Of a stretch of 64,000 nt of DNA, positions 1 through 64,000 are shown one piece after another. Made by a program: the position numbers and the translations under genes. This DNA is from a virus, in IMG/VR virus record IMGVR_UViG_3300001533_002283, positions 62,001-126,000 of that record; one strand, written 5' to 3'. The notes under the pieces are model-generated. The model searched no databases, was not told where the DNA came from, and saw only the letters and a program-made list of their open reading frames with translations. Positions within the stretch are counted from its first letter, which is position 1. Every line of letters begins with the position of its first letter.

Positions 1-95
1 GAAGTGGCATAAATATCATAGGCAGCGTCTAGTGGGTTAAATTTTTCAGGGAGTTTTAGCCCTTCAACGTTTCTAACTTGAATTGTAATTTCCAT
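1..95 (-). CDS. dut: dUTP diphosphatase, N-terminal fragment (runs off the window)
   Basis: The first 31 codons read leftward from the ATG at 95. They contain GLKLPEKFNPLDAAYDIYA, which resembles the start of trimeric dUTPases (a K-L-P segment, then motif I around A-x-Y/F-D-L/I-Y-A). dUTPase hydrolyses dUTP to dUMP, keeps uracil out of DNA and supplies dUMP for thymidylate synthesis, which fits ThyX and the ribonucleotide reductase elsewhere in the window. Motifs II-V lie outside, so the assignment rests on one motif and on context. Confidence 0.55.
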   Translation of the reverse strand, partial: MEITIQVRNVEGLKLPEKFNPLDAAYDIYAT

Positions 96-199
96 AAGGT
101 GTTATAAATTAATTGTTTTATATCTTAAACTCTTTCCAATTTTCTTAAAATGCTTTCCGGAGTCCAAAGACTCTTTGTTTGTGAAGGAGCAAAGAGACT

Positions 200-215
200 C
201 GCGAATTTATTCGTG
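200..215. repeat. Hairpin, candidate left-end structure of the tnpB element
   Basis: CGCGAAT-TT-ATTCGTG forms a 7-bp stem with one G-T wobble about 100 bases upstream of tnpB. Its AATTTATT core is shared with the perfect hairpin just after tnpB (1470-1487). IS200/IS605 elements carry subterminal hairpins at both ends, so these may mark the element; the exact ends cannot be seen. The rest of 96-310 holds no gene. Confidence 0.4.
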
Positions 216-313
216 AAAGGAATTGCGCAGTAAATTATTGCGGTTTTCATTAAAAGTTAAAAATCTTTAAAAATCGTTTCTATTTTAGAAGAAATTACTG
301 TAATATATAATTG

Positions 314-1453
314 ATGATATGTTATTCAACCAAATTACTTGCCGAAAGTCAAGAGGATTTTGCGGATTTACGCAAACTTCTTGAGTGGCAGCGTTTGGCT
401 TTTAACGAAGCATCTAAGGTTCAATTTGGGCAAAAGAAAAATAGCATTGTTTGGTTGCATGGAAATTTTTATAGAAAATTTAGAGATTCAAATCCATATA
501 TTCCATCTCAGGTAATTGTTCGGGCGGAACAAGAGTGTTTATCTAAATATGCGGGAGCTAAATCGAACAAACATAAACCTGTTAAAGCGCACGAAAAGAG
601 AAATTTAAGTATACAATTAGACCAACGGATTTATTCAGTTAAAGAAAAATATACGATTGGAATTACCACAGCGAACAAAAGAAAACAATTCAAATATGTT
701 TTATATCCCAAACTGAAAGAACTCTTAGATAAGGTCGGTCATAAAGATCCATCTATTTTTGAACGAAATGGGGAATTTTATATCAGTTTTCCCTTTGATG
801 TTAAAGTTGAGCCGGAGAAGCAAAATTTAGCTTTAGGTGTTGATTTGGGCATTCGTGTTGCAGCGGCGTGTTCTGATGGGCGTATAATTAAGGATAAGAA
901 GTTTAATGCAGGGCAGCGCAAACTTCGCTTTTTGAAGCGAAAACTTAAATCGGCGATTCACACACGAAAATCAAAATCAGCCCGCAAGCATTTGAAAAAA
1001 CTCCGCAGAAAAGAGCGGAATAAAAACAAGAACCAAACTTTCTTAATCGCCAATAAGATTCTCCAAACAAAAGCACAAGTTATTACTTTGGAGAATCTTG
1101 AAGGAATTAAGGCTAAAAAACATAAAAATCAGAATAAAAACAAAATCAGTCAGGTTCCGTTATACGAACTTCGGCGAGTTCTAACCTATAAGGCTCTTTT
1201 ACTTGGCAAACAAGTAATTGTTGTTAACCCCGCATTCACTTCTCAAATTGATTCCATCACTGGGAAACGAGAGGGCGAACGTAAGGGTAGGCGTTTTTAT
1301 TCAAAATCAGGTCTAGTCTATGATGCGGATTTGAATGCCGCCAGAAACATAGGCCAAAGATCAAAACTCCCCGTTTCGTATGGAAACATACTTGATGGGC
1401 AAGCCGTTGTCACCCGGCTAATAGTTGGAAATACTTTAAGTAGAAATACTTAA
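314..1453 (+). CDS. tnpB: TnpB (IS200/IS605-type OrfB), RNA-guided nuclease without zinc finger
   Basis: A 379-residue TnpB, normal for the family. RuvC-like motifs are LGVDLGIR (Asp ~177), ITLENLEGI (Glu ~260) and YDADLNAARNI (Asp ~339), so the catalytic triad is present. Between motifs II and III, where most TnpBs have two CxxC pairs, this protein has SQIDSITGKREGERKGRRFY without cysteines. TnpB proteins cut DNA guided by an RNA made from the 3' end of their own gene and the flank. No tnpA is present, so movement would need help in trans. It is the only rightward gene in the left 48 kb, which suggests insertion. A TTG at 311 precedes the chosen ATG. Confidence 0.9.
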   Translation: MICYSTKLLAESQEDFADLRKLLEWQRLAFNEASKVQFGQKKNSIVWLHGNFYRKFRDSNPYIPSQVIVRAEQECLSKYAGAKSNKHKPVKAHEKRNLSIQLDQRIYSVKEKYTIGITTANKRKQFKYVLYPKLKELLDKVGHKDPSIFERNGEFYISFPFDVKVEPEKQNLALGVDLGIRVAAACSDGRIIKDKKFNAGQRKLRFLKRKLKSAIHTRKSKSARKHLKKLRRKERNKNKNQTFLIANKILQTKAQVITLENLEGIKAKKHKNQNKNKISQVPLYELRRVLTYKALLLGKQVIVVNPAFTSQIDSITGKREGERKGRRFYSKSGLVYDADLNAARNIGQRSKLPVSYGNILDGQAVVTRLIVGNTLSRNT

Positions 1454-1674
1454 CTTTTTTCTGGCAAGTCCGCAAATTTATTTGCGGGTAAGTGACGGGA
1501 CGATTTCTCCAACTCTTTAAACTCTTTTTCTGTTAATTCCTTGCACTTAATTTCAAAAACGTCCCCATCTTCCATGCAAGAAATCTCCGACATAAAATCT
1601 TCAAATTTATCCGACCAATAACCGGCTTTTTCTTGGTTATGGATAAACCAGATTTTAACTTTTTTGTTTTCCAT
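1450..1674 (-). CDS. Hypothetical protein with C-terminus encoded by the tnpB flank
   Basis: 74 residues, no recognised domain. The ATG at 1674 lies 4 bases after the stop of the preceding gene and is preferred to a TTG at 1695. The last codons (LPANKFADLPEKS) are read through the palindrome at 1470-1487, and the stop overlaps the tnpB stop, so the original C-terminus was probably replaced when the element inserted. Confidence 0.55.
   Translation of the reverse strand: MENKKVKIWFIHNQEKAGYWSDKFEDFMSEISCMEDGDVFEIKCKELTEKEFKELEKSSRHLPANKFADLPEKS
1470..1487. repeat. Perfect hairpin after tnpB, candidate right end / guide-RNA scaffold
   Basis: CCGCAAAT-TT-ATTTGCGG is a perfect 8-bp stem 17 bases after the tnpB stop. 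It matches the form of the hairpin at 200-215. In IS605-type elements the right end and the 3' part of tnpB give the guide RNA; nearby, GAAATACTT is repeated at the very end of the gene. Confidence 0.45.
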
Positions 1675-1678
1675 AAAA

Positions 1679-1885
1679 TTAATCGGTAAATTCAATTAAA
1701 ACTCGCGGGGCTTGAATCCGAGAGAGAACAATGCGTCGGTTAAATTCTTGTTCTGTAATTAGCTCTTCCATTGATTCCCGAAAATTCTTTAAATCCCAGC
1801 CTTTATGGTCAAGAATAGTAATAGAGCTATACTCTAACTCTTTCAACCAACCATAACTTGATTTTTTAATAATCGTATCGTTCAT
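1679..1885 (-). CDS. Hypothetical small protein
   Basis: 68 residues, charged, no recognised motif. It begins after the A-rich leader AATAAAAATATG common to starts in this region and is packed between two other small genes. Part of the leftward array of small unknown genes. Confidence 0.6.
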   Translation of the reverse strand: MNDTIIKKSSYGWLKELEYSSITILDHKGWDLKNFRESMEELITEQEFNRRIVLSRIQAPRVLIEFTD

Positions 1886-1895
1886 ATTTTTATTT

Positions 1896-2594
1896 TTACT
1901 TTAAAACTACTGCAATTTTATGACTACATCCCCAACTCTTAAATCCCTCATTCACTTTATTAAATTTTTCAATCGCCGCGCTGAGTTCTTCTCGACCTTC
2001 TAAATCTCCCGCGTCAAAATCCTCGTAAGCGTCTGAGGTGAAAGTTTCTAAAATGCTATCCAAATCTAGGTTCACCACCGGCTTCTCATCATCCACCGCC
2101 CAAATATAATCGGGAAGCTCCTCGTCTTCATCCTCTCTCGCGTCAATAAAATCATCTACTGATTCAAAATACTCATCATTCCAGAATACCCGCCCTGACC
2201 AATCCTCTGGTTTAACCTTTCGCGCTTCCTCAAACAGTTTTTTATCCTGCGCGCGAGAAAACGCCTCGTTGGCTCGCTTGTTGATTAATTCAATCTCAGC
2301 GTCCGACAAATAATGTTCCAAAACTCTGGTGAGCACAAAACTTTTACCCGCGCCCCTCCAAAAGTAATTCTCGCCCCACATTTGCCCCGTCTCAAGGTGA
2401 CAAATCCAACCGGGGATTTCCTTGTTGTTTTGCAAATGAACCGGGCCAAACTTATCATCAGAAATAAAATCTCTAATCTCTGCCATTCTCTCGGGCGAGA
2501 ATAATTCAGTTTTTTCCAAGTTCTCAGGTTTCTCCAAAATATTAGAAAAACAAGAAATGCGCGGGCGTTCAATTTTTTGTTCAATATTACTCAT
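1896..2594 (-). CDS. Hypothetical acidic protein
   Basis: 232 residues from the ATG at 2594; a TTG at 2666 would add 24 residues and close the gap to the preceding gene. The middle is very acidic (REDEDEELPDY). It contains a W-x-C-H-L-E-T-G-Q segment and ends SHKIAVVLK. No function recognised. The start is uncertain because neither codon has a clear ribosome-binding site. Confidence 0.6.
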   Translation of the reverse strand: MSNIEQKIERPRISCFSNILEKPENLEKTELFSPERMAEIRDFISDDKFGPVHLQNNKEIPGWICHLETGQMWGENYFWRGAGKSFVLTRVLEHYLSDAEIELINKRANEAFSRAQDKKLFEEARKVKPEDWSGRVFWNDEYFESVDDFIDAREDEDEELPDYIWAVDDEKPVVNLDLDSILETFTSDAYEDFDAGDLEGREELSAAIEKFNKVNEGFKSWGCSHKIAVVLK

Positions 2595-2696
2595 AATTAG
2601 TTGTTCAAATTCCTCTCTCCCCCCACTCTCCTTCTTTCCCGCGCTCTCGTCAAGCTTTTTCTCCAAATTTCGCCGGTTAAAATCGGGAATTTTACC

Positions 2697-3056
2697 TCAA
2701 TCAAATTTCAACTCCTCGTGATTAGGATACGCCATAGACACCACAAAGGCAATTGGCGAACTTGCCGCGCGCCACAGTTTTTGGTCATCAAGGGTTGCGC
2801 CTGAGACATCGGTGAATCCTTCCTTTTCTAGATAAGCAAATTTTGCCATGTCTGCGATTAATCCGTAGAAGTTGCCCTCATTATTTAACCCTATGATTCC
2901 TAATGACTTACGATTTTTATATTCGCAGGAGTAAGTGAAAGTGGTGTTGCCTTCTGAGTCTAAACCCGGCTCCATTTCTACCTTGAAATTATTTAAGACT
3001 AATAAATAATTAACTTCTTTTAGATATTTCCTTATTTTGTTTTGAGTTGAAGTCAT
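2697..3056 (-). CDS. Hypothetical protein
   Basis: 119 soluble residues with no family recognised. It ends 103 bases before the ATG chosen for the next gene and starts directly after the Dam-type methyltransferase, with which it is probably co-transcribed. Confidence 0.6.
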   Translation of the reverse strand: MTSTQNKIRKYLKEVNYLLVLNNFKVEMEPGLDSEGNTTFTYSCEYKNRKSLGIIGLNNEGNFYGLIADMAKFAYLEKEGFTDVSGATLDDQKLWRAASSPIAFVVSMAYPNHEELKFD

Positions 3057-3059
3057 AAA

Positions 3060-3578
3060 TTAATTTTTGTCTAGTCTAACATAGATTCCGTCAATTTTTT
3101 TGATTCGCCGATAAGCTTCTTCGCCCCAAGCAATTAGACAAGAAGGAGCATTGCCATTAGATTTTTCCACCCCTTCACTATTAAGAAATTTGATACGTTT
3201 AGTGATAAAATTAATGCCCGTGGCAGATTTGACGAACTGAGCCCAAGCGCGGGTTTCTGTTCTGGCAAAGCATAAGACAATAATCTCAACACCCTTTGCT
3301 GCCTCCTCATTACATTTTTTTAACCATTCATAGCTATCCGAATAGGGAAAATTACAAAAAACTGTTTTATATTTGTTCCAGTCTTGAATCAACCCATTTT
3401 CTTTTTCCGTGAAATAATGGTGCGCGGTTTGAACAATTGGCTTTCCGTCTGGTAAGTGTCCGCATGGGTCTAGGTCGGAAACGCCGATTGAGTTGATAAT
3501 CCAAGGGGGCGTAAGCCAACAATTTGTAAGTGTGTGTTCTGGGCCGAGTTGCGTTGCATTATGGAAGTTTTTACTCAT
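3060..3578 (-). CDS. dam: Phage Dam-type DNA N6-adenine methyltransferase
   Basis: 172 residues resembling the phage DNA N-6-adenine methyltransferase (Dam) family: WLTPPWIINSIG near residue 22, DLDPCG near 36 and CNFPYS near 74, with the order WLTPP - DLDP - FTEKENGL - NxPY typical of that family. It should move a methyl group from S-adenosylmethionine to adenine in DNA, usually to protect phage DNA from restriction. The catalytic motif, normally NPPY or DPPY, reads NFPY here, so activity is less certain. Immediate neighbours are unknown genes. Confidence 0.8.
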   Translation of the reverse strand: MSKNFHNATQLGPEHTLTNCWLTPPWIINSIGVSDLDPCGHLPDGKPIVQTAHHYFTEKENGLIQDWNKYKTVFCNFPYSDSYEWLKKCNEEAAKGVEIIVLCFARTETRAWAQFVKSATGINFITKRIKFLNSEGVEKSNGNAPSCLIAWGEEAYRRIKKIDGIYVRLDKN

Positions 3579-3582
3579 ATTT

Positions 3583-4035
3583 TTATTTAATTAATTTAAC
3601 TCCGACCTTCATCACATCTTTTTGCCCCGCCCAATGTTGTTCGTCACTGATTCTATCCAAATAAGTTGTTTCGTGAATTATGTTTGTAACTCTCACTTCT
3701 TTTAACGAAATATCACCAGTCCGCCCCTGAGAATCCGAGTATGAATAAACTTCATCAATAACGCTATTTAACATCCTCTGGAACAAACCAAATACAAAAA
3801 TCAGCGTGCCATCATGGGTAGATTCGCGCGTGATATAAAAATCTGGTTTAATAGAGTCATCAATAATGAATGTCTTCAACCATTGCTCTGCCGCCTCTTT
3901 TTCAATCAGGGGCTTTTTCTCCATCTCAATCCACCCCGGACTTTTATAACAAAATCGGGAGTCGGATTGAGGTTCAGGCTCAAGCGGCTTTGAATATTGA
4001 TCTAGCCAGCTTTTAATATCTATGGTTGTTGTCAT
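3583..4035 (-). CDS. Hypothetical protein
   Basis: 150 residues; no membrane segment or known motif. Four bases separate it from the methyltransferase gene downstream, suggesting one transcript. Confidence 0.6.
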   Translation of the reverse strand: MTTTIDIKSWLDQYSKPLEPEPQSDSRFCYKSPGWIEMEKKPLIEKEAAEQWLKTFIIDDSIKPDFYITRESTHDGTLIFVFGLFQRMLNSVIDEVYSYSDSQGRTGDISLKEVRVTNIIHETTYLDRISDEQHWAGQKDVMKVGVKLIK

Positions 4036-4037
4036 AT

Positions 4038-4394
4038 TTATTTTTTAATATCTTCTAAATCTACAAATTCTATCAAGTGATAAGAACTTTGAATCTTCAA
4101 GTGTCTTACCAAATACGGTGATACTTTTCCGCTTTTGAGCATCCATGTCCAGTATAAATCGCGGAGGCTAATAAGTTTACCTTGTTTTTTTGCGGCTTTT
4201 CCTAGTCGGGAAATAATTCTTGATGAAACATTAGTATGAAGAAGAATTAAAGTCATCCAATTAACATCGCCGAAAATACCCCGAAATTGGAGCCAATTGG
4301 AGATATACTCGCCATCATCTTTCTGCCCCCTTTCAAAATTTTTCAACATTTGTTTAAACTCTCGCCGGATGTTGTTATGATTATTGCGGGGCAT
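4038..4394 (-). CDS. Hypothetical basic protein
   Basis: 118 residues, rich in Lys and Arg at both ends (PRNNHNNIRREFKQML at the start), possibly nucleic-acid binding by charge alone. No family recognised. Two to three bases from each neighbour. Confidence 0.6.
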   Translation of the reverse strand: MPRNNHNNIRREFKQMLKNFERGQKDDGEYISNWLQFRGIFGDVNWMTLILLHTNVSSRIISRLGKAAKKQGKLISLRDLYWTWMLKSGKVSPYLVRHLKIQSSYHLIEFVDLEDIKK

Positions 4395-4396
4395 AA

Positions 4397-4648
4397 TTAA
4401 ACTCTCTCAAAACTATAATCCCATTCATTTATTAAAAATTGTAAATATTTTAATTCCACGTCGGTTAAAACCCTATCTTTTTTCACAAAAAAAATTCCGT
4501 GCCCATGATCGGTGATCCCGCTCTTTTCTAAGAAATTAAGCGCGTTATAAAATTCGTCGTTATCTTCCTCTAAGGATTTTTTACTAAAAATTTCTTCTTT
4601 GAAAAATTTGGCTAAATCTTGCTCTTGGCACTCATTTGAATTATTCAT
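4397..4648 (-). CDS. Hypothetical small acidic protein
   Basis: 83 residues, acidic, no recognised motif. Its start overlaps the end of the DUF4326-like gene by 8 bases, indicating translational coupling. Confidence 0.6.
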   Translation of the reverse strand: MNNSNECQEQDLAKFFKEEIFSKKSLEEDNDEFYNALNFLEKSGITDHGHGIFFVKKDRVLTDVELKYLQFLINEWDYSFERV

Positions 4649-5012
4649 CGGGGGTGGCGTAAGGTTTTAATATTTCTTCAATTTTGTTTTTGATAATTTC
4701 GGCATGACAAGGTTTGAACAATGGTGGACCCGCACACCAACACATTAAGGCGATATTTTCCCCCTTGTAAACTCTTCGTGCGATTTTCTTCGTCTCTTCC
4801 AGCATGGGTCCATTATTGGTACAATCTTGCTGAAAGTCAATTTTATATTTTTCAATTACTTGCGCACGTTCGTTATCGTCTAAATGATTGTGAAGTATAT
4901 GGGGATTTCCCAAAATTGGATTTTTCCTATCAACATCAATTAAAAGAAACGAATCATCAAACTTTTCCCCGTCTTTGCGTTTTGAACCGATTTTGACAGA
5001 ACCGAATTTCAT
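4641..5012 (-). CDS. DUF4326-like protein
   Basis: 123 residues. The pattern L-G-N-P-H, then R-A-Q-V-I-E-K-Y near residue 50, and the C-terminal MCWCAGPPLFKPCHAEII match DUF4326, a phage and bacterial family of unknown function with a C-x-C...C-H-A/G-D/E signature that could bind metal. It overlaps both neighbours by a few bases. The role is unknown; the family call rests on the Cys/His pattern. Confidence 0.65.
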   Translation of the reverse strand: MKFGSVKIGSKRKDGEKFDDSFLLIDVDRKNPILGNPHILHNHLDDNERAQVIEKYKIDFQQDCTNNGPMLEETKKIARRVYKGENIALMCWCAGPPLFKPCHAEIIKNKIEEILKPYATPDE

Positions 5013-5287
5013 TTTTTCGCCTTTATTATTTTCCCTTCGTGGGTATAATTCTGCCGATAAGATTCCTCGTTATTATGGCGCGACCAATCTGCCCATCTGG
5101 AGTATGGCTCCCAGCCCATTTTGTCATACCAGCGAAGCATATCGCGGCAACATCTACCAATGTCTGACTTTTCTAAACAAAAAGTTTCGTCGTGGATTTT
5201 ACCCAATCTGAATAAACGGCAATGGTATTGCTTGCCGATTTTAGTAACTTTGATTGACAAGGGCTCTATATAATTTTCTTCACTCAT
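5009..5287 (-). CDS. Hypothetical protein
   Basis: 92 residues from the ATG at 5287, which follows GAGGGGGATTGACT, one of the few Shine-Dalgarno-like sequences here; a longer reading to 5344 lies inside the preceding gene and is not used. Trp/Tyr/Arg-rich centre, no family recognised. Confidence 0.6.
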   Translation of the reverse strand: MSEENYIEPLSIKVTKIGKQYHCRLFRLGKIHDETFCLEKSDIGRCCRDMLRWYDKMGWEPYSRWADWSRHNNEESYRQNYTHEGKIIKAKK

Positions 5288-5289
5288 AG

Positions 5290-5727
5290 TCAATCCCCCT
5301 CTTTTGCGTCCAGAGTTAGAAAATAATCTCGTATCATTTGCCACTCCGCGTTCCGATAACCCGACTCAACGTAAATGCGCGGTTCGTTCATATTATGTTC
5401 GTTCCCATCAATGTATTCCTGCGCGGCGACACGAGTAAAAAAGGGTTGTTTGTTATGCCAAATATCTTTATAGGGAACTTTGTGCCAGCCCTCTTGCACG
5501 TTTTCATAACTTAGCTGCCATTCATCTTGCTCGTCCAACTCTCTGTATTTTTCATCATCCGCCTCATTATAATCCCTGTCCATCCAAATGTAATCGCCCG
5601 AACAATCATCGCAGTAATAAATCCGCTCTTTGGTCTGAACGATATACTGAGGCAAGTGGGTTGCAAGATTATCTTGTTCGCGCAAGTTTTTAATTAGTTT
5701 TTGAATATTCTCTGGGATGTTATTCAT
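5290..5727 (-). CDS. Conserved phage hypothetical protein
   Basis: 145 residues. A CDDC pair near residue 40 and the C-terminal sequence with FFTRVAAQEYIDGN, then EPRIYVESGYRNAEW, match a protein family often met in phages and prophages, function unknown. It overlaps the next small gene by 4 bases (ATGA). Confidence 0.7.
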   Translation of the reverse strand: MNNIPENIQKLIKNLREQDNLATHLPQYIVQTKERIYYCDDCSGDYIWMDRDYNEADDEKYRELDEQDEWQLSYENVQEGWHKVPYKDIWHNKQPFFTRVAAQEYIDGNEHNMNEPRIYVESGYRNAEWQMIRDYFLTLDAKEGD

Positions 5728-5882
5728 TGGGTTTCGCCTTTTGTGGTTAATTCTAACTCCATCTTTTTAACAACCTGATCCCAACGGATAAAAATCTCAG
5801 CGGGTTTTCCATTCTCTCTTACAATCCACCCAGTTTTTGCTGCCTCGATGGTCAAAGTTTTATATTGTTCTTTGGTTTTCAT
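5724..5882 (-). CDS. Hypothetical 52-residue protein
   Basis: A short gene linked by ATGA overlaps to both neighbours: its start is in the stop of the gene at 5879-6217, and its stop is in the start of the gene at 5290-5727. It begins MKTKEQYKTLTIEAAKTGW. This exact coupling supports it as real despite its size. No function recognised. Confidence 0.6.
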   Translation of the reverse strand: MKTKEQYKTLTIEAAKTGWIVRENGKPAEIFIRWDQVVKKMELELTTKGETQ

Positions 5883-6217
5883 AAGTTTGGATACTGCTTC
5901 CCCGTCAGTCTCAGGTTTTCCAGTCGTTCAGTCAAGGAGGAAATATGGGAAAGTAACGCGCGCTCCTGTTCTTCCCGCCCAACACAAATGATTCCACCTT
6001 CAACATAACCAATCTCGTCATGCAAACCATGTGCAAATTCACTCGCTTCTTTTTTGGTCAAAAACCCATGTTCAAAACTTGCGGGCTCGTAATAGTCCGC
6101 ACTCAAACTACCGTGCCACACGAACCACTCATCGCCCCACGGCATAATAAAAATTGCATTGTCCGCGCTTATGTTAACTTCCTCCTTTTTGAGATTTTTG
6201 AAAACGGCGATAATCAT
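5879..6217 (-). CDS. Hypothetical protein
   Basis: 112 residues beginning MIIAVFKNLKKEEVN; no known family. It overlaps the downstream 52-residue gene by 4 bases and the upstream small gene by 44 bases in another frame. Confidence 0.6.
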   Translation of the reverse strand: MIIAVFKNLKKEEVNISADNAIFIMPWGDEWFVWHGSLSADYYEPASFEHGFLTKKEASEFAHGLHDEIGYVEGGIICVGREEQERALLSHISSLTERLENLRLTGKQYPNL

Positions 6218-6317
6218 TCTTTAGCGAGACCTTTTCTTTTTCGGTCAATTCTTCTTTAGTAAATAATACTTTCACCAAAGCTTTTGCCGCCGCCTTCGTC
6301 ACGTCATTTCTTTTCAT
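6174..6317 (-). CDS. Hypothetical 47-residue protein
   Basis: Starts with ATG at 6317 (MKRNDVTKAAAKALVKVLF) and reads through the gap between two clear genes before overlapping the next start by 44 bases. Lys-rich with helical character. Plausible because it fills an otherwise empty gap; the long overlap makes it less certain. Confidence 0.45.
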   Translation of the reverse strand: MKRNDVTKAAAKALVKVLFTKEELTEKEKVSLKNDYRRFQKSQKGGS

Positions 6318-6325
6318 AATTAAAA

Positions 6326-6514
6326 TTATAAAACAACCTCTCGTTTAAAATAAAATTGAACGATCACCGGCCAATTCGAAGAAGTGTTGGAAAGATTATC
6401 TACGCATGAAACGGTTGAGCATAACTCCCAACCGTTCTCACCAAGTTTGTTAAGAAGCTCGTTAGAAAGAGTCCCGTTTTTGCCATATTCTATACAGTAT
6501 TCCCATGTTTTCAC
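6326..6514 (-). CDS. DUF4177-like small protein
   Basis: 62 residues. WEYCIEYGKNG...LLNKLGENGWELCS has the spacing of DUF4177-type proteins (W-E-Y ... L-N-x-L-G-x-x-G-W-E-L), a small beta fold of unknown role in phages and bacteria. ATGA overlap with the preceding gene. Confidence 0.55.
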   Translation of the reverse strand: MKTWEYCIEYGKNGTLSNELLNKLGENGWELCSTVSCVDNLSNTSSNWPVIVQFYFKREVVL

Positions 6515-6780
6515 AGAAATTCGCCCTCCCGAACAATCTCATAATGGTGATTCATTTTTAACCCGGTCTCCCATGACTTTAACTGCTCGTTCCAGATATC
6601 TTGAACGGAATCATCGGGACACTTCTCCATTTCGTGGAGGGCGTCTTTGATAGCATTGGTTAGTTTAATCCAATCTTGATTTGTTTTCATTCGTTTGTCT
6701 CCTCCCAAAAAGTATAGCTTCCAATTCCATAAGGGGCGCGTTCCATCTTTATGCTGGATAATTTTTAAATTCTTGCTCAC
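6511..6780 (-). CDS. Hypothetical protein
   Basis: 89 residues, no recognised domain. It overlaps the stop of the polymerase gene by 4 bases (ATGA), so it is translated from the polymerase transcript. Confidence 0.6.
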   Translation of the reverse strand: MSKNLKIIQHKDGTRPLWNWKLYFLGGDKRMKTNQDWIKLTNAIKDALHEMEKCPDDSVQDIWNEQLKSWETGLKMNHHYEIVREGEFL

Positions 6781-9398
6781 GTTTTATCACTTTCCTTCTC
6801 CAATTCTTTCCTAATCTCAGAAACTTTCAACACCGTTGGAACATCCTGAATAACAACGTCTTGCACGAAATGGATACTGTCGGTGTGATTGCCCGCGTCA
6901 TCATCCCCTTTACATTTTTTAGTCACATGCCAGACTGCAATATCATTGGGTTTTATCATTCTCCCGTTATTCTGAATTATTGCCTCCCGCGAGTCAAGAG
7001 AAAAGGAGAGAGCAGACACACTCCCCACGTCATCCTTGATGTCATACTTTACATAGGTTTTCTTACTGGTTTTACTCACTCGTTCTTCTAACTCTACCAG
7101 TTGGGCCACCACCTTATAATCACCGGCTGGGGCGAGGCTTAACTGTTTTAAGTCGTAGAGGTCGTGTATATGTTTACTGTAGATGGATTTGAGGGAGTGG
7201 GAATAAGAGAAGCCGAGATAGTGGTTTTCCATTATATAGTCAGTCAATTCATTAAGTCTGGAATTTCGCATGAACTTTTCTTTCATTGGCTGATAATGTT
7301 TTTTAATAGTCGCCATTCTTGATTCTTTTATCAACTCCTTTCCTTTTTCATTTTTAATAACGCCCATCTCTTTAACAATAACGAATAAATCATTATTGAA
7401 TTTGCTAGATAGAGAATGAACAACGATTCGCTCCCTGTCTGTCAATAATCCATATAATTCAGACTCAAGCGCCATTTTAGAACGAGTATAATTATCTGGG
7501 CGGCAAGAATCTAAGCATCCAGAAAGAATTAAAGCCCCAAGAACATTTTGAGGGATTTTTGATTGAAGAGCTGATTCGTAAATCTCCAAACGATTCTTAT
7601 ACTCTTTTTGAAAAGCTATTAACTTTTCCATATTTTTATCCGAGAGAGACTTCACCATTGATAGACCAAACCGAATGGTGTTGCCCTCTATTTTAAAATC
7701 TTGCTTAGATTTAAGTAGATCGGGCGGTAGAATAGCGATATTAAAATACTTTAACTCTTTTTGAATAATACGAATTTCACCAATAGGATCGGGCTCGTCC
7801 TTCGCTAAATTCAATAAAGCCTCAAAAAATTGGAGTGGATACTTGAATTTTAAATAAATCGTCGCCGCACACATACTCGCATAAGCGCAGGCATGGGAAA
7901 AATTGAACGAATAACTTGCGGAAGCATCAAGAAGAGACCATAATATATCGCCTGCCTTCGGGTCTAAATTATTCTCGGCAATTTTGTCCTTAATTTTTTG
8001 CTGCCAAACAGCTACCTCGTCCTTTTTTTTCTTCCCGCAAATACGGCGCAAAATTTCTGCCTCCTCCAAAGTAAAACCGATCTTGTTTGCACAACGCATT
8101 AAAGATTCCTGATAAATAGGAATACCTGCACTTTCTTTTAAAACGTCATCAAATAGTGGATGAACAGACTGAAATTCTCCCGATTCCGTATATTTCTGAT
8201 AAATGGGAACGAGCTGCAATGCGCCGGGCCGGGCCAAACTGACCACTGCGGCTAAATCATTGAGATTTCGTGGTTTGATCTTCCTTAAAACATTGTAATT
8301 TGTTTCTGCCTCAATCTGAAATAAACCGTGAGGGGTTTTAAGATCTTGAAGCGGGTAATAAAGTTCGGGGGACTCTAAATCTATTTTATTAGCATCAATA
8401 CCGACAGATTTGCAAATAGTGTCGATCAGCGTCGCGCAACGCAATCCGAGGAGATCCACCTTCGGCACGATGTTCAACACATCATTCATGGAGTAGCCGG
8501 TAACGATATCACCCTCTGCATTAAGTTCAAGGGGGAACAATTGAGAGAGGGGTTCTGCCGCGACTGTCCAAGCTGATGCGTGACAGCCCGCGTGCAAGAA
8601 TAATTCATGAAGCGATAAACAGATTTTAGTAAATTCTTTATTGTTGTCACAAAAAGTTTTAAACTGTTCGCTAGCTTCAATAGACTCACTGATTGTTTTG
8701 ACCACTCCGAATTGCTTGGGAATCAAATCAGATAAAATCTTTGCCTCGGTTTCATTTGATTCCAAAAAACTCTTGGCAACATCTTTAACGAGGATTTTCG
8801 TTGATAAAACAGAGGTCGTGAGGACTTTGCAGACTTTTCCCTTAAATTTATTTTCTAAGTAATTAGACACCAACGACCTCTCTCTGAACGAGATATCAAT
8901 GTCGATATCCATGAGGAGATCGCCTTGATAATAACGTATCCCGTTGATTTCTTTAAACTTAGCTCTTGTTTTTGATAAAAATCGTTCAAAGAACAAATTA
9001 TGGCGGATACTATCCACCTTTGTTACGCCGATTAAATTTAAAACCAAACTGCCACAACAAGAGCCGCGCCCGTATCCAACAGCTATATTGTTTTCGTGGC
9101 AAAAATTTAGAATATCCCATGTAACCAAGAGATATGAGCAAAAACCAAGTTCTTTGAAAATCCCTAGTTCTTTTTTGATGCGCTCTACATAGGTGTTATA
9201 TCTCTGGCTACCTTTTTCTAGGTTTAGCTTATAGAAGCCATCGAGGGTCAAGGCGTGCAAAAAATCATAATCTGTTGCGCCATCTTTTAATTTAAATTTT
9301 TCTTTAAATCTAGGCTCGATCTCGAAATCGGGTAACTTAACACCGTCTTTCAACAAGTTCAGTTGATAAACGGTAAAATTATTTTTAAAATTATTCAT
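6777..9398 (-). CDS. dnaE: DNA polymerase III alpha subunit, polymerase core lacking the PHP domain
   Basis: 873 residues matching DnaE from just after the PHP domain. GYGRGSCCGSLV (~108) corresponds to the conserved GPGRGS motif. MDIDIDIS (~163-170) supplies the first two catalytic aspartates and VDLLGLR the third. Finger motifs (LRRICGKKKKDE) and an OB-fold-like region (YKVVAQLVELEERVSK) follow. The PHP domain is encoded separately at 11237-12004; the proofreading exonuclease and a homing endonuclease lie between. The start overlaps the stop of the homing endonuclease by 8 bases. It should be the replicative polymerase of the phage, working with the separate PHP and exonuclease proteins. 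Confidence 0.93.
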   Translation of the reverse strand: MNNFKNNFTVYQLNLLKDGVKLPDFEIEPRFKEKFKLKDGATDYDFLHALTLDGFYKLNLEKGSQRYNTYVERIKKELGIFKELGFCSYLLVTWDILNFCHENNIAVGYGRGSCCGSLVLNLIGVTKVDSIRHNLFFERFLSKTRAKFKEINGIRYYQGDLLMDIDIDISFRERSLVSNYLENKFKGKVCKVLTTSVLSTKILVKDVAKSFLESNETEAKILSDLIPKQFGVVKTISESIEASEQFKTFCDNNKEFTKICLSLHELFLHAGCHASAWTVAAEPLSQLFPLELNAEGDIVTGYSMNDVLNIVPKVDLLGLRCATLIDTICKSVGIDANKIDLESPELYYPLQDLKTPHGLFQIEAETNYNVLRKIKPRNLNDLAAVVSLARPGALQLVPIYQKYTESGEFQSVHPLFDDVLKESAGIPIYQESLMRCANKIGFTLEEAEILRRICGKKKKDEVAVWQQKIKDKIAENNLDPKAGDILWSLLDASASYSFNFSHACAYASMCAATIYLKFKYPLQFFEALLNLAKDEPDPIGEIRIIQKELKYFNIAILPPDLLKSKQDFKIEGNTIRFGLSMVKSLSDKNMEKLIAFQKEYKNRLEIYESALQSKIPQNVLGALILSGCLDSCRPDNYTRSKMALESELYGLLTDRERIVVHSLSSKFNNDLFVIVKEMGVIKNEKGKELIKESRMATIKKHYQPMKEKFMRNSRLNELTDYIMENHYLGFSYSHSLKSIYSKHIHDLYDLKQLSLAPAGDYKVVAQLVELEERVSKTSKKTYVKYDIKDDVGSVSALSFSLDSREAIIQNNGRMIKPNDIAVWHVTKKCKGDDDAGNHTDSIHFVQDVVIQDVPTVLKVSEIRKELEKESDKT

Positions 9399-10590
9399 TT
9401 GGAAAATTTAGAATAGCCTTGTCGCCAAATACTTGTTTCGCTAGTTTATCATATTCCCTAGCTGCTAGAATTTCTCCTTCTGGACTTTTACCGTAATATT
9501 TACATTTTTTAAGTTTTTTCGTCCTTATCTCCAACACCCAATATCCACGTCTGAGGCCAACGCCCCTATAGCGAGATGTTTGCTTTTGTCTCTTTTCTTC
9601 CAAATGATTATTTATATATTCAATATATTTTTTATACTTATCGTGTTTTCTGCTCAAGCCAAATGATTCACCCTGTAGAATATATTCCATAAATTTAATA
9701 ACGGATATCCGCCCAGAAATCAAAAGATTGGAACTCCCGGAATTTTCTTTATTTTTGACCCTATGATAGAGGATGGAGCATTCAATACTTATTTTTTTAA
9801 GAAAGTCCTTAAAACTCCAATCTTGAAGAAGACAACTCGTTATTTTAGCATAAACACCAACCGATCTTTGTGGATAAAAACAAAAACACCCATCTCCATC
9901 AAAATACCCACGCCACCAATAATGACGGAGGTTTTCGGGGATTGCGTTGAGAATTTTATGGGCCGATGCGCCAGATTTGATTTTGTAATCAAAAGATTCT
10001 AAAAATGAGTGCAAATGGTAATTCGTCGTTACCGCAGTGATTTGAACTTTATGTTTTGGGTTTTTTGGCAATCTTTGTTTTATACTCCAATTTGGAAAAG
10101 TCTTTTTAAATCTATCAGAGATGGCGTCAAAATCATATTTCGCAATAGTTAAAGTGGCATTATGATTTACTTTCCCCAAGTGACCATCTGCCCAGAAAAA
10201 TCCCCAAAAATAAACTACAAAAGGATCGTTAAAGTCACATTCTTTAGAAATATCATTTTTATTCCACGAATCTTGACATCTAATTAAGTGATTCACTCGA
10301 AGCCCCATTGTGCTTGCCTTATGACTTAAGTTGGCCTTTGTTACGCCTATTTTCTCTGCCACTTTCTTTGGCCCTAATTCATAATAATTATTTCTAATAA
10401 AATCTAATTCTTCTTGAGTATACTCTTTGATCCATTTAGGGAAAAGTTTATAGTGATAAACTATATTTTTTACTTTTACTTTAGTGTAACCCAAAAAATC
10501 AGCGCAACCTTTTGGCCCTATCTTTTTATAATTCTCCTTGATGAAGGAGATAGCTTCCAAAGGAGCTTTTACATTGTGAAATTTATTCAT
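9391..10590 (-). CDS. LAGLIDADG-type homing endonuclease with C-terminal AP2 domain
   Basis: 399 residues from the ATG at 10590, which overlaps the exonuclease stop (ATGA). An N-terminal HTH-like segment (KKVAEKIGVTKANLSHKAS) is followed by two LAGLIDADG-like helices, FWGFFWADGHLGK and HYWWRGYFDGDGCFCF, each ending in an acidic residue, and by a C-terminal AP2 DNA-binding domain (YRGVGLRRGYW ... ILNFPNE). It is a free-standing selfish gene: neither flanking protein is interrupted and no splice motifs are visible. It sits inside the polymerase cluster and is related in architecture to the gene at 14458-15840. Confidence 0.88.
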   Translation of the reverse strand: MNKFHNVKAPLEAISFIKENYKKIGPKGCADFLGYTKVKVKNIVYHYKLFPKWIKEYTQEELDFIRNNYYELGPKKVAEKIGVTKANLSHKASTMGLRVNHLIRCQDSWNKNDISKECDFNDPFVVYFWGFFWADGHLGKVNHNATLTIAKYDFDAISDRFKKTFPNWSIKQRLPKNPKHKVQITAVTTNYHLHSFLESFDYKIKSGASAHKILNAIPENLRHYWWRGYFDGDGCFCFYPQRSVGVYAKITSCLLQDWSFKDFLKKISIECSILYHRVKNKENSGSSNLLISGRISVIKFMEYILQGESFGLSRKHDKYKKYIEYINNHLEEKRQKQTSRYRGVGLRRGYWVLEIRTKKLKKCKYYGKSPEGEILAAREYDKLAKQVFGDKAILNFPNE

Positions 10591-11240
10591 ACTTCCATCA
10601 TCCATAAAATTTTATCTAAAACCATTTTGTTTAAAACAATATCGTTGTTACCTCTGTGTAAACTCTCATAGTCAAACTCTATACCCATTTCCTTGCCTGT
10701 CAATGCCAAATTGGTCTTTAAATTCCTCTCGTGAAAATTGGACATCCTGAAGTTAAAAGTCAAAAACTCTTTTGAGCCCACTGTCGGAATTATTATTCCC
10801 TTTTTATGGGCCTTCATTAAATTATTTGTGTCAATGAATACGTGCTTTTTAAAAATCTCCATATTCGTTGATAAACCAAGCGCCCGCCGAAAAGTAAAAT
10901 AAACAGGTATATCTAGCGAATAAATATTATGGCCTACTTTAATAATATCTTCATTCAAAAAGTCTTTTTCAAACCTCTCCAAGACCTCCATGGAATCAAT
11001 AGCTTTGGCTTTGTATTCATCAAAAGAAAAACGGGTCTTAATCGCCGCACCTTTTGAAAGCCGTAAATCAGAAAAATAAGGGTAAAAATCCTGAATCTCT
11101 CCCATTTCTCCAATTTTACCGACTAGCCAAGAAATTTCCCAAGGTCTGGAGTAAAAAAGATTGAGTCCCTCAGTTTCTTTATCAAAAACCATATACTTCT
11201 GATCTTTAGAATACCTTAATAAATGACTCCCGATACTCAT
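10587..11240 (-). CDS. dnaQ: DnaQ-like 3'-5' exonuclease (DEDDh), proofreading subunit
   Basis: 217 residues. ExoI motif VFDKETEGLN (~18-27), ExoII VGHNIYSLDIP and ExoIII HRGNNDIVLN give the DEDDh set of acidic residues and histidine. Lying between the PHP and polymerase-core genes, with ATGA overlaps on both sides, it is almost certainly the proofreader of the split polymerase. The order PHP - exonuclease - polymerase resembles PolC, where the exonuclease is inserted in the PHP domain. Confidence 0.85.
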   Translation of the reverse strand: MSIGSHLLRYSKDQKYMVFDKETEGLNLFYSRPWEISWLVGKIGEMGEIQDFYPYFSDLRLSKGAAIKTRFSFDEYKAKAIDSMEVLERFEKDFLNEDIIKVGHNIYSLDIPVYFTFRRALGLSTNMEIFKKHVFIDTNNLMKAHKKGIIIPTVGSKEFLTFNFRMSNFHERNLKTNLALTGKEMGIEFDYESLHRGNNDIVLNKMVLDKILWMMEV

Positions 11241-12004
11241 GATTTTATTTTAAGATAATCTTCTAGGCAAAATTGGTTTGACATACAAAAATTCATTTCT
11301 GGATTACTAAAATTTGAACGGAAGTGTATCGACCGATAAACCTGCCAAGCTCGAAAATCTTGATAATTATTATAGTAAATGGTCTTCACTCTTACCACTT
11401 CATATTCACCTTTTGTAAAATTGTTAAGAGACTCATAAAGAATGTCTTCAAACGGCAGGCCAGAATTTACTTCTTTTAGAAAAATTGGTTTATCGGGAAA
11501 GTCGGGGATAATAGAAGATCCGTAATTTAGAGTGTTTCTCGCGTAAAAGCCATCAAAAAAAGAAATAGCTAAAAGTAGATTCGGGGTCCAACACTCTTTG
11601 AGTATAGACCAAGATGCCCTCATTTTATAATACTTATTCTTAATATTTCCGTAAACTCTGGAATATAGCTTAATTATATCAAAATAAGCATCAGAATTTT
11701 TCATAAAAACAATAACTTTTGATTCATCTGCTACGGATGCTTCGCTATGCTCTTCTGAATTTGAACACACCCACAACTCAAGGCCGAAAATTAATTGCAG
11801 ATTATTTTGTTCGCATAATTTTAGGGCGGCGGGGAAGTCATACATTCTTGTGGAAACAAAATAAACCTCCTTTAGTCCCGTTTTTTTGGCTAAAGTGATG
11901 ATAGATTGGGGGCCATCGGGAGATTCACAATCCTTTTCTGGCCACCAGACATTGGTTGCCCGCTGGGATGAATCCGAGTAAAAAATAGGAATAATATCAC
12001 TCAT
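11237..12004 (-). CDS. DnaE N-terminal PHP domain as a separate protein
   Basis: 255 residues from the ATG at 12004. It resembles the N-terminal part of DnaE: LIFGLELWV (~85), a later VRVKTIYYNNYQDFRAWQ and EMNFCMSNQFCLEDYL at the end, corresponding to the end of the PHP domain and its link to the polymerase core. The usual N-terminal metal-binding histidines are not present (YSDSS instead), as in other PHP domains that lost phosphoesterase activity. It probably binds the polymerase core (6777-9398) and exonuclease non-covalently. Confidence 0.78.
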   Translation of the reverse strand: MSDIIPIFYSDSSQRATNVWWPEKDCESPDGPQSIITLAKKTGLKEVYFVSTRMYDFPAALKLCEQNNLQLIFGLELWVCSNSEEHSEASVADESKVIVFMKNSDAYFDIIKLYSRVYGNIKNKYYKMRASWSILKECWTPNLLLAISFFDGFYARNTLNYGSSIIPDFPDKPIFLKEVNSGLPFEDILYESLNNFTKGEYEVVRVKTIYYNNYQDFRAWQVYRSIHFRSNFSNPEMNFCMSNQFCLEDYLKIKS

Positions 12005-12028
12005 TTTATTCAACTTCCAAACCAAAAT

Positions 12029-12427
12029 TCAAAAATCTGAACGCCATTTTTCTTCCCCCTTTGGTTCGACCAGTTCCAAAAACACATGGTCCCAACCATC
12101 CAACTGATTCTTCTTCATCCCGTAAAGAATTGACTCATTTGCAAACCAAACAACGTCGGCCCAAGTTGGATTGGAAACAATCTTGCTTTTAAAACCATGC
12201 CGAGGCTCAACAAATCGGACTTTTGCCTTCACAAAAGTTAATTCAAAATCAGGATGCAGCACCGGCCATTTCTCCGAATTGTATTTCTCATCAGGATTCG
12301 CGTCTTCAAAAATACTAAAAGTCAGCACGTTTTCCTTCGCTCCGCGTTCAGTTAAAATTTTACTCACAGCTTTTTGCAAGTCCGAGTAGTCAGAATTAAC
12401 GGTGCATTGATCTTTGTAGGTTTTCAT
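12029..12427 (-). CDS. Hypothetical protein
   Basis: 132 residues from the ATG at 12427; a TTG at 12436 is less likely because it overlaps the preceding stop. No known motif. First gene upstream of the polymerase cluster, 24 bases from it. Confidence 0.6.
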   Translation of the reverse strand: MKTYKDQCTVNSDYSDLQKAVSKILTERGAKENVLTFSIFEDANPDEKYNSEKWPVLHPDFELTFVKAKVRFVEPRHGFKSKIVSNPTWADVVWFANESILYGMKKNQLDGWDHVFLELVEPKGEEKWRSDF

Positions 12428-12432
12428 GGTGT

Positions 12433-12837
12433 TCAAATAAGAGTCTCCCCCAATTCCCGCGCCGAGTCAAGTTGTTTTTCCAAATCTAAGGGAAGAAGCG
12501 TGCTGTATAATTTGGTTTTAATCTCCCCTGCTTTTTCCCTGCTCAAATCCAATGCGTCTTCGTGGTTTTCTAGCGCATGACTCACTTCACGGAGAATCCC
12601 GTAAGTGAGTAAGGTTACTAAATAATTTTCTGCCTCCTCCAAAGTCTTAAACGTGGTGAATGTTGGCAAACGATGGAGAATATACCCGTGGTGCTCAACC
12701 GTATAATCAATATCTTGATAAGTGCAATAATTGATATTAATGGTAAAGCGGCAATCGCGGTCTTTGTGGTGGGCGGGACCAATGCACTGATACCAAAGGT
12801 CTAAGAGTTGAGTTACAACGGTATTTTTATTCATCAT
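12433..12837 (-). CDS. Hypothetical protein
   Basis: 134 residues; a His/Cys-containing N-terminal half (IGPAHHKDRDC) and a helical C-terminal half. No family recognised. Tightly spaced in the leftward array. Confidence 0.6.
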   Translation of the reverse strand: MMNKNTVVTQLLDLWYQCIGPAHHKDRDCRFTININYCTYQDIDYTVEHHGYILHRLPTFTTFKTLEEAENYLVTLLTYGILREVSHALENHEDALDLSREKAGEIKTKLYSTLLPLDLEKQLDSARELGETLI

Positions 12838-12843
12838 TTGTAT

Positions 12844-13056
12844 TTACTTTTTAAACCCGCCGAATATCTCACCAAATATATCCGCGCCGTTTTGTCCCGC
12901 CGCCACCTTCTTCCCCTCCTCAAAACCATCCCCTCGCGCATATTTACACGCAGTCAAAACAATCTTTTGCAACTGATTTGCGGTTAATTTAATTTCTCCA
13001 TCTTTCCAAGCGGGATTCACCCCCACGAACTTTTCCCAAATTTCTTTATCCGACAT
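12844..13056 (-). CDS. Hypothetical small protein
   Basis: 70 residues, with a Gly-rich end (IFGEIFGGFKK). Overlaps the preceding gene by 11 bases. Unknown function. Confidence 0.55.
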   Translation of the reverse strand: MSDKEIWEKFVGVNPAWKDGEIKLTANQLQKIVLTACKYARGDGFEEGKKVAAGQNGADIFGEIFGGFKK

Positions 13057-13261
13057 GTTTTGATTCCTCCTTGATTAATTGTTCCCCGTCGATCTTATCC
13101 CAATTTTCTTTCCAATCGGCAGTTTTAAAAAAATCTAAGATCTGAAATTTATTCATTCTCGGCGATTTAAACTCCAAAACATATTCTCCACACAAAATAG
13201 AGTAATAATCAGAAAAGCGCCAGCCCAGTCTTTCATATTTTCTAACTTCTTCTTTAGTCAT
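13046..13261 (-). CDS. Hypothetical small protein
   Basis: 71 residues from the ATG at 13261, which overlaps the stop of the gene before it by 8 bases; a longer reading to 13297 is rejected for that reason. No recognised motif. Confidence 0.55.
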   Translation of the reverse strand: MTKEEVRKYERLGWRFSDYYSILCGEYVLEFKSPRMNKFQILDFFKTADWKENWDKIDGEQLIKEESKHVG

Positions 13262-13535
13262 AAACTTGTTTTCCCAGCATCTTTTCAACCTGTCCATCAG
13301 TTAGTTCAATTGGAGAATTATCCTTTAATAATTCAACCCATTCATTCCCCACTTTAATCTCCATAAAACCAATCTCCGTGCGAATCACCTCTCTCATTCC
13401 GAATTCGTGACAAAAGGAGTGATCGACTGGGATAGTTTCAACACGATATTCCACTTCATCAAGGTCGAAACTGGGATAAAGCCGCATTAGTTGAACTTTT
13501 TGGGAGAGGGTAAGTTCAAGGGTTGGAGTTCTCAT
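13254..13535 (-). CDS. Hypothetical protein, first gene after a promoter
   Basis: 93 residues, no recognised domain. A sigma70-like promoter (13543-13571) places the expected start of transcription within a base or two of this ATG, so the message would be leaderless and would continue into the polymerase cluster. Confidence 0.6.
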   Translation of the reverse strand: MRTPTLELTLSQKVQLMRLYPSFDLDEVEYRVETIPVDHSFCHEFGMREVIRTEIGFMEIKVGNEWVELLKDNSPIELTDGQVEKMLGKQVYD

Positions 13536-13542
13536 AGGTGAG

Positions 13543-13571
13543 AGTAAAACACGTTATCGTTATTTGGTCAA
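13543..13571 (-). promoter_or_regulatory. Sigma70-like promoter for the gene at 13254-13535
   Basis: -35 TTGACC (13566-13571), 17-bp spacer, -10 TTTACT (13543-13548). Transcription would begin near 13536, at the start codon itself. The -35 overlaps the end of the primase gene. Confidence 0.55.
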
Positions 13572-14461
13572 GCCAATTCCTCTGCAAATTTCCTCAACTG
13601 TTCCTCATTGCAATCTAACCAGTCTTTCTCATCGGGCAGGCGAATGGCGATTTTCTCCTCGTTGAAGAATTGCAAGAGTTTTGCACGAATCTTTTCAGAA
13701 GCCATCAATCCGATTTTGCTCTTCTCGTTATTTAAGCTAATGATGATTTTCCCCGGATTCCACGATATTAGCTTTCCTAATAGGTGGGAGGATGGGGAGG
13801 TTCCAAAGATGGGAAGGGCGTAGGCGATGCCAGTTTTGCGAAGGGCGAGAACACACCCGATACCTTCAACGAGAATGATTTTACCGTGTTTTTTAACTGC
13901 CGCCTCAACATTTTTCCTGTCAAATAAAAATTTACTTTTGTCACCGAGTTTCTTCCAGCGGGGCGTCTCTTTAAAATCGCCCGAGGCTTCCCTGATCTTA
14001 TAAATATACCTTCCATCAAACCCATGAATCTGTCCATTATCATTGCGCAAGACAAAACAATAACGATTCTTCATCTTGCCTTTTAAAGCTACCCCACCTT
14101 CAAATTGAGAGATAATTTCTTGTGGGATGCCACGGTTAGTCCAGTAAGTGTAATCTTTTAATAGACCAGTTAGGATGGAGTCGGGATAAATCTCTTCTTG
14201 TTGAAGGACGGGCTCAGGAGAAGGGGCAACATAAGCGGATACTACCCCATCTGATTCAGTGCCGACTAGTTGCAAAATACCTGCGTTATGGCTTTTGTCT
14301 CCGGGAGCTACTACGCACGAGAACTTGCCGGAGCGATAAATCTTTAAGTGATTTCCTGAGCGGTCCCGATTTTCAACCTGTCGGCAAAAAGGGCAAGCAG
14401 CGGTCCAACCATCACTATCGGTTTTTAAATTTTCGAGTTTTTCTAGGTCAATTACGTTCAT
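13568..14461 (-). CDS. dnaG: DNA primase (DnaG-like)
   Basis: 297 residues, shorter than cellular DnaG (about 600) because the helicase-binding C-terminal domain is absent. The N-terminus is a CHC2-type zinc-binding region (ACPFCRQ near 22, FSCVVAPGDKSH near 48). A TOPRIM segment, IILVEGIGCVLAL (~195), carries the catalytic Glu, with later acidic residues. It synthesises RNA primers for replication with the DnaB helicase gene upstream; the two are separated only by a homing endonuclease gene, and the start overlaps that gene's stop by 4 bases. Confidence 0.85.
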   Translation of the reverse strand: MNVIDLEKLENLKTDSDGWTAACPFCRQVENRDRSGNHLKIYRSGKFSCVVAPGDKSHNAGILQLVGTESDGVVSAYVAPSPEPVLQQEEIYPDSILTGLLKDYTYWTNRGIPQEIISQFEGGVALKGKMKNRYCFVLRNDNGQIHGFDGRYIYKIREASGDFKETPRWKKLGDKSKFLFDRKNVEAAVKKHGKIILVEGIGCVLALRKTGIAYALPIFGTSPSSHLLGKLISWNPGKIIISLNNEKSKIGLMASEKIRAKLLQFFNEEKIAIRLPDEKDWLDCNEEQLRKFAEELA

Positions 14462-15840
14462 TCTATTTTCGTTTTATCTTCGGCGAATGGCTGAAATTTT
14501 TCACCAGATTCAGAACTTGGACCAGTCCATTCTTGGGTTTTGTATGGCAAATTATTTTCAACAATATATTTGTTGTATCCCGACAATGCCTCAAATTCCG
14601 TTAAATAGCAACCAATTTCCTTGAAAGGTTTCCCGTTTGGTCGCAAATAAGCATACCATCGACCATTATCTTTTCTACGAGAAATCCACTTGTATTTTGA
14701 ATGTTTTTTCTTCTCGGACAAAAATTTAACAAATTCTTCCCTATCCATATAAATATCTACGGGGTTAGGATAAAAAATCTCCCCGTAAGTTTCCCTGCCG
14801 TAATAATTATAGGCATTTATCGCCGCATCTCTGTTTGAATAATTACCGAAGTATTCCGTTCCTACAACACACGCCCAGCCGCGCCCGTTCTTTTTTACCC
14901 CTCTGACCAAATTCTTTCTTTTTCTATCGGGGTGAAAGTTAGCTTTGATTCCTGCTTCTTTTAATTGCTCTGTGCGGTTTTCATATTTATTGTCTTCCGC
15001 CCTCTGTAAAAAATCAAGATAACGGTTATATTTTCTATCCAGTCCAATTTTGTCGTTTTCTCTATTTTGATAGACGTAAGAAAGAAATTTAAAAACATTG
15101 TCTCTTGCGTCCAAGCTGATACTAGACGCCCTTCCTAGCTCTGTAACTCTTTTGCTAATTGAGTGTTTTGTAATGCCTAATTTTTCAAATAGTTTAACGG
15201 CAGAAAGCCAGTCATAGTTGTATGTTGACGCTATACTAACGTGATAGCCATTCTGCTCATGTCCAACACACCCATCCCCATCCAAAAGCCCGCGCCACCA
15301 ATAGTGTTTTAGATGATCGGGAATTTTAGATAAAATCTTGTCTGAATTAACATGAGACTTGATGTGGTGGTCAGTGCCGATTAAAAATTCTTTAATTGTG
15401 CTGTTGTGGACCCTCAACTGCGTGCATTCTTTATATTTTTTATGATTTTTCTTTATTTTAGATGCGGGCCAATAACCCATTTTATCTAAAACACGCTCTT
15501 TAATGTTCAAATAATCTTCTGTAGCTATACAGATAGAAAAACACCAACCTCTATCTCTAGCGCACCCATCCGCCCAAAAATAACCGAGAAAATAGGCAAC
15601 TTCCGGGGTTTGTATATCAAGAAATTGGGGAGACTTTACAGTTACTTGATCTTCACTATATCTCCGACCCATAGAAGCAACTAACCACTTTTCTTCTTTC
15701 GTTAGGATTAAATTATTTTTCTTAAAAAAGCTAGAAATATAACTTTTAGATTTGTTGGTGTATTTAGCACAATGAGTTATACCTTTTTGATAATTTTCAA
15801 AACAATATTCTGATTGTTCTTTTGTAAGCGAGGCTAACAT
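14458..15840 (-). CDS. LAGLIDADG-type homing endonuclease with AP2-like domains
   Basis: 460 residues from the ATG at 15840, just after the DnaB stop (TAATATG); an in-frame ATG at 15858 would overlap dnaB. The LAGLIDADG-like motifs are YFLGYFWADGCARD and HYWWRGLLDGDGCVG. The C-terminal part holds two AP2-like segments (LVRGVKKNGRGWACVVG and WISRRKDNGRWYAYLR). It resembles the gene at 9391-10590 in both catalytic motifs. A free-standing selfish gene lodged between helicase and primase; it overlaps the primase start by 4 bases. Confidence 0.87.
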   Translation of the reverse strand: MLASLTKEQSEYCFENYQKGITHCAKYTNKSKSYISSFFKKNNLILTKEEKWLVASMGRRYSEDQVTVKSPQFLDIQTPEVAYFLGYFWADGCARDRGWCFSICIATEDYLNIKERVLDKMGYWPASKIKKNHKKYKECTQLRVHNSTIKEFLIGTDHHIKSHVNSDKILSKIPDHLKHYWWRGLLDGDGCVGHEQNGYHVSIASTYNYDWLSAVKLFEKLGITKHSISKRVTELGRASSISLDARDNVFKFLSYVYQNRENDKIGLDRKYNRYLDFLQRAEDNKYENRTEQLKEAGIKANFHPDRKRKNLVRGVKKNGRGWACVVGTEYFGNYSNRDAAINAYNYYGRETYGEIFYPNPVDIYMDREEFVKFLSEKKKHSKYKWISRRKDNGRWYAYLRPNGKPFKEIGCYLTEFEALSGYNKYIVENNLPYKTQEWTGPSSESGEKFQPFAEDKTKIE

Positions 15841-15841
15841 A

Positions 15842-17353
15842 TTAAAATGCCGGAGCATCCTCCCGTTGTTTTCCTAGTGGGATTTTCGAGCGGCCTGTTA
15901 GTTCCAATTGCTGAGAAAACGTGCCTTTATCGACCACCGAAAAGTTGGAAATATCAAAGTTAATAAAATTAGGTTTGTAACTAATCTGATTACCATCTTT
16001 AACCTTAATATAATCTAGGAATCCCGGTCCCTTTTCACCAAGATAACGGGTTTTAGTAGTAATTAGTTTATGACTTGCGGCCTTATACTCCGGTGTTGTA
16101 TCCGCCTGCATCTCGTCATGTGTTCGTTTTCTTAGAATGCCCATGTAAGAAACGAGCCAGTTCAAGCGATCCGACATGGACAAAACATTTTCGGAGTCAT
16201 CTATGGAACTTGCTGATTTACCGTTAGTTATACCAGAACGGTTAGTTTGAACCGCTGATAAAATGGGGCAATCGCAATATTCGGCCAACTCCTTCAAAAT
16301 TTGCGTTTTTTCATACGCCGCCACAAATTCTTGGGTGTTTTTATCAGTCTTATCCGCGCTAGTAATCTTTAGATAGTCGTAAATAACGACAAATGGGTTC
16401 CCTCTTCCCACTCTGTTTAAATAAAAACGCTTAACGTATTTTTCTAATTCCGAACCACTCTTGTTTCCGATAGATTCAAAATAAAGATTCTTTTGCTTCA
16501 TATTTCGAATCACATCCAACTCCTTTCTTATACGTGGAGCCCAAAGCGCGTCATAGCGCCATTTACGAGAATCAATTAACCAATATGGAACCCCAATTTT
16601 ACCTGCGATATAGCGTAAAACCGCATCTTCTTTAAACATCTCGGAATCCAGATAGAGTATGTTTAAATTCTCTTTTTCGGGATTCGCCGCAGGGAATTGC
16701 CGCATCAAATCAAGAAGAAATGTGCTTTTATTTCCGCCCGATCTAGCGGCAAAAAGCATCAGGTGCTTCGCTCTGGCGCAACCGATGTTTTCTTGAAAAG
16801 ATTTATGAGGCATGATTAAATCATTATTATTTATTGCCTCGTTACCATACTCCTCAATGATATCAGGCAAGACCTCTAGTAGGTTGGTTGGTTCTTGTTC
16901 ATCCCCGGACAAACTCACTAAACTATTGCCTAAATACTTATCCGTAATGCTAATTAAGTCCTTCGCCGATTTATCCTCGTTCTCCAACACCTCTTTCTTA
17001 ACCAACTCCGCATTATTGCAAATAGTTCTAACCAACGTCTTTTTCTTTAACGCCTTCGCCAAATCTACCAAATTGCGTTTGTCCACAGGCCGAATCTTTA
17101 ACGCCGCGCAATAATCGCCAACTTCAATTCCATCAAGTGTAATCCCCACTGATTTCAACTTCTCCGCTACAATAATCTCATCCGGCCTTCCTTTATTCTC
17201 CACAATGTTTGAAATCATGGCGAAGATGGAGGAATGTTGTCGGGAAAAATCCTTAGAATTAATAAAGGGGATTTCTACATAAGTTTCGGGATGTTGAAGG
17301 AGGATGGCGAGAATAGAGAGTTCAATTTCCGGTGAATATAACGATTTTGACAT
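15842..17353 (-). CDS. dnaB: Replicative DNA helicase (DnaB-like)
   Basis: 503 residues. The N-terminal all-helical DnaB domain starts LYSPEIELSILAILLQHPE. The RecA-like motor has Walker A FAARSGGNKSTF (~205), Walker B-like NILYLDSE and FVVIYDYLKI, and an SAVQTNRSG sensor. The Walker A differs from the usual GRPGMGKT: the first Gly is Ala and the Gly before Lys is Asn, while Lys-Ser-Thr is kept. It unwinds DNA at the fork and loads primase. It has its own promoter 43 bases upstream, overlapped by an inverted repeat. Confidence 0.92.
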   Translation of the reverse strand: MSKSLYSPEIELSILAILLQHPETYVEIPFINSKDFSRQHSSIFAMISNIVENKGRPDEIIVAEKLKSVGITLDGIEVGDYCAALKIRPVDKRNLVDLAKALKKKTLVRTICNNAELVKKEVLENEDKSAKDLISITDKYLGNSLVSLSGDEQEPTNLLEVLPDIIEEYGNEAINNNDLIMPHKSFQENIGCARAKHLMLFAARSGGNKSTFLLDLMRQFPAANPEKENLNILYLDSEMFKEDAVLRYIAGKIGVPYWLIDSRKWRYDALWAPRIRKELDVIRNMKQKNLYFESIGNKSGSELEKYVKRFYLNRVGRGNPFVVIYDYLKITSADKTDKNTQEFVAAYEKTQILKELAEYCDCPILSAVQTNRSGITNGKSASSIDDSENVLSMSDRLNWLVSYMGILRKRTHDEMQADTTPEYKAASHKLITTKTRYLGEKGPGFLDYIKVKDGNQISYKPNFINFDISNFSVVDKGTFSQQLELTGRSKIPLGKQREDAPAF

Positions 17354-17395
17354 AGTTTTAAAAATGAAACTGGTAGAAGCGGGGCGAGAAAAGTA

Positions 17396-17424
17396 AATTT
17401 ACCTTATTTCCCCCGCCCCGTCAA
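17396..17424 (-). promoter_or_regulatory. Sigma70-like promoter of dnaB with overlapping inverted repeat
   Basis: -35 TTGACG (17419-17424), 17-bp spacer, -10 TAAATT (17396-17401); leader of about 36 bases. Arms CGGGGCG (17380-17386) and CGCCCCG (17414-17420) flank the promoter, and a perfect palindrome GTAAATTTAC covers the -10, so a repressor site is possible. Confidence 0.6.
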
Positions 17425-17429
17425 TCTTA

Positions 17430-17468
17430 AAAAAGGAAAAAGCGCAAGGTGTGTTGCCCCGCGCCTTG
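17430..17468 (-). terminator. Rho-independent terminator
   Basis: On the minus strand CAAGGCGCG and CACACCTTG pair over a 6-base loop (9-bp stem with two G-T wobbles), followed by CGCTTTTTCCTTTTTT. It lies 33 bases after the membrane-protein gene and just before the dnaB promoter, so it ends the upstream transcript. Confidence 0.7.
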
Positions 17469-17500
17469 AGTTAACTAGTTGGGGTGTAACATCTAACACC

Positions 17501-17698
17501 TTACCATGCAATAATCGCCCCGAGCACGAGAGCAGAGAGAAGGGAGATTACGAAAACTCCCAACTTCATGGAGACTTTGCGGGACCAAAAATAGGTCTTA
17601 AAACCCTTTTCTTGGATCGCGGCGGTTTCGGACTGTGCTTTGTCAACAGTTTTGTTGATTTGGGTGAGGACTTGTTGTGTTTTGTTTGTGTTTGACAT
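17501..17698 (-). CDS. Small single-pass membrane protein
   Basis: 65 residues: a polar N-terminal half with Gln/Thr-rich helix, then a hydrophobic C-terminal segment (LGVFVISLLSALVLGAIIAW). No family recognised. Last gene before a strong terminator. A holin-like role is conceivable but nothing specific supports it. Confidence 0.6.
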   Translation of the reverse strand: MSNTNKTQQVLTQINKTVDKAQSETAAIQEKGFKTYFWSRKVSMKLGVFVISLLSALVLGAIIAW

Positions 17699-17716
17699 AA
17701 AATAGTTTTATAAAAT

Positions 17717-19054
17717 TTACCTTACTTTTTCAGGAGGTTTAGAATAAATAATTTGTTGCAGTCCCCAATCAGAGAATAAAAGACCTTGCGCCGATTGAAC
17801 ATTTCCAATATAACCATTCGCGGAATGAAATTTATCGGGTGGGCACAACGCGGGACACACCAAAACGCGCACGCCCTTATGATCGGTTAGCTTGTCGGTG
17901 TGCCGATGACCGGTCAGAAAGGTAAATTGTTCATACTTAGAAACTTCTGATTGGCACTCCCTCATCATAATCAAAGGAAGGTCTTGGATTTTAGTATTCT
18001 CGGAATGTGTAAAGCCTATCAAATTTTTTCCAAAACCAAAATACTTTCTATCTAACGGCTCATTATTAACCTTTACATTTTCATGGTGACGAAAAAAGGC
18101 TTTAACATAACTTCCAAGGGCATATTCACTTAAACGACTGTGATTACCGCAAACAACCATAACCTCTACCTTGAATTGAGAGGCGAGTTTTTCCACTACC
18201 TCGGTAATCATCTGGCATCCCTCATTATAAACCTTAGACCATCTTGAGTCCGAATCCAATCTCGTTCCGGATGTGGTCGTGACTGATTCTGTGTCGAAAT
18301 GGAGGAGGTCCGAGCCACAAATAAGCATAACGGTTTCAATTTCCTCTGTAGGGGCGTTTTTAAGTAAATCGTCAACGGCTTCTTTATACACTTTTTTAGC
18401 AATATTAAGATCGAACGACCCCCAATTTGTTTCGGAATTAGCCGCCAACTTACCCAAGTGAGTATCCTGTAGGTTTAAAATATAAAGTTTTCCATTTTCC
18501 TTCGGACGACTATAAACAAAGTTTGAGGGCGAGAAATTGTCCGCTTCCTCTATGAATTGTTCCAATAGTTTTTGAACATGTTTCTCATCCTTCTTCTTCA
18601 CAAACTCCGCCTTGGCTTGAAAATTATCCCCGTATGAATTTGCGGTAAAGCGACTGACACTCCATTCATCCATATTAATACCGCAAACCTCGATAAGTTC
18701 ATCAAGGGTATAAATAACCTTACTATTTTTTACATCCACCACCGCCTTATCCCCTTTAACCTCAACTTTTGGCGCGGAAAATTTGGTGTTTTTAATACCT
18801 TCCATTTTATAAACCTTCCCATCTCCACCCACTACAGAGGTAGCACTAAAATCTTTTTCTCCCTTTTTTGCCTTATCAATCCCGATTTGATACCCACCCC
18901 CAAATATCTTCCGCCATTTGTTATTCCGCGCGGTCTTCTTCAACCCCCAAATTTTCCCAATTTCTTTTCTAACAGTAGTAGAATCTACGTTTTTTGCCAA
19001 CTCCTTGATGTGTTTTACCTTATCTTGTTCTGTCTTTAGGGTGTTGTTACTCAT
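17717..19054 (-). CDS. Metallophosphoesterase
   Basis: 445 residues. The C-terminal half has the calcineurin-like series LQDTHLGK (~197), ICGSDLLHFD, VCGNHSR and TGHRHTDK, matching D-x-H, G-D, G-N-H and G-H-x-H metal-binding motifs. The N-terminal ~150 residues may bind DNA or a partner. Phage proteins of this type resemble Mre11/SbcD-like nucleases and often lie near recombination genes, as here (Cas4-like nuclease, RecA). The substrate is not known. Confidence 0.75.
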   Translation of the reverse strand: MSNNTLKTEQDKVKHIKELAKNVDSTTVRKEIGKIWGLKKTARNNKWRKIFGGGYQIGIDKAKKGEKDFSATSVVGGDGKVYKMEGIKNTKFSAPKVEVKGDKAVVDVKNSKVIYTLDELIEVCGINMDEWSVSRFTANSYGDNFQAKAEFVKKKDEKHVQKLLEQFIEEADNFSPSNFVYSRPKENGKLYILNLQDTHLGKLAANSETNWGSFDLNIAKKVYKEAVDDLLKNAPTEEIETVMLICGSDLLHFDTESVTTTSGTRLDSDSRWSKVYNEGCQMITEVVEKLASQFKVEVMVVCGNHSRLSEYALGSYVKAFFRHHENVKVNNEPLDRKYFGFGKNLIGFTHSENTKIQDLPLIMMRECQSEVSKYEQFTFLTGHRHTDKLTDHKGVRVLVCPALCPPDKFHSANGYIGNVQSAQGLLFSDWGLQQIIYSKPPEKVR

Positions 19055-19070
19055 ATTAGGTTATAATTAA

Positions 19071-19099
19071 AATTTGTTTGGTTTAGGTTAGCTTGTCAA
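19071..19099 (-). promoter_or_regulatory. Possible promoter before the metallophosphoesterase gene
   Basis: Perfect -35 TTGACA (19094-19099), but the hexamer at 17 bp is only CAAATT (19071-19076). Proposed because the gap of 105 bases is otherwise empty. Confidence 0.35.
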
Positions 19100-19159
19100 G
19101 GGTAGAATCTGCCCCTTTGTATTGTTTCTCTCTTACAGGTTTTCTCGCCATTTTGGAAA

Positions 19160-20179
19160 TCACTGAAATGATAGTTGTTGGGGTTTCCCCTCCTTGTTAA
19201 AGAAAAACGAGCAACCTGAATAAAACCTCTTCTCCACCTTAATCCCTTCCGGTTTCTCATTTTCAAAATAACTCTTCTTAATCTCCCTCTTCTCATCCAA
19301 CTCTACCCAATACCACATTGGTTTTCTTGCGGGACAAATCCAGAGCGGGGTTCCGTCCTTTTTCAACCCTTCCTTTTCGGTTCCGCATAAACGAAATTTG
19401 GTTGGGTCAAGGTAGGCAATTACATCATTCGTATTGGCTAGAGAGAAATTTTCAATTTGAGTTTGAATATCGGTCAGATAATGTTCAAATCCATTTAATA
19501 ATTCTTGAGAATAAATACCTGTTGATTGGATAGGATTTTTACGAAACTTTAAAAAGAGAAAATCAAATGAAAGTAATTCGTGCTCGGGGAACAAATATCG
19601 CGCAACTAATTGATAGATTATTGATTGCACATTATTTTCTAATTTTTCTTTTTTAAAAAAATCCTTGCTCGACTTATAATCGACTATCTTTACATATTTT
19701 TTACCATCCCTAATGATTAAATACGCCTTATCAATAAACCCAAGTAATTTGTATCTGATCCCGCGCTCTTTGTCAATCACTTCAAAATTAAACTCTTTTT
19801 CAATGAGAGTTTCGACTGTTCCTTCGGGTTCTTGGTCCCAGATTAAACCAGTGAGGACAAAAAAATCAATTAGGCCCAAGTTGGCTTGGTCGCCGACATT
19901 GTGTTTGTTTGCATAAGTTTTTAACAATCGCCAAAGAGAAGGAAAAGGTTTTATTGAATCTTTTTCTATAATCTTGGGGATTAAATGTTTTCTTTTGGGG
20001 GAACTTAGCAGCTCTAACATTAAGTGGGCGCTACTGCCTCTGCTAGAACCCGGATTGCCCGAGTCGGGAAGTTTATATAAATATGACGCCGCATACTTGG
20101 CGGAACAAAAACAAAAAGCGTCTAATCGGCTTGCACTAATATGTTTTTTTAACTCAAAATTTGGACCAAAATTAATCAT
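19160..20179 (-). CDS. PD-(D/E)XK nuclease, Cas4/RecB-like
   Basis: 339 residues. ISASRLDAFCFCSAKY (~14) is the typical start of RecB/Cas4-family nucleases. LLGFIDKAYLII followed by KIVDYKSSK (~165) is the D...D-x-K catalytic motif, and the Gln of motif QxxxY follows (QSIIYQL). Cys residues at the N-terminus and near the C-terminus (LCG, WICP) could hold an iron-sulfur cluster as in Cas4. Probably processes DNA ends for recombination with RecA. It overlaps the Dcm gene by 1 base. Confidence 0.75.
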   Translation of the reverse strand: MINFGPNFELKKHISASRLDAFCFCSAKYAASYLYKLPDSGNPGSSRGSSAHLMLELLSSPKRKHLIPKIIEKDSIKPFPSLWRLLKTYANKHNVGDQANLGLIDFFVLTGLIWDQEPEGTVETLIEKEFNFEVIDKERGIRYKLLGFIDKAYLIIRDGKKYVKIVDYKSSKDFFKKEKLENNVQSIIYQLVARYLFPEHELLSFDFLFLKFRKNPIQSTGIYSQELLNGFEHYLTDIQTQIENFSLANTNDVIAYLDPTKFRLCGTEKEGLKKDGTPLWICPARKPMWYWVELDEKREIKKSYFENEKPEGIKVEKRFYSGCSFFFNKEGKPQQLSFQ

Positions 20180-21114
20180 TATGAAGATTTCAGTCCTTTG
20201 AAAATATGTTCAATGACGGCGACTGTCCAACCGTTTCCAATTGCGCGATACCTATTTGTCTTAGCTATAGCATTTGTGTAATTATCGGGCAGAGTTTGCA
20301 ACCTCTCACATTCTAGCGGAGTAAGCGTTCTGTAGTGCTCGCCACAAACTAACTTATGTTTCGTTCCTGGAGATTGAGCACAAAGAGTTGGATACTTTTC
20401 AACAAAGTAATAATCTTCTGTTATATATCCGTGAGGCAACCGATATAAAAGCATTTGGTTAACCCGTTTTTCCTTATAGTGTTTGAATGGAACGGACCTA
20501 TAAGAAGCGTTTAAAGATAAACTCTTTTCGCGATCAACCTCTACTAATTCGGGATTTTCCAAAATATCTTTAAGTAAAATTCCTTTATCTTCTGGCTGGG
20601 TTACATTCGGAATATTAGTCCAATACAAACGGTTTCTTTTTTGCGCGGAAACGAGAGCTGAATTTATCTTAATTGGTTGAACGCCAAGTGCTTCCGAAAT
20701 AACATTTTGATATTCCTCCTTCATCTTTACATTTTCAAGAAGAAATTTAATGTCAGGGTTTTTTACTTTAAGTTGTTTTAAAATATCAACAAAAACAAAA
20801 AATAATTTACTGCGTTCGTCGTTAAAATTAAGTTGTTTTCCACAAAAACTGAAACCTTGGCAAGGTGAACCCGCCGCGATTAGGTCAACTTTGGGCAGAT
20901 CATCTAAGTTGATTTTAGTTACATCACCTAATTGGATTGTCTCGGGCCAATTATGTTGAGTAACTTTAATTGCGTGTTTATCAATTTCAGAGGCAAAGTA
21001 TTTATTAACTTTGATTCCTGCGCGGTCAAGGGCAATTCTCGCGCAGGAAATCCCGTCGAAAAGACTCAGAACGTTGATTCCATCATTTTTGTCAGCATTT
21101 TCAGTATTGTTCAT
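20179..21114 (-). CDS. dcm: DNA (cytosine-5) methyltransferase
   Basis: 311 residues. Motif I VLSLFDGISCARIAL (~15), motif IV GSPCQGFS with catalytic Cys ~85, motif VI LENVK (~126-130), motif VIII AQKRNRLYW (~157-165) and the C-terminal RYRAIGNGW (motif X) are all present, so the enzyme should be active. The short region before RYRAIGNGW suggests a compact target-recognition domain. It probably modifies phage DNA against host restriction. No cognate endonuclease is evident, although a small PD-(D/E)XK-like gene lies directly upstream. Confidence 0.9.
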   Translation of the reverse strand: MNNTENADKNDGINVLSLFDGISCARIALDRAGIKVNKYFASEIDKHAIKVTQHNWPETIQLGDVTKINLDDLPKVDLIAAGSPCQGFSFCGKQLNFNDERSKLFFVFVDILKQLKVKNPDIKFLLENVKMKEEYQNVISEALGVQPIKINSALVSAQKRNRLYWTNIPNVTQPEDKGILLKDILENPELVEVDREKSLSLNASYRSVPFKHYKEKRVNQMLLYRLPHGYITEDYYFVEKYPTLCAQSPGTKHKLVCGEHYRTLTPLECERLQTLPDNYTNAIAKTNRYRAIGNGWTVAVIEHIFKGLKSS

Positions 21115-21121
21115 ATTTTTA

Positions 21122-21150
21122 TTTTTATTATAAAGTTTATTCTATGTCAA
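21122..21150 (-). promoter_or_regulatory. Candidate promoter of the cytosine methyltransferase gene
   Basis: Perfect -35 TTGACA (21145-21150), 17-bp spacer, weak -10 TAAAAA (21122-21127). Transcription would start at the ATG. A TATAAT at 21127-21132 is too close to the -35 (12 bp). Confidence 0.45.
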
Positions 21151-21154
21151 TTTA

Positions 21155-21571
21155 TCACAAATCCAAATCAAACTCTCTCTTAAACATTTCCTTGGTCAGT
21201 TCTTTTAAGTGTCGATTATTCAACTCTATAAACTTAAACCCATTTAACTCCGCAATCTCCATCTTCTCATAATCCGATTTTAATTTTTTCAAGTAACCAG
21301 CGCGACTACCATGCATAAATTGGTTGAATTGTAGGTGGACTTCATCGGGGGAGATTTCTAAAAAAATGCCCAAATTTAAGTTTACCAAATCTGCTCTGTA
21401 TAAAGTTTTTGGAAACCTGAATTCTGAAAGAACAACATGGTTTTTCCAAAATGGGTATAAGAATTTCCTTACCGCCGTTTCAGGTTTTGATCTTCCGTCT
21501 TTTGACCAGTCAATTTTATATTTGGCAGGATTAACATTAACTTGCTTGCCCGATTTAGTTTTCCACTTCAT
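21155..21571 (-). CDS. Putative PD-(D/E)XK endonuclease-like phage protein
   Basis: 138 residues. YRADLVNLNLGIFLEISP (~60) has the D-x(n)-E-x pattern of PD-(D/E)XK nucleases, but the Lys is not in the usual place. IAELNGFKFIEL near the C-terminus resembles the end strand of Vsr-like folds. Lying between recA and dcm, it could be a recombination nuclease or a restriction-like enzyme. Weak evidence. Confidence 0.5.
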   Translation of the reverse strand: MKWKTKSGKQVNVNPAKYKIDWSKDGRSKPETAVRKFLYPFWKNHVVLSEFRFPKTLYRADLVNLNLGIFLEISPDEVHLQFNQFMHGSRAGYLKKLKSDYEKMEIAELNGFKFIELNNRHLKELTKEMFKREFDLDL

Positions 21572-22707
21572 TAAATAAGAGATTTAAACTTATTCAGCAA
21601 CCAAGAGAACACCTCTTTGTTTTCACCTACATATTCGAACACCCCATTTAACCCTTGATGAAGAACTTTAATCTCTACCCCGTCTTTCTTCGCCTCCTCA
21701 ACCAAACTATCAGAGAATGAATACCATGCGCCTTTACGAGTTAGTTGCCCAAACTGCATGGCCATATCCACCACTTCTTTTTCTACCCAAATAGCGGAAC
21801 CAACGCGATTGCGTGAAATTGGAATCTTCACTTTCGTCCCGGTGACATCCGTTCCGGACTTGCGGATTTCGATGGTAGAATACACTCCTAATGTTTTGTT
21901 TTTTACGGGATCGGGCTTTTCGTCCGGTTTTTCTAGAATGTAGTCGCCTTGGTAGCGCGGGCAATAGTAAAGAACATAATCGCTTTGGTGTCCAATGGCT
22001 GAACCGCCGCTGCCCTCTACTTGGCGGGGAACGTCCTTAGCGTAAGGGTCAATCTTGATATTTGCGCTATATTGACTGGTAACAATCATTAGAGCATCAT
22101 AATGGGTAAGAGGGAGGGCAAAGCGTTTGAATAAAAGTTTAGATAACAAAGGGACGCCCGCCACCTTCACTGATTCAGTTCCCCATACGTTCTTCTGGGC
22201 GTCAGATTTAAGAATTGTTCCATCAAGTGAATCCCAAATGATACAAAGTTGCTCGCCCAATTCATGCATTGTTTTAAGCAAATCTTCTAGCGCGGAAGCG
22301 ATAGTCTCAAAATAATTCACCGCCCACACAAAAACGGTTCCATACTCCCATTGCTTGGGGTCGGTTACAAATTTGTGACCACTACGTTTTTGAATGTCGG
22401 GAGACAAACGGGCTTCGGCTTTAATATAGATTGTTTTACCCTTGGGAAACGCTTTGTGAAAATTATCCGCAAGAACAAATGCTTCTGAGGTTTTCCCAAG
22501 TTCGGCCCCCGCACCACAAAGACGAATGATAGAGCCACTACGAATAGTGATTAAAGAGTCGAGGATAAGACTGCCGGTAGAAATAGGGAGATTTTGTGCG
22601 ACTACGTTATTGTAGTGGTCCCCTTTATTTAGAGTCAGGAGAGCGCCAAGAGCGTCATTGCTTGAGGGTTGTTCGTTGTTACCTTCTTCTTTTTTAGATT
22701 TTGCCAT
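21571..22707 (-). CDS. recA: RecA-like recombinase
   Basis: 378 residues. Walker A GAGAELGKT (65-73), Walker B LCIIWDSLDG (~154-163) and the MIVTSQ segment followed by a Gly-rich loop (VEGSGGSAIGHQ) are RecA/UvsX features. It should form filaments on single-stranded DNA and catalyse strand exchange in recombination-dependent replication and repair. It has its own promoter and TAACATCATG start context. Its stop overlaps the start of the nuclease gene downstream. Confidence 0.88.
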   Translation of the reverse strand: MAKSKKEEGNNEQPSSNDALGALLTLNKGDHYNNVVAQNLPISTGSLILDSLITIRSGSIIRLCGAGAELGKTSEAFVLADNFHKAFPKGKTIYIKAEARLSPDIQKRSGHKFVTDPKQWEYGTVFVWAVNYFETIASALEDLLKTMHELGEQLCIIWDSLDGTILKSDAQKNVWGTESVKVAGVPLLSKLLFKRFALPLTHYDALMIVTSQYSANIKIDPYAKDVPRQVEGSGGSAIGHQSDYVLYYCPRYQGDYILEKPDEKPDPVKNKTLGVYSTIEIRKSGTDVTGTKVKIPISRNRVGSAIWVEKEVVDMAMQFGQLTRKGAWYSFSDSLVEEAKKDGVEIKVLHQGLNGVFEYVGENKEVFSWLLNKFKSLI

Positions 22708-22751
22708 GATGTTATATGTTTTTATTATATTGTATTGTTCTAATTAAAGTT

Positions 22752-22780
22752 AATTTACTTCATTCACCCCAACAAGTCAA
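22752..22780 (-). promoter_or_regulatory. Sigma70-like promoter of recA
   Basis: -35 TTGACT (22775-22780), 17-bp spacer, -10 TAAATT (22752-22757); leader of about 38 bases. The -35 lies inside the 3' end of the preceding gene. Confidence 0.6.
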
Positions 22781-23324
22781 GAAGATTCTTCGCTTTCTTT
22801 TTCTGAACGGGCAAGTCTTCTACAACTTTTTCGGCCTCAAGTGAAATGGTCTGGACCGGCTTGGTCAAATCCACCGCCCAATTTTTATACAATTGCTCAA
22901 CTTCGGGTCTGTTCAACCAATAAAACACGGTGTTGGCTTTAATGACAGGTTTAAATCCCTCAAGAAGAAACTCTACATGAGGAAATTTCTTAACAAGTTT
23001 TGCCACCCCAATAATCTCTCGTTTAAAATTATCCCTAATACTATCTTCCGTTACCAAATTCTTCAAGATTTCCCCACGCTGTTTCGCTGTAATCTTGAAC
23101 TTTGTTCTATCGTCAACCTTCTCTGGTTTAACCACTGCCTCTTCCTCTACCTTCTCCACCTCACTCATTTCCACCACCCGTTTCTCCCGTTCCCCGCGCC
23201 CGCGACGAGACTCTAGGAGGGATAACTGGGTGAAGAAAATAGACTCGATTTTATACAGCTTATTAGGGTCGCTAATATCGGTCTTTAGCTTTACTTTATC
23301 ACCAATTTTAAAATTTTCGAGCAT
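22764..23324 (-). CDS. Hypothetical protein with N-terminal KOW/SH3-like segment
   Basis: 186 residues. FKIGDKVKLKTDISDPNKLYKIESI at the N-terminus resembles small beta-barrel (KOW or YodB-like) modules, which contact nucleic acids or proteins. A highly charged linker rich in Glu/Lys/Val and a helical C-terminus follow. It lies between ligase and recA, hence possibly part of replication or repair. Function unknown. Confidence 0.55.
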   Translation of the reverse strand: MLENFKIGDKVKLKTDISDPNKLYKIESIFFTQLSLLESRRGRGEREKRVVEMSEVEKVEEEAVVKPEKVDDRTKFKITAKQRGEILKNLVTEDSIRDNFKREIIGVAKLVKKFPHVEFLLEGFKPVIKANTVFYWLNRPEVEQLYKNWAVDLTKPVQTISLEAEKVVEDLPVQKKKAKNLLDLLG

Positions 23325-23337
23325 CGGTATAAATTAT

Positions 23338-24453
23338 TTATTCTTTCACACAGTTATTATAATCAACTCTAGCATAATTTGGTATTCCGAGTCCCGTTAA
23401 TCCCATATAAAGAAATGTTACTTTTTTACCAATCCATTGCTTTTTATTTTTCAAAAACTCCACGCCCTCTTCGTAAGTTCCTTTAAAAGTAGCATCAAAT
23501 ATTTTCCCATTCCAATTAAGAGTAATCCTCTTTCCTGTTCCCGCCCAATCGCCGACCCCTTCCGTAATGTCAAGAATAACTGCCTCGCTGTCATCTTCTG
23601 ATTTTAATTTTAATAAGTTGGAACTTCGTTTGTTCTCATAGGGTGAATCGGGAACTCTGATGATTGCGCCCTCTTCTTGGTTTTCGATGAGCTTGTTAAA
23701 ATGCTTATAAACCTCCTCTTCGTTATTGCAAACGATTGTATTTACCTCTTTATAATAAGGATTTCCAGTCAAATTTTTTGCAATAGTTTTAACTCGCTCG
23801 GAATAAGGAGATTCTTTTGTCAAACCATCAAAATTATACCCGTCGTAAACGTGATATTTTACCAATTCTTTACTTTTTAATAAATCATCATCGCTGATAT
23901 GAACCGTCTTGCGGATTAACTTCATCGTTTCGTTCAATCTAGTTTTCATTCCGTCCCCCATCAACTCGCCATCAAGAACCGCGTCGGGGTATTTTTGAAA
24001 AAAATCAATTAAAGACCCCTCGATGTGTGGCGCGCTAATGAATCGCTCGCCTTTTCTAGAAAATAATCCGCTTCTTGTTGCGACGCAGCGACTTCCATTG
24101 TATTTTAATTGGAGGTAAAGAGGGTATTTAAGTTTGCCCTTCCTGTCTTCAAACTTTTTCGCTAACATCGGACTGACATACAACTCTTTATCAATATCTT
24201 TAACACTCTCGAAATAACCGGCTTTTAGTTGTTTGAGGTATAAAGAGGAAATTTCTTTCTCCACTTGTTCTACGCTTGTGGTTTCATTTGTGCGACCAAC
24301 ATTTTTCCCATCGCAGTAAACCCATCCGGTTTGGACTAATTTACCATCAAGCAACCCGTAAGATTGGCGATAGGCGCTTTCTTCCTGTTCAACATACCAG
24401 ATTCGAGTGCCGCCATTTGAGTCGCGGGAGTAAAGAGTTTTGTGAGTTATCAT
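23338..24453 (-). CDS. lig: ATP-dependent DNA ligase with N-terminal WGR-like domain
   Basis: 371 residues. The first ~85 residues resemble a WGR domain (RIWYVEQEESAYRQSYG, TGWVYCDGKNVGRTNETT). The ligase core has motif I LQLKYNGSR (~123), LDGELMG (~158), EGAIIRVPDSPYENKR and LLKLK (motifs IV and V), then an OB-like domain. Motif I reads KYNG rather than KxDG, a variation seen in other phage ligases; the nucleophilic Lys is kept. It seals nicks during replication and recombination. Confidence 0.85.
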   Translation of the reverse strand: MITHKTLYSRDSNGGTRIWYVEQEESAYRQSYGLLDGKLVQTGWVYCDGKNVGRTNETTSVEQVEKEISSLYLKQLKAGYFESVKDIDKELYVSPMLAKKFEDRKGKLKYPLYLQLKYNGSRCVATRSGLFSRKGERFISAPHIEGSLIDFFQKYPDAVLDGELMGDGMKTRLNETMKLIRKTVHISDDDLLKSKELVKYHVYDGYNFDGLTKESPYSERVKTIAKNLTGNPYYKEVNTIVCNNEEEVYKHFNKLIENQEEGAIIRVPDSPYENKRSSNLLKLKSEDDSEAVILDITEGVGDWAGTGKRITLNWNGKIFDATFKGTYEEGVEFLKNKKQWIGKKVTFLYMGLTGLGIPNYARVDYNNCVKE

Positions 24454-24470
24454 TTTTTGTTGTTTTAAAA

Positions 24471-25004
24471 TTATTTCATTAGCATCTCGGGATTTATAAA
24501 CACGTTCCCCACTACCTCATACTCATAATGGTTTTTAACTAGCGCTGTGGAAGCCACCCCACTCTCTTTCCACGCATCGCAAACCCAAGTGTATATCACC
24601 TTATATTGGCAAAAATCAACATCATAACCGACAATTCCCCGCGCGTAAATTATATCGGGGGAGGGAAGAGGTTTGGAAGTATCCAAATGGTAAATCCCCT
24701 CACCCATTTTCGTCCGCTCGAATTTGATGGGGTATAGAGCTATTACGTCGCCGTCGTAAATCTCCTTTCTATTTTTGTCTAGAAGTCCGGTGAATTGTTG
24801 AACAGTGTATCCAATACGGGGTCCGGGCCAAGAAACATGATGTGCGAATTGCTGTTGATTCTTTCCTTTGTTTACAAACCATTGCCCATTAAGAGTTAAA
24901 ACGGAAGGTTCGTATGCTTCGGCAACAATATAGGGATTGTCTCGTGGATAAACAAAGATTTTGTTTAAATTATCCCAAACACGAAATTTAATAGGTTGGC
25001 TCAT
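24471..25004 (-). CDS. YopX family protein (copy 1 of 3)
   Basis: 177 residues. It starts with IKFRVWDNLNKIF and contains VQQFTGLLDKNRKEIYDGDV and, near the end, YEVVGNVF, the conserved segments of the YopX family. Function unknown, frequent in phages. Two further copies lie at 31665-32075 and 39980-40420. Confidence 0.85.
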   Translation of the reverse strand: MSQPIKFRVWDNLNKIFVYPRDNPYIVAEAYEPSVLTLNGQWFVNKGKNQQQFAHHVSWPGPRIGYTVQQFTGLLDKNRKEIYDGDVIALYPIKFERTKMGEGIYHLDTSKPLPSPDIIYARGIVGYDVDFCQYKVIYTWVCDAWKESGVASTALVKNHYEYEVVGNVFINPEMLMK

Positions 25005-25010
25005 GGGGTG

Positions 25011-25529
25011 TTACTTGATATTTATTTTGCACCATTTCCTTAATTTTGTCAATCCCGTTTTACTCCCGATGTTAAACAAAACTATCTTCTCCTTCTTACT
25101 AATCTCTATTCCAGTGGCAGAACCCCCAACCACCTCGCCTTCGGGCGTCCAGCACACGGCCAAATGGCTAAGTGTTTGGTTATCGGAACCTAGTAAAATT
25201 CCCACGTTTCGAGCGTGAAAGATTTTATGATTAAGTTTTAAATTATCCCAGTGTTTGACATATTGGGAAGCAATTTTCCAGTTTTCTTCGGTGTGTAAAA
25301 TACCATTATAATGATTGTTATAACCTTGCCAAGGTAAATAAAGTTGGATGTTAGACTCTTTCTCTGCCTTAACAAACCCAAGTCTCGCCGCCTCGTCACA
25401 ACCAATCGCTCCGCCCGTTCTGAGAACCCATCCTTTCTTTGCGAAAAACTCGGCGATTTTAGTTAAGTTTCCCAAGACTTCGGGAGGTGCGTCACGGGAG
25501 CCCCATATTGAGATGATTTTACTTTTCAT
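25011..25529 (-). CDS. SLOG-domain (DprA/YpsA-like) phage protein
   Basis: 172 residues. GSRDAPPEVLGNLTKIAEFF at the N-terminus, LRTGGAIGCDEAA (~37) and CWTPEGEVVGGSATGIEIS (~126-144) match the Rossmann-like SLOG superfamily, including G-S-R and T-G-G-A nucleotide-binding loops. SLOG proteins bind nucleotides or nucleotide-derived signals, or DNA in DprA. The role in phages is not established. Confidence 0.7.
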   Translation of the reverse strand: MKSKIISIWGSRDAPPEVLGNLTKIAEFFAKKGWVLRTGGAIGCDEAARLGFVKAEKESNIQLYLPWQGYNNHYNGILHTEENWKIASQYVKHWDNLKLNHKIFHARNVGILLGSDNQTLSHLAVCWTPEGEVVGGSATGIEISKKEKIVLFNIGSKTGLTKLRKWCKINIK

Positions 25530-25532
25530 ATT

Positions 25533-25823
25533 TTAACCGGGATTACCACCAGAACAAATAGCAATATTTAAATTATCTTCTCGTTTAATTATTTCTACCG
25601 CTACCGCGAATAACTCGTTCGGGTTATTACCTCCATCTACCAAAATCTTTCCTAACTTCAATGCCGCCGCAAGAACATTGCAATTATCCTCCTTCATGTG
25701 AAACCTGATATATTTTTCGTAATCTGCAACAATACCCTGCCATTTATTCCCGCGCAAATCACGATAAAACTCCCAGCGTTTTTCAAGATCAAAAAGCAAA
25801 TTAATTTCTTTTTGAGTTAGCAT
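25533..25823 (-). CDS. Hypothetical protein
   Basis: 96 residues, helical, no recognised family. One base after the stop of the 56-residue gene and 3 bases before the SLOG gene. Confidence 0.6.
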   Translation of the reverse strand: MLTQKEINLLFDLEKRWEFYRDLRGNKWQGIVADYEKYIRFHMKEDNCNVLAAALKLGKILVDGGNNPNELFAVAVEIIKREDNLNIAICSGGNPG

Positions 25824-25824
25824 T

Positions 25825-25995
25825 TTAAACAGCGTCTCGCAAATTCATTAGCCGCATTCTTTCTTCTAATAGCTCATCAACTCTTTTATACCACTTAGCC
25901 TTATCTTCATTCGTCCGCGCGTCAATCCAAAATGTGCGGGTCATAGAAATGGTTTTATCCAATTCTTCAATTAGTTTAATATATTGGTTGGTCAT
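25825..25995 (-). CDS. Hypothetical 56-residue protein
   Basis: Begins MTNQYIKLIEELDKTISM and is mainly charged helix, possibly coiled coil. Its start carries the TAACACTTATG context and its stop is one base from the next start, both supporting a real gene. Confidence 0.6.
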   Translation of the reverse strand: MTNQYIKLIEELDKTISMTRTFWIDARTNEDKAKWYKRVDELLEERMRLMNLRDAV

Positions 25996-26000
25996 AAGTG

Positions 26001-26399
26001 TTATGCCTTTTTGTTCTTCAACGACTCTAGTTTCTCCTTAGCTTCTTTCAAATTCCGTTCTGCCCGCTCTAAATCGTATTTCGCCTGACGGGCTTTTCTC
26101 AACTCTTCTTTCTTATCTCGTTTGATTTTTTGTTCGGCTTGCAGGCCCGCACCGTCGATTACCGACTCACCACGAACGAACTTACTAATTTGAATAAGTG
26201 GTTTAATTTGTTCGGGAATGTGGCCGAACCCGGATTTGGCGGTGCCGAGGGTGTAATAAATCTTTTTGGGCGGTTTCCAACCTTGAAGGCAGTTGCCCCC
26301 ATAACCTTTCCAATATTTTTTAAAAGAATCTGGGGTTAAAATTTCGCCGGAGTTTTTAAAAGTTAGAGCGAACAGTTCGGTGTAGATTTTAGGTTTCAT
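26001..26399 (-). CDS. Hypothetical protein with C-terminal coiled coil
   Basis: 132 residues. A compact N-terminal part (YWKGYGGNCLQGWKPPKK) and a C-terminal Lys/Glu-rich coiled coil (residues ~90-130). Start and thyX stop overlap by one base. Unknown function. Confidence 0.6.
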   Translation of the reverse strand: MKPKIYTELFALTFKNSGEILTPDSFKKYWKGYGGNCLQGWKPPKKIYYTLGTAKSGFGHIPEQIKPLIQISKFVRGESVIDGAGLQAEQKIKRDKKEELRKARQAKYDLERAERNLKEAKEKLESLKNKKA

Positions 26400-27037
26400 T
26401 AGTAATTCAACGATTCCGAAATAACAGGAAATTGGGTTTTAAAAAGTTCACGAATTGCCAACGCAATATCCCGATGTTCTTTTTGTGTGTGCGTATCGCA
26501 ACGCACCTCAAAGTAATGAAGCCAACTACGAACAGTTCCAGACATATAAAGCGTTGTAGTCGTATTTAAGGGGAGAATCATACGAGCACATTCTTTGGCA
26601 ATTCCCTCCCCGATTAGTTGGTTATATGCCATTTCAGCAGATTTTTGCGCAAGTTCGACCATTGCCGCTGCTTTGTCACTCAATAATACATCGGAGTCGC
26701 CTACTTGACGATTAGTTTTGCCTTGCGCCCGCCACTCAAGTTGCTCGGCTCCGGATACTTGCGCATATCGTTGGGATAATTCCTGAAACGAAAAAGATTT
26801 GTGGCGAAGAATTTGGGCCGCTATTGCGCGAGAGGTTTTAATTTCTACGCAAAGGGAAGCTTGTTCAAAGATTGACCAATGTTTATTATTAATACAATAT
26901 TTGATAAGTTTCGCGCCAGTCTCCACGTTTAGTTGATTAGAGGGATTTGAAACGCGGGCGTTATGAACAATTAGCTCTTCGGCTGTTTTAATGCCCTCAA
27001 CGAGGGGCTGTGTGATTGAAATTAGTTTAACTTTCAT
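26399..27037 (-). CDS. thyX: Flavin-dependent thymidylate synthase (ThyX)
   Basis: 212 residues from the ATG at 27037. The ThyX signature appears as RHKSFSFQELSQRY (78-91), and the later IAKECARMILPLNTTTTLYM holds the Arg-rich substrate-binding region. ThyX converts dUMP to dTMP using FAD, NADPH and methylene-tetrahydrofolate. With the class II ribonucleotide reductase and dUTPase, the phage controls its own thymidine supply. A TTG at 27064 would overlap the HNH gene stop and is rejected. Confidence 0.93.
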   Translation of the reverse strand: MKVKLISITQPLVEGIKTAEELIVHNARVSNPSNQLNVETGAKLIKYCINNKHWSIFEQASLCVEIKTSRAIAAQILRHKSFSFQELSQRYAQVSGAEQLEWRAQGKTNRQVGDSDVLLSDKAAAMVELAQKSAEMAYNQLIGEGIAKECARMILPLNTTTTLYMSGTVRSWLHYFEVRCDTHTQKEHRDIALAIRELFKTQFPVISESLNY

Positions 27038-27042
27038 AAATT

Positions 27043-27630
27043 TTAAATTTCTATATGTCTCCAAGTTTTATTATGTTTTATTGCCCATACCAAAGATTTT
27101 GACACCCCTCTGTTTTTTGCGACTTCGGATTGCCTTTCCCCATTCGCCAGATCAATTTTAATTAATTTCGCCAATTCATTGGAAATGCTTGCCAAATTAC
27201 TTTCCTCGCCCAAAGGCATCGTTCCATGAGTGAATTTATCATGTATATTTTCTTTTTGGGTTTTATACTCTAAATTATCTGCACAGTCGTTGTTTTTATT
27301 GCCGTCTTTATGCGTTATAACCAAACCCTTTGGCTTCGGTCCAATCCAATAAAAAGATACCAATTCATAGAACTTTATACTCTTCACTGTTCTTGTCCCA
27401 TTTTCATTTTTGCATAAAAGAAACCTTCTGTATCCATCCTTATCAAGACCCCCTTTCAAAATACGAAAATCATCCAATCGGAATCTTTCTTTTTGTCTTC
27501 CCCCGATTGGAGTAAAGGAGCGGACTCTCCCAAAACTACTGATGTCGTAATTCGGAAAATCTACTATGCGCTTCCACTCCTCACCATCCAATTGTTTTTC
27601 AGTAGATAGGCTTATAGTGTTTACTTCCAT
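27043..27630 (-). CDS. HNH homing endonuclease with NUMOD4 motif
   Basis: 195 residues. NUMOD4 motif EWKRIVDFPNYDISSFGRVRS (~18-38), HNH core VITHKDGNKNNDCADNLEY (~104-122) and a C-terminal HTH-like segment (EVAKNRGVSKSLVWAIK). A free-standing homing endonuclease that cuts intron- or gene-less alleles and spreads by repair. It is lodged between thyX and a DNA methyltransferase gene and overlaps the latter's stop by 10 bases. Confidence 0.88.
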   Translation of the reverse strand: MEVNTISLSTEKQLDGEEWKRIVDFPNYDISSFGRVRSFTPIGGRQKERFRLDDFRILKGGLDKDGYRRFLLCKNENGTRTVKSIKFYELVSFYWIGPKPKGLVITHKDGNKNNDCADNLEYKTQKENIHDKFTHGTMPLGEESNLASISNELAKLIKIDLANGERQSEVAKNRGVSKSLVWAIKHNKTWRHIEI

Positions 27631-28328
27631 AAAGTTACAATATTTGTTGATATATTTGTCCCAGACTCTTTAAAAACACGCTCGGGAACAGACTCAAATT
27701 CCCATTTTTTATCCGAAATAAAATTTACAAATTTCTTGTCAGTCAAAGAATTTGGCGTAATGCAAACAACCTTACCACCCATTTTTACAAAATCGTAGGC
27801 GTGAATAAGATGGCTGATCCATTGCCGCTTACAAAAGGGAGGGTTCATTATCGCCACATCTACTTGATTATCAGGGCTTACCTTTAAAAAATCCGCTTTA
27901 ACAACATTGAGCCCATCACAATTTTCGGGTAAAATATCAACTCCGGTAACTTCCCTCGCCCCTTGCTTAACACACTCGCGCATAACCCGCCCGTCTCCGC
28001 AACTTGGTTCTAAAACCGTTTTGCCTTTTACATCGGCCAGAGAAACAATTTTTTCAACCAACCATTGGGGAGTATAAAACTTTTGTGTTAATTTCTTTTC
28101 ATCAACCGCCACTCCCTCCTCAATGGCGAACAAAAGTTTGTTGGGGTCGCTCTTGAAGATGTGACAACCTTCCTTTCGGGACCATTCCGCATTAACATTT
28201 AAGAGGAAATCCTTAACTTTTTTATACGTCTTGGGATCAAGTTGCCCAGTGAGAAACAACTTGTTCCCTTCAATTCGCGCGGCGCGTAATACTGATTCAA
28301 TTTCTGGTGTTAGTTTTTGGTTAGCCAT
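27621..28328 (-). CDS. Class I SAM-dependent methyltransferase, probable DNA N6-adenine type
   Basis: 235 residues from the ATG at 28328, 5 bases after the preceding stop. YTPQWLVEKIV (~85), VLEPSCGDGRVM (motif I, ~102), VDILPENCDG and IMNPPFCKRQW (motif IV NPPF) fit gamma-type N6-adenine or related methyltransferases. Without a target-recognition domain the target is unclear: DNA adenine is likely, RNA or protein possible. Confidence 0.78.
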   Translation of the reverse strand: MANQKLTPEIESVLRAARIEGNKLFLTGQLDPKTYKKVKDFLLNVNAEWSRKEGCHIFKSDPNKLLFAIEEGVAVDEKKLTQKFYTPQWLVEKIVSLADVKGKTVLEPSCGDGRVMRECVKQGAREVTGVDILPENCDGLNVVKADFLKVSPDNQVDVAIMNPPFCKRQWISHLIHAYDFVKMGGKVVCITPNSLTDKKFVNFISDKKWEFESVPERVFKESGTNISTNIVTLWK

Positions 28329-28332
28329 AGTA

Positions 28333-28605
28333 TCACTTATAGAGGCCGAACAAAGAACCAAGTTTCTTGCACTCTTCGTTAAACTTTTCCTGACTAGTTT
28401 CAAGATGTTTGGCGTTCAACAAACCAATTGCATTACCCATGATTTTAACAAGAAGCACTTCGTTGGCATCACGGTCAGAGTCAAACACAGAGTTAGTCTC
28501 AAATGTTCTGGGTTTGACTTTTCGTGGAAGCTGTCCCGCCCCATTAACGGAATATGTAGAGCCATCGGCGTCTGTTGATGATAGTAGTAGTTTTATTGAT
28601 TTCAT
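28333..28605 (-). CDS. Hypothetical protein
   Basis: 90 residues with a beta-type N-terminal half (SIKLLLSSTDADGSTYSVNG). No family recognised. Five bases upstream of the methyltransferase start. Confidence 0.55.
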   Translation of the reverse strand: MKSIKLLLSSTDADGSTYSVNGAGQLPRKVKPRTFETNSVFDSDRDANEVLLVKIMGNAIGLLNAKHLETSQEKFNEECKKLGSLFGLYK

Positions 28606-28640
28606 ATTATTTTTATATTTTTTGTTACCGTATAAACTTT

Positions 28641-28886
28641 TTAATTGCTTAATTTTTGAATATCTCTTTCGATTCTCTCTCGCTGAATCAACAAGTCATT
28701 TAGCTTTTTCTGTCGTTCCTTATCGCTCTTTTTTCTGACCTCACCAATCTGAATATCAATCAAGTCGCGGCCCCAGTTTGAGCAAACTTCCGGGGAAACA
28801 CATGCCAAGTTACTCGTCCCGCCAGCGTTCAATAACATCAGGATAAAATTTAGGCGGTCGGTATCGGTGGGGGTGGTATCACTCAT
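28641..28886 (-). CDS. Hypothetical small protein
   Basis: 81 residues; the C-terminal half is a charged helix, probably coiled coil. Two bases after the preceding stop. No function recognised. Confidence 0.55.
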   Translation of the reverse strand: MSDTTPTDTDRLNFILMLLNAGGTSNLACVSPEVCSNWGRDLIDIQIGEVRKKSDKERQKKLNDLLIQRERIERDIQKLSN

Positions 28887-28888
28887 GG

Positions 28889-29098
28889 TTAGTCTCTGTG
28901 GCGAGCATTCACCTTTTCCGCGATCTCGTCAAGTTCTTTTTCAGCAAGAAGTTTCTTGTATGAAGCGACGACCCAACGGGTGGCTTCAAGGGTTGTCATT
29001 TCGTCGTCTTGACAAAACTCTTCAACATATCCCGCGATTTGACCAAGCATGGCGGAGTGGGATTCTAATTCTTTAATTCGTTCGGGAGTGGGGTCCAT
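28889..29098 (-). CDS. Hypothetical small protein
   Basis: 69 residues, helical and acidic, no family recognised. Three bases after the gmd stop; likely in the gmd transcript. Confidence 0.55.
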   Translation of the reverse strand: MDPTPERIKELESHSAMLGQIAGYVEEFCQDDEMTTLEATRWVVASYKKLLAEKELDEIAEKVNARHRD

Positions 29099-29101
29099 GA
29101 G

Positions 29102-30208
29102 TTATTCTTTATAATTCTTAATATCGTGTTGAACCATTCTCCACACCAAATCTTTAAACTTAACCTTTGGCTCCCAACCTAAGTCCTCTTTAATTTTCTT
29201 TGGTGTTCCATGCAAATAAACAACATCGGCAGGACGATAAAACTTTTCGTCAATTTGCACGGCCAAAACCTGACCATTTAAAATATAACCCTTTTCGTCT
29301 TTGCCCTCCCCTTGCCAAGATAAAGAAAAACCAGCGGCAAAAAATGCAAGTTCAATTAGTTCTTTAACCGTGTGGGTTTCTCCAGATGCCAAAACATACT
29401 CTCTAAGAAAAGAAACGGCGTATTCAGAATAATTTCCTTCTGTATAAAATTTTGGATTTAAATCTTTACGATAATTCTCTTGGTTCATCATCATCCAGAT
29501 TGCTTCCATGAAATCAGGGGCGTAACTCCAATCGCGCTTTGACTCAATATTACCAACGGAAATAGGAGCAGGAATTTTACCTAACTGATTTGTCTCGTGA
29601 TAAATTCTTGCAACTTCACTACTAATTTTTCGGGGCAGAAATGCCTTGGACCTGCGTTCGGACTCATGATTAAATAAAATCCCATGAATTGCATATAGAT
29701 TATAACTCTTTCTGTAACAATTAACTAGGTGACACGCGGCAATCTTCGACGCGGCGTATGGACTTTTAGCGGATTGAATGTGAAGTTCATCCATTGGAAG
29801 ATAGACCGGTTCAGAAAATTGCTCAGAAGTTCCAGCCGAGTAGAAACGGCAAGATGGTTGATAGAGTCGAATTGCTTCAAGACAGTTAAGAACCCCTACT
29901 GCATTAGTTTGAAAAGTAGCGGCAGGAATTAACCAACTTTCGGCAACGTGACTTTGGGCGCAAAAATTAAAAAAATATGCAGGTTTGTGGTCCTGAATTA
30001 GCTTATTGACCGCGACAGGATCGGTAATATCGGCAGAAGCAACTTTAAACCGAGGGTTATTCAAAAGGTGTTTGTAATTTACTTCATTAGGATTACTTTG
30101 TCGGCGTAATACTCCCACAATATTCATATCAGTATTTTCCAAGAGATAATCTGCCATGTGAGGAGCGTCCATTCCTGACATGCCCGTAATGATTGCAATT
30201 TTTGACAT
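29102..30208 (-). CDS. gmd: GDP-mannose 4,6-dehydratase
   Basis: 368 residues from the ATG at 30208 (a TTG at 30235 is rejected). An extended short-chain dehydrogenase: Rossmann loop TGMSGMDAPHMADYLL (8-23), GTSEQF, catalytic YAASK, ILFNHESERR and the RDWSYAPDFMEAIWMMM segment characteristic of Gmd. It makes GDP-4-keto-6-deoxymannose from GDP-mannose. The PMP-type dehydratase at 43586-44848 and the RmlD-like reductase could use this product, giving a deoxysugar for glycosylation. A promoter lies directly upstream. Confidence 0.88.
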   Translation of the reverse strand: MSKIAIITGMSGMDAPHMADYLLENTDMNIVGVLRRQSNPNEVNYKHLLNNPRFKVASADITDPVAVNKLIQDHKPAYFFNFCAQSHVAESWLIPAATFQTNAVGVLNCLEAIRLYQPSCRFYSAGTSEQFSEPVYLPMDELHIQSAKSPYAASKIAACHLVNCYRKSYNLYAIHGILFNHESERRSKAFLPRKISSEVARIYHETNQLGKIPAPISVGNIESKRDWSYAPDFMEAIWMMMNQENYRKDLNPKFYTEGNYSEYAVSFLREYVLASGETHTVKELIELAFFAAGFSLSWQGEGKDEKGYILNGQVLAVQIDEKFYRPADVVYLHGTPKKIKEDLGWEPKVKFKDLVWRMVQHDIKNYKE

Positions 30209-30214
30209 AATGTT

Positions 30215-30244
30215 ATTATTGTTTATTTCCCCCAATTAAGTCAA
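30215..30244 (-). promoter_or_regulatory. Candidate promoter of gmd
   Basis: -35 TTGACT (30239-30244), 18-bp spacer, -10 AATAAT (30215-30220). Transcription would start at the ATG at 30208, i.e. a leaderless message. Confidence 0.5.
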
Positions 30245-31314
30245 GCGGAAACTACTCGCCACTCAACATCTTTGAAACAACTAAGGTCTCGCCCGCCCGC
30301 ATAAGAAATTTGTGACTGAACAGCTTGTGTTAATTCACTATAATACTCCGCATATGTTTTGCCATTACAGGGAATTTCAATGGTTTTACCCTCAATATGT
30401 TTAATCTCTTGGCCGGTTTTTTGCTTTGACTCGGCTGACGCGCTTCCATAATATCGCTTATGAGTAATCCTGCCTTTTGATTCGTGGATTCCAGTGTCAC
30501 TGTAATAAACCTTGGCATTGCCATAAATATTTTCCCCCGGCGCATCAACGCACGAGGCAAACAAACTTCCAATCATAACCATAGGGATGTTTAAATTTTT
30601 ATAAACTTTTCCGGCTCTACCTCCATAAGTATACTCTCCTTGAACACTGGTAAACCCAATAATCGCCCGCGCGATGTCCCCCGCCTCGCGAACCCCGCCG
30701 TCTAAAATAACGGGAATTTTTGCCCATTTACCCGCTTCTAGTGCCGCGCTGAACATAGGAGAACCGAATGACGTGGTGGGAAAAGTTAGGCATGCCCTCC
30801 CCGTTGAAAGCCCCACCTTCAAGCAGTCTGCGCCAGCATTTTGCAAAAACTCAACCGAATCTTTATCGCCCCAAATATTTCCCGCAATCACCTTAGTATC
30901 GGGGAGATTTTCTTTAATAAATTCAATCATATCGGCGACCGAATCACTAAACCCGTGAGCAACATCAATGCACGCGAAATTCACCCGACACTTACTTTCA
31001 GAAATATCTTTAATCAACTCTTTATCGCTCTCTTGAACGCCTACAGAGATTGAAATTAACGGCCACGCCTCCGCCCGCGCACGTTGAAGGAATTTTCGAG
31101 TATCACCAAAGCGATGATAAATGTAAAAATGATTATTAAACGCCAACCATTTACAAATATCTTCATTCACAACACTTGCCATATTACTTGGCGTTATCGG
31201 CAGGGCAAATCTATACCCACAAAAGTCAATGGATGTATCGCATTCCGAGCGAGATTTAACCACGCATTTGCGGGGAATTGAAGTGATTTGATTATAATGT
31301 AAGGCTTGAGTCAT
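30241..31314 (-). CDS. guaC: GMP reductase
   Basis: 357 residues of the IMPDH/GMP reductase family, with the bacterial GuaC pattern: SRSECDTS (~21), LPITPSNMASVV (~38), NHFYIYHRFG, AGADCLKVGLSTGRACLT with catalytic Cys ~175, DGGVREAGDIARAI, MVMIGSLFA and, at the end, ISYAGG. No CBS domains, as expected for GMP reductase. It converts GMP to IMP, allowing guanine nucleotides to be turned into adenine nucleotides. An IMP dehydrogenase function is less likely from the sequence. An uncommon phage gene, in the same block as thyX and nrdJ. Confidence 0.85.
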   Translation of the reverse strand: MTQALHYNQITSIPRKCVVKSRSECDTSIDFCGYRFALPITPSNMASVVNEDICKWLAFNNHFYIYHRFGDTRKFLQRARAEAWPLISISVGVQESDKELIKDISESKCRVNFACIDVAHGFSDSVADMIEFIKENLPDTKVIAGNIWGDKDSVEFLQNAGADCLKVGLSTGRACLTFPTTSFGSPMFSAALEAGKWAKIPVILDGGVREAGDIARAIIGFTSVQGEYTYGGRAGKVYKNLNIPMVMIGSLFASCVDAPGENIYGNAKVYYSDTGIHESKGRITHKRYYGSASAESKQKTGQEIKHIEGKTIEIPCNGKTYAEYYSELTQAVQSQISYAGGRDLSCFKDVEWRVVSA

Positions 31315-31331
31315 GGTTATGTCTATAATTT

Positions 31332-31661
31332 TTATTTTTCGTTCAAAACTTTAGCTATATTTAATTCCATCCGCGCGTTTTCCAACTTTTTAGTTAAAAT
31401 CTCAACAAGTTTCTTCTTCCTCGCTAATAAAGACTTTGCCGCCTCTTCCTTGGTTGGCCAAGCGTATTTTTTACGAGCGTTTTTTCTAACCAGTTTGGTG
31501 TATTTTAGATTAGTGTCCCAATTATAGGTAATTCGCCAACACTTGGGGGTTTCTTTCGCGAGGAAAAATTCGGTTAGTTCTAACTTTGGATAAGCACGAC
31601 CAACGTTTTCGTATTCGTCTAGATCGGCGTAATACTTTGTTTCGTAACGGTAGAACTTCAT
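31332..31661 (-). CDS. Hypothetical basic protein
   Basis: 109 residues, Lys-rich with a helical C-terminus (LLARKKKLVEILTKKLENA). Aromatic N-terminal MKFYRYETKYYADLDEYEN. No known family. Confidence 0.6.
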   Translation of the reverse strand: MKFYRYETKYYADLDEYENVGRAYPKLELTEFFLAKETPKCWRITYNWDTNLKYTKLVRKNARKKYAWPTKEEAAKSLLARKKKLVEILTKKLENARMELNIAKVLNEK

Positions 31662-31664
31662 ATT

Positions 31665-32075
31665 TCAATCCTCTTTCTCAAACACACTCCCAACAACCTC
31701 AACAGTTTTCCAATCTATTTCGTCAAAAAAAGAATGTCCCCAGCGGTCTCCGGTTTTCGTGTAATTCTTCCCGATTAAAAACGAGGCAGTATCCGCATCG
31801 TAATAAACTTCTTGATTTTTATACTCCTCGCGCTCTCTACCATGCGCCGCCCCGTGAATAAAAAACGAGATTTCATCCCCTTCGTAAATTTCTATCCCGT
31901 TTTTATCCAAAAGACCGGTGAATTGCTGAATTTCAGCAGAGCAATCCGCCCAAGGGCAGTTATTTAACTGACCCAAAATAACGGGATCGCCCTCAACGGA
32001 GTTTGAGATTGAAAGGGGACTGGAGTAATAATATTTATCTCCATCTCTGATTCTAAATTTAATTTCTCGACTCAT
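31665..32075 (-). CDS. YopX family protein (copy 2 of 3)
   Basis: 136 residues. EIKFRIRDGDKYYY at the start, IQQFTGLLDKNGIEIYEGDE (~49-68) and EVVGSVFEKED at the end are the conserved YopX segments. Function unknown. Confidence 0.85.
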   Translation of the reverse strand: MSREIKFRIRDGDKYYYSSPLSISNSVEGDPVILGQLNNCPWADCSAEIQQFTGLLDKNGIEIYEGDEISFFIHGAAHGREREEYKNQEVYYDADTASFLIGKNYTKTGDRWGHSFFDEIDWKTVEVVGSVFEKED

Positions 32076-32078
32076 ATT

Positions 32079-32372
32079 TTAATTCTCCTTAAACGATTCA
32101 AATTTAAATCCATCGGGAAACACTAAAGAGTTGCCCAACACTTTTTTAAACAATTCGTCATCCGCGCTCCCATCATAGTCATCACCAATTTTTTCTCGGA
32201 ATGTGTAAGGATGCGGGACGATTTCACCTTTGTTGAGGAAACCCCAAGAGAGATAACCACCGCGATAACGGAGGTAAATTTTTCGATTGTCTTCGGTAAG
32301 GGCTTCTAGTTGGTAGGGCGCGGCTCCGCCTTCTTCAAGAATTTTTTTGATTTTGACGGGAGTGACTGACAT
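32079..32372 (-). CDS. Hypothetical protein, leaderless start
   Basis: 97 residues, no recognised family. A good promoter lies so close upstream that transcription should begin at the ATG. Followed by the YopX and GMP reductase genes, which it may lead as an operon. Confidence 0.6.
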   Translation of the reverse strand: MSVTPVKIKKILEEGGAAPYQLEALTEDNRKIYLRYRGGYLSWGFLNKGEIVPHPYTFREKIGDDYDGSADDELFKKVLGNSLVFPDGFKFESFKEN

Positions 32373-32378
32373 AGGGCG

Positions 32379-32407
32379 AAACTAACCGATTGCCGCGCCC
32401 CTGTCAA
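32379..32407 (-). promoter_or_regulatory. Sigma70-like promoter
   Basis: Perfect -35 TTGACA (32402-32407), 17-bp spacer, -10 TAGTTT (32379-32384). Expected start at about 32372, the first base of the ATG. Confidence 0.6.
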
Positions 32408-32416
32408 TAATTTTCG

Positions 32417-33007
32417 TCACCCAACCCAATTTTTCTCAAAAAACCGCGCGCACAAGTAAAGATAGTCGCTCAGTCTATTAAAATATTTCATGGTGAGTTC
32501 CATGTTGTCTAATCGCCTAGTGAGAACATGCGTCCATAGCACCCTCTCAACTCTGCGACAAATTTTTGAAGAAATGTCAAAATGGGTGGAAACTCGGTTG
32601 TGGCCGTAAATCACCCAATCAGCGGGAATGAGTGATTTATCTTCCTCAAAAACATTCACCCTTCTTTCTAACTCCTCTAGGTTTTTCAAAGTGAGTGTAG
32701 GAAAACTTTTCACATAACGTTCCACTTTATCACTCTCACAGATGATTTCCCCCATAATGGTAATAAGAAGTTTTTGAATATCCTCTAAGTGGCCCGCCAC
32801 GTCATAAGCCACGGGACAATCCTCAACAGAAAGATATAAACTCTTGTGGGATAAAAACTCGCGGGTTTCTAATTTTGATAATCCAAGATAGGAACTTAAC
32901 TCGTCAATTACTCCAACCATTTCAATTCGATAGTCTGATTTTGCCACGCGGGTTCCGTAGAGGAGTGATGTGGTGCCGCTGTCACCGGTTTTAGTTGCGA
33001 TTTTCAT
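32417..33007 (-). CDS. pduO: PduO-type cob(I)alamin adenosyltransferase
   Basis: 196 residues, normal for PduO-type ATP:corrinoid adenosyltransferases. The N-terminal TKTGDSGTTSLLYGTRVAKS (5-24) is the ATP-binding signature; VIDELSSYLG follows, and the C-terminal half has RRVERVLWT and MKYFNRLSDYLYLCAR. The enzyme transfers the adenosyl group of ATP to cob(I)alamin, making adenosylcobalamin, the cofactor of the class II ribonucleotide reductase encoded three genes upstream. The start overlaps the [2Fe-2S] protein gene by 17 bases, indicating coupled synthesis. No other cobalamin gene is seen, so the phage must use host corrinoid. Confidence 0.9.
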   Translation of the reverse strand: MKIATKTGDSGTTSLLYGTRVAKSDYRIEMVGVIDELSSYLGLSKLETREFLSHKSLYLSVEDCPVAYDVAGHLEDIQKLLITIMGEIICESDKVERYVKSFPTLTLKNLEELERRVNVFEEDKSLIPADWVIYGHNRVSTHFDISSKICRRVERVLWTHVLTRRLDNMELTMKYFNRLSDYLYLCARFFEKNWVG

Positions 33008-33176
33008 AGGTGTGAGTGTTGTTTGTGGGGGTGTTAACTAATTGATGAATATAGGGAATACACAATTTGCATTTTGTTGCGCAAATTTTATTTTGTTGTA
33101 GGTTAGAGAGGGTTTCCCCTTGGCGAATCATTTTGGCGATTTCTTCCAAGGGGATGTTGTGGCAAATACAGAACAT
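32991..33176 (-). CDS. BFD-like [2Fe-2S]-binding protein
   Basis: 61 residues. C3-x-C5 at the start and C36-x-x-C39 in KCKLCIPYI match the CxC...CxxC cluster ligands of BFD-type domains, with the usual helix-loop (IPLEEIAKMIRQGETLSNLQQ) between. Such domains carry electrons or bind cluster-containing partners. Here the gene lies between nrdJ and the adenosyltransferase gene and shares bases with both neighbouring genes. Cob(II)alamin must be reduced before adenosylation and ribonucleotide reductase needs electrons, so a role as electron carrier in one of these steps is an inference from context. Confidence 0.75.
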   Translation of the reverse strand: MFCICHNIPLEEIAKMIRQGETLSNLQQNKICATKCKLCIPYIHQLVNTPTNNTHTYENRN

Positions 33177-34228
33177 TAGATTTTCCTCCCAATATCCTCT
33201 ATCAAGTCATAAAAATCTCCCAAATTAAAATCTTCTCCCTCTGCGTATTTATGCATATTAATGTAATTCATGTAGTGGTTCATATCCCCATCATGAGGAA
33301 AATAAACGGCCTCCTTATATCCAAAATCTCTGCTTTCTTTTGACTTAAAATTACTCTCCCATTTTTCGACATATTTGTAACCCGCTGATTTTATTTTCTC
33401 TCTAATATCATTGGTTTTACTGTATAATTCGCCAAACTTTTTGCCAGAAACGGCGTTTACCCAATGAGGTTTATAAAACTTAGGATTCCCGTGAAAATAA
33501 TCCCCATGAAATTGATAAACCGTCCTAGTTTTGGAGTCGAAACCATCAACAACGTATGTTTTTTCTCCAATTTTAAGTCTGTATTGCCGGATTAAACCAT
33601 CTATTGCCAAACTTTCTAACCATTCGTTCTCCTTTTTTGAGGAATTCGCGACACATCGTTTACAGCCATAGCCGGCCAAATGAGCGTGTGCGGTTTGTTG
33701 AAAAACTCCGTGTTTTTTACACACGATATCAACTAATATATCCGTCCCTTTATAATCCACGAGGGAATAGTCATATTTATCCCCGTGTTTTTCTTTCGCA
33801 GCTTCTATAAACGTTTCAGTTGTCTTTTTGAAATTAGGTTTACATTTTGGGCAACCAGAGCCATTTATATGCTCTTTAATTCCTTGGTTAAATTCACCGT
33901 GTTTCTTACAAACTATTTTTATCTTTTGTTTATTATTTTTATACTCAAAAGGGGGATATTCGTAGGTTTCCCCATGAACGGATTTAATTTCGCCGAGAAC
34001 CTCTTCTAAGGTTTTAATAAAACGATTTCCGCATCTTGGACACCCCTGCTCTTGGTAGATATGACCCGCCATAGCTTGTTCAAATTTTCCGTGAACCGAA
34101 CAAATTATAGTGGTTTTGTCATGTAATCTATATATGGGATGAGCTAAGGAGTAATCATATTTTTCTCCATGAATCTCCTTGGCTTTGCCAATATAATATT
34201 CAGATTTTTCTACTTTCGGAGTCGGCAT
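33176..34228 (-). CDS. EDxHD-type (Vsr-fold) homing endonuclease with zinc-ribbon repeats
   Basis: 350 residues. Three repeats of about 60 residues each carry YDYS, IxCxxHGxFxQ and GCPxC-type segments (residues ~10-70, 72-132, 134-195), typical DNA-binding modules of this class. The C-terminal domain, with VVDGFDSKTRTVYQFHGDYF, HGNP and then GELYSKTNDIREKIKSAGY, matches the I-Bth0305I/EDxHD family with a Vsr-like nuclease fold. A selfish gene inserted between nrdJ and its accessory genes; it starts 4 bases after nrdJ and leaves the operon readable. Confidence 0.8.
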   Translation of the reverse strand: MPTPKVEKSEYYIGKAKEIHGEKYDYSLAHPIYRLHDKTTIICSVHGKFEQAMAGHIYQEQGCPRCGNRFIKTLEEVLGEIKSVHGETYEYPPFEYKNNKQKIKIVCKKHGEFNQGIKEHINGSGCPKCKPNFKKTTETFIEAAKEKHGDKYDYSLVDYKGTDILVDIVCKKHGVFQQTAHAHLAGYGCKRCVANSSKKENEWLESLAIDGLIRQYRLKIGEKTYVVDGFDSKTRTVYQFHGDYFHGNPKFYKPHWVNAVSGKKFGELYSKTNDIREKIKSAGYKYVEKWESNFKSKESRDFGYKEAVYFPHDGDMNHYMNYINMHKYAEGEDFNLGDFYDLIEDIGRKI

Positions 34229-34231
34229 ATT

Positions 34232-36805
34232 TTACCCACACTTTGATGTTCCGCAGTCATTACAAACGATGCATCCTTCAGCACGGCTCAGATTATGACT
34301 TCCACAGTTTGAGCAAGTTTCCCCATGAACAACGGTCCCATCCTTGATACATTTTTTAAGAACTCGACTTAGGGACCGAGCGAAACAAGTCATATCTCCC
34401 TCCGTTTTCTCTAATTGATGAACAATAAAAGAAATATCCGCACCGTGTCTAAGAGCGGTCGAAATCATACGGGTGAGAGCGTCCGCATTAGAATCGGAAT
34501 GCCCGTTGGTTAGATTATATTTATCTTCTCCGTTAACTAGAGAATAATTGCCACGAGAATTCTTGGTTATTTTGCCTGATGTTATAGACTTAGGAATAAA
34601 AACAACTCCATCCGGGTTTTCGTTGGTGCCGGTAAATACCTCGTAAGGCTCACCATCCATTAGCCCCACGATTCCATAGTATTTTACTCCTTTAGAAGTT
34701 AAATGTTCAACCTTGCAGTCAAGTTCCTTGGGTCGCTTGGGGGCGGTTGTTTTCTTAATTGATGCGACCACCTCTTCTTTCTTTTCTTCCTTTGAAGATA
34801 AAACGGTTGTCATTGTGCCAGCCCGATAAGTAGTAATTCCTTTTAGATAACCTGTTTTATAGGCATCTAGATAAAGGTTTTCAAATGAATCATAAGGATA
34901 ATCAGCGGGGCAATTAACCGTTTTGCTCATTGAAGAGTCAATCCATTTACCCCAGCCAGCCATATCCACAACATGTTCTTCCACCTTTAAAGAAAGAGCA
35001 GTTTTAGCCCACTCGGCGGACTGATTCCATTCGTTGCGCTCTTTGAGAAATCTAACCCCATAATCAATACACGGAACTTCCTTGGTTAATCCGCGATTGC
35101 GATCTATTTTATAAATAATCCCGTTATATTCCGCACGAAGAACATCATCAGACCCCTCCTTTGTCATTTTAAACAAGGCGGTTTCTTTGAATTCTCCCTC
35201 CCAATATTTAGGAACTAGTGGTTTTAAATTATCGGGACAAATTGGGACAATGACAGTTCTGATGTATTCTGGCATGAAGATAGGCTCTAGTCCGCCAGAG
35301 CAAATGTTGGCCAGAATGGAGGTATTACCCGTAGGCTGAATAGAAAAAAGGGCAGAATTTCTAATTCCATAGGTTTTAATTTCAGAAATCAAATCACTTG
35401 GCAACCCAATCTGTTTAAAATAATAAGAATCGGCGTGTTTTTCGGGGTCACAATCTTTGAACATCCCTTTTTCTTTAGCGAGATTAATCGACGTTTTGAT
35501 TGCGGTTTCCGTGAAAACTTTCATCAAGTCAGCCTTAATCACCTCTGCCTTTTCAGAAGCAAAGGGAATTTTCATCATGTATAGGGCCGAACCCCAGCCC
35601 ATAACACCAATTCCGATACGCCGACGATTACGAATGGATTCGGAGTATTGTTCTAGAGGGGCGTTGGTATAATCATTAACGTTATCCAAGAAACGAACCG
35701 CATAAGACACGTATTTTTTTACCTTCTCATAATCAAAGTTCGTATAATCTCCATTTAAAAGTTGGGTAAGATTAATTGAAGAAAGGTTACATACACTTGC
35801 GAAGGGCAGCATTTGCTCGCCGCAGGGGTTGCTGGCATGAATCTTGCTCTTTTGTCCTGCATAATTCCAACAGTGTGTTTTGTTGGCCTTGTCCAAAAAC
35901 AAAATTCCGGGGTCATTTCTAGTGTAAGTGGAGGACATTAGTTTGTCCCACAAGCCAAGCAAAGAAACTGTTTTATGAACAACGACGGAATAGCCCCTGC
36001 TCTTCCAGTATTCAATATCTCCATCCCACTCCTCTTTATACTTCGGGTGCTTTGTGTCAGGAAAAACTAATTCCCACCCATCATTATTTTTAACAAATTC
36101 ACTATCTCCGCTCTTTTTAGCCTCTTTTAAAGCAAGAACTCTATCCATAAACTCATCTGAAACGCCAACAGAAATATTGAACTTTGCTAGACGGCCCTCG
36201 GTAAGTTTAGCGTCAATAAACTCTTCTACGTCCGGATGCCAACACCACAAGACACCCATCATTGCGCCCTTTCGAATTTTCCCTTTCGCTTTTGAGTTTT
36301 TTGATTTAACGCCGGAACCAGAGGTGATAATTTCCGAGGACTTATCAAAAAGTTCCATATATTTTACTGCGCCGGGGGTTTCTACGCCGATACCATGAAT
36401 AAAAGAACCACGAGGACGAATAAAGGAAAAATTCATGCCCCATCCACCCTCTGATTTAAGGGTCTTTGCTTGATATAAAAGAGTTTCGATAATACCCTCT
36501 AAAGAATCTTGATCGTAAGTTGATTTCGGACCAACGAAACAATTCATTAGAGTAGTTCCTTGCCATTCAGCCCCAGCATTAGAATAAATGCGCCCACCAC
36601 AAGTTACTCTAAAATCATAAAGCGTTTCATAAAACTTTTCAGACCACTCTTTTTTAAGCTCTTCTGTTTTTTCCACGGAAGCCACGGCGTTTGCCACTCT
36701 ACGAAAAGTATCGTCAACCGATTGGTCCTTATGGTCTTTGTAAGTGCTTTTCCACACTTCTTCAGAAAACTCATCCTTAAAAATCTCAGCGTTTGTTTTG
36801 CTCAT
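34232..36805 (-). CDS. nrdJ: Class II (adenosylcobalamin-dependent) ribonucleoside reductase
   Basis: 857 residues. GGRIYSNAGAEWQGTTLMNC and ASNPCGEQMLPFASVCNLSS include the paired and thiyl-radical Cys regions; FSIQPTGNTS is the substrate-binding loop. The C-terminus ends in CSNCGSHNLSRAEGC and CNDCGTSKCG, the zinc/redox tail of NrdJ, preceded by a TSCPD-like region (ADALTRMISTALRHGADISF). It reduces ribonucleotides to deoxyribonucleotides by means of adenosylcobalamin and works with or without oxygen. First gene of an operon that also encodes a BFD-like protein and a cobalamin adenosyltransferase, with its own promoter. Confidence 0.95.
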   Translation of the reverse strand: MSKTNAEIFKDEFSEEVWKSTYKDHKDQSVDDTFRRVANAVASVEKTEELKKEWSEKFYETLYDFRVTCGGRIYSNAGAEWQGTTLMNCFVGPKSTYDQDSLEGIIETLLYQAKTLKSEGGWGMNFSFIRPRGSFIHGIGVETPGAVKYMELFDKSSEIITSGSGVKSKNSKAKGKIRKGAMMGVLWCWHPDVEEFIDAKLTEGRLAKFNISVGVSDEFMDRVLALKEAKKSGDSEFVKNNDGWELVFPDTKHPKYKEEWDGDIEYWKSRGYSVVVHKTVSLLGLWDKLMSSTYTRNDPGILFLDKANKTHCWNYAGQKSKIHASNPCGEQMLPFASVCNLSSINLTQLLNGDYTNFDYEKVKKYVSYAVRFLDNVNDYTNAPLEQYSESIRNRRRIGIGVMGWGSALYMMKIPFASEKAEVIKADLMKVFTETAIKTSINLAKEKGMFKDCDPEKHADSYYFKQIGLPSDLISEIKTYGIRNSALFSIQPTGNTSILANICSGGLEPIFMPEYIRTVIVPICPDNLKPLVPKYWEGEFKETALFKMTKEGSDDVLRAEYNGIIYKIDRNRGLTKEVPCIDYGVRFLKERNEWNQSAEWAKTALSLKVEEHVVDMAGWGKWIDSSMSKTVNCPADYPYDSFENLYLDAYKTGYLKGITTYRAGTMTTVLSSKEEKKEEVVASIKKTTAPKRPKELDCKVEHLTSKGVKYYGIVGLMDGEPYEVFTGTNENPDGVVFIPKSITSGKITKNSRGNYSLVNGEDKYNLTNGHSDSNADALTRMISTALRHGADISFIVHQLEKTEGDMTCFARSLSRVLKKCIKDGTVVHGETCSNCGSHNLSRAEGCIVCNDCGTSKCG

Positions 36806-36853
36806 AATAATATATTAAAAATAGGTATAATTTGTTATCTAACTTAGGGTCTC

Positions 36854-36882
36854 TATTTACAGGTATTAACCCGCCGAGTCAA
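36854..36882 (-). promoter_or_regulatory. Sigma70-like promoter of the nrdJ operon
   Basis: -35 TTGACT (36877-36882), 17-bp spacer, -10 TAAATA (36854-36859); leader of about 42 bases, too short for a cobalamin riboswitch. Confidence 0.65.
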
Positions 36883-36944
36883 GAAAAAGTTGGGAAAAGT
36901 TTGTGTGATTTCACAATTCGTAAAGTGTTCAACCGTAATAAATT

Positions 36945-36976
36945 AAAAACCCGCCGAGGCTAAACCTCTAGCGGGG
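36945..36976 (-). terminator. Rho-independent terminator
   Basis: On the minus strand CCCGC...GCGGG with an inner GAGG/CCTC pairing forms a bulged stem followed by TTTTT. It ends the transcript of 37002-37400 just before the nrdJ promoter. Confidence 0.7.
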
Positions 36977-37001
36977 TGGGAATTGTATAAACGACTTTTA
37001 A

Positions 37002-37400
37002 TTAAAACCCAATAATTCTAAAAAAGAAGCCTCTTGACTCTTCGTTGGCTAACACCTTAATCGCCCCGAAAACAAATAAAAATAAAGCGCCCAAAACATA
37101 ACGGTTAAAAAGATATTTTTGTGCAAAGACTTTTATAGAAACTATTTGTTTTAATTCTTTATTGGTGTCTTTATCTAAAGGGTTCATCTCCTCTAATTTA
37201 TTTACCCTGCCATTGGTTTTAAAAGTTTGATTCTCAATGCTTTCCAATTTTTCGCTTTGTTTTACGGTTTCATCAATAAGCCAATTGCTTGTTTGAGAAA
37301 TAACGTTAAGATGCTCCAAGATATATCTATCCTTATCGGATGCATCTTTTAACAAGTATTCTGGCAAATTTGATTGAAATGAAGGTTTTTTTAAAGACAT
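37002..37400 (-). CDS. Membrane protein with coiled coil
   Basis: 132 residues from the ATG at 37400 (MSLKKPSFQSN); earlier in-frame starts overlap the preceding gene. Residues ~25-75 are helical with heptad-like spacing, and a membrane segment near the C-terminus (YVLGALFLFVFGAIKVLA) ends the protein. The layout recalls XhlA-type or holin-associated proteins but no signature is present. Confidence 0.55.
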   Translation of the reverse strand: MSLKKPSFQSNLPEYLLKDASDKDRYILEHLNVISQTSNWLIDETVKQSEKLESIENQTFKTNGRVNKLEEMNPLDKDTNKELKQIVSIKVFAQKYLFNRYVLGALFLFVFGAIKVLANEESRGFFFRIIGF

Positions 37401-37440
37401 GACTAAAGTTGTGGAAAGCATGGTAGGGTGGGGAGCGACA

Positions 37441-38184
37441 TTATTCCGTAACAATTTCCGTAACGGCTGCCAAATCGGGATTCATGGCAATCATTTCTTC
37501 TGCCGTTATTTTTGAAACAGGTTTAGACGACCACATCCGGCACGACCAATAACGCGCTTTCCATTTTGGTCCGGGATTATCGCAATTATGTCTAGCTCTA
37601 AAAGATTTTCTGCGTTCTGGATTATCCCTCTTAATACTCATGTTAGGGTCTCCAAAATTAACCTTAACAACATTACCCTTGTCATTTTTTACATAAACGG
37701 AAAATTTCTTAGGTCCGTTAGGGGTTCTAAAAGGTTTATTGAGAGTCTTTTTTTCTTTTTCAGCGTAAGCGGCATACCCCTCTTCAATATCCTCAATATC
37801 ATCTAAAAAGTCTTCTATTGACTCATAATCAGAAACGTTCTCTTGAAAATAAGCATAAACCGACTTCATTTCCTCGTCCTCGCACTCCTCTTTCGCCGCT
37901 TCCTCCACATCTACTTCCTCCACCTCAAATAACTCCGGCCATTTTTCCGCTTTGGTGGCCAACCAATCTTTCATTGCAACGGCGAACCCCACCGCTTCCT
38001 CAATTTTCTTCTTGCCCGGTTTTTCGCCCTCATAGGAAACCCGCCCACCACGCTTTTTGTAAGTCCTTAATACCCAAAGGTTTTTGGTATAAGCATTTTT
38101 ATCACCAAATTTTTCATCAGCTTCTTTACGGACTTTTTGAAGCAAATCTTTAGAGTGGTAAATTACCTTGGCGATTGATTTCAT
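37441..38184 (-). CDS. Conserved phage protein with RRKSFRARHNC motif
   Basis: 247 residues. A Lys-rich N-terminus, an acidic centre (residues ~95-140) and a conserved C-terminal part, KKFSVYVKND, VNFGDPNMSIKRDNP, RRKSFRARHNCDNPG and ARYWSCRMW, found in many unrelated phages, often in structural or head regions. The two Cys and a His could bind metal. Function unknown. The start has a TAACACTCTATG context. Confidence 0.65.
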   Translation of the reverse strand: MKSIAKVIYHSKDLLQKVRKEADEKFGDKNAYTKNLWVLRTYKKRGGRVSYEGEKPGKKKIEEAVGFAVAMKDWLATKAEKWPELFEVEEVDVEEAAKEECEDEEMKSVYAYFQENVSDYESIEDFLDDIEDIEEGYAAYAEKEKKTLNKPFRTPNGPKKFSVYVKNDKGNVVKVNFGDPNMSIKRDNPERRKSFRARHNCDNPGPKWKARYWSCRMWSSKPVSKITAEEMIAMNPDLAAVTEIVTE

Positions 38185-38259
38185 AGAGTGTTATAAGAAA
38201 ACTAAATTACGTGATAAGTATTACAGAAAATTTAAGGGGAATAGAAAAGGGATTTTTAC

Positions 38260-39039
38260 TTAATCCGATAAAACTTCTGGGATAGGTTTTCCAACCATAT
38301 TATAATAATCAGGATTAAATTCCAATTTATTTTCCGCTTCGTTCCATCTAAACGAACAATATTGCTGTCCCCACCGTTGAGCCTGATATCTTTGCTTAAG
38401 TTTCCCCCTCTCATCGGAAGGCCAAGTGTGGTGCGCCACGAGGCTTATTGTGGGTGGAATATTTCTATTGGAAAACTCTTTAAAGTCTTTTTGTTCACCG
38501 GTAACTTTGTGTTCGTAATATGGCTCGTTATCATGATAGAAGAAACCCATTTTATATACACCAGAGCTAACCCGAAAGGCGCGCGGCGGAGTGAACGGGG
38601 TGGCCAAATATTTATGATTGTCGAAAATATAATTCTTATAAGAGAAGCTGAACCAAGCAGTTAGGGAATCTCTGGCGATAAATCTGGCGATGTTGGAGAT
38701 GTTATCCAAGGTATAAAACTCATCGCTGTCCGCTAGGAAAACCCAATCACACCCTTGTTCCAATAAATAAAACAATGCCTTATTCCGCGCTTCCGCTTCT
38801 GATACAAATTTTGGCTCAGTTACCAGATAATCCAACGGTAACGTCTTCAAATATTCCGTCGCACATTCGTCATTCGCGAACTCTGTATCCTTATATTCCT
38901 TAAAGGGAACTGAAACCGCCGAGATAATCCAAGTGTTACCACCAGTTTTCTGTTCACGGGCTTTTAGCCAAACGGGAATGCTTTCTTTAACATATTCAAT
39001 ATTGCCGAAACCACAGTAGATCAATCCAATTTTAGCCAT
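38260..39039 (-). CDS. Glycosyltransferase-like protein (GT-A fold)
   Basis: 259 residues. It starts IGLIYCGFGNIEYVKESIPVW, and the sequence EAEARNKAL followed by CDWVFLADSDEFY (~95-107) is the nucleotide-sugar and DxD metal-binding region of GT2-like enzymes. HHTWPSDERGK follows near the end. It would transfer sugar from a nucleotide-sugar donor. First of a run of surface-modification genes. Confidence 0.7.
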   Translation of the reverse strand: MAKIGLIYCGFGNIEYVKESIPVWLKAREQKTGGNTWIISAVSVPFKEYKDTEFANDECATEYLKTLPLDYLVTEPKFVSEAEARNKALFYLLEQGCDWVFLADSDEFYTLDNISNIARFIARDSLTAWFSFSYKNYIFDNHKYLATPFTPPRAFRVSSGVYKMGFFYHDNEPYYEHKVTGEQKDFKEFSNRNIPPTISLVAHHTWPSDERGKLKQRYQAQRWGQQYCSFRWNEAENKLEFNPDYYNMVGKPIPEVLSD

Positions 39040-39065
39040 AATAATTTAGAGTAAAAGTTTTTACC

Positions 39066-39977
39066 TTACAATTTCTTCGCCCCACGTTCTTCCGCAAACC
39101 CCAACAACCAGAACATCTTATGTAATTCGCAAATCATGGAAATGAAGTTTGGCGCGGCGGCATAACCAGCAGAGTTCCAAAGCAGAAGATTCTTCACCGG
39201 ATTAAGCGTCACCAACTCTCGATTCAACTCTTTGGGATTAACCCCTTCAAAAATCTCCTTCTTCTCCGTCCCCCAATAAAATTCGTTTAACACACTCATC
39301 ATTTCAAACTTGCTTACACTTCCGCTCGGCACGAGATGGTGACACCCCGCAGAGAATAAATCGTTTTTAATAACGCCTTTGATAATTTGAGCAAGGTGAT
39401 AAGTTGTTACCCCGTTCCATTCGGTGTTGGTCCACCCAATATGCTTATCCGCTTCAATAAAACGCTCAAGAAATGAGTTTTTGGTGAATCGCTCTGGGCC
39501 GAGAATAGAACAGCGCAAATTCATCACGTTAGGAGAGATCACCTCCCCTAAGTGCTTACTCTTTGCGTAGTAATCACGAGAGCGATCAGCCGACATTTCA
39601 TCATTTTGGGGGAGTTTACTTTCGTCAAAAACGCAATCGGTTGTCAAGTGAATAATCTTAGACTCTTTGCAATTTTTGGCCAACTCAATAGGGAAAAGGG
39701 TGTTTAGTCTAACATATTCTTCGGGCGTGGGTTTTGCATTAGGAATCGCCCCGATGCAGTTAACGATGTAATCATAATTCTTGGCGAAAAACGGAGTGTC
39801 TTTAATCGCATCGAATTTATACACGTCGTAGCCTTTCCCTCGGAATAACTCTTCGCGGGAACGAGTGGTGACTCCAAGGTGGAGTGAATCATCCGCGCCT
39901 AACACCTTTTCTATCATACTCCCGGCCATGCCTGTTGCGCCGAGGATTAAAACTTTAGTTTTTTGATTGTTTGTCAT
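39066..39977 (-). CDS. RmlD-like NAD(P)-dependent sugar-nucleotide reductase
   Basis: 303 residues. Rossmann loop VLILGATGMAGSMIEKVL (9-26), NCIGAIPNA, STxC-type HLTTDCVFDES and catalytic YYAKSKHLGE match the dTDP-4-dehydrorhamnose reductase (RmlD) group of short-chain dehydrogenases. It probably reduces a 4-keto-deoxysugar nucleotide. In this genome the candidate substrate is a GDP-4-keto sugar made by Gmd and the dehydratase at 43586-44848. The exact sugar is an inference. Confidence 0.75.
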   Translation of the reverse strand: MTNNQKTKVLILGATGMAGSMIEKVLGADDSLHLGVTTRSREELFRGKGYDVYKFDAIKDTPFFAKNYDYIVNCIGAIPNAKPTPEEYVRLNTLFPIELAKNCKESKIIHLTTDCVFDESKLPQNDEMSADRSRDYYAKSKHLGEVISPNVMNLRCSILGPERFTKNSFLERFIEADKHIGWTNTEWNGVTTYHLAQIIKGVIKNDLFSAGCHHLVPSGSVSKFEMMSVLNEFYWGTEKKEIFEGVNPKELNRELVTLNPVKNLLLWNSAGYAAAPNFISMICELHKMFWLLGFAEERGAKKL

Positions 39978-39979
39978 TT

Positions 39980-40420
39980 TTAATTTAAAAGATTTTTATT
40001 TTCGAAATTATTTCCAACAACTTCATAGCTAAATACACTTCCGTTTTTGGGGCAGAACTCCCATTCTGAAACTGGGTAATAATTGTATTTAATAAAAGTC
40101 TCTTTATTTTCGTTAACACCGATTTCTGTTTTATATCTAGCGATAACTCCATTTCCTAGATGATAACATACTTCACAAAAGCAATTTCCCCTGCTTCCAG
40201 AAAAAACAAGAATATCTCCGATAAAAACTTTTTTGTTGTTTTTGTCAATACAATTCGTGGATGGTTGAACGACAAATCGACGATCTTTGTTTTTAATCGG
40301 TAAAAAATATCTACCATCAGACTCAAGAATGTTTCCCTCAACGTCCAACGCCAACTCATTATCATATCGTTTAGTCTGAGTATCCCATATTCTAAAAAAT
40401 TTTTGATATTGATTTGTCAT
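39980..40420 (-). CDS. YopX family protein (copy 3 of 3, divergent)
   Basis: 146 residues. FFRIWDTQTKRYDNELAL at the start, IDKNNKKVFIGDILVF in the middle and YEVVGNNFEN at the end are recognisable though diverged YopX segments. Located among glycosylation genes; overlaps the GT9 gene by 4 bases. Function unknown. Confidence 0.7.
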   Translation of the reverse strand: MTNQYQKFFRIWDTQTKRYDNELALDVEGNILESDGRYFLPIKNKDRRFVVQPSTNCIDKNNKKVFIGDILVFSGSRGNCFCEVCYHLGNGVIARYKTEIGVNENKETFIKYNYYPVSEWEFCPKNGSVFSYEVVGNNFENKNLLN

Positions 40421-41295
40421 AATTTATTGTTAGTTTTTTCTAAAATTTTGGCTAGAACTTGATCTTGAGGGATGTTGTCGGTGCCGTGAAAAGAATAAAA
40501 AGAAAAGTTATTTGGATTATCGACAGATAGCGCAGAGGGATTGTTTTCATTACCCCAATGAATAGGAATAAGAGAAATTTGTGGAATAGAATACGCGCCG
40601 AGAACCAAGGCCGAACCAGAATCCGTTCCAATAACTAAATCACATTCCAAAGCCTCTTTAATCTGGTCGAAAAACGGAAGAGAATTTAAACGTAATACAG
40701 ATTGGTTTTTACCCCCAAATAATTCCCAATCTTTTTCGCCGCCAAATTGATAAATAAAATAACCACGAGCAATTAATGGTTCTAATAAAGACTCCCAATA
40801 GTGTAAACTTGGGTTACGAACGTTTTGTGCAGAGTATCCCGCCTGAATAAATGCCCCTATAATCTTCTTGGAGAAGTCTTTACGAGTTGAGGGCCAATAT
40901 TTTTTAAGTTGCGGACGACGCTCTTCCTCTGTCAATTTTTCCCACATGTCCATACTTAAACTAGCCATCCGCCACGTCTCAGAATATATCGAAAAGTGTC
41001 GCGGATAAAGATCATCCGGATGTTGGGGATTTATTTCCATGATATAGCTTGCTGAACGCATTTTCTCATAATCGCGTTTAGACTCAATCCCTTCCTTCCC
41101 ATCCGTGATATAAATCTCGTCAATCCATTCGCAATTGTAATAGATTGGGGCGATTTGCCTAACCTTATTTGCTGTTGGCCAAATCAGGTGTGATGATGGG
41201 AATAATTTCTTGAAATGACGGGCAATCGGTAGGGCTGCTACCTGATCTCCAATCATTTGCGCTCGGCCAATCCACAGAACGGGGCTTTCTTTCAT
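40417..41295 (-). CDS. GT9-family (heptosyltransferase-like) glycosyltransferase
   Basis: 292 residues. VLWIGRAQMIGDQVAALPIARH (6-27) resembles the start of GT9 enzymes, and DLVIGTDSGSALVLGAYSIPQISL (~226) is the C-terminal donor-binding region with the usual D-S-G. It is likely to add a sugar to a phage or host glycan. A GIY-YIG gene lies upstream beyond an 87-base gap without a gene. Confidence 0.75.
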   Translation of the reverse strand: MKESPVLWIGRAQMIGDQVAALPIARHFKKLFPSSHLIWPTANKVRQIAPIYYNCEWIDEIYITDGKEGIESKRDYEKMRSASYIMEINPQHPDDLYPRHFSIYSETWRMASLSMDMWEKLTEEERRPQLKKYWPSTRKDFSKKIIGAFIQAGYSAQNVRNPSLHYWESLLEPLIARGYFIYQFGGEKDWELFGGKNQSVLRLNSLPFFDQIKEALECDLVIGTDSGSALVLGAYSIPQISLIPIHWGNENNPSALSVDNPNNFSFYSFHGTDNIPQDQVLAKILEKTNNKL

Positions 41296-41382
41296 AGGTT
41301 TTTGTTTTTATTGTAAGCTCTCTGTTGTCCTTATCAAATACTTGGAGTAAGAAAAATCCATTTGAGTGTCTTTCTCCGCGCG

Positions 41383-42279
41383 TTACGAGACGTGATATAT
41401 ATTGTTTCTTGAGCAGAAGAGCTTGACTTCTTCTAATCCTTTTATATCAAAAATTTTATTTTCTTTTTTAAAAATTATCCTAGAATAAACATAATTTTTA
41501 TTTTTGGGTTTTATTTTTCTAGGGTTTAAAACCGTGAAGCCTCGATGGGATACCATCTTTTCTTTGAATAAGCATCCTACCGCTCCAGTGCTCAAGTCGT
41601 GCTCTCTACAAAATGCGGCTATGTTATCTACTTCATAAACTACATCGTCTTTTTTTAGAAATCTTGTTTTTGTTTTTCTATTCCTAGCCTTCATGTTGGC
41701 ATCTTTCAAATGAAATCCTTTTATTGACTTCATCTTATCAGCCAAAACCATAGATACTGCACTCCTGTATCTTTGCGGCCAGCCCATCTCCTCCACGAAC
41801 CCAGCTATCGAATTAAACTTATACTCAATCCCATCCTTATACAAGGAATAATCACCCAAAAACCTAGCCCTTTGTGATTTTCGCGCCCTTTCTCTAGTCT
41901 GTTCAGATAAAATCCGATTAGTCTTCCCTCCTCCGTTTAAGTTATATCCATTTGGACTTATGGTTTTATATTTTTCTATATAAAATTCCTCTAAAACATC
42001 AAGATCCTCTTTATTTTTAGAGTGTTCTAAAAGATAAATATAAAAGCTAGATTTTCCGTATTTTTTAACGGCTCTATAAAGCCTTGGGGCATCATGTTTA
42101 TTTGGCTTGAATCCTTTGTATCTTTTAGAGAAAGTTTTTGCCGTTTGACCTATATACATCATTCCATTTAGGCGATTCAAAATCAAATAAATGATATTCA
42201 ATTTGGTTTTAATATCCTCTTCGGAAGCAGAAATTAAATCTTTAATGCTCTCTGGAATTATGTCTATCGCCCTCTCCAT
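41383..42279 (-). CDS. GIY-YIG homing endonuclease
   Basis: 298 residues from the ATG at 42279, 3 bases after the preceding stop. The GIY-YIG domain reads IYLILNRLNGMMYIGQTAKTF (~30), then the catalytic Arg (FSKRYKG) and Glu (LEEFYIEKY). The C-terminal part holds NUMOD-like repeats (YKFNSIAGFVEEMG; YEVDNIAAFCREHDLS) used in DNA binding. A free-standing selfish gene between a GT9 and a methyltransferase gene. Confidence 0.85.
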   Translation of the reverse strand: MERAIDIIPESIKDLISASEEDIKTKLNIIYLILNRLNGMMYIGQTAKTFSKRYKGFKPNKHDAPRLYRAVKKYGKSSFYIYLLEHSKNKEDLDVLEEFYIEKYKTISPNGYNLNGGGKTNRILSEQTRERARKSQRARFLGDYSLYKDGIEYKFNSIAGFVEEMGWPQRYRSAVSMVLADKMKSIKGFHLKDANMKARNRKTKTRFLKKDDVVYEVDNIAAFCREHDLSTGAVGCLFKEKMVSHRGFTVLNPRKIKPKNKNYVYSRIIFKKENKIFDIKGLEEVKLFCSRNNIYHVS

Positions 42280-42281
42280 AT

Positions 42282-42818
42282 TTATACCCGAATAAATTTC
42301 TCCCCTGCCTTTACACCCCAACCATATAAGGCCATCTTATGGCCATTAGAAAAACGAAACAACAATTTCTCTGGATACTTCTCATCAACTAAAACTCCCT
42401 TGGTGTGAAAATCATCCATGAGAACAATTTGAGTTTTTAAATCACACTTTTCAAATTGAAATAATGCCTCATGGGGGCAAACCCCACCATCCAGATAAAC
42501 AAAATCGTAGGAATTATTAACGTGATTCTCTCCTTTGTCGCAAATAAAAGCGGCATCAGCGGCAAAATTATTCACAAGTTCCCTGCACAAATCAAGAGAT
42601 TCCTGATTAATGTCTATAACGGTCAAGTGTCCACCGTTTTTCTCCACATAATTCGCCCAATGAAGAGTGCTCCAACCATCGCCCGCGCGCCCGTTCAAAT
42701 CGCGGAGACAGCCCACTTCGATAAAAGTTGCTGGTTCGCCCTTTAGGTAAGTCAGCGCGGTTTTAAATACTTCATCGCGGGCGGAAGTTTCTGTTTTTAG
42801 TTTAGTTTTAATATCCAT
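42282..42818 (-). CDS. SAM-dependent methyltransferase (class I, methyltransferase_24-like)
   Basis: 178 residues from the ATG at 42818. ATFIEVGCLRDLNGRAGDGW (motif I region, ~30), HLTVIDINQESLDLC (acidic motif II, ~66) and YDFVYLDGGVCPHEAL (~107) match small-molecule or sugar methyltransferases. It lies among glycosylation genes, so sugar O-methylation is likely. Confidence 0.7.
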   Translation of the reverse strand: MDIKTKLKTETSARDEVFKTALTYLKGEPATFIEVGCLRDLNGRAGDGWSTLHWANYVEKNGGHLTVIDINQESLDLCRELVNNFAADAAFICDKGENHVNNSYDFVYLDGGVCPHEALFQFEKCDLKTQIVLMDDFHTKGVLVDEKYPEKLLFRFSNGHKMALYGWGVKAGEKFIRV

Positions 42819-42823
42819 GAGTG

Positions 42824-42976
42824 TTACCAAAATTTAGAGATAAAATGAAAAGCTACATAGCCGATTGCACCAATAAGTCCTAGTCCACCGATAAAGGTGA
42901 CTGACCATGTGACGATTAAAAACTTCTCAAAAGAAGTATGTTTGCGAAGAGAGGGCGGGTTTGAGATAGAATCCAT
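42824..42976 (-). CDS. Small single-pass membrane protein, 50 residues
   Basis: A short gene in the 168-base gap between two methyltransferase genes. After a polar N-terminus (MDSISNPPSLRKHTSFEKF) comes a hydrophobic segment of about 25 residues. It starts 13 bases after the preceding stop and ends 5 bases before the next start. No family recognised. Confidence 0.6.
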   Translation of the reverse strand: MDSISNPPSLRKHTSFEKFLIVTWSVTFIGGLGLIGAIGYVAFHFISKFW

Positions 42977-42988
42977 AGGTTTTATTTG

Positions 42989-43576
42989 TTAAAGTTTAAT
43001 GTCACCGCGAAGATACCAAGAGTCGGTAACATCCATGTTAATTAACCTATAGTTATTTTCCTTAAACCAGTCAACCAATTTCTCATAATCCGGCGTGCGA
43101 TATTCCTCATTGTGCGTTTCCACACTTACGAACATCGGGCGGCTCACCATACGGGAAATGATCTTATACTCACATCCTTCCGTATCAATCAGCGCCACGT
43201 CAATATCACCCGTATCAATCTCGGCCATATCCCTCACATTCATTCTCACCCGTGGTTTTGCCGCAACCCACCCCTTCCCCATCTTCTGAGTCCCCAAAAC
43301 GAATGTCGGGGCAGCAACCTCGGCGGAACAGGTGGAGTCACCATCTTCTAAGAACTCGATAGTGTCGTTCTTATCGTATAGTCCAAAATTGTTAATTTCA
43401 ACATTGGGGATACTACCATAATGGGCGACCAAATCAGAATAAGTTTTGGGGTTCACTTCAAATAGTTTTAGCCGAATAGGGGTGTTGAAATAAGGTTGAG
43501 AGCGGGAGATATAGGGGTTGCCCACTCCGATTTCCCAAATATTTTTGGGGTTAAGTTGTTGGATGATTTCTTGCAT
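42989..43576 (-). CDS. FkbM-like SAM-dependent methyltransferase
   Basis: 195 residues. IWEIGVGNPYISRSQPYF (~13), LKLFEVNPKTYSDL, NNFGLYDKNDT and VALIDTEGCEYKIISRM with the DxEGxE segment fit the FkbM family, which often O-methylates sugars. Lies next to the DegT-type gene. Confidence 0.75.
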   Translation of the reverse strand: MQEIIQQLNPKNIWEIGVGNPYISRSQPYFNTPIRLKLFEVNPKTYSDLVAHYGSIPNVEINNFGLYDKNDTIEFLEDGDSTCSAEVAAPTFVLGTQKMGKGWVAAKPRVRMNVRDMAEIDTGDIDVALIDTEGCEYKIISRMVSRPMFVSVETHNEEYRTPDYEKLVDWFKENNYRLINMDVTDSWYLRGDIKL

Positions 43577-43585
43577 AGTATTATA

Positions 43586-44848
43586 TTAGAGTTTGTTAAG
43601 TTCGCGCGCCAAGTCAACCGCCATTTTAGGTGTGACCCCAGCATGTAAGCCAATGTAGATTGAGTTTTTGTGTAGATAATCCGCATTAGGATAATCCCTT
43701 GGGTTCCCAAGTCCCTTAAACGCCGTATGATAAAGCAAATTTGAACCAACTAATCCGCGATATCCAACGCCGACTGCTCCTAAATAGCCCTTTACCCGCT
43801 CGATTAAACCCTCATCAGGATAATCTGGGTTTTTCACAATGGGCAGGGCAAGTGGAACAAATTTATGAGATAAAAACCAATAAGAAGATAAATTTAAGAA
43901 TTTTTCCTTTGTCTCATTCAGGTCATAAATGCCACAGCCTTGAGAATCAAGCTCTGAATAAAAAAGATAGCTAATTTTTTGACGATATTTCTCCGACCAC
44001 TCTAAAGAACGATCAAAATCCAGAGAGTGCATATAAGCAATCAAGTTGGTCGTTCTGTAATTAGAGCCCATCACACAAAAATCAAAAGAGGGGTCAACGG
44101 AAAAATTCTTATACTTCTCTGGCATCCCCCGTGTCATCCCATGATTTCTCGCCATTTTTAACCAGTTGTAGGTTTCCTCGTCTTGGACAAAGCATAAGCC
44201 TGATTCCTGCATGCCGCTCGTAAAATGAGATGCATAAACTGATGTAGAAGAAAGAGTTATATTACAAAAATGTTTTTTGTAAAACTTGGTTGATAACCCA
44301 TCTCCATACGACGCCCAAGAAAAGGATGATTCACAATTGTCCAAATAAAGTGTTACACCTCTTTCTTTACAAATTTTTTCAATCTCCTCTAAATTACCAG
44401 ATTGACCAAGTAGAGTTGTGTAAAAAACGGTTTTGATTTCAGGGTCTTTATCTAACGTTTTTTGTATTTGTTCAGCAGAGGGGTTTAAATTACTTAACTC
44501 AACATCAACAAATACAGGTTTGAAAGAAAAATTAACAAAAACTGAGACTGAACTAATCCAATTCACCACATTAAAAAGAACTTTGTTTTCTCCGCATTTC
44601 CATAAACCTTGTTTTTTAAGTTCCTCTTTCCGATATAATGCAATCAATTCGTTCGCCGCGCTACCAGAGCCAACCATTACCACATAGGGACACCCCGTAT
44701 AATCACTCCATTTTTTTTCATACTTTTCGATTTCTGGTCCGACTGTCCACTTATCATTCGTCAGGAGAAATTTACTAATTTTTAGTTTGTCTAGTAGCGT
44801 CATGCTAGAATGACCTAATGGCCAATTAAACTTTTTCTTTTTGCTCAT
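43586..44848 (-). CDS. DegT-family PLP/PMP enzyme, ColD-like 3-dehydratase
   Basis: 420 residues. NWPLGHSSMTLLDKL at the start, VMVGSGSAANELIAL (~57), YLDNCESSFSWASYG (~165) and ARNHGMTRGMPEKY resemble the ColD/E1 branch of the DegT/StrS aminotransferases. At the PLP-lysine position the sequence is VYASHFTSGMQESG: a His, with no Lys, as in GDP-4-keto-6-deoxymannose-3-dehydratase, which uses PMP to remove the 3-hydroxyl. Its substrate would be the product of Gmd, encoded in this window. An ordinary sugar aminotransferase is less likely because the Lys is absent. Confidence 0.75.
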   Translation of the reverse strand: MSKKKKFNWPLGHSSMTLLDKLKISKFLLTNDKWTVGPEIEKYEKKWSDYTGCPYVVMVGSGSAANELIALYRKEELKKQGLWKCGENKVLFNVVNWISSVSVFVNFSFKPVFVDVELSNLNPSAEQIQKTLDKDPEIKTVFYTTLLGQSGNLEEIEKICKERGVTLYLDNCESSFSWASYGDGLSTKFYKKHFCNITLSSTSVYASHFTSGMQESGLCFVQDEETYNWLKMARNHGMTRGMPEKYKNFSVDPSFDFCVMGSNYRTTNLIAYMHSLDFDRSLEWSEKYRQKISYLFYSELDSQGCGIYDLNETKEKFLNLSSYWFLSHKFVPLALPIVKNPDYPDEGLIERVKGYLGAVGVGYRGLVGSNLLYHTAFKGLGNPRDYPNADYLHKNSIYIGLHAGVTPKMAVDLARELNKL

Positions 44849-44853
44849 AAAAA

Positions 44854-45213
44854 TTATTCTTTGTTGTATCCTACCTTAATCTCTGCCGAGCCCCCACCGA
44901 AAAACTCGTCTTGAATTTTCTGTTTTGCTAAAAAGCGATTCCAGTTTAGGCCGTCAACCACAAGGGCGTCAACCCCACCTTTTTTAATCTCATCAACCAT
45001 CCTAAACACATCTAAATTAGCTTGAAGCAATTCTAAATACAAATCAGAACGATATGCGGCTAAAAACTTTTCCCCACCCTGCTCTTTTAAGTGTAAATAG
45101 CACTCGTCAAAAAGCCGTTGAGATTCCTCTGTTTTTGTTTGTAGACTTTTGATGCGCAAGATCGAAAGAAAGTCCAAAGCATAAGACTCTGATACTTTTA
45201 AATTATAGGGCAT
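44854..45213 (-). CDS. Hypothetical helical protein in the glycosylation block
   Basis: 119 residues from the ATG at 45213, overlapping the GT4 stop by 11 bases. Largely helical, no recognised family. It lies between the glycosyltransferase and the ColD-like gene. Confidence 0.55.
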   Translation of the reverse strand: MPYNLKVSESYALDFLSILRIKSLQTKTEESQRLFDECYLHLKEQGGEKFLAAYRSDLYLELLQANLDVFRMVDEIKKGGVDALVVDGLNWNRFLAKQKIQDEFFGGGSAEIKVGYNKE

Positions 45214-46087
45214 TGACCACCTCCAAGATTTTACCCGCAACGCCAACTGGTGATGTTTTTTCTTTTAGGTTTTTCACGTAATGGTTATAAAGCCGATCTT
45301 TTAAATCTTGATTTTTTGCATTTTTCATCATAAAAGAAATAATCGTTTCCGGCTTATCAACATCATAATCATATTCAGGGAATAGCTCGCTTGGGATTAA
45401 CTCTTCCCTTGTCGTGAGTCGCGGATGAATTAGGGGGATACACCCACAGGCCATTGCTTCTATAGGTATCAACGAAAGTCCCTCCCATTCCCCGAAAGAG
45501 AAAGAAAAAGAAGCGGAGGAATAAAGATAAGAAAGTGTTTCGCTGTCAACTATTCCCAAGCTAATACCAACACCTCCGTATTCCGGACCCACATCAACAA
45601 CAACCTCTGAGTTTAAACCTATAGAAATCAAATCTTGAACGATTCTCGCGTTTTTATTCGGATCGTGCTTCCTCCCCACATTAATACAGAGGAATTTAAA
45701 GCTGCATTTTTCCATTAGCTGGATATTTGAAATTGGCTGATAGATGACGGCAGAATTAATATTGAAAAACTTAACTAATTGTCTTTGAACATGTAGCGAA
45801 ATTGAAGTAACCGCATCCGCATGGGACAATAATTTTTTACAATTATCTAACGAATACCCATTGGGTAGTAAAAACTCTGGTATGTCTAAAATATTCAGAA
45901 TCAACTTTGCATTTGGGCTCCGCGCCTTACATTCAATCGCCGCAGGGTGACTCCCCTCATCATTTGAATAAATAAAATCAGGGTTATTATCCGACTCGGT
46001 TAAGCCTAGCGCAAGAAACCCCGCCTTGATACGCTGAATCTGCCCCGTTTCTCCACCCCAGCCGAAACATTTAAAGGTTTTGATCAT
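45203..46087 (-). CDS. GT4-like glycosyltransferase
   Basis: 294 residues from the ATG at 46087, which overlaps the preceding gene by 17 bases. CFGWGGETGQIQRIKAGF at the start and FSFGEWEGLSLIPIEAMACG (~200, the E-x7-E donor-binding motif) fit the GT-B fold of family 4. Shorter than typical GT4 enzymes (350-400). Confidence 0.75.
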   Translation of the reverse strand: MIKTFKCFGWGGETGQIQRIKAGFLALGLTESDNNPDFIYSNDEGSHPAAIECKARSPNAKLILNILDIPEFLLPNGYSLDNCKKLLSHADAVTSISLHVQRQLVKFFNINSAVIYQPISNIQLMEKCSFKFLCINVGRKHDPNKNARIVQDLISIGLNSEVVVDVGPEYGGVGISLGIVDSETLSYLYSSASFSFSFGEWEGLSLIPIEAMACGCIPLIHPRLTTREELIPSELFPEYDYDVDKPETIISFMMKNAKNQDLKDRLYNHYVKNLKEKTSPVGVAGKILEVVNAL

Positions 46088-46604
46088 CTTGATTTCTAAT
46101 TGGACTGAACTTGTTAAACTGATCATCCATCATAGAGAAGATAAACTGATCATCCGTCATAGAGAAAACGTCCTTTAGTTTTATGGGTGTAGGTAAATCA
46201 CCCGTAATTCTATCTGGCCCTTTGATTGTAATTTTCTTTTTAACTTGAAATGGGACACGAAAAAAGAAAAAGTTTAGATATTTGGTTTTGTAAATAACTT
46301 CTTCCCGCTCAAAAATAAAAGAAGCCGATATTTTTTCATCCCACGAAAAAACTCCATTAGAGTAAGAAATTCCGTAATTAGCTATAGTGACTTTAATATC
46401 ATCGGGAATCTGTGCCCATATTAAACGCGGCATTGACACGCTGTATTTACCCTTGATATAAGCCCCTTTAATTGCCTCAAATATAAATCCAAAATCTTTC
46501 ATTTCAGTCCGACCGACCCTAGTAACATACCATCCGTGCGGCCACTCGTTGGTAATTATCTTTTGTTTTTTACCTTTAAAAAGATTTTTTATTAGTTTTT
46601 TCAT
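46071..46604 (-). CDS. Hypothetical protein with short C-terminal repeat
   Basis: 177 residues, no family recognised; basic N-terminus and aromatic centre (YLNFFFFRVPFQ). Near the C-terminus FSMTDDQFI and FSMMDDQFN are a repeated 9-residue unit caused by a 27-base tandem duplication. Located in the glycosylation block. Confidence 0.55.
   Translation of the reverse strand: MKKLIKNLFKGKKQKIITNEWPHGWYVTRVGRTEMKDFGFIFEAIKGAYIKGKYSVSMPRLIWAQIPDDIKVTIANYGISYSNGVFSWDEKISASFIFEREEVIYKTKYLNFFFFRVPFQVKKKITIKGPDRITGDLPTPIKLKDVFSMTDDQFIFSMMDDQFNKFSPIRNQDDQNL
46116..46169. repeat. 27-base tandem duplication
   Basis: Two copies of a 27-base unit (46116-46142, 46143-46169) differing at few positions, in frame inside the gene at 46071-46604, adding nine codons. 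Looks like a recent slippage event. Confidence 0.75.
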
Positions 46605-46605
46605 A

Positions 46606-47418
46606 TTATTTTATAATTAAATTATGCTTAAACATTTCCCGTTTTTCTAACTTACTTAACTCTGTCGCCACCTCAACCTCACGCCCCGCCTCCGCGCCCC
46701 ATTGTTTCCGCCAAAAATTCCGATTGATTTCGACTCTCCGCTCAAGATCAATCCATCCGTAGTGAACTACATAGGGTAAGTTTTGTTCGCGGAGAAAATT
46801 CGCAGCGGTTTCCTTAGTGGAAAAACTTGGTTCGTCAAAGTAGAGAAACGCGGGGACTAAATCCCCATAGGTGTTAAGAAGTTCGCAAGAGTCTGATTTG
46901 TTGGTGTCATGCGTCCCGTCCGCGTTCTTGGAGAAGTTAACCACTCCCCGCTTTAGCCCGCGCTTGTGCAAATACCACTTGGAGGTAAACGATGAAAAAT
47001 GTTCTTTGTCACTGTATAGATTTACCGAAGGGATAAACGCAGCTTGAAAAATATCACTCTCTAAAACAATCTCAGAAAGTTTATCCCAATATTCCAAATT
47101 ATGCAACGACATCTTTTCATCAAAGTCCAGTTGCAACAAAATGTCACCCCCGCACGCCTGTAATGCGGCGTTTTTCAAATCACCGTCAAAGGTGGGAGTA
47201 AATTGTTTTAACTCTGTCTTAATTACCCGCAATTTTGGATAATCCTTGGCTTTACCCAATAAATACTCGTAAGTCCTATCTGCATCCTCAATCGTCGCCA
47301 CTACCACCTCATCCGCCCAGACGGAAAAATTATCTAGGTGTTCATCAATATTGAACTTATTAGTTTTATAATTAAAAAGTGTGGTATAAATAGACTTCTT
47401 AAAAGTGGGAATTGACAT
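46606..47418 (-). CDS. Glycosyltransferase-like protein (GT-A fold)
   Basis: 270 residues. SIYTTLFNYKTNKFNIDEHL (9-28), then CGGDILLQLDFDEKMS (~90, DxD) and a later YVVHYGWIDLERRVE fit GT2-like enzymes. Its start codon is at the expected transcription start of a promoter 10 bases upstream, so it heads the leftward glycosylation transcript. Confidence 0.68.
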   Translation of the reverse strand: MSIPTFKKSIYTTLFNYKTNKFNIDEHLDNFSVWADEVVVATIEDADRTYEYLLGKAKDYPKLRVIKTELKQFTPTFDGDLKNAALQACGGDILLQLDFDEKMSLHNLEYWDKLSEIVLESDIFQAAFIPSVNLYSDKEHFSSFTSKWYLHKRGLKRGVVNFSKNADGTHDTNKSDSCELLNTYGDLVPAFLYFDEPSFSTKETAANFLREQNLPYVVHYGWIDLERRVEINRNFWRKQWGAEAGREVEVATELSKLEKREMFKHNLIIK

Positions 47419-47427
47419 GATTGGTTA

Positions 47428-47456
47428 GTATTAACCTTTTTAATGAAACCCGTCAA
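47428..47456 (-). promoter_or_regulatory. Sigma70-like promoter of the glycosylation block
   Basis: -35 TTGACG (47451-47456), 17-bp spacer, -10 TAATAC (47428-47433). Start expected about 47421, three bases before the ATG. Confidence 0.55.
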
Positions 47457-47974
47457 GAGAAATCTTTACGGGGCAATTCTTCCTCGCTAACAATTTTTAG
47501 TTCAAAATGATTATTGGTAACTACATCACCAGAGTATAATAAATAACCGTCTTTAATTTCGTGAATTTTATACCCATTGGTTTTAACTTTGTATGCGACG
47601 AACTCATTCATTTTATAGGTAAAAACCGATTCATACCTACAAAGTTCCACGTTAAGAATGAAATCCCTTAGTTTGTGGGGGTCTAATCTCTTATTACCAC
47701 CTACCAAAACAATCAAATCACATTGAGAATGAATTGCAGAGTCGATGGCCATTTGTTCTGGTTCGTAAGGATTAGAAGAATAAAAAACTTGATCTAGCCG
47801 GTAATCCATAAAATATTTTTCCGCCTCTTCGTCTTCTTTTTCCGTATGTGTTACTCCAATTATAACATACTTAAAGTTTAACAAATTATGTCGGCGAAAA
47901 AGTCTCAATTCGGCGCAATTTTTACGATAAAATTCCCCAAGGGGAGAATCAATGATAAAACAAATTTTTTTCAT
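47453..47974 (-). CDS. Hypothetical protein, possibly nucleotide-sugar related
   Basis: 173 residues with alternating beta/alpha character: ICFIIDSPLGEFYRKNC at the start and CDLIVLVGGNKRLDPHKL (~86) in the centre. It does not match a family I can name. Neighbouring glycosyltransferase genes suggest a link to glycan synthesis. Context TAACATTATG at the start. Confidence 0.55.
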   Translation of the reverse strand: MKKICFIIDSPLGEFYRKNCAELRLFRRHNLLNFKYVIIGVTHTEKEDEEAEKYFMDYRLDQVFYSSNPYEPEQMAIDSAIHSQCDLIVLVGGNKRLDPHKLRDFILNVELCRYESVFTYKMNEFVAYKVKTNGYKIHEIKDGYLLYSGDVVTNNHFELKIVSEEELPRKDFS

Positions 47975-47978
47975 AATG

Positions 47979-48206
47979 TTATTTTAGGCCGCGTAGTTTT
48001 TTGAAGTCAGATATTCCTTCTAGTAGGGTTTCGTCCTCAACATGATACTTATCTTTCTTCGCGTAATCCCGTTCAAAAAGAGAGATAACTTGATAAAACC
48101 TCATATCAGGATATTTCTGCCAGACCGATTCAATCTGACCTAAAACCTCCTTGATTCGGGCCGGGTCGCGGGGCGGGGCGTTGAATAGTTTTCCGGTAAA
48201 GGGCAT
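47979..48206 (-). CDS. Hypothetical small protein
   Basis: 75 residues, Pro/Arg-rich N-terminus, no family recognised. Start preceded by TATAACACTC. Second gene of the leftward array from the divergent control region. Confidence 0.55.
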   Translation of the reverse strand: MPFTGKLFNAPPRDPARIKEVLGQIESVWQKYPDMRFYQVISLFERDYAKKDKYHVEDETLLEGISDFKKLRGLK

Positions 48207-48211
48207 GAGTG

Positions 48212-48397
48212 TTATAATTTATTTTCCTTTTCTAATTCTTCCGCGAGTAAACCGTTGACTTTTTCTTGGGATGGTTCATCCAAGTCTGATATAAGCATGT
48301 GAGTTTTTCTATCCTCCCAAACGACCCACACCACGCCCTTATTGCGAGATAATCCCTCAAATTTAATTTTGCTTCCACTTGTCGTTCTTAAGTCCAT
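48212..48397 (-). CDS. Hypothetical small protein, first leftward gene
   Basis: 61 residues; a small beta-type N-terminal half (GSKIKFEGLSRNKGVVWVVWE) and an acidic helical end. It opens the leftward array, directly next to a candidate promoter. Confidence 0.55.
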   Translation of the reverse strand: MDLRTTSGSKIKFEGLSRNKGVVWVVWEDRKTHMLISDLDEPSQEKVNGLLAEELEKENKL

Positions 48398-48405
48398 TGC
48401 GGAAG

Positions 48406-48434
48406 ATAGTCACTATTTTAACTCGCCTCGTCAA
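48406..48434 (-). promoter_or_regulatory. Candidate leftward promoter in the divergent control region
   Basis: -35 TTGACG (48429-48434), 17-bp spacer, weak -10 GACTAT (48406-48411). Start near 48399, two bases before the ATG. Confidence 0.4.
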
Positions 48435-48442
48435 GAAAAAAC

Positions 48443-48471
48443 TTGACTTTTTGCCCTAAAAGTTTAAAGAT
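48443..48471 (+). promoter_or_regulatory. Candidate rightward promoter of a small RNA
   Basis: -35 TTGACT (48443-48448), 17-bp spacer, -10 AAAGAT (48466-48471), 9 bases from the divergent leftward -35. Expected start near 48478. Confidence 0.4.
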
Positions 48472-48477
48472 TCCTTT

Positions 48478-48584
48478 TGTTAGCCGAGATTTCATATAAA
48501 ATTCCCTATTAGCCCACCTGTCTCGGCATCCTAAAAACATTGAAAATCTCCCTTGGTTGACTCCTCGGGAGATTTTCTTTTGCC
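48478..48584 (+). ncRNA. Candidate small structured RNA
   Basis: Between a promoter-like sequence and a strong terminator lie about 105 bases with no ATG. GCCGAGA (48483-48489) pairs perfectly with TCTCGGC (48521-48527), followed by the terminator stem. Promoter, stem and terminator in the right order suggest an independent non-coding transcript. The family is not recognised. Confidence 0.45.
48542..48580 (+). terminator. Rho-independent terminator
   Basis: GAAAATCTCCC and GGGAGATTTTC form a perfect 11-bp stem over a 14-base loop, followed by TTTT. No rightward protein gene precedes it, which supports the small RNA. The stretch 48398-48748 otherwise holds promoters and a short leader ORF. 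Confidence 0.75.
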
Positions 48585-48635
48585 TAATTCAGTCCAACTT
48601 GAAGCCCTTTTTTGACGCAAAAATCCAACAAAACC

Positions 48636-48664
48636 TTGACATTCGGCCCAAATTCCAAAATACC
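48636..48664 (+). promoter_or_regulatory. Main rightward promoter
   Basis: Perfect -35 TTGACA (48636-48641), 17-bp spacer, -10 AATACC (48659-48664; TACCTT at 19 bp is an alternative). The expected start coincides with the ATG at 48671. Confidence 0.5.
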
Positions 48665-48670
48665 TTACCT

Positions 48671-48736
48671 ATGAAGATCGGAAAATTACATTACTTAGTA
48701 GGTGGTTATACCGGAAGGTATGGTGGTTGTATTTAG
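48671..48736 (+). CDS. Possible leaderless 21-residue leader peptide
   Basis: An ORF (MKIGKLHYLVGGYTGRYGGC plus Ile) begins at the predicted transcription start and stops 12 bases before the ATG of the polymerase-like gene. It could be a leader peptide or chance. Rich in Gly and Tyr. Confidence 0.3.
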   Translation: MKIGKLHYLVGGYTGRYGGCI

Positions 48737-48750
48737 TATGTATTTAGTAT
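48729..48750. repeat. Direct repeat 2 x GTATTTAGTAT
   Basis: Two perfect adjacent copies of an 11-base unit at the start codon of the polymerase-like gene. Could be a protein-binding site or slippage; two copies are too few to call iterons. Confidence 0.6.
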
Positions 48751-50044
48751 GCATGTTTCTAAGTATAGTCTTTATCAGCTTAGGGGTTCTTCTATTCCTA
48801 ATCTGTCTTACTCTTCTGACCTTTCTTTCTTTAAGAGGTCTATTTGTGTTTATTGTTTTATATCGGAATCTAATCTTATTCGCATAACCGAATTTAATTG
48901 TTCTGATTTGGTAAAAATTAAATGCTTGGGTCTTTTAATGGAATTAAAGAAAAGGTCTCAGATTTACAGGGGAAATGCCGATGCGTTAAACCGGAACGAG
49001 GGTTGGGTTACTCTGAACTCGCAAATTCTTATTGAAAATTATGGATCGAGAGATTATCCGGCGGCTATTCGGGTGTTGCTTGAACTTGGTCTAATTGAGG
49101 AAGATATTAGGTATAAAATCAGAAAAAGAAGTGAGGGAATAGAGGGTTTTTCAAAATCCTACCGCCTAACGGAAAAGGCAAAAGAGGGCCGCGCCGCTTT
49201 TTATGTAAAATACACGGGGAAAATCACCGATTACTTGAATGGCCAGAAAAAGAAAAAGGGCGGCTCAGAGGATAAAAATCTTCTAGTTGATGTTTTGATG
49301 GAAAATTTACGCTCCGTTTCTCTTTGTGATACCCCCGCAAACATTACCGAAAAATATCCTTCAATAAAAACTCACGAAAGCGCCTGTTCGTTTGATACCC
49401 TTTGCGATATTCAAAACAAAGAGTTTTACATGATTGAATGCAAGAAAAGCGGGCGGCGATTCCACAACCTGTTAGGAGTGTCCAGAAATTCGCGCAGGGC
49501 GATACTTATAGATGGTGAAAAATGCGCCGAAGTTGACTACTCGGCATGTCACCCTTGGTTATGCTATAGTTTTTACGAAAAAACCGATTCTGATGAAAAA
49601 AAGGAATATCTGGCGGCTTTGAATTATGGGTTTTATAAATATATCGGGGATGGAATCTGCGCCGACATTTCAAACGATCAAAAATACCAAGATTTCAAAA
49701 TTTCTTGTATCGCGCAAATTTTTTACGATTGCCCGAGAGAAGAAGATGGGTTAAAGTTAAGATTTTTCAAATCGCGTTTTCCGAATTTGTATCACGTTAT
49801 TCAGTCAGAGAAACACAAGAGCAATAGTGATTTTGCATATAAGTTGCAAAAGATGGAGGCAAATGTTATGTTTGATGGCGCATTTTTCGGGCTTTTTAAG
49901 GAAAATATCAAAGCGGTTCCGATTCATGATGGGTTGATCTGTAAAAAAACAGATGCAGAGAGAGTTAAGTCTATCATGGAGAAAGAATTTTTCGCCATTT
50001 ATCAATATTTCCCAAAGGTAGGAATAAAGGACTTGACATACTAG
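48749..50044 (+). CDS. Polymerase-like protein with palm-type motifs
   Basis: 431 residues, not assigned to a named family. Residues ~65-140 look like a winged-helix DNA-binding region (EGWVTLNSQILIENYGSRDY, GFSKSYRLTEKA). Then come GRRFHNLLGVSRNSRRAILI and CAEVDYSACHPWLCYSFY (~270), resembling motif A of family A polymerases, and KAVPIHDGLICKKTDAERV (~395), resembling motif C (HD-type). This suggests a palm-domain polymerase, primase-like or replication protein. First main rightward gene, hence probably early. The N-terminal ~60 residues may not be translated; a Met at ~64 (MELKKRSQ) is an alternative start. Confidence 0.6.
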   Translation: MHVSKYSLYQLRGSSIPNLSYSSDLSFFKRSICVYCFISESNLIRITEFNCSDLVKIKCLGLLMELKKRSQIYRGNADALNRNEGWVTLNSQILIENYGSRDYPAAIRVLLELGLIEEDIRYKIRKRSEGIEGFSKSYRLTEKAKEGRAAFYVKYTGKITDYLNGQKKKKGGSEDKNLLVDVLMENLRSVSLCDTPANITEKYPSIKTHESACSFDTLCDIQNKEFYMIECKKSGRRFHNLLGVSRNSRRAILIDGEKCAEVDYSACHPWLCYSFYEKTDSDEKKEYLAALNYGFYKYIGDGICADISNDQKYQDFKISCIAQIFYDCPREEDGLKLRFFKSRFPNLYHVIQSEKHKSNSDFAYKLQKMEANVMFDGAFFGLFKENIKAVPIHDGLICKKTDAERVKSIMEKEFFAIYQYFPKVGIKDLTY

Positions 50045-50070
50045 TGTTAATTGGCAAGCATACTCTCACA

Positions 50071-50505
50071 ATGAGTTTCCAGACATATTCAATCCCAACC
50101 AAAATCGGAAGCATTGAGTTCTATCCGATTGGGTTCTTTTGGGAGAATAAAGAGGCGGCAAGCAGGCTTTCCATTTGCTCTTATTTTAGGGACGGTTCAA
50201 TTCGTCAACCAAAACCAAAAGATGATCCTGATGATTTTTTCCGCGCAGAGGCTCAATTGTATATTGATAATGTTATAAAAACACTAAAGCGTGAAAAAAG
50301 AGTCATTTACGTTAGTTTGATTGACTCAAAGTTTGTCGCGTTTTTTGATGAAACTCTTGGCAATCCAGACTCATTTATCAACGGAATTGGCCGTTTTATC
50401 TCTACAGGCGATATTCGCAAGTTTTGTTGTAACAATGATTTTGCCGAGTATTGTAAGATTTTGCGGCGGGAGAATGGGATCGAGATAGATTTTAAAAAAG
50501 AATAA
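50071..50505 (+). CDS. Hypothetical protein, related to its downstream neighbour
   Basis: 144 residues from the ATG at 50071; a GTG at 50044 overlaps the preceding stop. IGSIEFYPIGFFWEN and DNVIKTLKREKRVIYVSLID align loosely with the next protein, suggesting an old tandem duplication. No known function. Confidence 0.55.
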   Translation: MSFQTYSIPTKIGSIEFYPIGFFWENKEAASRLSICSYFRDGSIRQPKPKDDPDDFFRAEAQLYIDNVIKTLKREKRVIYVSLIDSKFVAFFDETLGNPDSFINGIGRFISTGDIRKFCCNNDFAEYCKILRRENGIEIDFKKE

Positions 50506-50506
50506 T

Positions 50507-50908
50507 ATGAAAGATACAAAAGAGAGTTCTTCTATTTTTTACGTGCCAAGTATTAAGTTTGGGTATTTTTATGTCTGCCCTTTGCGGGAAGAATCCTTCA
50601 ACCTTGAAGACTCGGTAGAATGCCTCTTAACACCAGACATTGAGCGCATTTTGTCGCCCGCTGATTCACGGAAAACCATTGCACGAATTTTAGTAGCGAA
50701 TATCATCAAGCATGCGAGAACAGTAATTAAGGACAAGAAGTTCTATATTCACTCTTATTTTAACAAAAATTTTGTATTTTATTCCGTTGGGGAAGTAGCT
50801 TCCGAAGCTCAGGCAACAAAACTTGTTAAAGAAATTGATTCCCACCCTTCAACTTTCCCCGCAAACGAGCTGTTTTTTGAGAAAATTAAAAAATTTTCTA
50901 GTGAATAA
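50507..50908 (+). CDS. Hypothetical protein, related to its upstream neighbour
   Basis: 133 residues. IKFGYFYVCPLREESFN and ANIIKHARTVIKDKKFYIHS resemble segments of the protein encoded at 50071-50505. No known family. One base after the preceding stop. Confidence 0.55.
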   Translation: MKDTKESSSIFYVPSIKFGYFYVCPLREESFNLEDSVECLLTPDIERILSPADSRKTIARILVANIIKHARTVIKDKKFYIHSYFNKNFVFYSVGEVASEAQATKLVKEIDSHPSTFPANELFFEKIKKFSSE

Positions 50909-50913
50909 TTCCC

Positions 50914-51174
50914 ATGCCTCCCGAACTCCAATTAGCCTTCACACTTTTCTTCCTCTTCTGGTTATTGAACCATAGTTTGATTCTCGCAAGTTTTAAGGAA
51001 AAACTTTTTGGTGTTTTACCGGAGAAAGTGAAATATGCTTTAGAGTGCCCAATTTGTATCTCATTTTGGATTTTGCTACCCATCAACTACTTACAAAACA
51101 ACCCGCTCCACTACCAACTAAGCATCCCCGCGATTGTCATGTTCCTTGAGTTGATTCGGGCAAAATTAGCTTAA
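50914..51174 (+). CDS. Small membrane protein with CPIC motif
   Basis: 86 residues: a hydrophobic N-terminal segment (LAFTLFFLFWLLNHSLILA), the sequence LPEKVKYALECPICISFW (~40-57) with a CxxC pair, and a second hydrophobic stretch. Small phage membrane proteins with a CPxC-SFW motif are recurrent; function unknown. Confidence 0.6.
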   Translation: MPPELQLAFTLFFLFWLLNHSLILASFKEKLFGVLPEKVKYALECPICISFWILLPINYLQNNPLHYQLSIPAIVMFLELIRAKLA

Positions 51175-51180
51175 CCCCTT

Positions 51181-51705
51181 ATGAGCAACACGATGTTTGA
51201 CAAAGTGAAAATCGAAGGAAAACCCTACACGAAAGGCGATTGGCGAAAATATGCAGTTCACACGGACACCGAAATAAAAGGTTTCTTTGGCGATTATCGT
51301 TTTCTTTCAAATATGTGGCCGGTTAACGTCTATGGTTTTCCCTCGGTCGAGAACGCATACATGGCCGCGAAAATTGTTAAAGAGGAAAGGGATTATTTCA
51401 AGACTTGTTCGCCCTATGAAGCAAAGAAAAATTGGCGGAAGTTTAAACTGATTGATTCCACCCCTGCCGATTGGGATAATAGAAAGTTTGACGTAATGAG
51501 CAGGTTAGTTTTTGAAAAGTTTTTAGTCGATAAGGCGTTACGGGCAAAATTGCTTGAAACAGAGGATAAATACTTGGAGGAAAAAAATTTTTGGAACGAC
51601 TCCTACTGGGGGTGCGACATTAAAAGGGGCGGATTTAACCACTTGGGGGAAATCCTCATGGGTGTTCGCGCGTTTTGGCAAACTCAAACCGATATAAAAC
51701 TATGA
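51181..51705 (+). CDS. NADAR/YbiA-family protein
   Basis: 174 residues. KGFFGDYRFLSNMWPVNVYG (~33), FPSVENAYMAAK (~54) and, near the end, WGCDIKRGGFNHLGEILMGVR are the conserved parts of the NADAR (YbiA-like) family. Members act as N-glycosidases on riboflavin intermediates or remove ADP-ribose from guanine in DNA, reversing DarT-type toxins. In a phage, anti-defence is plausible. The family call is firm; the activity is an inference. It overlaps the next gene by 4 bases. Confidence 0.85.
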   Translation: MSNTMFDKVKIEGKPYTKGDWRKYAVHTDTEIKGFFGDYRFLSNMWPVNVYGFPSVENAYMAAKIVKEERDYFKTCSPYEAKKNWRKFKLIDSTPADWDNRKFDVMSRLVFEKFLVDKALRAKLLETEDKYLEEKNFWNDSYWGCDIKRGGFNHLGEILMGVRAFWQTQTDIKL

Positions 51706-52307
51706 CCAATATTTCCACCTCCTCCCTCTCCTCCCTCTCCGACCTAGACTTAATCCAAGAGGTCAAAATCAACAACAATTCCACCGCAATTTCCATCCTG
51801 ACCGACCGCCACAGTGGAGTTTACCACACGATTGCTAATCAATATAAGTTTAACCCCTATGTATGTTATCCCGATGTGATAAAAAATAAGGATTTTGTGG
51901 TATGGCAAGCAGCGATAAAATACGATGCGGGGAAAGGTAGTTTTGCCAATCTCGTTGCCAACATGGCGCGTTATGAGTGTTACTCCATGATTAACGAGAG
52001 TAAAAAATATCGGGTGAACCAACGGGCGGGACTAGAAGACGCGGCGGAACTACCCCAAGAGAATGACAAAGGTGAACTCACCCATATGGTTAGCTACATC
52101 GAGGAGATTTTACCAGACGACCCGAAAACAAAAAAGATTATCATGGACCGTTTTGTTAATGGCGGGGCAAAACCGACCCCTTGGCGCGAAGTGGCGAAGA
52201 AGAACGGGATGAGCCATTGGGGGTGCGTGTTGCGGGCGCGGGATGCAATTAAGGAGATTCAGGGAAAGATGCGAAGTGAATTTAGAGATTTGCCAAAAAT
52301 TGATTAG
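51702..52307 (+). CDS. Sigma-70-like factor
   Basis: 201 residues from the ATG at 51702 (ATGA overlap). DLDLIQEVKINNNSTAISIL and YHTIANQYKFN (region 2.1-2.2-like), followed by VVWQAAIKYDAGKGSFANLVANM (region 2.3-2.4-like), fit small phage or ECF-type sigma factors. The C-terminus (WREVAKKNGMSHWGCVLRAR) resembles the region 4 HTH. It may redirect host RNA polymerase to phage promoters. Confidence 0.7.
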   Translation: MTNISTSSLSSLSDLDLIQEVKINNNSTAISILTDRHSGVYHTIANQYKFNPYVCYPDVIKNKDFVVWQAAIKYDAGKGSFANLVANMARYECYSMINESKKYRVNQRAGLEDAAELPQENDKGELTHMVSYIEEILPDDPKTKKIIMDRFVNGGAKPTPWREVAKKNGMSHWGCVLRARDAIKEIQGKMRSEFRDLPKID

Positions 52308-52327
52308 TTTGAAAGTATATTTTCACA

Positions 52328-53410
52328 ATGATTAACGTTAATGTAGCGATCAATAATCTCTCGCTTGGCTATTGTGGTTATCAAATCACTTCGCAATTGC
52401 TCAAACAAGGCATCTCATTTAATTTTCAAAACCTTGGTAATGAGGTAGATACGTCGTGTTATAACAAACGTGCGTTCAACTACGACGCCACAATATCCTC
52501 AAAACTTCAATCTTTCCGCAAGAATTATTCCCGCCGCGACCCCACGTTAATGTGTTGGCATTTGAACGGAAGTCAAAACACCATCGGCACCGGTAACCAC
52601 CTCTTTACCTTTCACGAACTAGACTCCCTCACCCCCGCCGAAGTTAACGTCGCTAACAACCAAGAACAAATTTTTGTTTCCTCGCGCGAGTCGGTAGAAG
52701 TGTTTAAGGAATATGGGGTGACGGTCCCCGTTTCGTATATTCCCCTCGGTTACGACACCGACCATTTTTACCCCACGGGACGGAAATATCTTAAAGGTGC
52801 GACCGTCTTTGGCATTTTTGGCAAATTTGAGAAGAGAAAAAACACTGCGAAAACTATTCGTGCGTGGTTGAAAAAGTTTGGTAACAACCCTGCGTATCGC
52901 CTTCACTGTTTTATCTACAACCCGTTTTTTACCGCCGAACAGAATAAAGAAATTGCGTTGAAAATTGTTGAGGGTAAGGACTATAATAACATTAACTTCT
53001 TTGGTTACACCAAGACTCTCGTGGAACTTAACGATGCTTTTAACTGCTGCGATGTTGTCTTAGACATGAGTGGCGGGGAAGGATTTTCACTCGGTTCTTT
53101 TCATTGCGTAGGTATGGATAAACGCGCAGTAATCCATAATGTAACCGCCATGAAAGATTGGGCGATTGATTCGCCTAATGTAAAATTGGTAGAACCTTGT
53201 GAGAAAAATCCTGCCGCTGACGGGGTGTTTTTTGCAAAAGAGGGAGAGTTCAACATCGGCAATATCTACGGGTGGAATGAAGATGAATTTTTGGGCGCGC
53301 TGGATGAGATTGTAAAAATAGAGAGCGTTCCGGTTCGAGATGAATTTACCAAGAAATACTCATGGGAAAATACGGTGAATGAGATTTTAACAAAAATGGG
53401 AGTAAAATAA
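52328..53410 (+). CDS. GT4-family glycosyltransferase
   Basis: 360 residues. INNLSLGYCGYQITSQLLKQ near the N-terminus, VPVSYIPLGYDTDHFYP (~132), TVFGIFGKFEKRKNT and VLDMSGGEGFSLGSFHC (~238) with the donor-site Glu fit the GT-B fold family 4. Acts on a nucleotide-sugar; acceptor unknown. Placed with early rightward genes rather than in the main glycan block. Confidence 0.8.
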   Translation: MINVNVAINNLSLGYCGYQITSQLLKQGISFNFQNLGNEVDTSCYNKRAFNYDATISSKLQSFRKNYSRRDPTLMCWHLNGSQNTIGTGNHLFTFHELDSLTPAEVNVANNQEQIFVSSRESVEVFKEYGVTVPVSYIPLGYDTDHFYPTGRKYLKGATVFGIFGKFEKRKNTAKTIRAWLKKFGNNPAYRLHCFIYNPFFTAEQNKEIALKIVEGKDYNNINFFGYTKTLVELNDAFNCCDVVLDMSGGEGFSLGSFHCVGMDKRAVIHNVTAMKDWAIDSPNVKLVEPCEKNPAADGVFFAKEGEFNIGNIYGWNEDEFLGALDEIVKIESVPVRDEFTKKYSWENTVNEILTKMGVK

Positions 53411-53415
53411 AATTT

Positions 53416-53802
53416 ATGAGACAGCTAACAGATCACAAACTAAACGGGCTGAATGACGCCCTAAATATCACCGTTATTGATGAACGCGGCGCGGGTAATG
53501 CCAATTATGTCTATGAAATCACTTTGCCTGATTGGACTAGAGACCCTGATGGAAATAATGCTCACAATATCTGGACGATCAACTTTCAGAACGGCCCGAT
53601 TAAAGAGGCTGGGTTTAACGGCGTGTCTGGTGAGGCACTATTAGCAATTCTTATAGACCAATTACGCGGATTTCAGTCGGGCGAATATGCCTGTCGGGAT
53701 AACGACATGGCGTTGGCACACCTTGAAGCGGCTCTGTTTTGGTTACAAAAACGCACAAGGGAGCGACTGAATCGCGGAGTCGAGGGAACAAGTGCTAAAT
53801 AA
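53416..53802 (+). CDS. Acb2/Tad1-like C-terminal hairpin protein, candidate anti-CBASS sponge
   Basis: 128 residues. The N-terminal part has INFQNGPIKEAGFNGVSGEA; the C-terminal ACRDNDMALAHLEAALFWL then RTRERLNRGVEGT resembles the two-helix C-terminal hairpin of a large phage family linked by annotation to Acb2/Tad1 proteins, which bind cyclic oligonucleotide signals of CBASS and Thoeris. I recall the family but cannot check it; the N-terminal part has no known role. Confidence 0.5.
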   Translation: MRQLTDHKLNGLNDALNITVIDERGAGNANYVYEITLPDWTRDPDGNNAHNIWTINFQNGPIKEAGFNGVSGEALLAILIDQLRGFQSGEYACRDNDMALAHLEAALFWLQKRTRERLNRGVEGTSAK

Positions 53803-53864
53803 TTCACTTTCTCCCTAAAAATCTGTATAAATTCTTTAAGGTAACTAGGTAAAATTAACACATC

Positions 53865-54299
53865 ATGGCCCTCTACATCTTCGAACACCCCCAAACTGGC
53901 GAAACTCGCGAGGTATATTTCAAGCTGGACGACAAAAAAGAGTATTTTGGCGAGGAAGATGAAGATAAAATCAAGTGGCACCGTCGTTTCACCATTCCTT
54001 ATGCCGCCTCTAACACGAAAATCTCCGACCCCTTTTCTCAAAAAGATTTTGTAAACTCTACCGATAAGAAAAATATTACCTTTGGCGAAATGTGGGATGC
54101 GAGCGCCGCCATGTCCGAAAAGCGTGCCAAAATCAATGGCGAAGACCCTGTTAAATCCCAATATTATGATAAATACGCGGAGAATCGCAACGGCTTAAAA
54201 CATTTAAGAGACGGGCGGGAAAAGAAAGCGGTTCAAGAAAAGTTTGGCAAAACCAAGAAACCAAAAGCTCCGCCACAACCCAAACGCGGGCGCGGGTAA
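53865..54299 (+). CDS. Conserved phage hypothetical protein
   Basis: 144 residues. ALYIFEHPQTGETREVYF at the start resembles FmdB-like zinc-ribbon N-termini but without the cysteines; FGEMWDASAAMSEKRA (~83) is the most conserved-looking part; the tail is Lys/Pro-rich (KKPKAPPQPKRGRG). The 62-base gap upstream contains TATAAAT (53825-53831), which may be a late-type promoter element. Confidence 0.55.
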   Translation: MALYIFEHPQTGETREVYFKLDDKKEYFGEEDEDKIKWHRRFTIPYAASNTKISDPFSQKDFVNSTDKKNITFGEMWDASAAMSEKRAKINGEDPVKSQYYDKYAENRNGLKHLRDGREKKAVQEKFGKTKKPKAPPQPKRGRG

Positions 54300-54322
54300 A
54301 TTTAATAATATAACACCCTAAC

Positions 54323-54769
54323 ATGCCTTACTCACCCATTTCAGTTCGACAAATTAATCAAGGGGAACTTTCTGGTTTTACCGACCAATATGTTCAGGCG
54401 TTCGCGGTGGGCCTAACCGGCAATCAGGTAATCTCCGGTCAAAAGACTTTTATCAATGTATTAGTCCCGGCGGCGGGCTTCCTCTATAACAAAAACTACG
54501 TCAATGGTAGTTACACCGTCGATCAAAACGATTATTTTATCTGTGTAAATGCCAGCGGTTCGCAAAAAACCTTAACTTTCCCCCAAACTGGTTTTCTGAT
54601 GGGTAAAGAATATATTGTGAAAGACTTTCTTGGTTTGTCTCAAACTAATCCTATCACACTTACCGGAAGCGGCGTTACTTTCGATTATCAACCCTCTTTA
54701 ACAATTTCTGGAAATTTCGCCTCGCTCTATCTCGTTGGTGGTAGCGGGTTTAACTACGAAGTTAATTAA
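54323..54769 (+). CDS. Putative tail or fibre-type structural protein
   Basis: 148 residues, beta-rich with Gly/Ser/Thr/Asn: GLTGNQVISGQKTFINVL, SYTVDQNDYFICVNASGSQ, FASLYLVGGSGFNYEVN. Sequences such as GNQVISGQKTF are common in tail-fibre proteins. Separated from the structural genes at the window end. Confidence 0.5.
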   Translation: MPYSPISVRQINQGELSGFTDQYVQAFAVGLTGNQVISGQKTFINVLVPAAGFLYNKNYVNGSYTVDQNDYFICVNASGSQKTLTFPQTGFLMGKEYIVKDFLGLSQTNPITLTGSGVTFDYQPSLTISGNFASLYLVGGSGFNYEVN

Positions 54770-54783
54770 CTCGAATTTTCATC

Positions 54784-54812
54784 TTGACTTTTTCTCTTAA
54801 CAGGGGAATACT
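54784..54812 (+). promoter_or_regulatory. Sigma70-like promoter of the SSB gene
   Basis: -35 TTGACT (54784-54789), 17-bp spacer, -10 AATACT (54807-54812); leader of about 52 bases. Confidence 0.55.
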
Positions 54813-54870
54813 ACAAAACGTAAACTAAAATAAACACAAAACACAATACTAACCTAAATAAAATATCACT

Positions 54871-55545
54871 ATGCCTATTGGAAACCCAAATCGAAGCGAC
54901 AGTAACAAGAAAATGATTTTCGTGAATGTTATCACGAAAGACGAGAATGATATGGACGTAAAGCCCTACTTCTCTTTCAAAGCCGGAATCGGCGAAGATA
55001 AAGACGGTAAGAAACAATACGAGGAAATCGCCAAGGATAATTCCTTTAGCGGTTCGCTCGTCAAGGTTGAGCCTTACGAAAAGGAAATTAAGTCTAAGGG
55101 TATCAAGCAGCCCCGCGTTAAGGTTCTTTTTGAAGATGAAGATAGCGTCTACTATATGGATTTGAGTTATACGATTCTTTCGCGCTCTTTCTTTAACTCT
55201 CTCCTCTCCCTCAACTCTACCGAAGACCTTTCTCTTTCTATCTATCAGACTAAGCCTAATGATAAGGGCAAGGTTTATCCCCAGATGAGTCTGCGCCAAG
55301 GGGCCGCCAAGGACAACATGGTTCGTTGGCTCTATGAGCGTTCTGAACTGCCCGAGATTAAGAAAGTTAAGGTCAAGGGTCAGGAAATGAGCGATACCGA
55401 AGATGTTGATAATTTCTTCCGTGATAAGTTGAGTGAGAAGTTTGCCGAGATTAGCAAGCTGGGTGGTTCTGCACCCGCCCCAAAGGCAAAGAAGGAAAGT
55501 AAGGCTAGTGATGAATCTTTAGCAGATTCCGATCTGCCTTTTTAA
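54871..55545 (+). CDS. ssb: Single-stranded DNA-binding protein
   Basis: 224 residues. A central OB-fold-like domain (VKVLFEDEDSVYYMDLSYTI), then a flexible linker (residues ~185-215) and the acidic end DESLADSDLPF, matching the SSB tail that recruits replication proteins. It protects single-stranded DNA at the fork and in RecA-mediated exchange. It has its own promoter and is followed by a terminator, so it is expressed as a single gene. Confidence 0.75.
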   Translation: MPIGNPNRSDSNKKMIFVNVITKDENDMDVKPYFSFKAGIGEDKDGKKQYEEIAKDNSFSGSLVKVEPYEKEIKSKGIKQPRVKVLFEDEDSVYYMDLSYTILSRSFFNSLLSLNSTEDLSLSIYQTKPNDKGKVYPQMSLRQGAAKDNMVRWLYERSELPEIKKVKVKGQEMSDTEDVDNFFRDKLSEKFAEISKLGGSAPAPKAKKESKASDESLADSDLPF

Positions 55546-55575
55546 AAAGTCTTAACCTTAAATAACAACTCAAAG

Positions 55576-55604
55576 CCGCATGGTGATAAACCTTGCGGTT
55601 TTTT
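55576..55604 (+). terminator. Rho-independent terminator after ssb
   Basis: CCGCATGG and CCTTGCGG pair (one T-T mismatch) over a 7-base loop, followed by TTTTTT. Confidence 0.75.
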
Positions 55605-55640
55605 ATTGCCAAAAAGCACCTCACTTTCAAGTATAACATC

Positions 55641-57545
55641 ATGGGTAAAAAAGTTATTGCGATTCAAACCGATGGACCAATGCGTAAAAGCGGATTAGGC
55701 AGAAATGGTAAAGCTCTCGCCAAGTATCTCCATAACACGGGTAAGTATGAAGTCGTTTACTTTGCCCAACAAGGTTACACTTATGACGACAACGAGTTAA
55801 AGAAACTACCTTTTCGCGCGCACGGGATTCTTCCTAATAATCAAAACGAACTAATTGCCGCGCAAAATGACCCGACAAAATTTCGTGATGCAACTTACGG
55901 GAATCTTTGCATCGACCAATTTGTAAAAGACGTTAAGCCCTTTGCCATGATTTTTTCCAATGATTCATGGGCTTTTCCTTATCAATCGCGCCCTTGGTGG
56001 AATAAATTTCATTGCTTGCCACACATTACCCTAGATTCTCTTCCTTTTCAAAAATCCCAAACAGAGTTTATTAAAAAGTCCAAAACCCACTACGTTTGGG
56101 CAAAGTTTGCGGAAGAAGAGGCTGTTAGAATCGGACTCAACAATGTTAAAACTATTCCCGCGATTATTGACGATGAGTATTTCAAACCGCTTGGTCGGGA
56201 AGCAAAATATCAGTTGAAAAAGAAACATGGTATCGACCAAGACACTTTCATAATCGGTTTTGTTTTTCGTAATCAGTTAAGAAAAGAGGTAAAGCCCCTT
56301 CTTGAAGGTTTCGCACAATTTAAGAAACTTCACCCAAAAGCAAAAGTTAAATTACTTCTCCATACTAATTTTAATGAAGGCTGGCGAATTTTTGATTTTC
56401 TTGAGGAGTTAAACATTCCCGCCTCTGACATTCTCACTACTTACTACTGCAAAGAGTGCGGCGAATACGAGATTAAGACCCCTGCCGGTTCAAATCTTCC
56501 CTGCAAATATTGTGGCGCGAAAAAATCTCAAGACTATTGCGGGATTCATGGCGGTGTTAATGAGGAACAGTTAAACGAGGTATATAATCTCATGGATGGT
56601 TATTGTCACCCTGCAAATGCTGGTGGGTGCGAAATGCCCATTATTGAGGCTCTTTATGCCGGTTTACCCATTTCTACTGTCAGTTACGCCTTTGGCAAGA
56701 CCTTTACTGACGAACCATTTTGTCACACTATTGAACATGCTTGGACTGTTCAAGATGGGACACAATTTAAGCGGGCATGCCCCCACCCCGAATCAATTCA
56801 AGATTTTATCTCATTTTTATACTTCACCCCGATTGACGAGAGGGAAGAAATTGGTGAAGAAGGTAGAGAGTTCGCCTTAAATACTTTTTCTCCCAAAGTG
56901 GTCGGCGCACAATGGGAAAAGGCGATTGATTCGCTTCCCGATTTTTCCTACGATTATGAGTTTGCCGAGAAGGAGAAAAATCCGAATTACCCTATGCCAG
57001 TTGGCGTGAGTGACGACGAGTTCGTAACACTTTTATACAACAATGTATTGTTCCAACCTGAACCAGAAGATGGGGATGGTCGCAAACACTGGCTAAAGAC
57101 TCTGGCGGGCGGTATTCCACGAGAGGAAGTTTATAAGTTTTTTATCAATGTAGCATTAAATGACAATGCGAAGAATAAAAAAGTAAAGTTAACCGACTTT
57201 TTTGACAAGGATGATGAAGGCAGGCGTGCATTGTTTTACGTGGAGGGAAATGCCGAGGATGTGTTTTTGACCACCGCGTTACTCCAAGATTTTAAGCAAA
57301 TTCACCCCAACTTTAACATTTACTTTTCTTGCGGGGAAGACCATAAGATTTTGTTGAAAGGTAATCCTTATATCCATAAACTGTTACCTCTAATACCGGA
57401 ATTTGGCGATGCTACAATTATGAAGGGGGTTGTGACGGGAGAAAAAATAATCAACTATCTTTATATTCCAAATTTACAAACGGCAAAAGTTCCCACCAGA
57501 CTTGGAGAAGATGCGGAAGAGTTAAATAAAACCCTTATTAAATAA
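55641..57545 (+). CDS. Multidomain glycosyltransferase (GT4, DUF4214-like, N-part of GT9)
   Basis: 634 residues from the ATG at 55641; a TTG at 55593 lies in the terminator and is rejected. Residues 1-~430 form a GT4 domain (KSGLGRNGKALAKYL near 13; CHPANAGGCEMPIIEAL near 330) with an inserted zinc-ribbon-like module (YYCKECGEYE ... CKYCGAKKSQDYC, ~265-300). Residues ~470-525 resemble DUF4214. Residues ~545-634 look like the N-terminal half of a GT9 enzyme (RALFYVEGNAEDVFLTTALL), whose C-terminal half is in the next gene. Confidence 0.75.
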   Translation: MGKKVIAIQTDGPMRKSGLGRNGKALAKYLHNTGKYEVVYFAQQGYTYDDNELKKLPFRAHGILPNNQNELIAAQNDPTKFRDATYGNLCIDQFVKDVKPFAMIFSNDSWAFPYQSRPWWNKFHCLPHITLDSLPFQKSQTEFIKKSKTHYVWAKFAEEEAVRIGLNNVKTIPAIIDDEYFKPLGREAKYQLKKKHGIDQDTFIIGFVFRNQLRKEVKPLLEGFAQFKKLHPKAKVKLLLHTNFNEGWRIFDFLEELNIPASDILTTYYCKECGEYEIKTPAGSNLPCKYCGAKKSQDYCGIHGGVNEEQLNEVYNLMDGYCHPANAGGCEMPIIEALYAGLPISTVSYAFGKTFTDEPFCHTIEHAWTVQDGTQFKRACPHPESIQDFISFLYFTPIDEREEIGEEGREFALNTFSPKVVGAQWEKAIDSLPDFSYDYEFAEKEKNPNYPMPVGVSDDEFVTLLYNNVLFQPEPEDGDGRKHWLKTLAGGIPREEVYKFFINVALNDNAKNKKVKLTDFFDKDDEGRRALFYVEGNAEDVFLTTALLQDFKQIHPNFNIYFSCGEDHKILLKGNPYIHKLLPLIPEFGDATIMKGVVTGEKIINYLYIPNLQTAKVPTRLGEDAEELNKTLIK

Positions 57546-57551
57546 CACACT

Positions 57552-58739
57552 ATGAACACCTTAGAATCTTTTTCGCTTTCAACAAATCTCGCGCCCGCCA
57601 CCCCCCACCTTCAACGGGATTATTTCCCCCTAGACATCGACTTGTCCCGCGCTGTTTTAATCCTCAACACTTTTGAAGATCAGAGAAAAACCGCACGAGT
57701 CTATGATTACTTTCAAGACGTGATTGATTTTAGTGCGAACGAATTGGCAAAACACGGGTATTTTTTCTTTCAGCCTTTAACAGGGCGCGAGCCGGTTCTA
57801 CGTTGCGCAAATTCAACCTTCAATTTAACACCCAACCAAGTCGCTTACCTAATTGACGGTTGTGCCGCTGTAATCTCTAACGATGGGGTTTATTCTCATG
57901 TGGCAAATGAAGCTGGGGTTAAATGCCTCACCTTATTTGGTTCAAGCTCCCCTTCTGCCCACACTCCGAAATTTCACCCTGACATCTTTACCCCCATTAG
58001 AGAATCTAATAGTGCGCCTAGTTATCGCTCAAACGAATCTCCAAAGCAAGTAAACGAGAACAGGGTAGAAACCATAATTAAATCTCTCTTCTCCTTACTC
58101 TCACTTAAATGTCATTTACCACTCAAAACCGTCTATATGGGGCAGCATTATGGTCTTAAATTCTTAGAGGTGATCCCCGATTGCGTGTTAAGTCCAGATA
58201 ATTTTAAATCCGATTTGGTTACATTTCGTATGGATTATCTTCACGACGAGAGTGTGCTTTTTGCTAATCTTCAATATCGGAAGTGCAACATTATTGTTAA
58301 AAATCCCCTGGATTTAGATAAACTAAAAGTGTTTAAAACCAACATTGTTAATTTTAATTACGAGATTGATAAAAATGTTGATTTAAGTTACGTGAAAAAA
58401 CTAATCAAGACCGGTATAAAAGTCACCTTTTTCTCTGACGAGAAGGACGCCGATTTGTCGCTCGCCCGAATGAAAATGCTTGACGTTGGGATAGTTGAAT
58501 CGCTGGAAAAACCGGGAGTGGTTCCCGAGGTGTTGGCAAAAATCACGGAGGATACTCACTATCGTTCCAATAAATTCACCCTTTCTGACGGAAAGATTTA
58601 CTCGTCTTACAGTGCATATCTCAACAAAACCCCTATCCCTAGCTTTAATCACAACGTTGTTAAATTCAACAAAGATGACCCGCTTTTATGGGAAGATTTG
58701 CGATTCTCTTTCCTTTTTGATTTGACAAAGACAGGTTAA
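57552..58739 (+). CDS. GT9-like C-terminal half plus unknown domain
   Basis: 395 residues. AAVISNDGVYSHVANEAGVK followed by CLTLFGSSSPSAH (~110-140) is the donor-binding half of GT9 heptosyltransferases. The matching N-terminal half is fused to the preceding gene, 7 bases upstream. Residues ~190-395 have no recognised domain. The two proteins may associate to rebuild a GT9 active site. Confidence 0.65.
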   Translation: MNTLESFSLSTNLAPATPHLQRDYFPLDIDLSRAVLILNTFEDQRKTARVYDYFQDVIDFSANELAKHGYFFFQPLTGREPVLRCANSTFNLTPNQVAYLIDGCAAVISNDGVYSHVANEAGVKCLTLFGSSSPSAHTPKFHPDIFTPIRESNSAPSYRSNESPKQVNENRVETIIKSLFSLLSLKCHLPLKTVYMGQHYGLKFLEVIPDCVLSPDNFKSDLVTFRMDYLHDESVLFANLQYRKCNIIVKNPLDLDKLKVFKTNIVNFNYEIDKNVDLSYVKKLIKTGIKVTFFSDEKDADLSLARMKMLDVGIVESLEKPGVVPEVLAKITEDTHYRSNKFTLSDGKIYSSYSAYLNKTPIPSFNHNVVKFNKDDPLLWEDLRFSFLFDLTKTG

Positions 58740-58759
58740 AAAGTCAAATTAACACCACT

Positions 58760-59593
58760 ATGGCACGACCTAAGAAAATTACCACTGAAACCTCACCCGT
58801 TACTGCTCCCGACCCGCTCCGTCCGGGCATGAAACTAGTTGAGCGAGATTCCTACGGATTACTCAAAAATACTGAATACGTCTTTGACGACAACGGAAAT
58901 GTAAATTGGCGCAAGATGGTGCCGGTAGAGTTTCTTTATGTAAATGGGGATGCTCGGCGAAAGGAAATGATTGAGCGGAAGTATAAAAAGAGTGTTAAGG
59001 AAATTGACGTTGTAGCTGATAATGTTGAAGACCGTGATTTAGTTATTACCTTGGCGGGCCTCAAACACCTGTTACGTTTACGTGGTTATTCTAGTGTCTC
59101 GTTTCACACCAACGAGTCTAGCGAAACTTTTGCGAGTGTAAACTGTTATATTGACTTTCTACCTAATTTTGAAACAGAGGGTGTCGCCCAATCTTATTCT
59201 GAGAATGGTTCTGCTCACCTCCGCTCAACCGATGGTTTCATGCGGGCGTATCTGGTAGAAGCTGCCACAAATCGTGCGTTTGCCCGTTGTATCAGAAATT
59301 ACCTCAATATTAATATCGTTAGTCGCGAGGAACTTTTTGACGAGAGTAAGGCGGCGCAAATTGACGGGGGTAATTCCCCGCTCCTTACTAATGGCTCCCC
59401 CCAGTCTATTCTTGAAAAAAAGTGTTCGGAAGCGGGGTTTGGATTCAATGCGTTGAAACTTGCGGCGATTAAATATAAAGATAAACTTGGTAACGCCCCC
59501 GAACCTTGGACAAAATTCTCTGATATTCCCGCGCAGGATTGCTATGTTTTACTGGAAATGATTAAGACAAAGGACGATAAACCTAAGTCTTAA
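58760..59593 (+). CDS. Conserved phage protein, possible recombination (Rad52/annealase-like) function
   Basis: 277 residues. A basic N-terminus (ARPKKITTETSP) and a central conserved segment, GFMRAYLVEAATNRAFARCI then RNYLNINIVSREEL (~160-195), similar in style to phage annealing proteins in which an A-x-N/T-R-A-F-x-R helix is conserved. No clear family call is possible. Its stop overlaps that of the convergent gene at 59590-60612. Confidence 0.45.
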   Translation: MARPKKITTETSPVTAPDPLRPGMKLVERDSYGLLKNTEYVFDDNGNVNWRKMVPVEFLYVNGDARRKEMIERKYKKSVKEIDVVADNVEDRDLVITLAGLKHLLRLRGYSSVSFHTNESSETFASVNCYIDFLPNFETEGVAQSYSENGSAHLRSTDGFMRAYLVEAATNRAFARCIRNYLNINIVSREELFDESKAAQIDGGNSPLLTNGSPQSILEKKCSEAGFGFNALKLAAIKYKDKLGNAPEPWTKFSDIPAQDCYVLLEMIKTKDDKPKS

Positions 59594-60612
59594 GCCATCT
59601 CCCTCCAAGGGCACGTTCTAACTCGCAAGTGCCCCACAAACTCCCCTTCAGTCTCATGATATACGTTATACAGCGTATATTTTTTTTCGTCGCCACCTTT
59701 TTTCTTTTCCCAGATAACATGGTCAGCAGGGCAGTGAGGCAGAACGGCCATTTTAATTCCATTTGGATACCAACGATTCCAACCGATATAAAGGTCTTCG
59801 GTGCCGTGTCCTTCATATCCTTCAAAGTAGGCCAGTTCTAAAGCCTTGGCATTCATTAGCGTGCAGCCAAACCCCACCCAATCGGTAGGGATTAAACTGC
59901 CCTTACCAATACCCGGAAAAGCGTTTTCTAACCACCCTCTTCGCCTCCATTTTTTCGCGTTTAACGCAAATACGTTACCAAAAGGAGGGCAGTTTTTAAT
60001 TCTTTCTTTTATTCTTTTTAGCCTATTAATCTCTTTCTCGGTCTCTTTTTCTTTTAGTCTTTTTTCATTCTCTCTCATAAGAATTTTTAACCTCTCTGGC
60101 AAATTACGTTCTTCTGGCAAAAAATCTTCGCAAATTTGATTTTGGGGCGTCCCGCGCCCTCCAAGAAAAGCAGTATTTGGATATGGGCACATTGCCACAC
60201 TATAATACCCATCGTCAAAATTTATCGCATCAACCATTACTCGAAGAGCGTTTGCATGGGGCAGAGTATCACTATCTAGACTCCAACAGTATTTTGCATT
60301 TAATTTAATTGCTGCGGAGTGAGCGGTTTGCCGCATATCTGCAATGAGAAGTTGAGCTTTTTGTTTGTAGTTTTCCCCTCCTTCAACGAATGCGGGGTTT
60401 TTAATCAGGTGAATACGCCATCCTTCGGGAAAAATATCGGTCCAGTATTTAGCGACCGATTTCAACTCTTCCGACTCGTCTCCAACAATTACCACGTCAC
60501 CGCCCATTACCTTTGCGTTTTTAATACATGTCGCAACACGACGCCCCTGAGAGTGCATTGCGTAAGTATATGATTTTGTCGCACAAACAGAAATAACTAG
60601 ATTTTCTATCAT
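59590..60612 (-). CDS. Glycosyltransferase-like protein (GT-A fold)
   Basis: 340 residues. LVISVCATKSYTYAMHSQGR at the start, KYCWSLDSDTLP (~107, DxD), GWLENAFPGIGKGSLIPTDW and GTEDLYIGWNRWY (~268, the E-D region near the acceptor site) fit GT2-like enzymes. A charged coiled-coil insertion lies at ~175-210. Convergent with the preceding rightward gene, with no terminator between. Confidence 0.7.
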   Translation of the reverse strand: MIENLVISVCATKSYTYAMHSQGRRVATCIKNAKVMGGDVVIVGDESEELKSVAKYWTDIFPEGWRIHLIKNPAFVEGGENYKQKAQLLIADMRQTAHSAAIKLNAKYCWSLDSDTLPHANALRVMVDAINFDDGYYSVAMCPYPNTAFLGGRGTPQNQICEDFLPEERNLPERLKILMRENEKRLKEKETEKEINRLKRIKERIKNCPPFGNVFALNAKKWRRRGWLENAFPGIGKGSLIPTDWVGFGCTLMNAKALELAYFEGYEGHGTEDLYIGWNRWYPNGIKMAVLPHCPADHVIWEKKKGGDEKKYTLYNVYHETEGEFVGHLRVRTCPWREMA

Positions 60613-60652
60613 GTTTTATGGTTTGAAATAATTCCGCTTTCGTCAACCTTGA

Positions 60653-62617
60653 TTATGTTATCTCATAATTAACGTTCGTTTGAGTGAAATAAACTTGAGA
60701 CGCAACGAAATCAGTGTTTTCTCTTCTAACTTGATTAACGTTTAATAAAACTAGGGGTTTGTCTATTGCAAGTTCAATTTGATTAATGTTAGAATTTTGA
60801 GATTCAAAAGAAGAATAAAGTGAACTGGTTGAATCAGAAGATATTCTTGTGGCTCTTAACAATCCGTCAAAAAATAAGTAAGCCGTGAGAGATTGTGAAG
60901 CCGCCCCCATTCCTGCAAAACTATCGTTACCGAATCCAAGTGAGATTGATTTTCTGCTAGATTGAAAAGTTTCTCCGTTTGAGTCTGTTAGGGTAAAAAA
61001 TGAAGGTCTCTGAGAAGCAAATCTGATTATATTTGCCGATGTAATTGCCCCCGTCCCAGCAGAATTACCATCTGGAATTAACACATCGGTATAAAGCCTC
61101 GTTTCTGAACTTTCAAAGTTGGTAGTTGAACCGCCCGTTGCGCCAAATCCATTCGTTAAGGTGCTGGTTGAAGAAGATGAAGTATTAGATACCGTTCTAT
61201 TGTCCAACAAATTTAACCATTCAGAAAACGTGCCTCTTCTTTGGCCCGTAAAAAACACAACCCCGGTGCCGGTGCTTGTGTCGCTTTGAAAAAGCGCACT
61301 TGAAGAGAATGTTGTTGAATGGCCATATCTACCAGTAATTGATATTCTTTCCCTTGCCGCCGTCTGAGTTGTTTCCTGCGTTTGCGGATTTTGCCAGTTC
61401 AAAGTTCTATTAGAGCTAGTGTGAATGACGTTTGTTCCAGAATTAAAAACGGTTAATGAGGGTAGCTGGCTACTTGTTGTTTGTAGTGATATTCCAGAAG
61501 ATGAAACGGTAAATGTGTTTCTCTGTGGCGCAGTATCGCCAACAGTTGTAAAATTAACTGTGAATCTTGTGCTAGGATTTGTTAAAAAATCTGAACCAGA
61601 AAAAGACGTGAGAATAGGGAAAAGAACTTCTGCGTTTTCTGCTTCGTAAACCGTTGCATTTGCAAAAGATGCGCTTCTTAATATTCCCGTTGTGGCATAT
61701 TCAGTTGTTGTTACTGGCCTTTCTGAGAAAACGCTAGACACCCTAGTTAGAGTGGTTGTTTCGAAAACCAAGGAAAAACTTGTTGAGTAAGTTTGAGTTT
61801 CTGTTGTTGTAAGGCTTACGCTTGTTGCTTTTGTTCGGGTAGAAGTAGTAAAAGTATCCTCTCCATTCCATGTTTGACTGTTTGAAAGGGAAGAAGTTAT
61901 TGTTGATGCTGTTAAAAAAGAATCGGAAGCCGTTGTTTCGGTTGAACTACTTGAAAGAATAGAACCAGTGGTTGAATTATTAGTTTTAAAAGTGCGAGAT
62001 ATCGCAATTAGGGCGGTATTAAAAAAAGAGGAAAATGTTTCCGTTGTTGAAAAAAAAGAAGAGGTTCTTCCTGTTTTATCAAAATAAACGTAAAACTCTC
62101 TTTTTGTTAGTGCGCTGGCCTGCCTTGTTAAACTTTGGCTTTGCACCAATGCATTTGCTCTACCTAGTATATCCCCTCCACCAGCTTGAGAAATAGAACT
62201 GGAAGACGAACTAAATGCAGAGTATGATCCTATTTCTGTAAATAAAAAACCGAGAGAAGAGCTAGTTTGAGAAAATGTAGTGCCCTGTGACGGCAAGAAA
62301 ATTGTCTCACTTAAGGACTCTGAATCTGTTTGACCTGCAATATCGTGTGAAAAAAATCTTGAAATACTATAAGAACTATCACGAAAATTTGATAAAGACG
62401 TTGATGAAACGCTATTATTTCTTGATGTTGTTATAGTTAGCAAAAAGGCATTTGATTCGTTTCTTGTGTATGTGAAAGAGGCCCCAAAAGCAATCCCCGT
62501 AACGCCCGCGACAGAAGAGGTAAATGTTCCATCCGTTCGACTGCTTATAAATACAGAAGAAAGACTTCTTGGATGATTTTCGCTGTTATCCGTAAGTATT
62601 ACCCAAGAAATAGCCAT
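60653..62617 (-). CDS. Ser/Thr-rich structural (tail/fibre) protein
   Basis: 654 residues with extreme composition: over a third of the first 100 residues are Ser or Thr, and Cys appears to be absent. Low-complexity stretches such as SAFSSSSSSISQAGGGD and SNTSSSSTSTLTNG occur, with beta-strand patterns between. No membrane segment or enzymatic motif. It lies with two other beta-rich genes, so a tail or fibre protein is likely. The Ser/Thr could be glycosylated by the phage transferases. Confidence 0.65.
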   Translation of the reverse strand: MAISWVILTDNSENHPRSLSSVFISSRTDGTFTSSVAGVTGIAFGASFTYTRNESNAFLLTITTSRNNSVSSTSLSNFRDSSYSISRFFSHDIAGQTDSESLSETIFLPSQGTTFSQTSSSLGFLFTEIGSYSAFSSSSSSISQAGGGDILGRANALVQSQSLTRQASALTKREFYVYFDKTGRTSSFFSTTETFSSFFNTALIAISRTFKTNNSTTGSILSSSSTETTASDSFLTASTITSSLSNSQTWNGEDTFTTSTRTKATSVSLTTTETQTYSTSFSLVFETTTLTRVSSVFSERPVTTTEYATTGILRSASFANATVYEAENAEVLFPILTSFSGSDFLTNPSTRFTVNFTTVGDTAPQRNTFTVSSSGISLQTTSSQLPSLTVFNSGTNVIHTSSNRTLNWQNPQTQETTQTAARERISITGRYGHSTTFSSSALFQSDTSTGTGVVFFTGQRRGTFSEWLNLLDNRTVSNTSSSSTSTLTNGFGATGGSTTNFESSETRLYTDVLIPDGNSAGTGAITSANIIRFASQRPSFFTLTDSNGETFQSSRKSISLGFGNDSFAGMGAASQSLTAYLFFDGLLRATRISSDSTSSLYSSFESQNSNINQIELAIDKPLVLLNVNQVRRENTDFVASQVYFTQTNVNYEIT

Positions 62618-62621
62618 AACA

Positions 62622-63098
62622 TTAAACGGTATTTACCTCGTATCCATACCAAGAAATGAAAGGTCTCTCTCCCGCTGGAACGGGTGAGGTTTTATCTGTT
62701 CTGAATAACTCCACCGGATTTGCCCATAAAGAACCACATCCAATAGCACGTTCTGCAACCCTATCCTCAATAACATGAGTAAATATTTTTAACAAAGTTG
62801 GTGGACCACCTTCCGTTGCGGTAAACGGAGCCGGAATAGACGTTTCTAAGGTAAAATTAACCGAGGTCGCAACTCCCGTTGCCAACGTAACATTTGCAAT
62901 TAAATACACCGTTCCACTTGCGGGCGCACTCAACCCAGTCAAAACGGGCACAATCCCATTGATTGTTCCGGTTGTTTGGTAAGAAACATCGCCCGTTCCC
63001 GAGTTTACAGATATTTCTAAAGGACAGCTAACCCCCGCATCCGCCTTAATTACGGTATTAGGAAAATTAAAATATTTACTTGCGTTATTGACAGCCAT
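62622..63098 (-). CDS. Putative tail structural protein
   Basis: 158 residues, beta-rich and poor in Lys (YQTTGTINGIVPVLTGLSAP, TLATGVATSVNFTLETS). The C-terminus has PAGERPFISWYGYEVNT. No family named. Start preceded by TATAACACTATG. Between two other structural genes with minimal spacing. Confidence 0.6.
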   Translation of the reverse strand: MAVNNASKYFNFPNTVIKADAGVSCPLEISVNSGTGDVSYQTTGTINGIVPVLTGLSAPASGTVYLIANVTLATGVATSVNFTLETSIPAPFTATEGGPPTLLKIFTHVIEDRVAERAIGCGSLWANPVELFRTDKTSPVPAGERPFISWYGYEVNTV

Positions 63099-63118
63099 AG
63101 TGTTATATATTTCTTTTA

Positions 63119-64000
63119 TTATCCCACACTTAATACATAATTATACCCAGTATTAAATCCCGAATAGTTAATACTCAACAGCATTGCGCTCCCCGTAATG
63201 TTTCTTCCCACCCTATAATTATACCCGCTATTCCCCAAGGTGTTAAAATCAAATTGGTAGCCGGTAACACTTGGAACATAATCTATGTTGCTAAAACTAC
63301 TACCCGTTGGCAAGTTGGCAACAGCGGCGGAGAAAATACTGTTGAATGAGTTTGCGCCGGTGGTTCCCGAAAGATAAGAAATGGTGAGGCGCGCTGGTAG
63401 AGATTCGTTATATGGAGTCGCCCCCTTAAAGTTACTCCAAGAAAAAGAAGAGGAGCCGGTTGAAACTCCCGATAACGATAAAATTTCTGAGAAATCCAAG
63501 GTTTGAATTATTGGAAACTGAGTCTCCACATTCACCCTCTCATTAAACACCCCAAAATTACTATAGATGGTAAAATCATAGGGGGTAACATTATCTGAGA
63601 GTTCGGCTTGTGTTAACAACGTGTAGTTTCTAATCAAATCGAAGTTTCTCACGCCCGTAACATCACTAGTGTTATTAACAAAAGAGAACAAACCTGATTG
63701 CGAAACCCCGCTATAAACCCGGAATAAAACGGGTGGGTTTAAGTTCGTGACTGTTCCCGTGCCAGAACCTCCCGCGCCGGAAAAACGGAATGATGAGAAC
63801 TGATAGGAAGGGGGTTTACCGCTTAGGGTAAAATCCAAAGAGCAAGTGCAATTTATTGGCTCTACTCCTATTTTATCAATGTATGGGGAGAACTCTTCTG
63901 TTCCGCTCGTATTTAGAACATACAAATCATTATAATAATAATTTTGATTTTCACCACTACGAATTATTTTAATAGAGTTGATTTCGTTACGGTTTGCCCC
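63119..64000 (-). CDS. Tail-type structural protein, N-terminus outside the window
   Basis: At least 293 residues. The reading frame continues without a stop past the TTG at 63925 to the window end, so the true start lies beyond 64000. Gly/Ser/Asn/Tyr-rich, beta-type repeats (GSGTGTVTNLNPPVL, TLGNSGYNYRVGRNITGS, GFNTGYNYVLSVG). The NTSGTEEFSPYIDKI segment was formerly near an apparent start. Probably a tail or fibre component. Confidence 0.6.
   Translation of the reverse strand, partial: GANRNEINSIKIIRSGENQNYYYNDLYVLNTSGTEEFSPYIDKIGVEPINCTCSLDFTLSGKPPSYQFSSFRFSGAGGSGTGTVTNLNPPVLFRVYSGVSQSGLFSFVNNTSDVTGVRNFDLIRNYTLLTQAELSDNVTPYDFTIYSNFGVFNERVNVETQFPIIQTLDFSEILSLSGVSTGSSSFSWSNFKGATPYNESLPARLTISYLSGTTGANSFNSIFSAAVANLPTGSSFSNIDYVPSVTGYQFDFNTLGNSGYNYRVGRNITGSAMLLSINYSGFNTGYNYVLSVG

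Follow-up and report, generated by a model that had tools for sequence, protein, structure and literature searches.

The stretch of DNA analysed here (the window; 64,000 nucleotides) is part of a 172,181-base contig of an uncultured virus with a tailed-phage gene set that includes a T4-type terminase domain, a phage lysozyme, a DNA polymerase, a DnaB-like helicase and a DNA ligase. Within the window, four tightly packed genes on the minus strand encode a class II ribonucleotide reductase (RNR), an endonuclease, a small BFD-like protein and a PduO homologue (Table 1), and the gene order and coordinates of the original prediction were reproduced. The first two genes are separated by a 3-nt gap. 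The last three, which had been described as joined by overlaps, share 1 nt between endonuclease and BFD (TAATG) and 17 nt between BFD and PduO. The claim that promoters precede and follow the operon did not hold up, given that sites of this kind are no more frequent in the region than in shuffled sequence (15 observed versus 20.2 expected). Upstream of nrdJ, a terminator-like hairpin plausibly marks a transcription boundary. We detected no B12 riboswitch or any other Rfam element within the window, and no match was obtained when annotated phages were searched at the DNA level for the operon as a whole. An IMPDH/GMP-reductase-like gene lies near the operon (window positions 30241-31314; PF00478, E 2e-34) and a ThyX-type thymidylate synthase is also found among the window's open reading frames; the phage therefore has several nucleotide-metabolism genes. 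Elsewhere in the same virus record, close to its end, a gene for a HindIII-type restriction endonuclease (L010:2795-4580, record positions 168795-170580; PF09518, E 6e-106) adjoins a DNA methyltransferase gene.

Table 1. Features of the operon and its upstream flank, numbered from the first letter of the window
Feature	Position	Strand	Length	Basis
nrdJ, class II RNR	34232..36805	-	857 aa	TIGR02504, PDB match, motifs
Endonuclease between nrdJ and BFD	33176..34228	-	350 aa	DUF723/DUF4379, phage endonuclease PHROGs
Candidate BFD-like small Fe-S protein	32991..33176	-	61 aa	PF04324 below cut-off, cysteines, AF2 fold
PduO-type ATP:cob(I)alamin adenosyltransferase homologue	32417..33007	-	196 aa	PF01923, PDB matches, residue survey
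Terminator-like hairpin, then T run, upstream of nrdJ	36950..36975	-		MFE -17.5 kcal/mol, z -3.4
Promoter-like TTGACT-17-TAAATA of the original prediction	36854..36882	-		not above chance

The class II reductase and the gene behind it

Class I RNRs have a tyrosine pair where class II enzymes have a GITxYR motif, and for the NrdJ family a requirement for adenosylcobalamin (AdoCbl) is established. The NrdJ of the window passes the curated class II model TIGR02504 (450 bits; cut-off of 400), and its best PDB match is the B12-dependent RNR of T. maritima. Its sequence carries the catalytic and redox cysteines and the class II motif, with NCFVG at 88, NPCGE at 326, VCNL at 338 and GITTYR at 656. 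By these signatures it is a class II RNR of the dimeric type that is predicted to depend on AdoCbl. A class I enzyme that needs no B12 can be mis-called in this way when its beta subunit is overlooked, as is documented for cyanophage P-SSP7 (PMC6370689). We consider it highly improbable that this happened here, given that NrdJ clears an equivalog model for class II, that GITTYR is present, that the class I beta (small) subunit (PF00268) was not found in the virus record, and that the RNR which substitutes for NrdJ in relatives of the L015 type matches a B12-dependent enzyme.

The substitute is a monomeric class II RNR of the RTPR type, which we find in the relatives L015, L282, L283, L018 and L046. 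For the RNRs of L282 and L046, the B12-dependent RTPR of L. leichmannii (1l1l) is the only PDB match, and for that of L015 the best NCBIfam model is TIGR02505 at 138.8 bits, below the cut-off of 340. The RTPR-type RNRs of the relatives have C-terminal tails with two cysteines. In several related phages, inteins are located at the catalytic cysteine (NPC) of the class II RNR (L151:2195-5722, L015:6485-9793 and L003:7986-11468); the window's nrdJ has no intein, yet an endonuclease gene lies directly behind it. Among named huge-phage records, LR756502 and LR756501 carry the two nearest relatives of NrdJ, and neither has a PduO.

The gene behind nrdJ encodes a DUF723/treble-clef endonuclease that matches phage endonuclease PHROGs with E values down to 6e-37. 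Its distribution speaks against a functional part in the operon. The gene is absent from L015 and L151, both of which have BFD; at L282 it is represented by a 45% homologue, and at L283 a different endonuclease occupies the same place. We therefore judge the endonuclease to be a mobile passenger that stands outside the function of the operon.

PduO and its linkage to class II reductases

The last gene of the operon encodes a protein that scores 118 bits against PF01923 (cut-off 24) and falls narrowly under the cut-off of TIGR00636 (98.7 bits against 108), and its PDB matches are solved corrinoid adenosyltransferases. To survey its active site, we aligned 167 homologues, comprising the viral clade to which the window's protein belongs (clade A; 14 members including the window, all of them metagenomic) and 153 other rows. 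The ATP motif TKTGD, D35/E36, RRxER and NR are invariant in all 14 clade-A proteins, and D181 is also kept. The residues whose absence would have spoken against the original prediction are thus largely intact, with one exception: at the position equivalent to human Arg186, all 153 rows outside the clade have Arg, and every clade-A member has Ser or Ala instead. In human MMAB, Arg186 coordinates both ATP and AdoCbl (PMC9262797). This position is followed in clade A by an invariant Lys, and Tyr134 and Lys148 are also specific to the clade. Cellular PduO and MMAB proteins (L. reuteri PduO, human MMAB and those of Verrucomicrobiota) have the fold family, the ATP motif and most active-site residues in common with the phage clade and differ from it in keeping the Arg.

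Because the Arg186 equivalent is lost while most of the active site is kept, adenosyltransferase activity of the phage protein is likely but not assured. The loss of the Arg throughout clade A, together with the clade-specific Tyr134 and Lys148, would also fit a protein that is no longer an adenosyltransferase and now serves, for example, as a corrinoid carrier or chaperone for the RNR. We regard this as quite unlikely, since invariant TKTGD, RRxER, NR and D35/E36 would be unexpected if the use of ATP had ceased. We also examined the position of L. reuteri PduO Phe112, where the F112A variant loses about 80% of catalytic efficiency and F112H loses four orders of magnitude; the variants cited in the review do not include Trp (PMC6257451). 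The phage clade has Trp here, and the idea that its PduO is degenerate for this reason was rejected, as the sampled cellular relatives from Verrucomicrobiota have the same Trp.

Viral relatives of PduO were gathered by profile scans, a single-protein scan having been too specific and having given none. The closest relative in public viral contigs is at L015 (58%), in a phage that has many genes around the operon in common with the window. There, BFD and PduO come after an RTPR-type RNR that is interrupted by an intein, overlapping and ordered as in the window. The original prediction had turned on whether the three genes ever recur together in related phages; RNR, BFD and PduO do so at L015, and RNR-PduO linkage is widespread. 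A class II RNR is located upstream and on the same strand in 11 of the 11 clade-A loci with enough upstream sequence, two further loci having been left out as cut by contig ends. Across all viral PduO loci this holds for 31 of 89, whereas none of the 80 best cellular relatives (mostly Verrucomicrobiota) has such a neighbour, a comparison that is not one of independent trials because related contigs were counted and because the flanks covered 5 kb for cells and 10 kb for viruses.

The independent contrasts, as judged from the gene neighbourhoods, are three: the exchange of RNR type at L015, an NrdJ-PduO pair at L129 with a 6-nt gap, and, in a second viral PduO clade, one-base overlaps between RTPR and PduO at several loci (L032, L035, L069 and L072). 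The linkage is thus conserved across class II RNR types, and given that AdoCbl dependence is what NrdJ and RTPR have in common, this supports a module for cofactor supply. The proposal that PduO provides AdoCbl to a B12-dependent RNR is in this way well supported by comparative evidence, namely the L015 exchange, the RNR-PduO pairs and the lack of such pairs among the sampled cells. Among annotated phages, the one annotated PduO ('Acinetobacter phage MD-2021a') was rejected, as it is surrounded by the chromosomal-type genes trpB, btuB and ydiU; the 254-kb record under this label (CAKLQH020000002.1; L011) resembles a bacterial chromosome around PduO. The remaining PduO matches in this collection, which are in unannotated and mostly short records, were not taken as phage PduO.

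The second viral clade is split from clade A in the PduO tree with 100/99 support, although long branches make deep placements in this tree uncertain. Near PduO and RTPR in the second clade we find a small, predicted secreted protein with conserved cysteines, present at 26 viral loci (for example, L046:9412-9864). Five members tested against Pfam gave no significant match. In an AlphaFold model of the protein (pLDDT 77), the top PDB fold is human transcobalamin (7qbe, 2bb5 and 5no0; probability ~1.0, E 0.004-0.01), the resemblance being to its beta domain. This transcobalamin-like neighbour independently suggests a B12 role for the viral RNR-PduO blocks.

The BFD-like protein

The assignment of the third protein is weak by score. 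It matches PF04324 with E 7e-4 and 20.3 bits, under the cut-off of 26, and three of the five homologues that we identified (window, L015, L151, L282 and L283/L275) give similarly weak matches (E 7e-4 to 4e-3). Four cysteines in the arrangement C-x-C...C-x2-C, with the two pairs about 30 residues apart (C3, C5, C36 and C39), are invariant in all five, as is an additional cysteine, C32. In an AF2 model (pLDDT 74), the top PDB matches are to Pseudomonas Bfd (4e6k; Foldseek E 0.33, probability 0.75). Taken together, the cysteines, the weak family matches and the predicted fold are suggestive of a BFD-like protein. The phage protein resembles Bfd in size, in the C-x-C...C-x2-C cysteines and tentatively in predicted fold, and it differs in its extra invariant cysteine, its linkage to class II RNR and its score below the Pfam cut-off.

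Iron is not needed by class II RNR. A class II RNR is found directly ahead of BFD in all five contigs, sometimes with an endonuclease between them; it is NrdJ in two and RTPR in three. PduO is present behind BFD in two of the five records, the other three of which may be fragments. BFD is therefore tied to the RNR more strictly than to PduO, and of the three-gene module as originally proposed, the linkage of RNR and PduO recurs, and the pairing of BFD with PduO is seen only in this minority. Given that the structure which the predicted fold matches best is Bfd from the BfrB-Bfd complex, and that five invariant cysteines rather than four allow for other metal centres, the protein could release iron from ferritin like its namesake or act as a metal-binding regulator, with no role in cobalamin metabolism. 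We find this unlikely, as the RNR type concerned has no use for iron and the constant location next to it would be left unexplained.

Thioredoxin is the usual reductant of RNRs, and the record to which the window belongs yielded neither thioredoxin nor glutaredoxin. Together with the strict tie to the RNR, this would fit a BFD that is the partner of the RNR itself, supplying electrons for its turnover, either to the active-site disulphide or to reactivate the cofactor on the enzyme, with PduO as a separate add-on in some phages. This seems to us somewhat unlikely. Two BFD-bearing relatives encode a thioredoxin elsewhere, which argues against a need for BFD in disulphide reduction there, and BFD accompanies two RNR subtypes that differ in their C-terminal redox tails. 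If BFD reduced Co(II) so that a phage or host enzyme could re-adenosylate the cofactor, both the tie of BFD to the RNR and the occasional presence of PduO would be explained. Where PduO is present, BFD may supply its electrons. In L282, an RTPR-endonuclease-BFD operon, the BFD gene overlaps by 4 nt with a gene for a 159-aa predicted membrane protein (L282:6837-7316) that has no confident family and is possibly a transporter.

A candidate cofactor supply for a B12-dependent reductase

Based on these data, we propose that the operon probably provides the phage with a cofactor supply for its B12-dependent RNR. NrdJ would produce deoxynucleotides for phage DNA replication in an AdoCbl-dependent reaction. 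Homology and conserved linkage make it most likely that the phage PduO uses ATP to make AdoCbl from host corrinoid, including any cofactor that NrdJ has lost or that was inactivated on this enzyme. The BFD-like Fe-S protein would most likely deliver electrons at the cobalt-reduction step, for a phage or a host adenosyltransferase, and this is the weakest step of the proposal; the endonuclease would have no role. The enzymatic activities, the electron transfer and the benefit to the phage are what we infer from the genes and their neighbourhoods. There is perhaps an even chance that the pattern is more general, and that modules for providing cobalamin have formed repeatedly in viruses around class II RNRs, in one lineage with BFD, with or without PduO, and in another with PduO and a transcobalamin-like B12 binder.

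If true, phages with B12-dependent RNRs capture, convert and recycle the cofactor and do not merely rely on the host for it. Synthesis of AdoCbl by the phage, and possibly capture of B12, would ease the constraint of a host-supplied B12. The proposal makes it testable how such phages replicate when the host or the conditions offer little AdoCbl, and a shift in the cell's corrinoid economy upon infection is among its predictions.

Phages commonly encode class II RNRs. According to published reasoning, the B12 cofactor of these enzymes must come from the host, and for lytic cyanophages it would be better to avoid B12 dependence (PMC6370689). Cobaviruses (PMC6775973) and marine virioplankton with RTPR (PMC10547690) likewise encode a B12-dependent RNR for dNTP supply; in the passages considered from these two reports the cofactor is discussed as coming from the host, and neither an adenosyltransferase nor a BFD-type gene is named next to the RNR. 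Virus-borne cobalamin genes are also described from wastewater (cobA, cobS and cobT, with one annotated cob(I)alamin adenosyltransferase; PMC11183165). These are single genes, the cobA family differs from PduO, and no RNR operon is mentioned in the passages considered from that report. In agreement with the original prediction, which knew of no phage operon with all three genes, we found no RNR-PduO or RNR-BFD-PduO phage operon and no phage cofactor metabolism of this form described in the literature searched; subscription journals and preprints lie mostly outside this literature, so an earlier description is possible.

Among cellular systems, PduS is a large flavin/Fe-S enzyme and is not BFD-like. 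In the Salmonella Pdu system (PMC2982820), to which it belongs as the corrin reductase, the adenosyltransferase gene likewise has a B12 enzyme and a redox protein that acts on the cobalt as neighbours, but PduO there serves diol dehydratase in a microcompartment, whereas the phage PduO is linked to RNR. Verrucomicrobiota account for the overwhelming majority of the best relatives that the phage PduO clade has among cells (L187-L266); scan patterns may bias this result, and the relatedness is a possible hint at the host or at the source of the gene.
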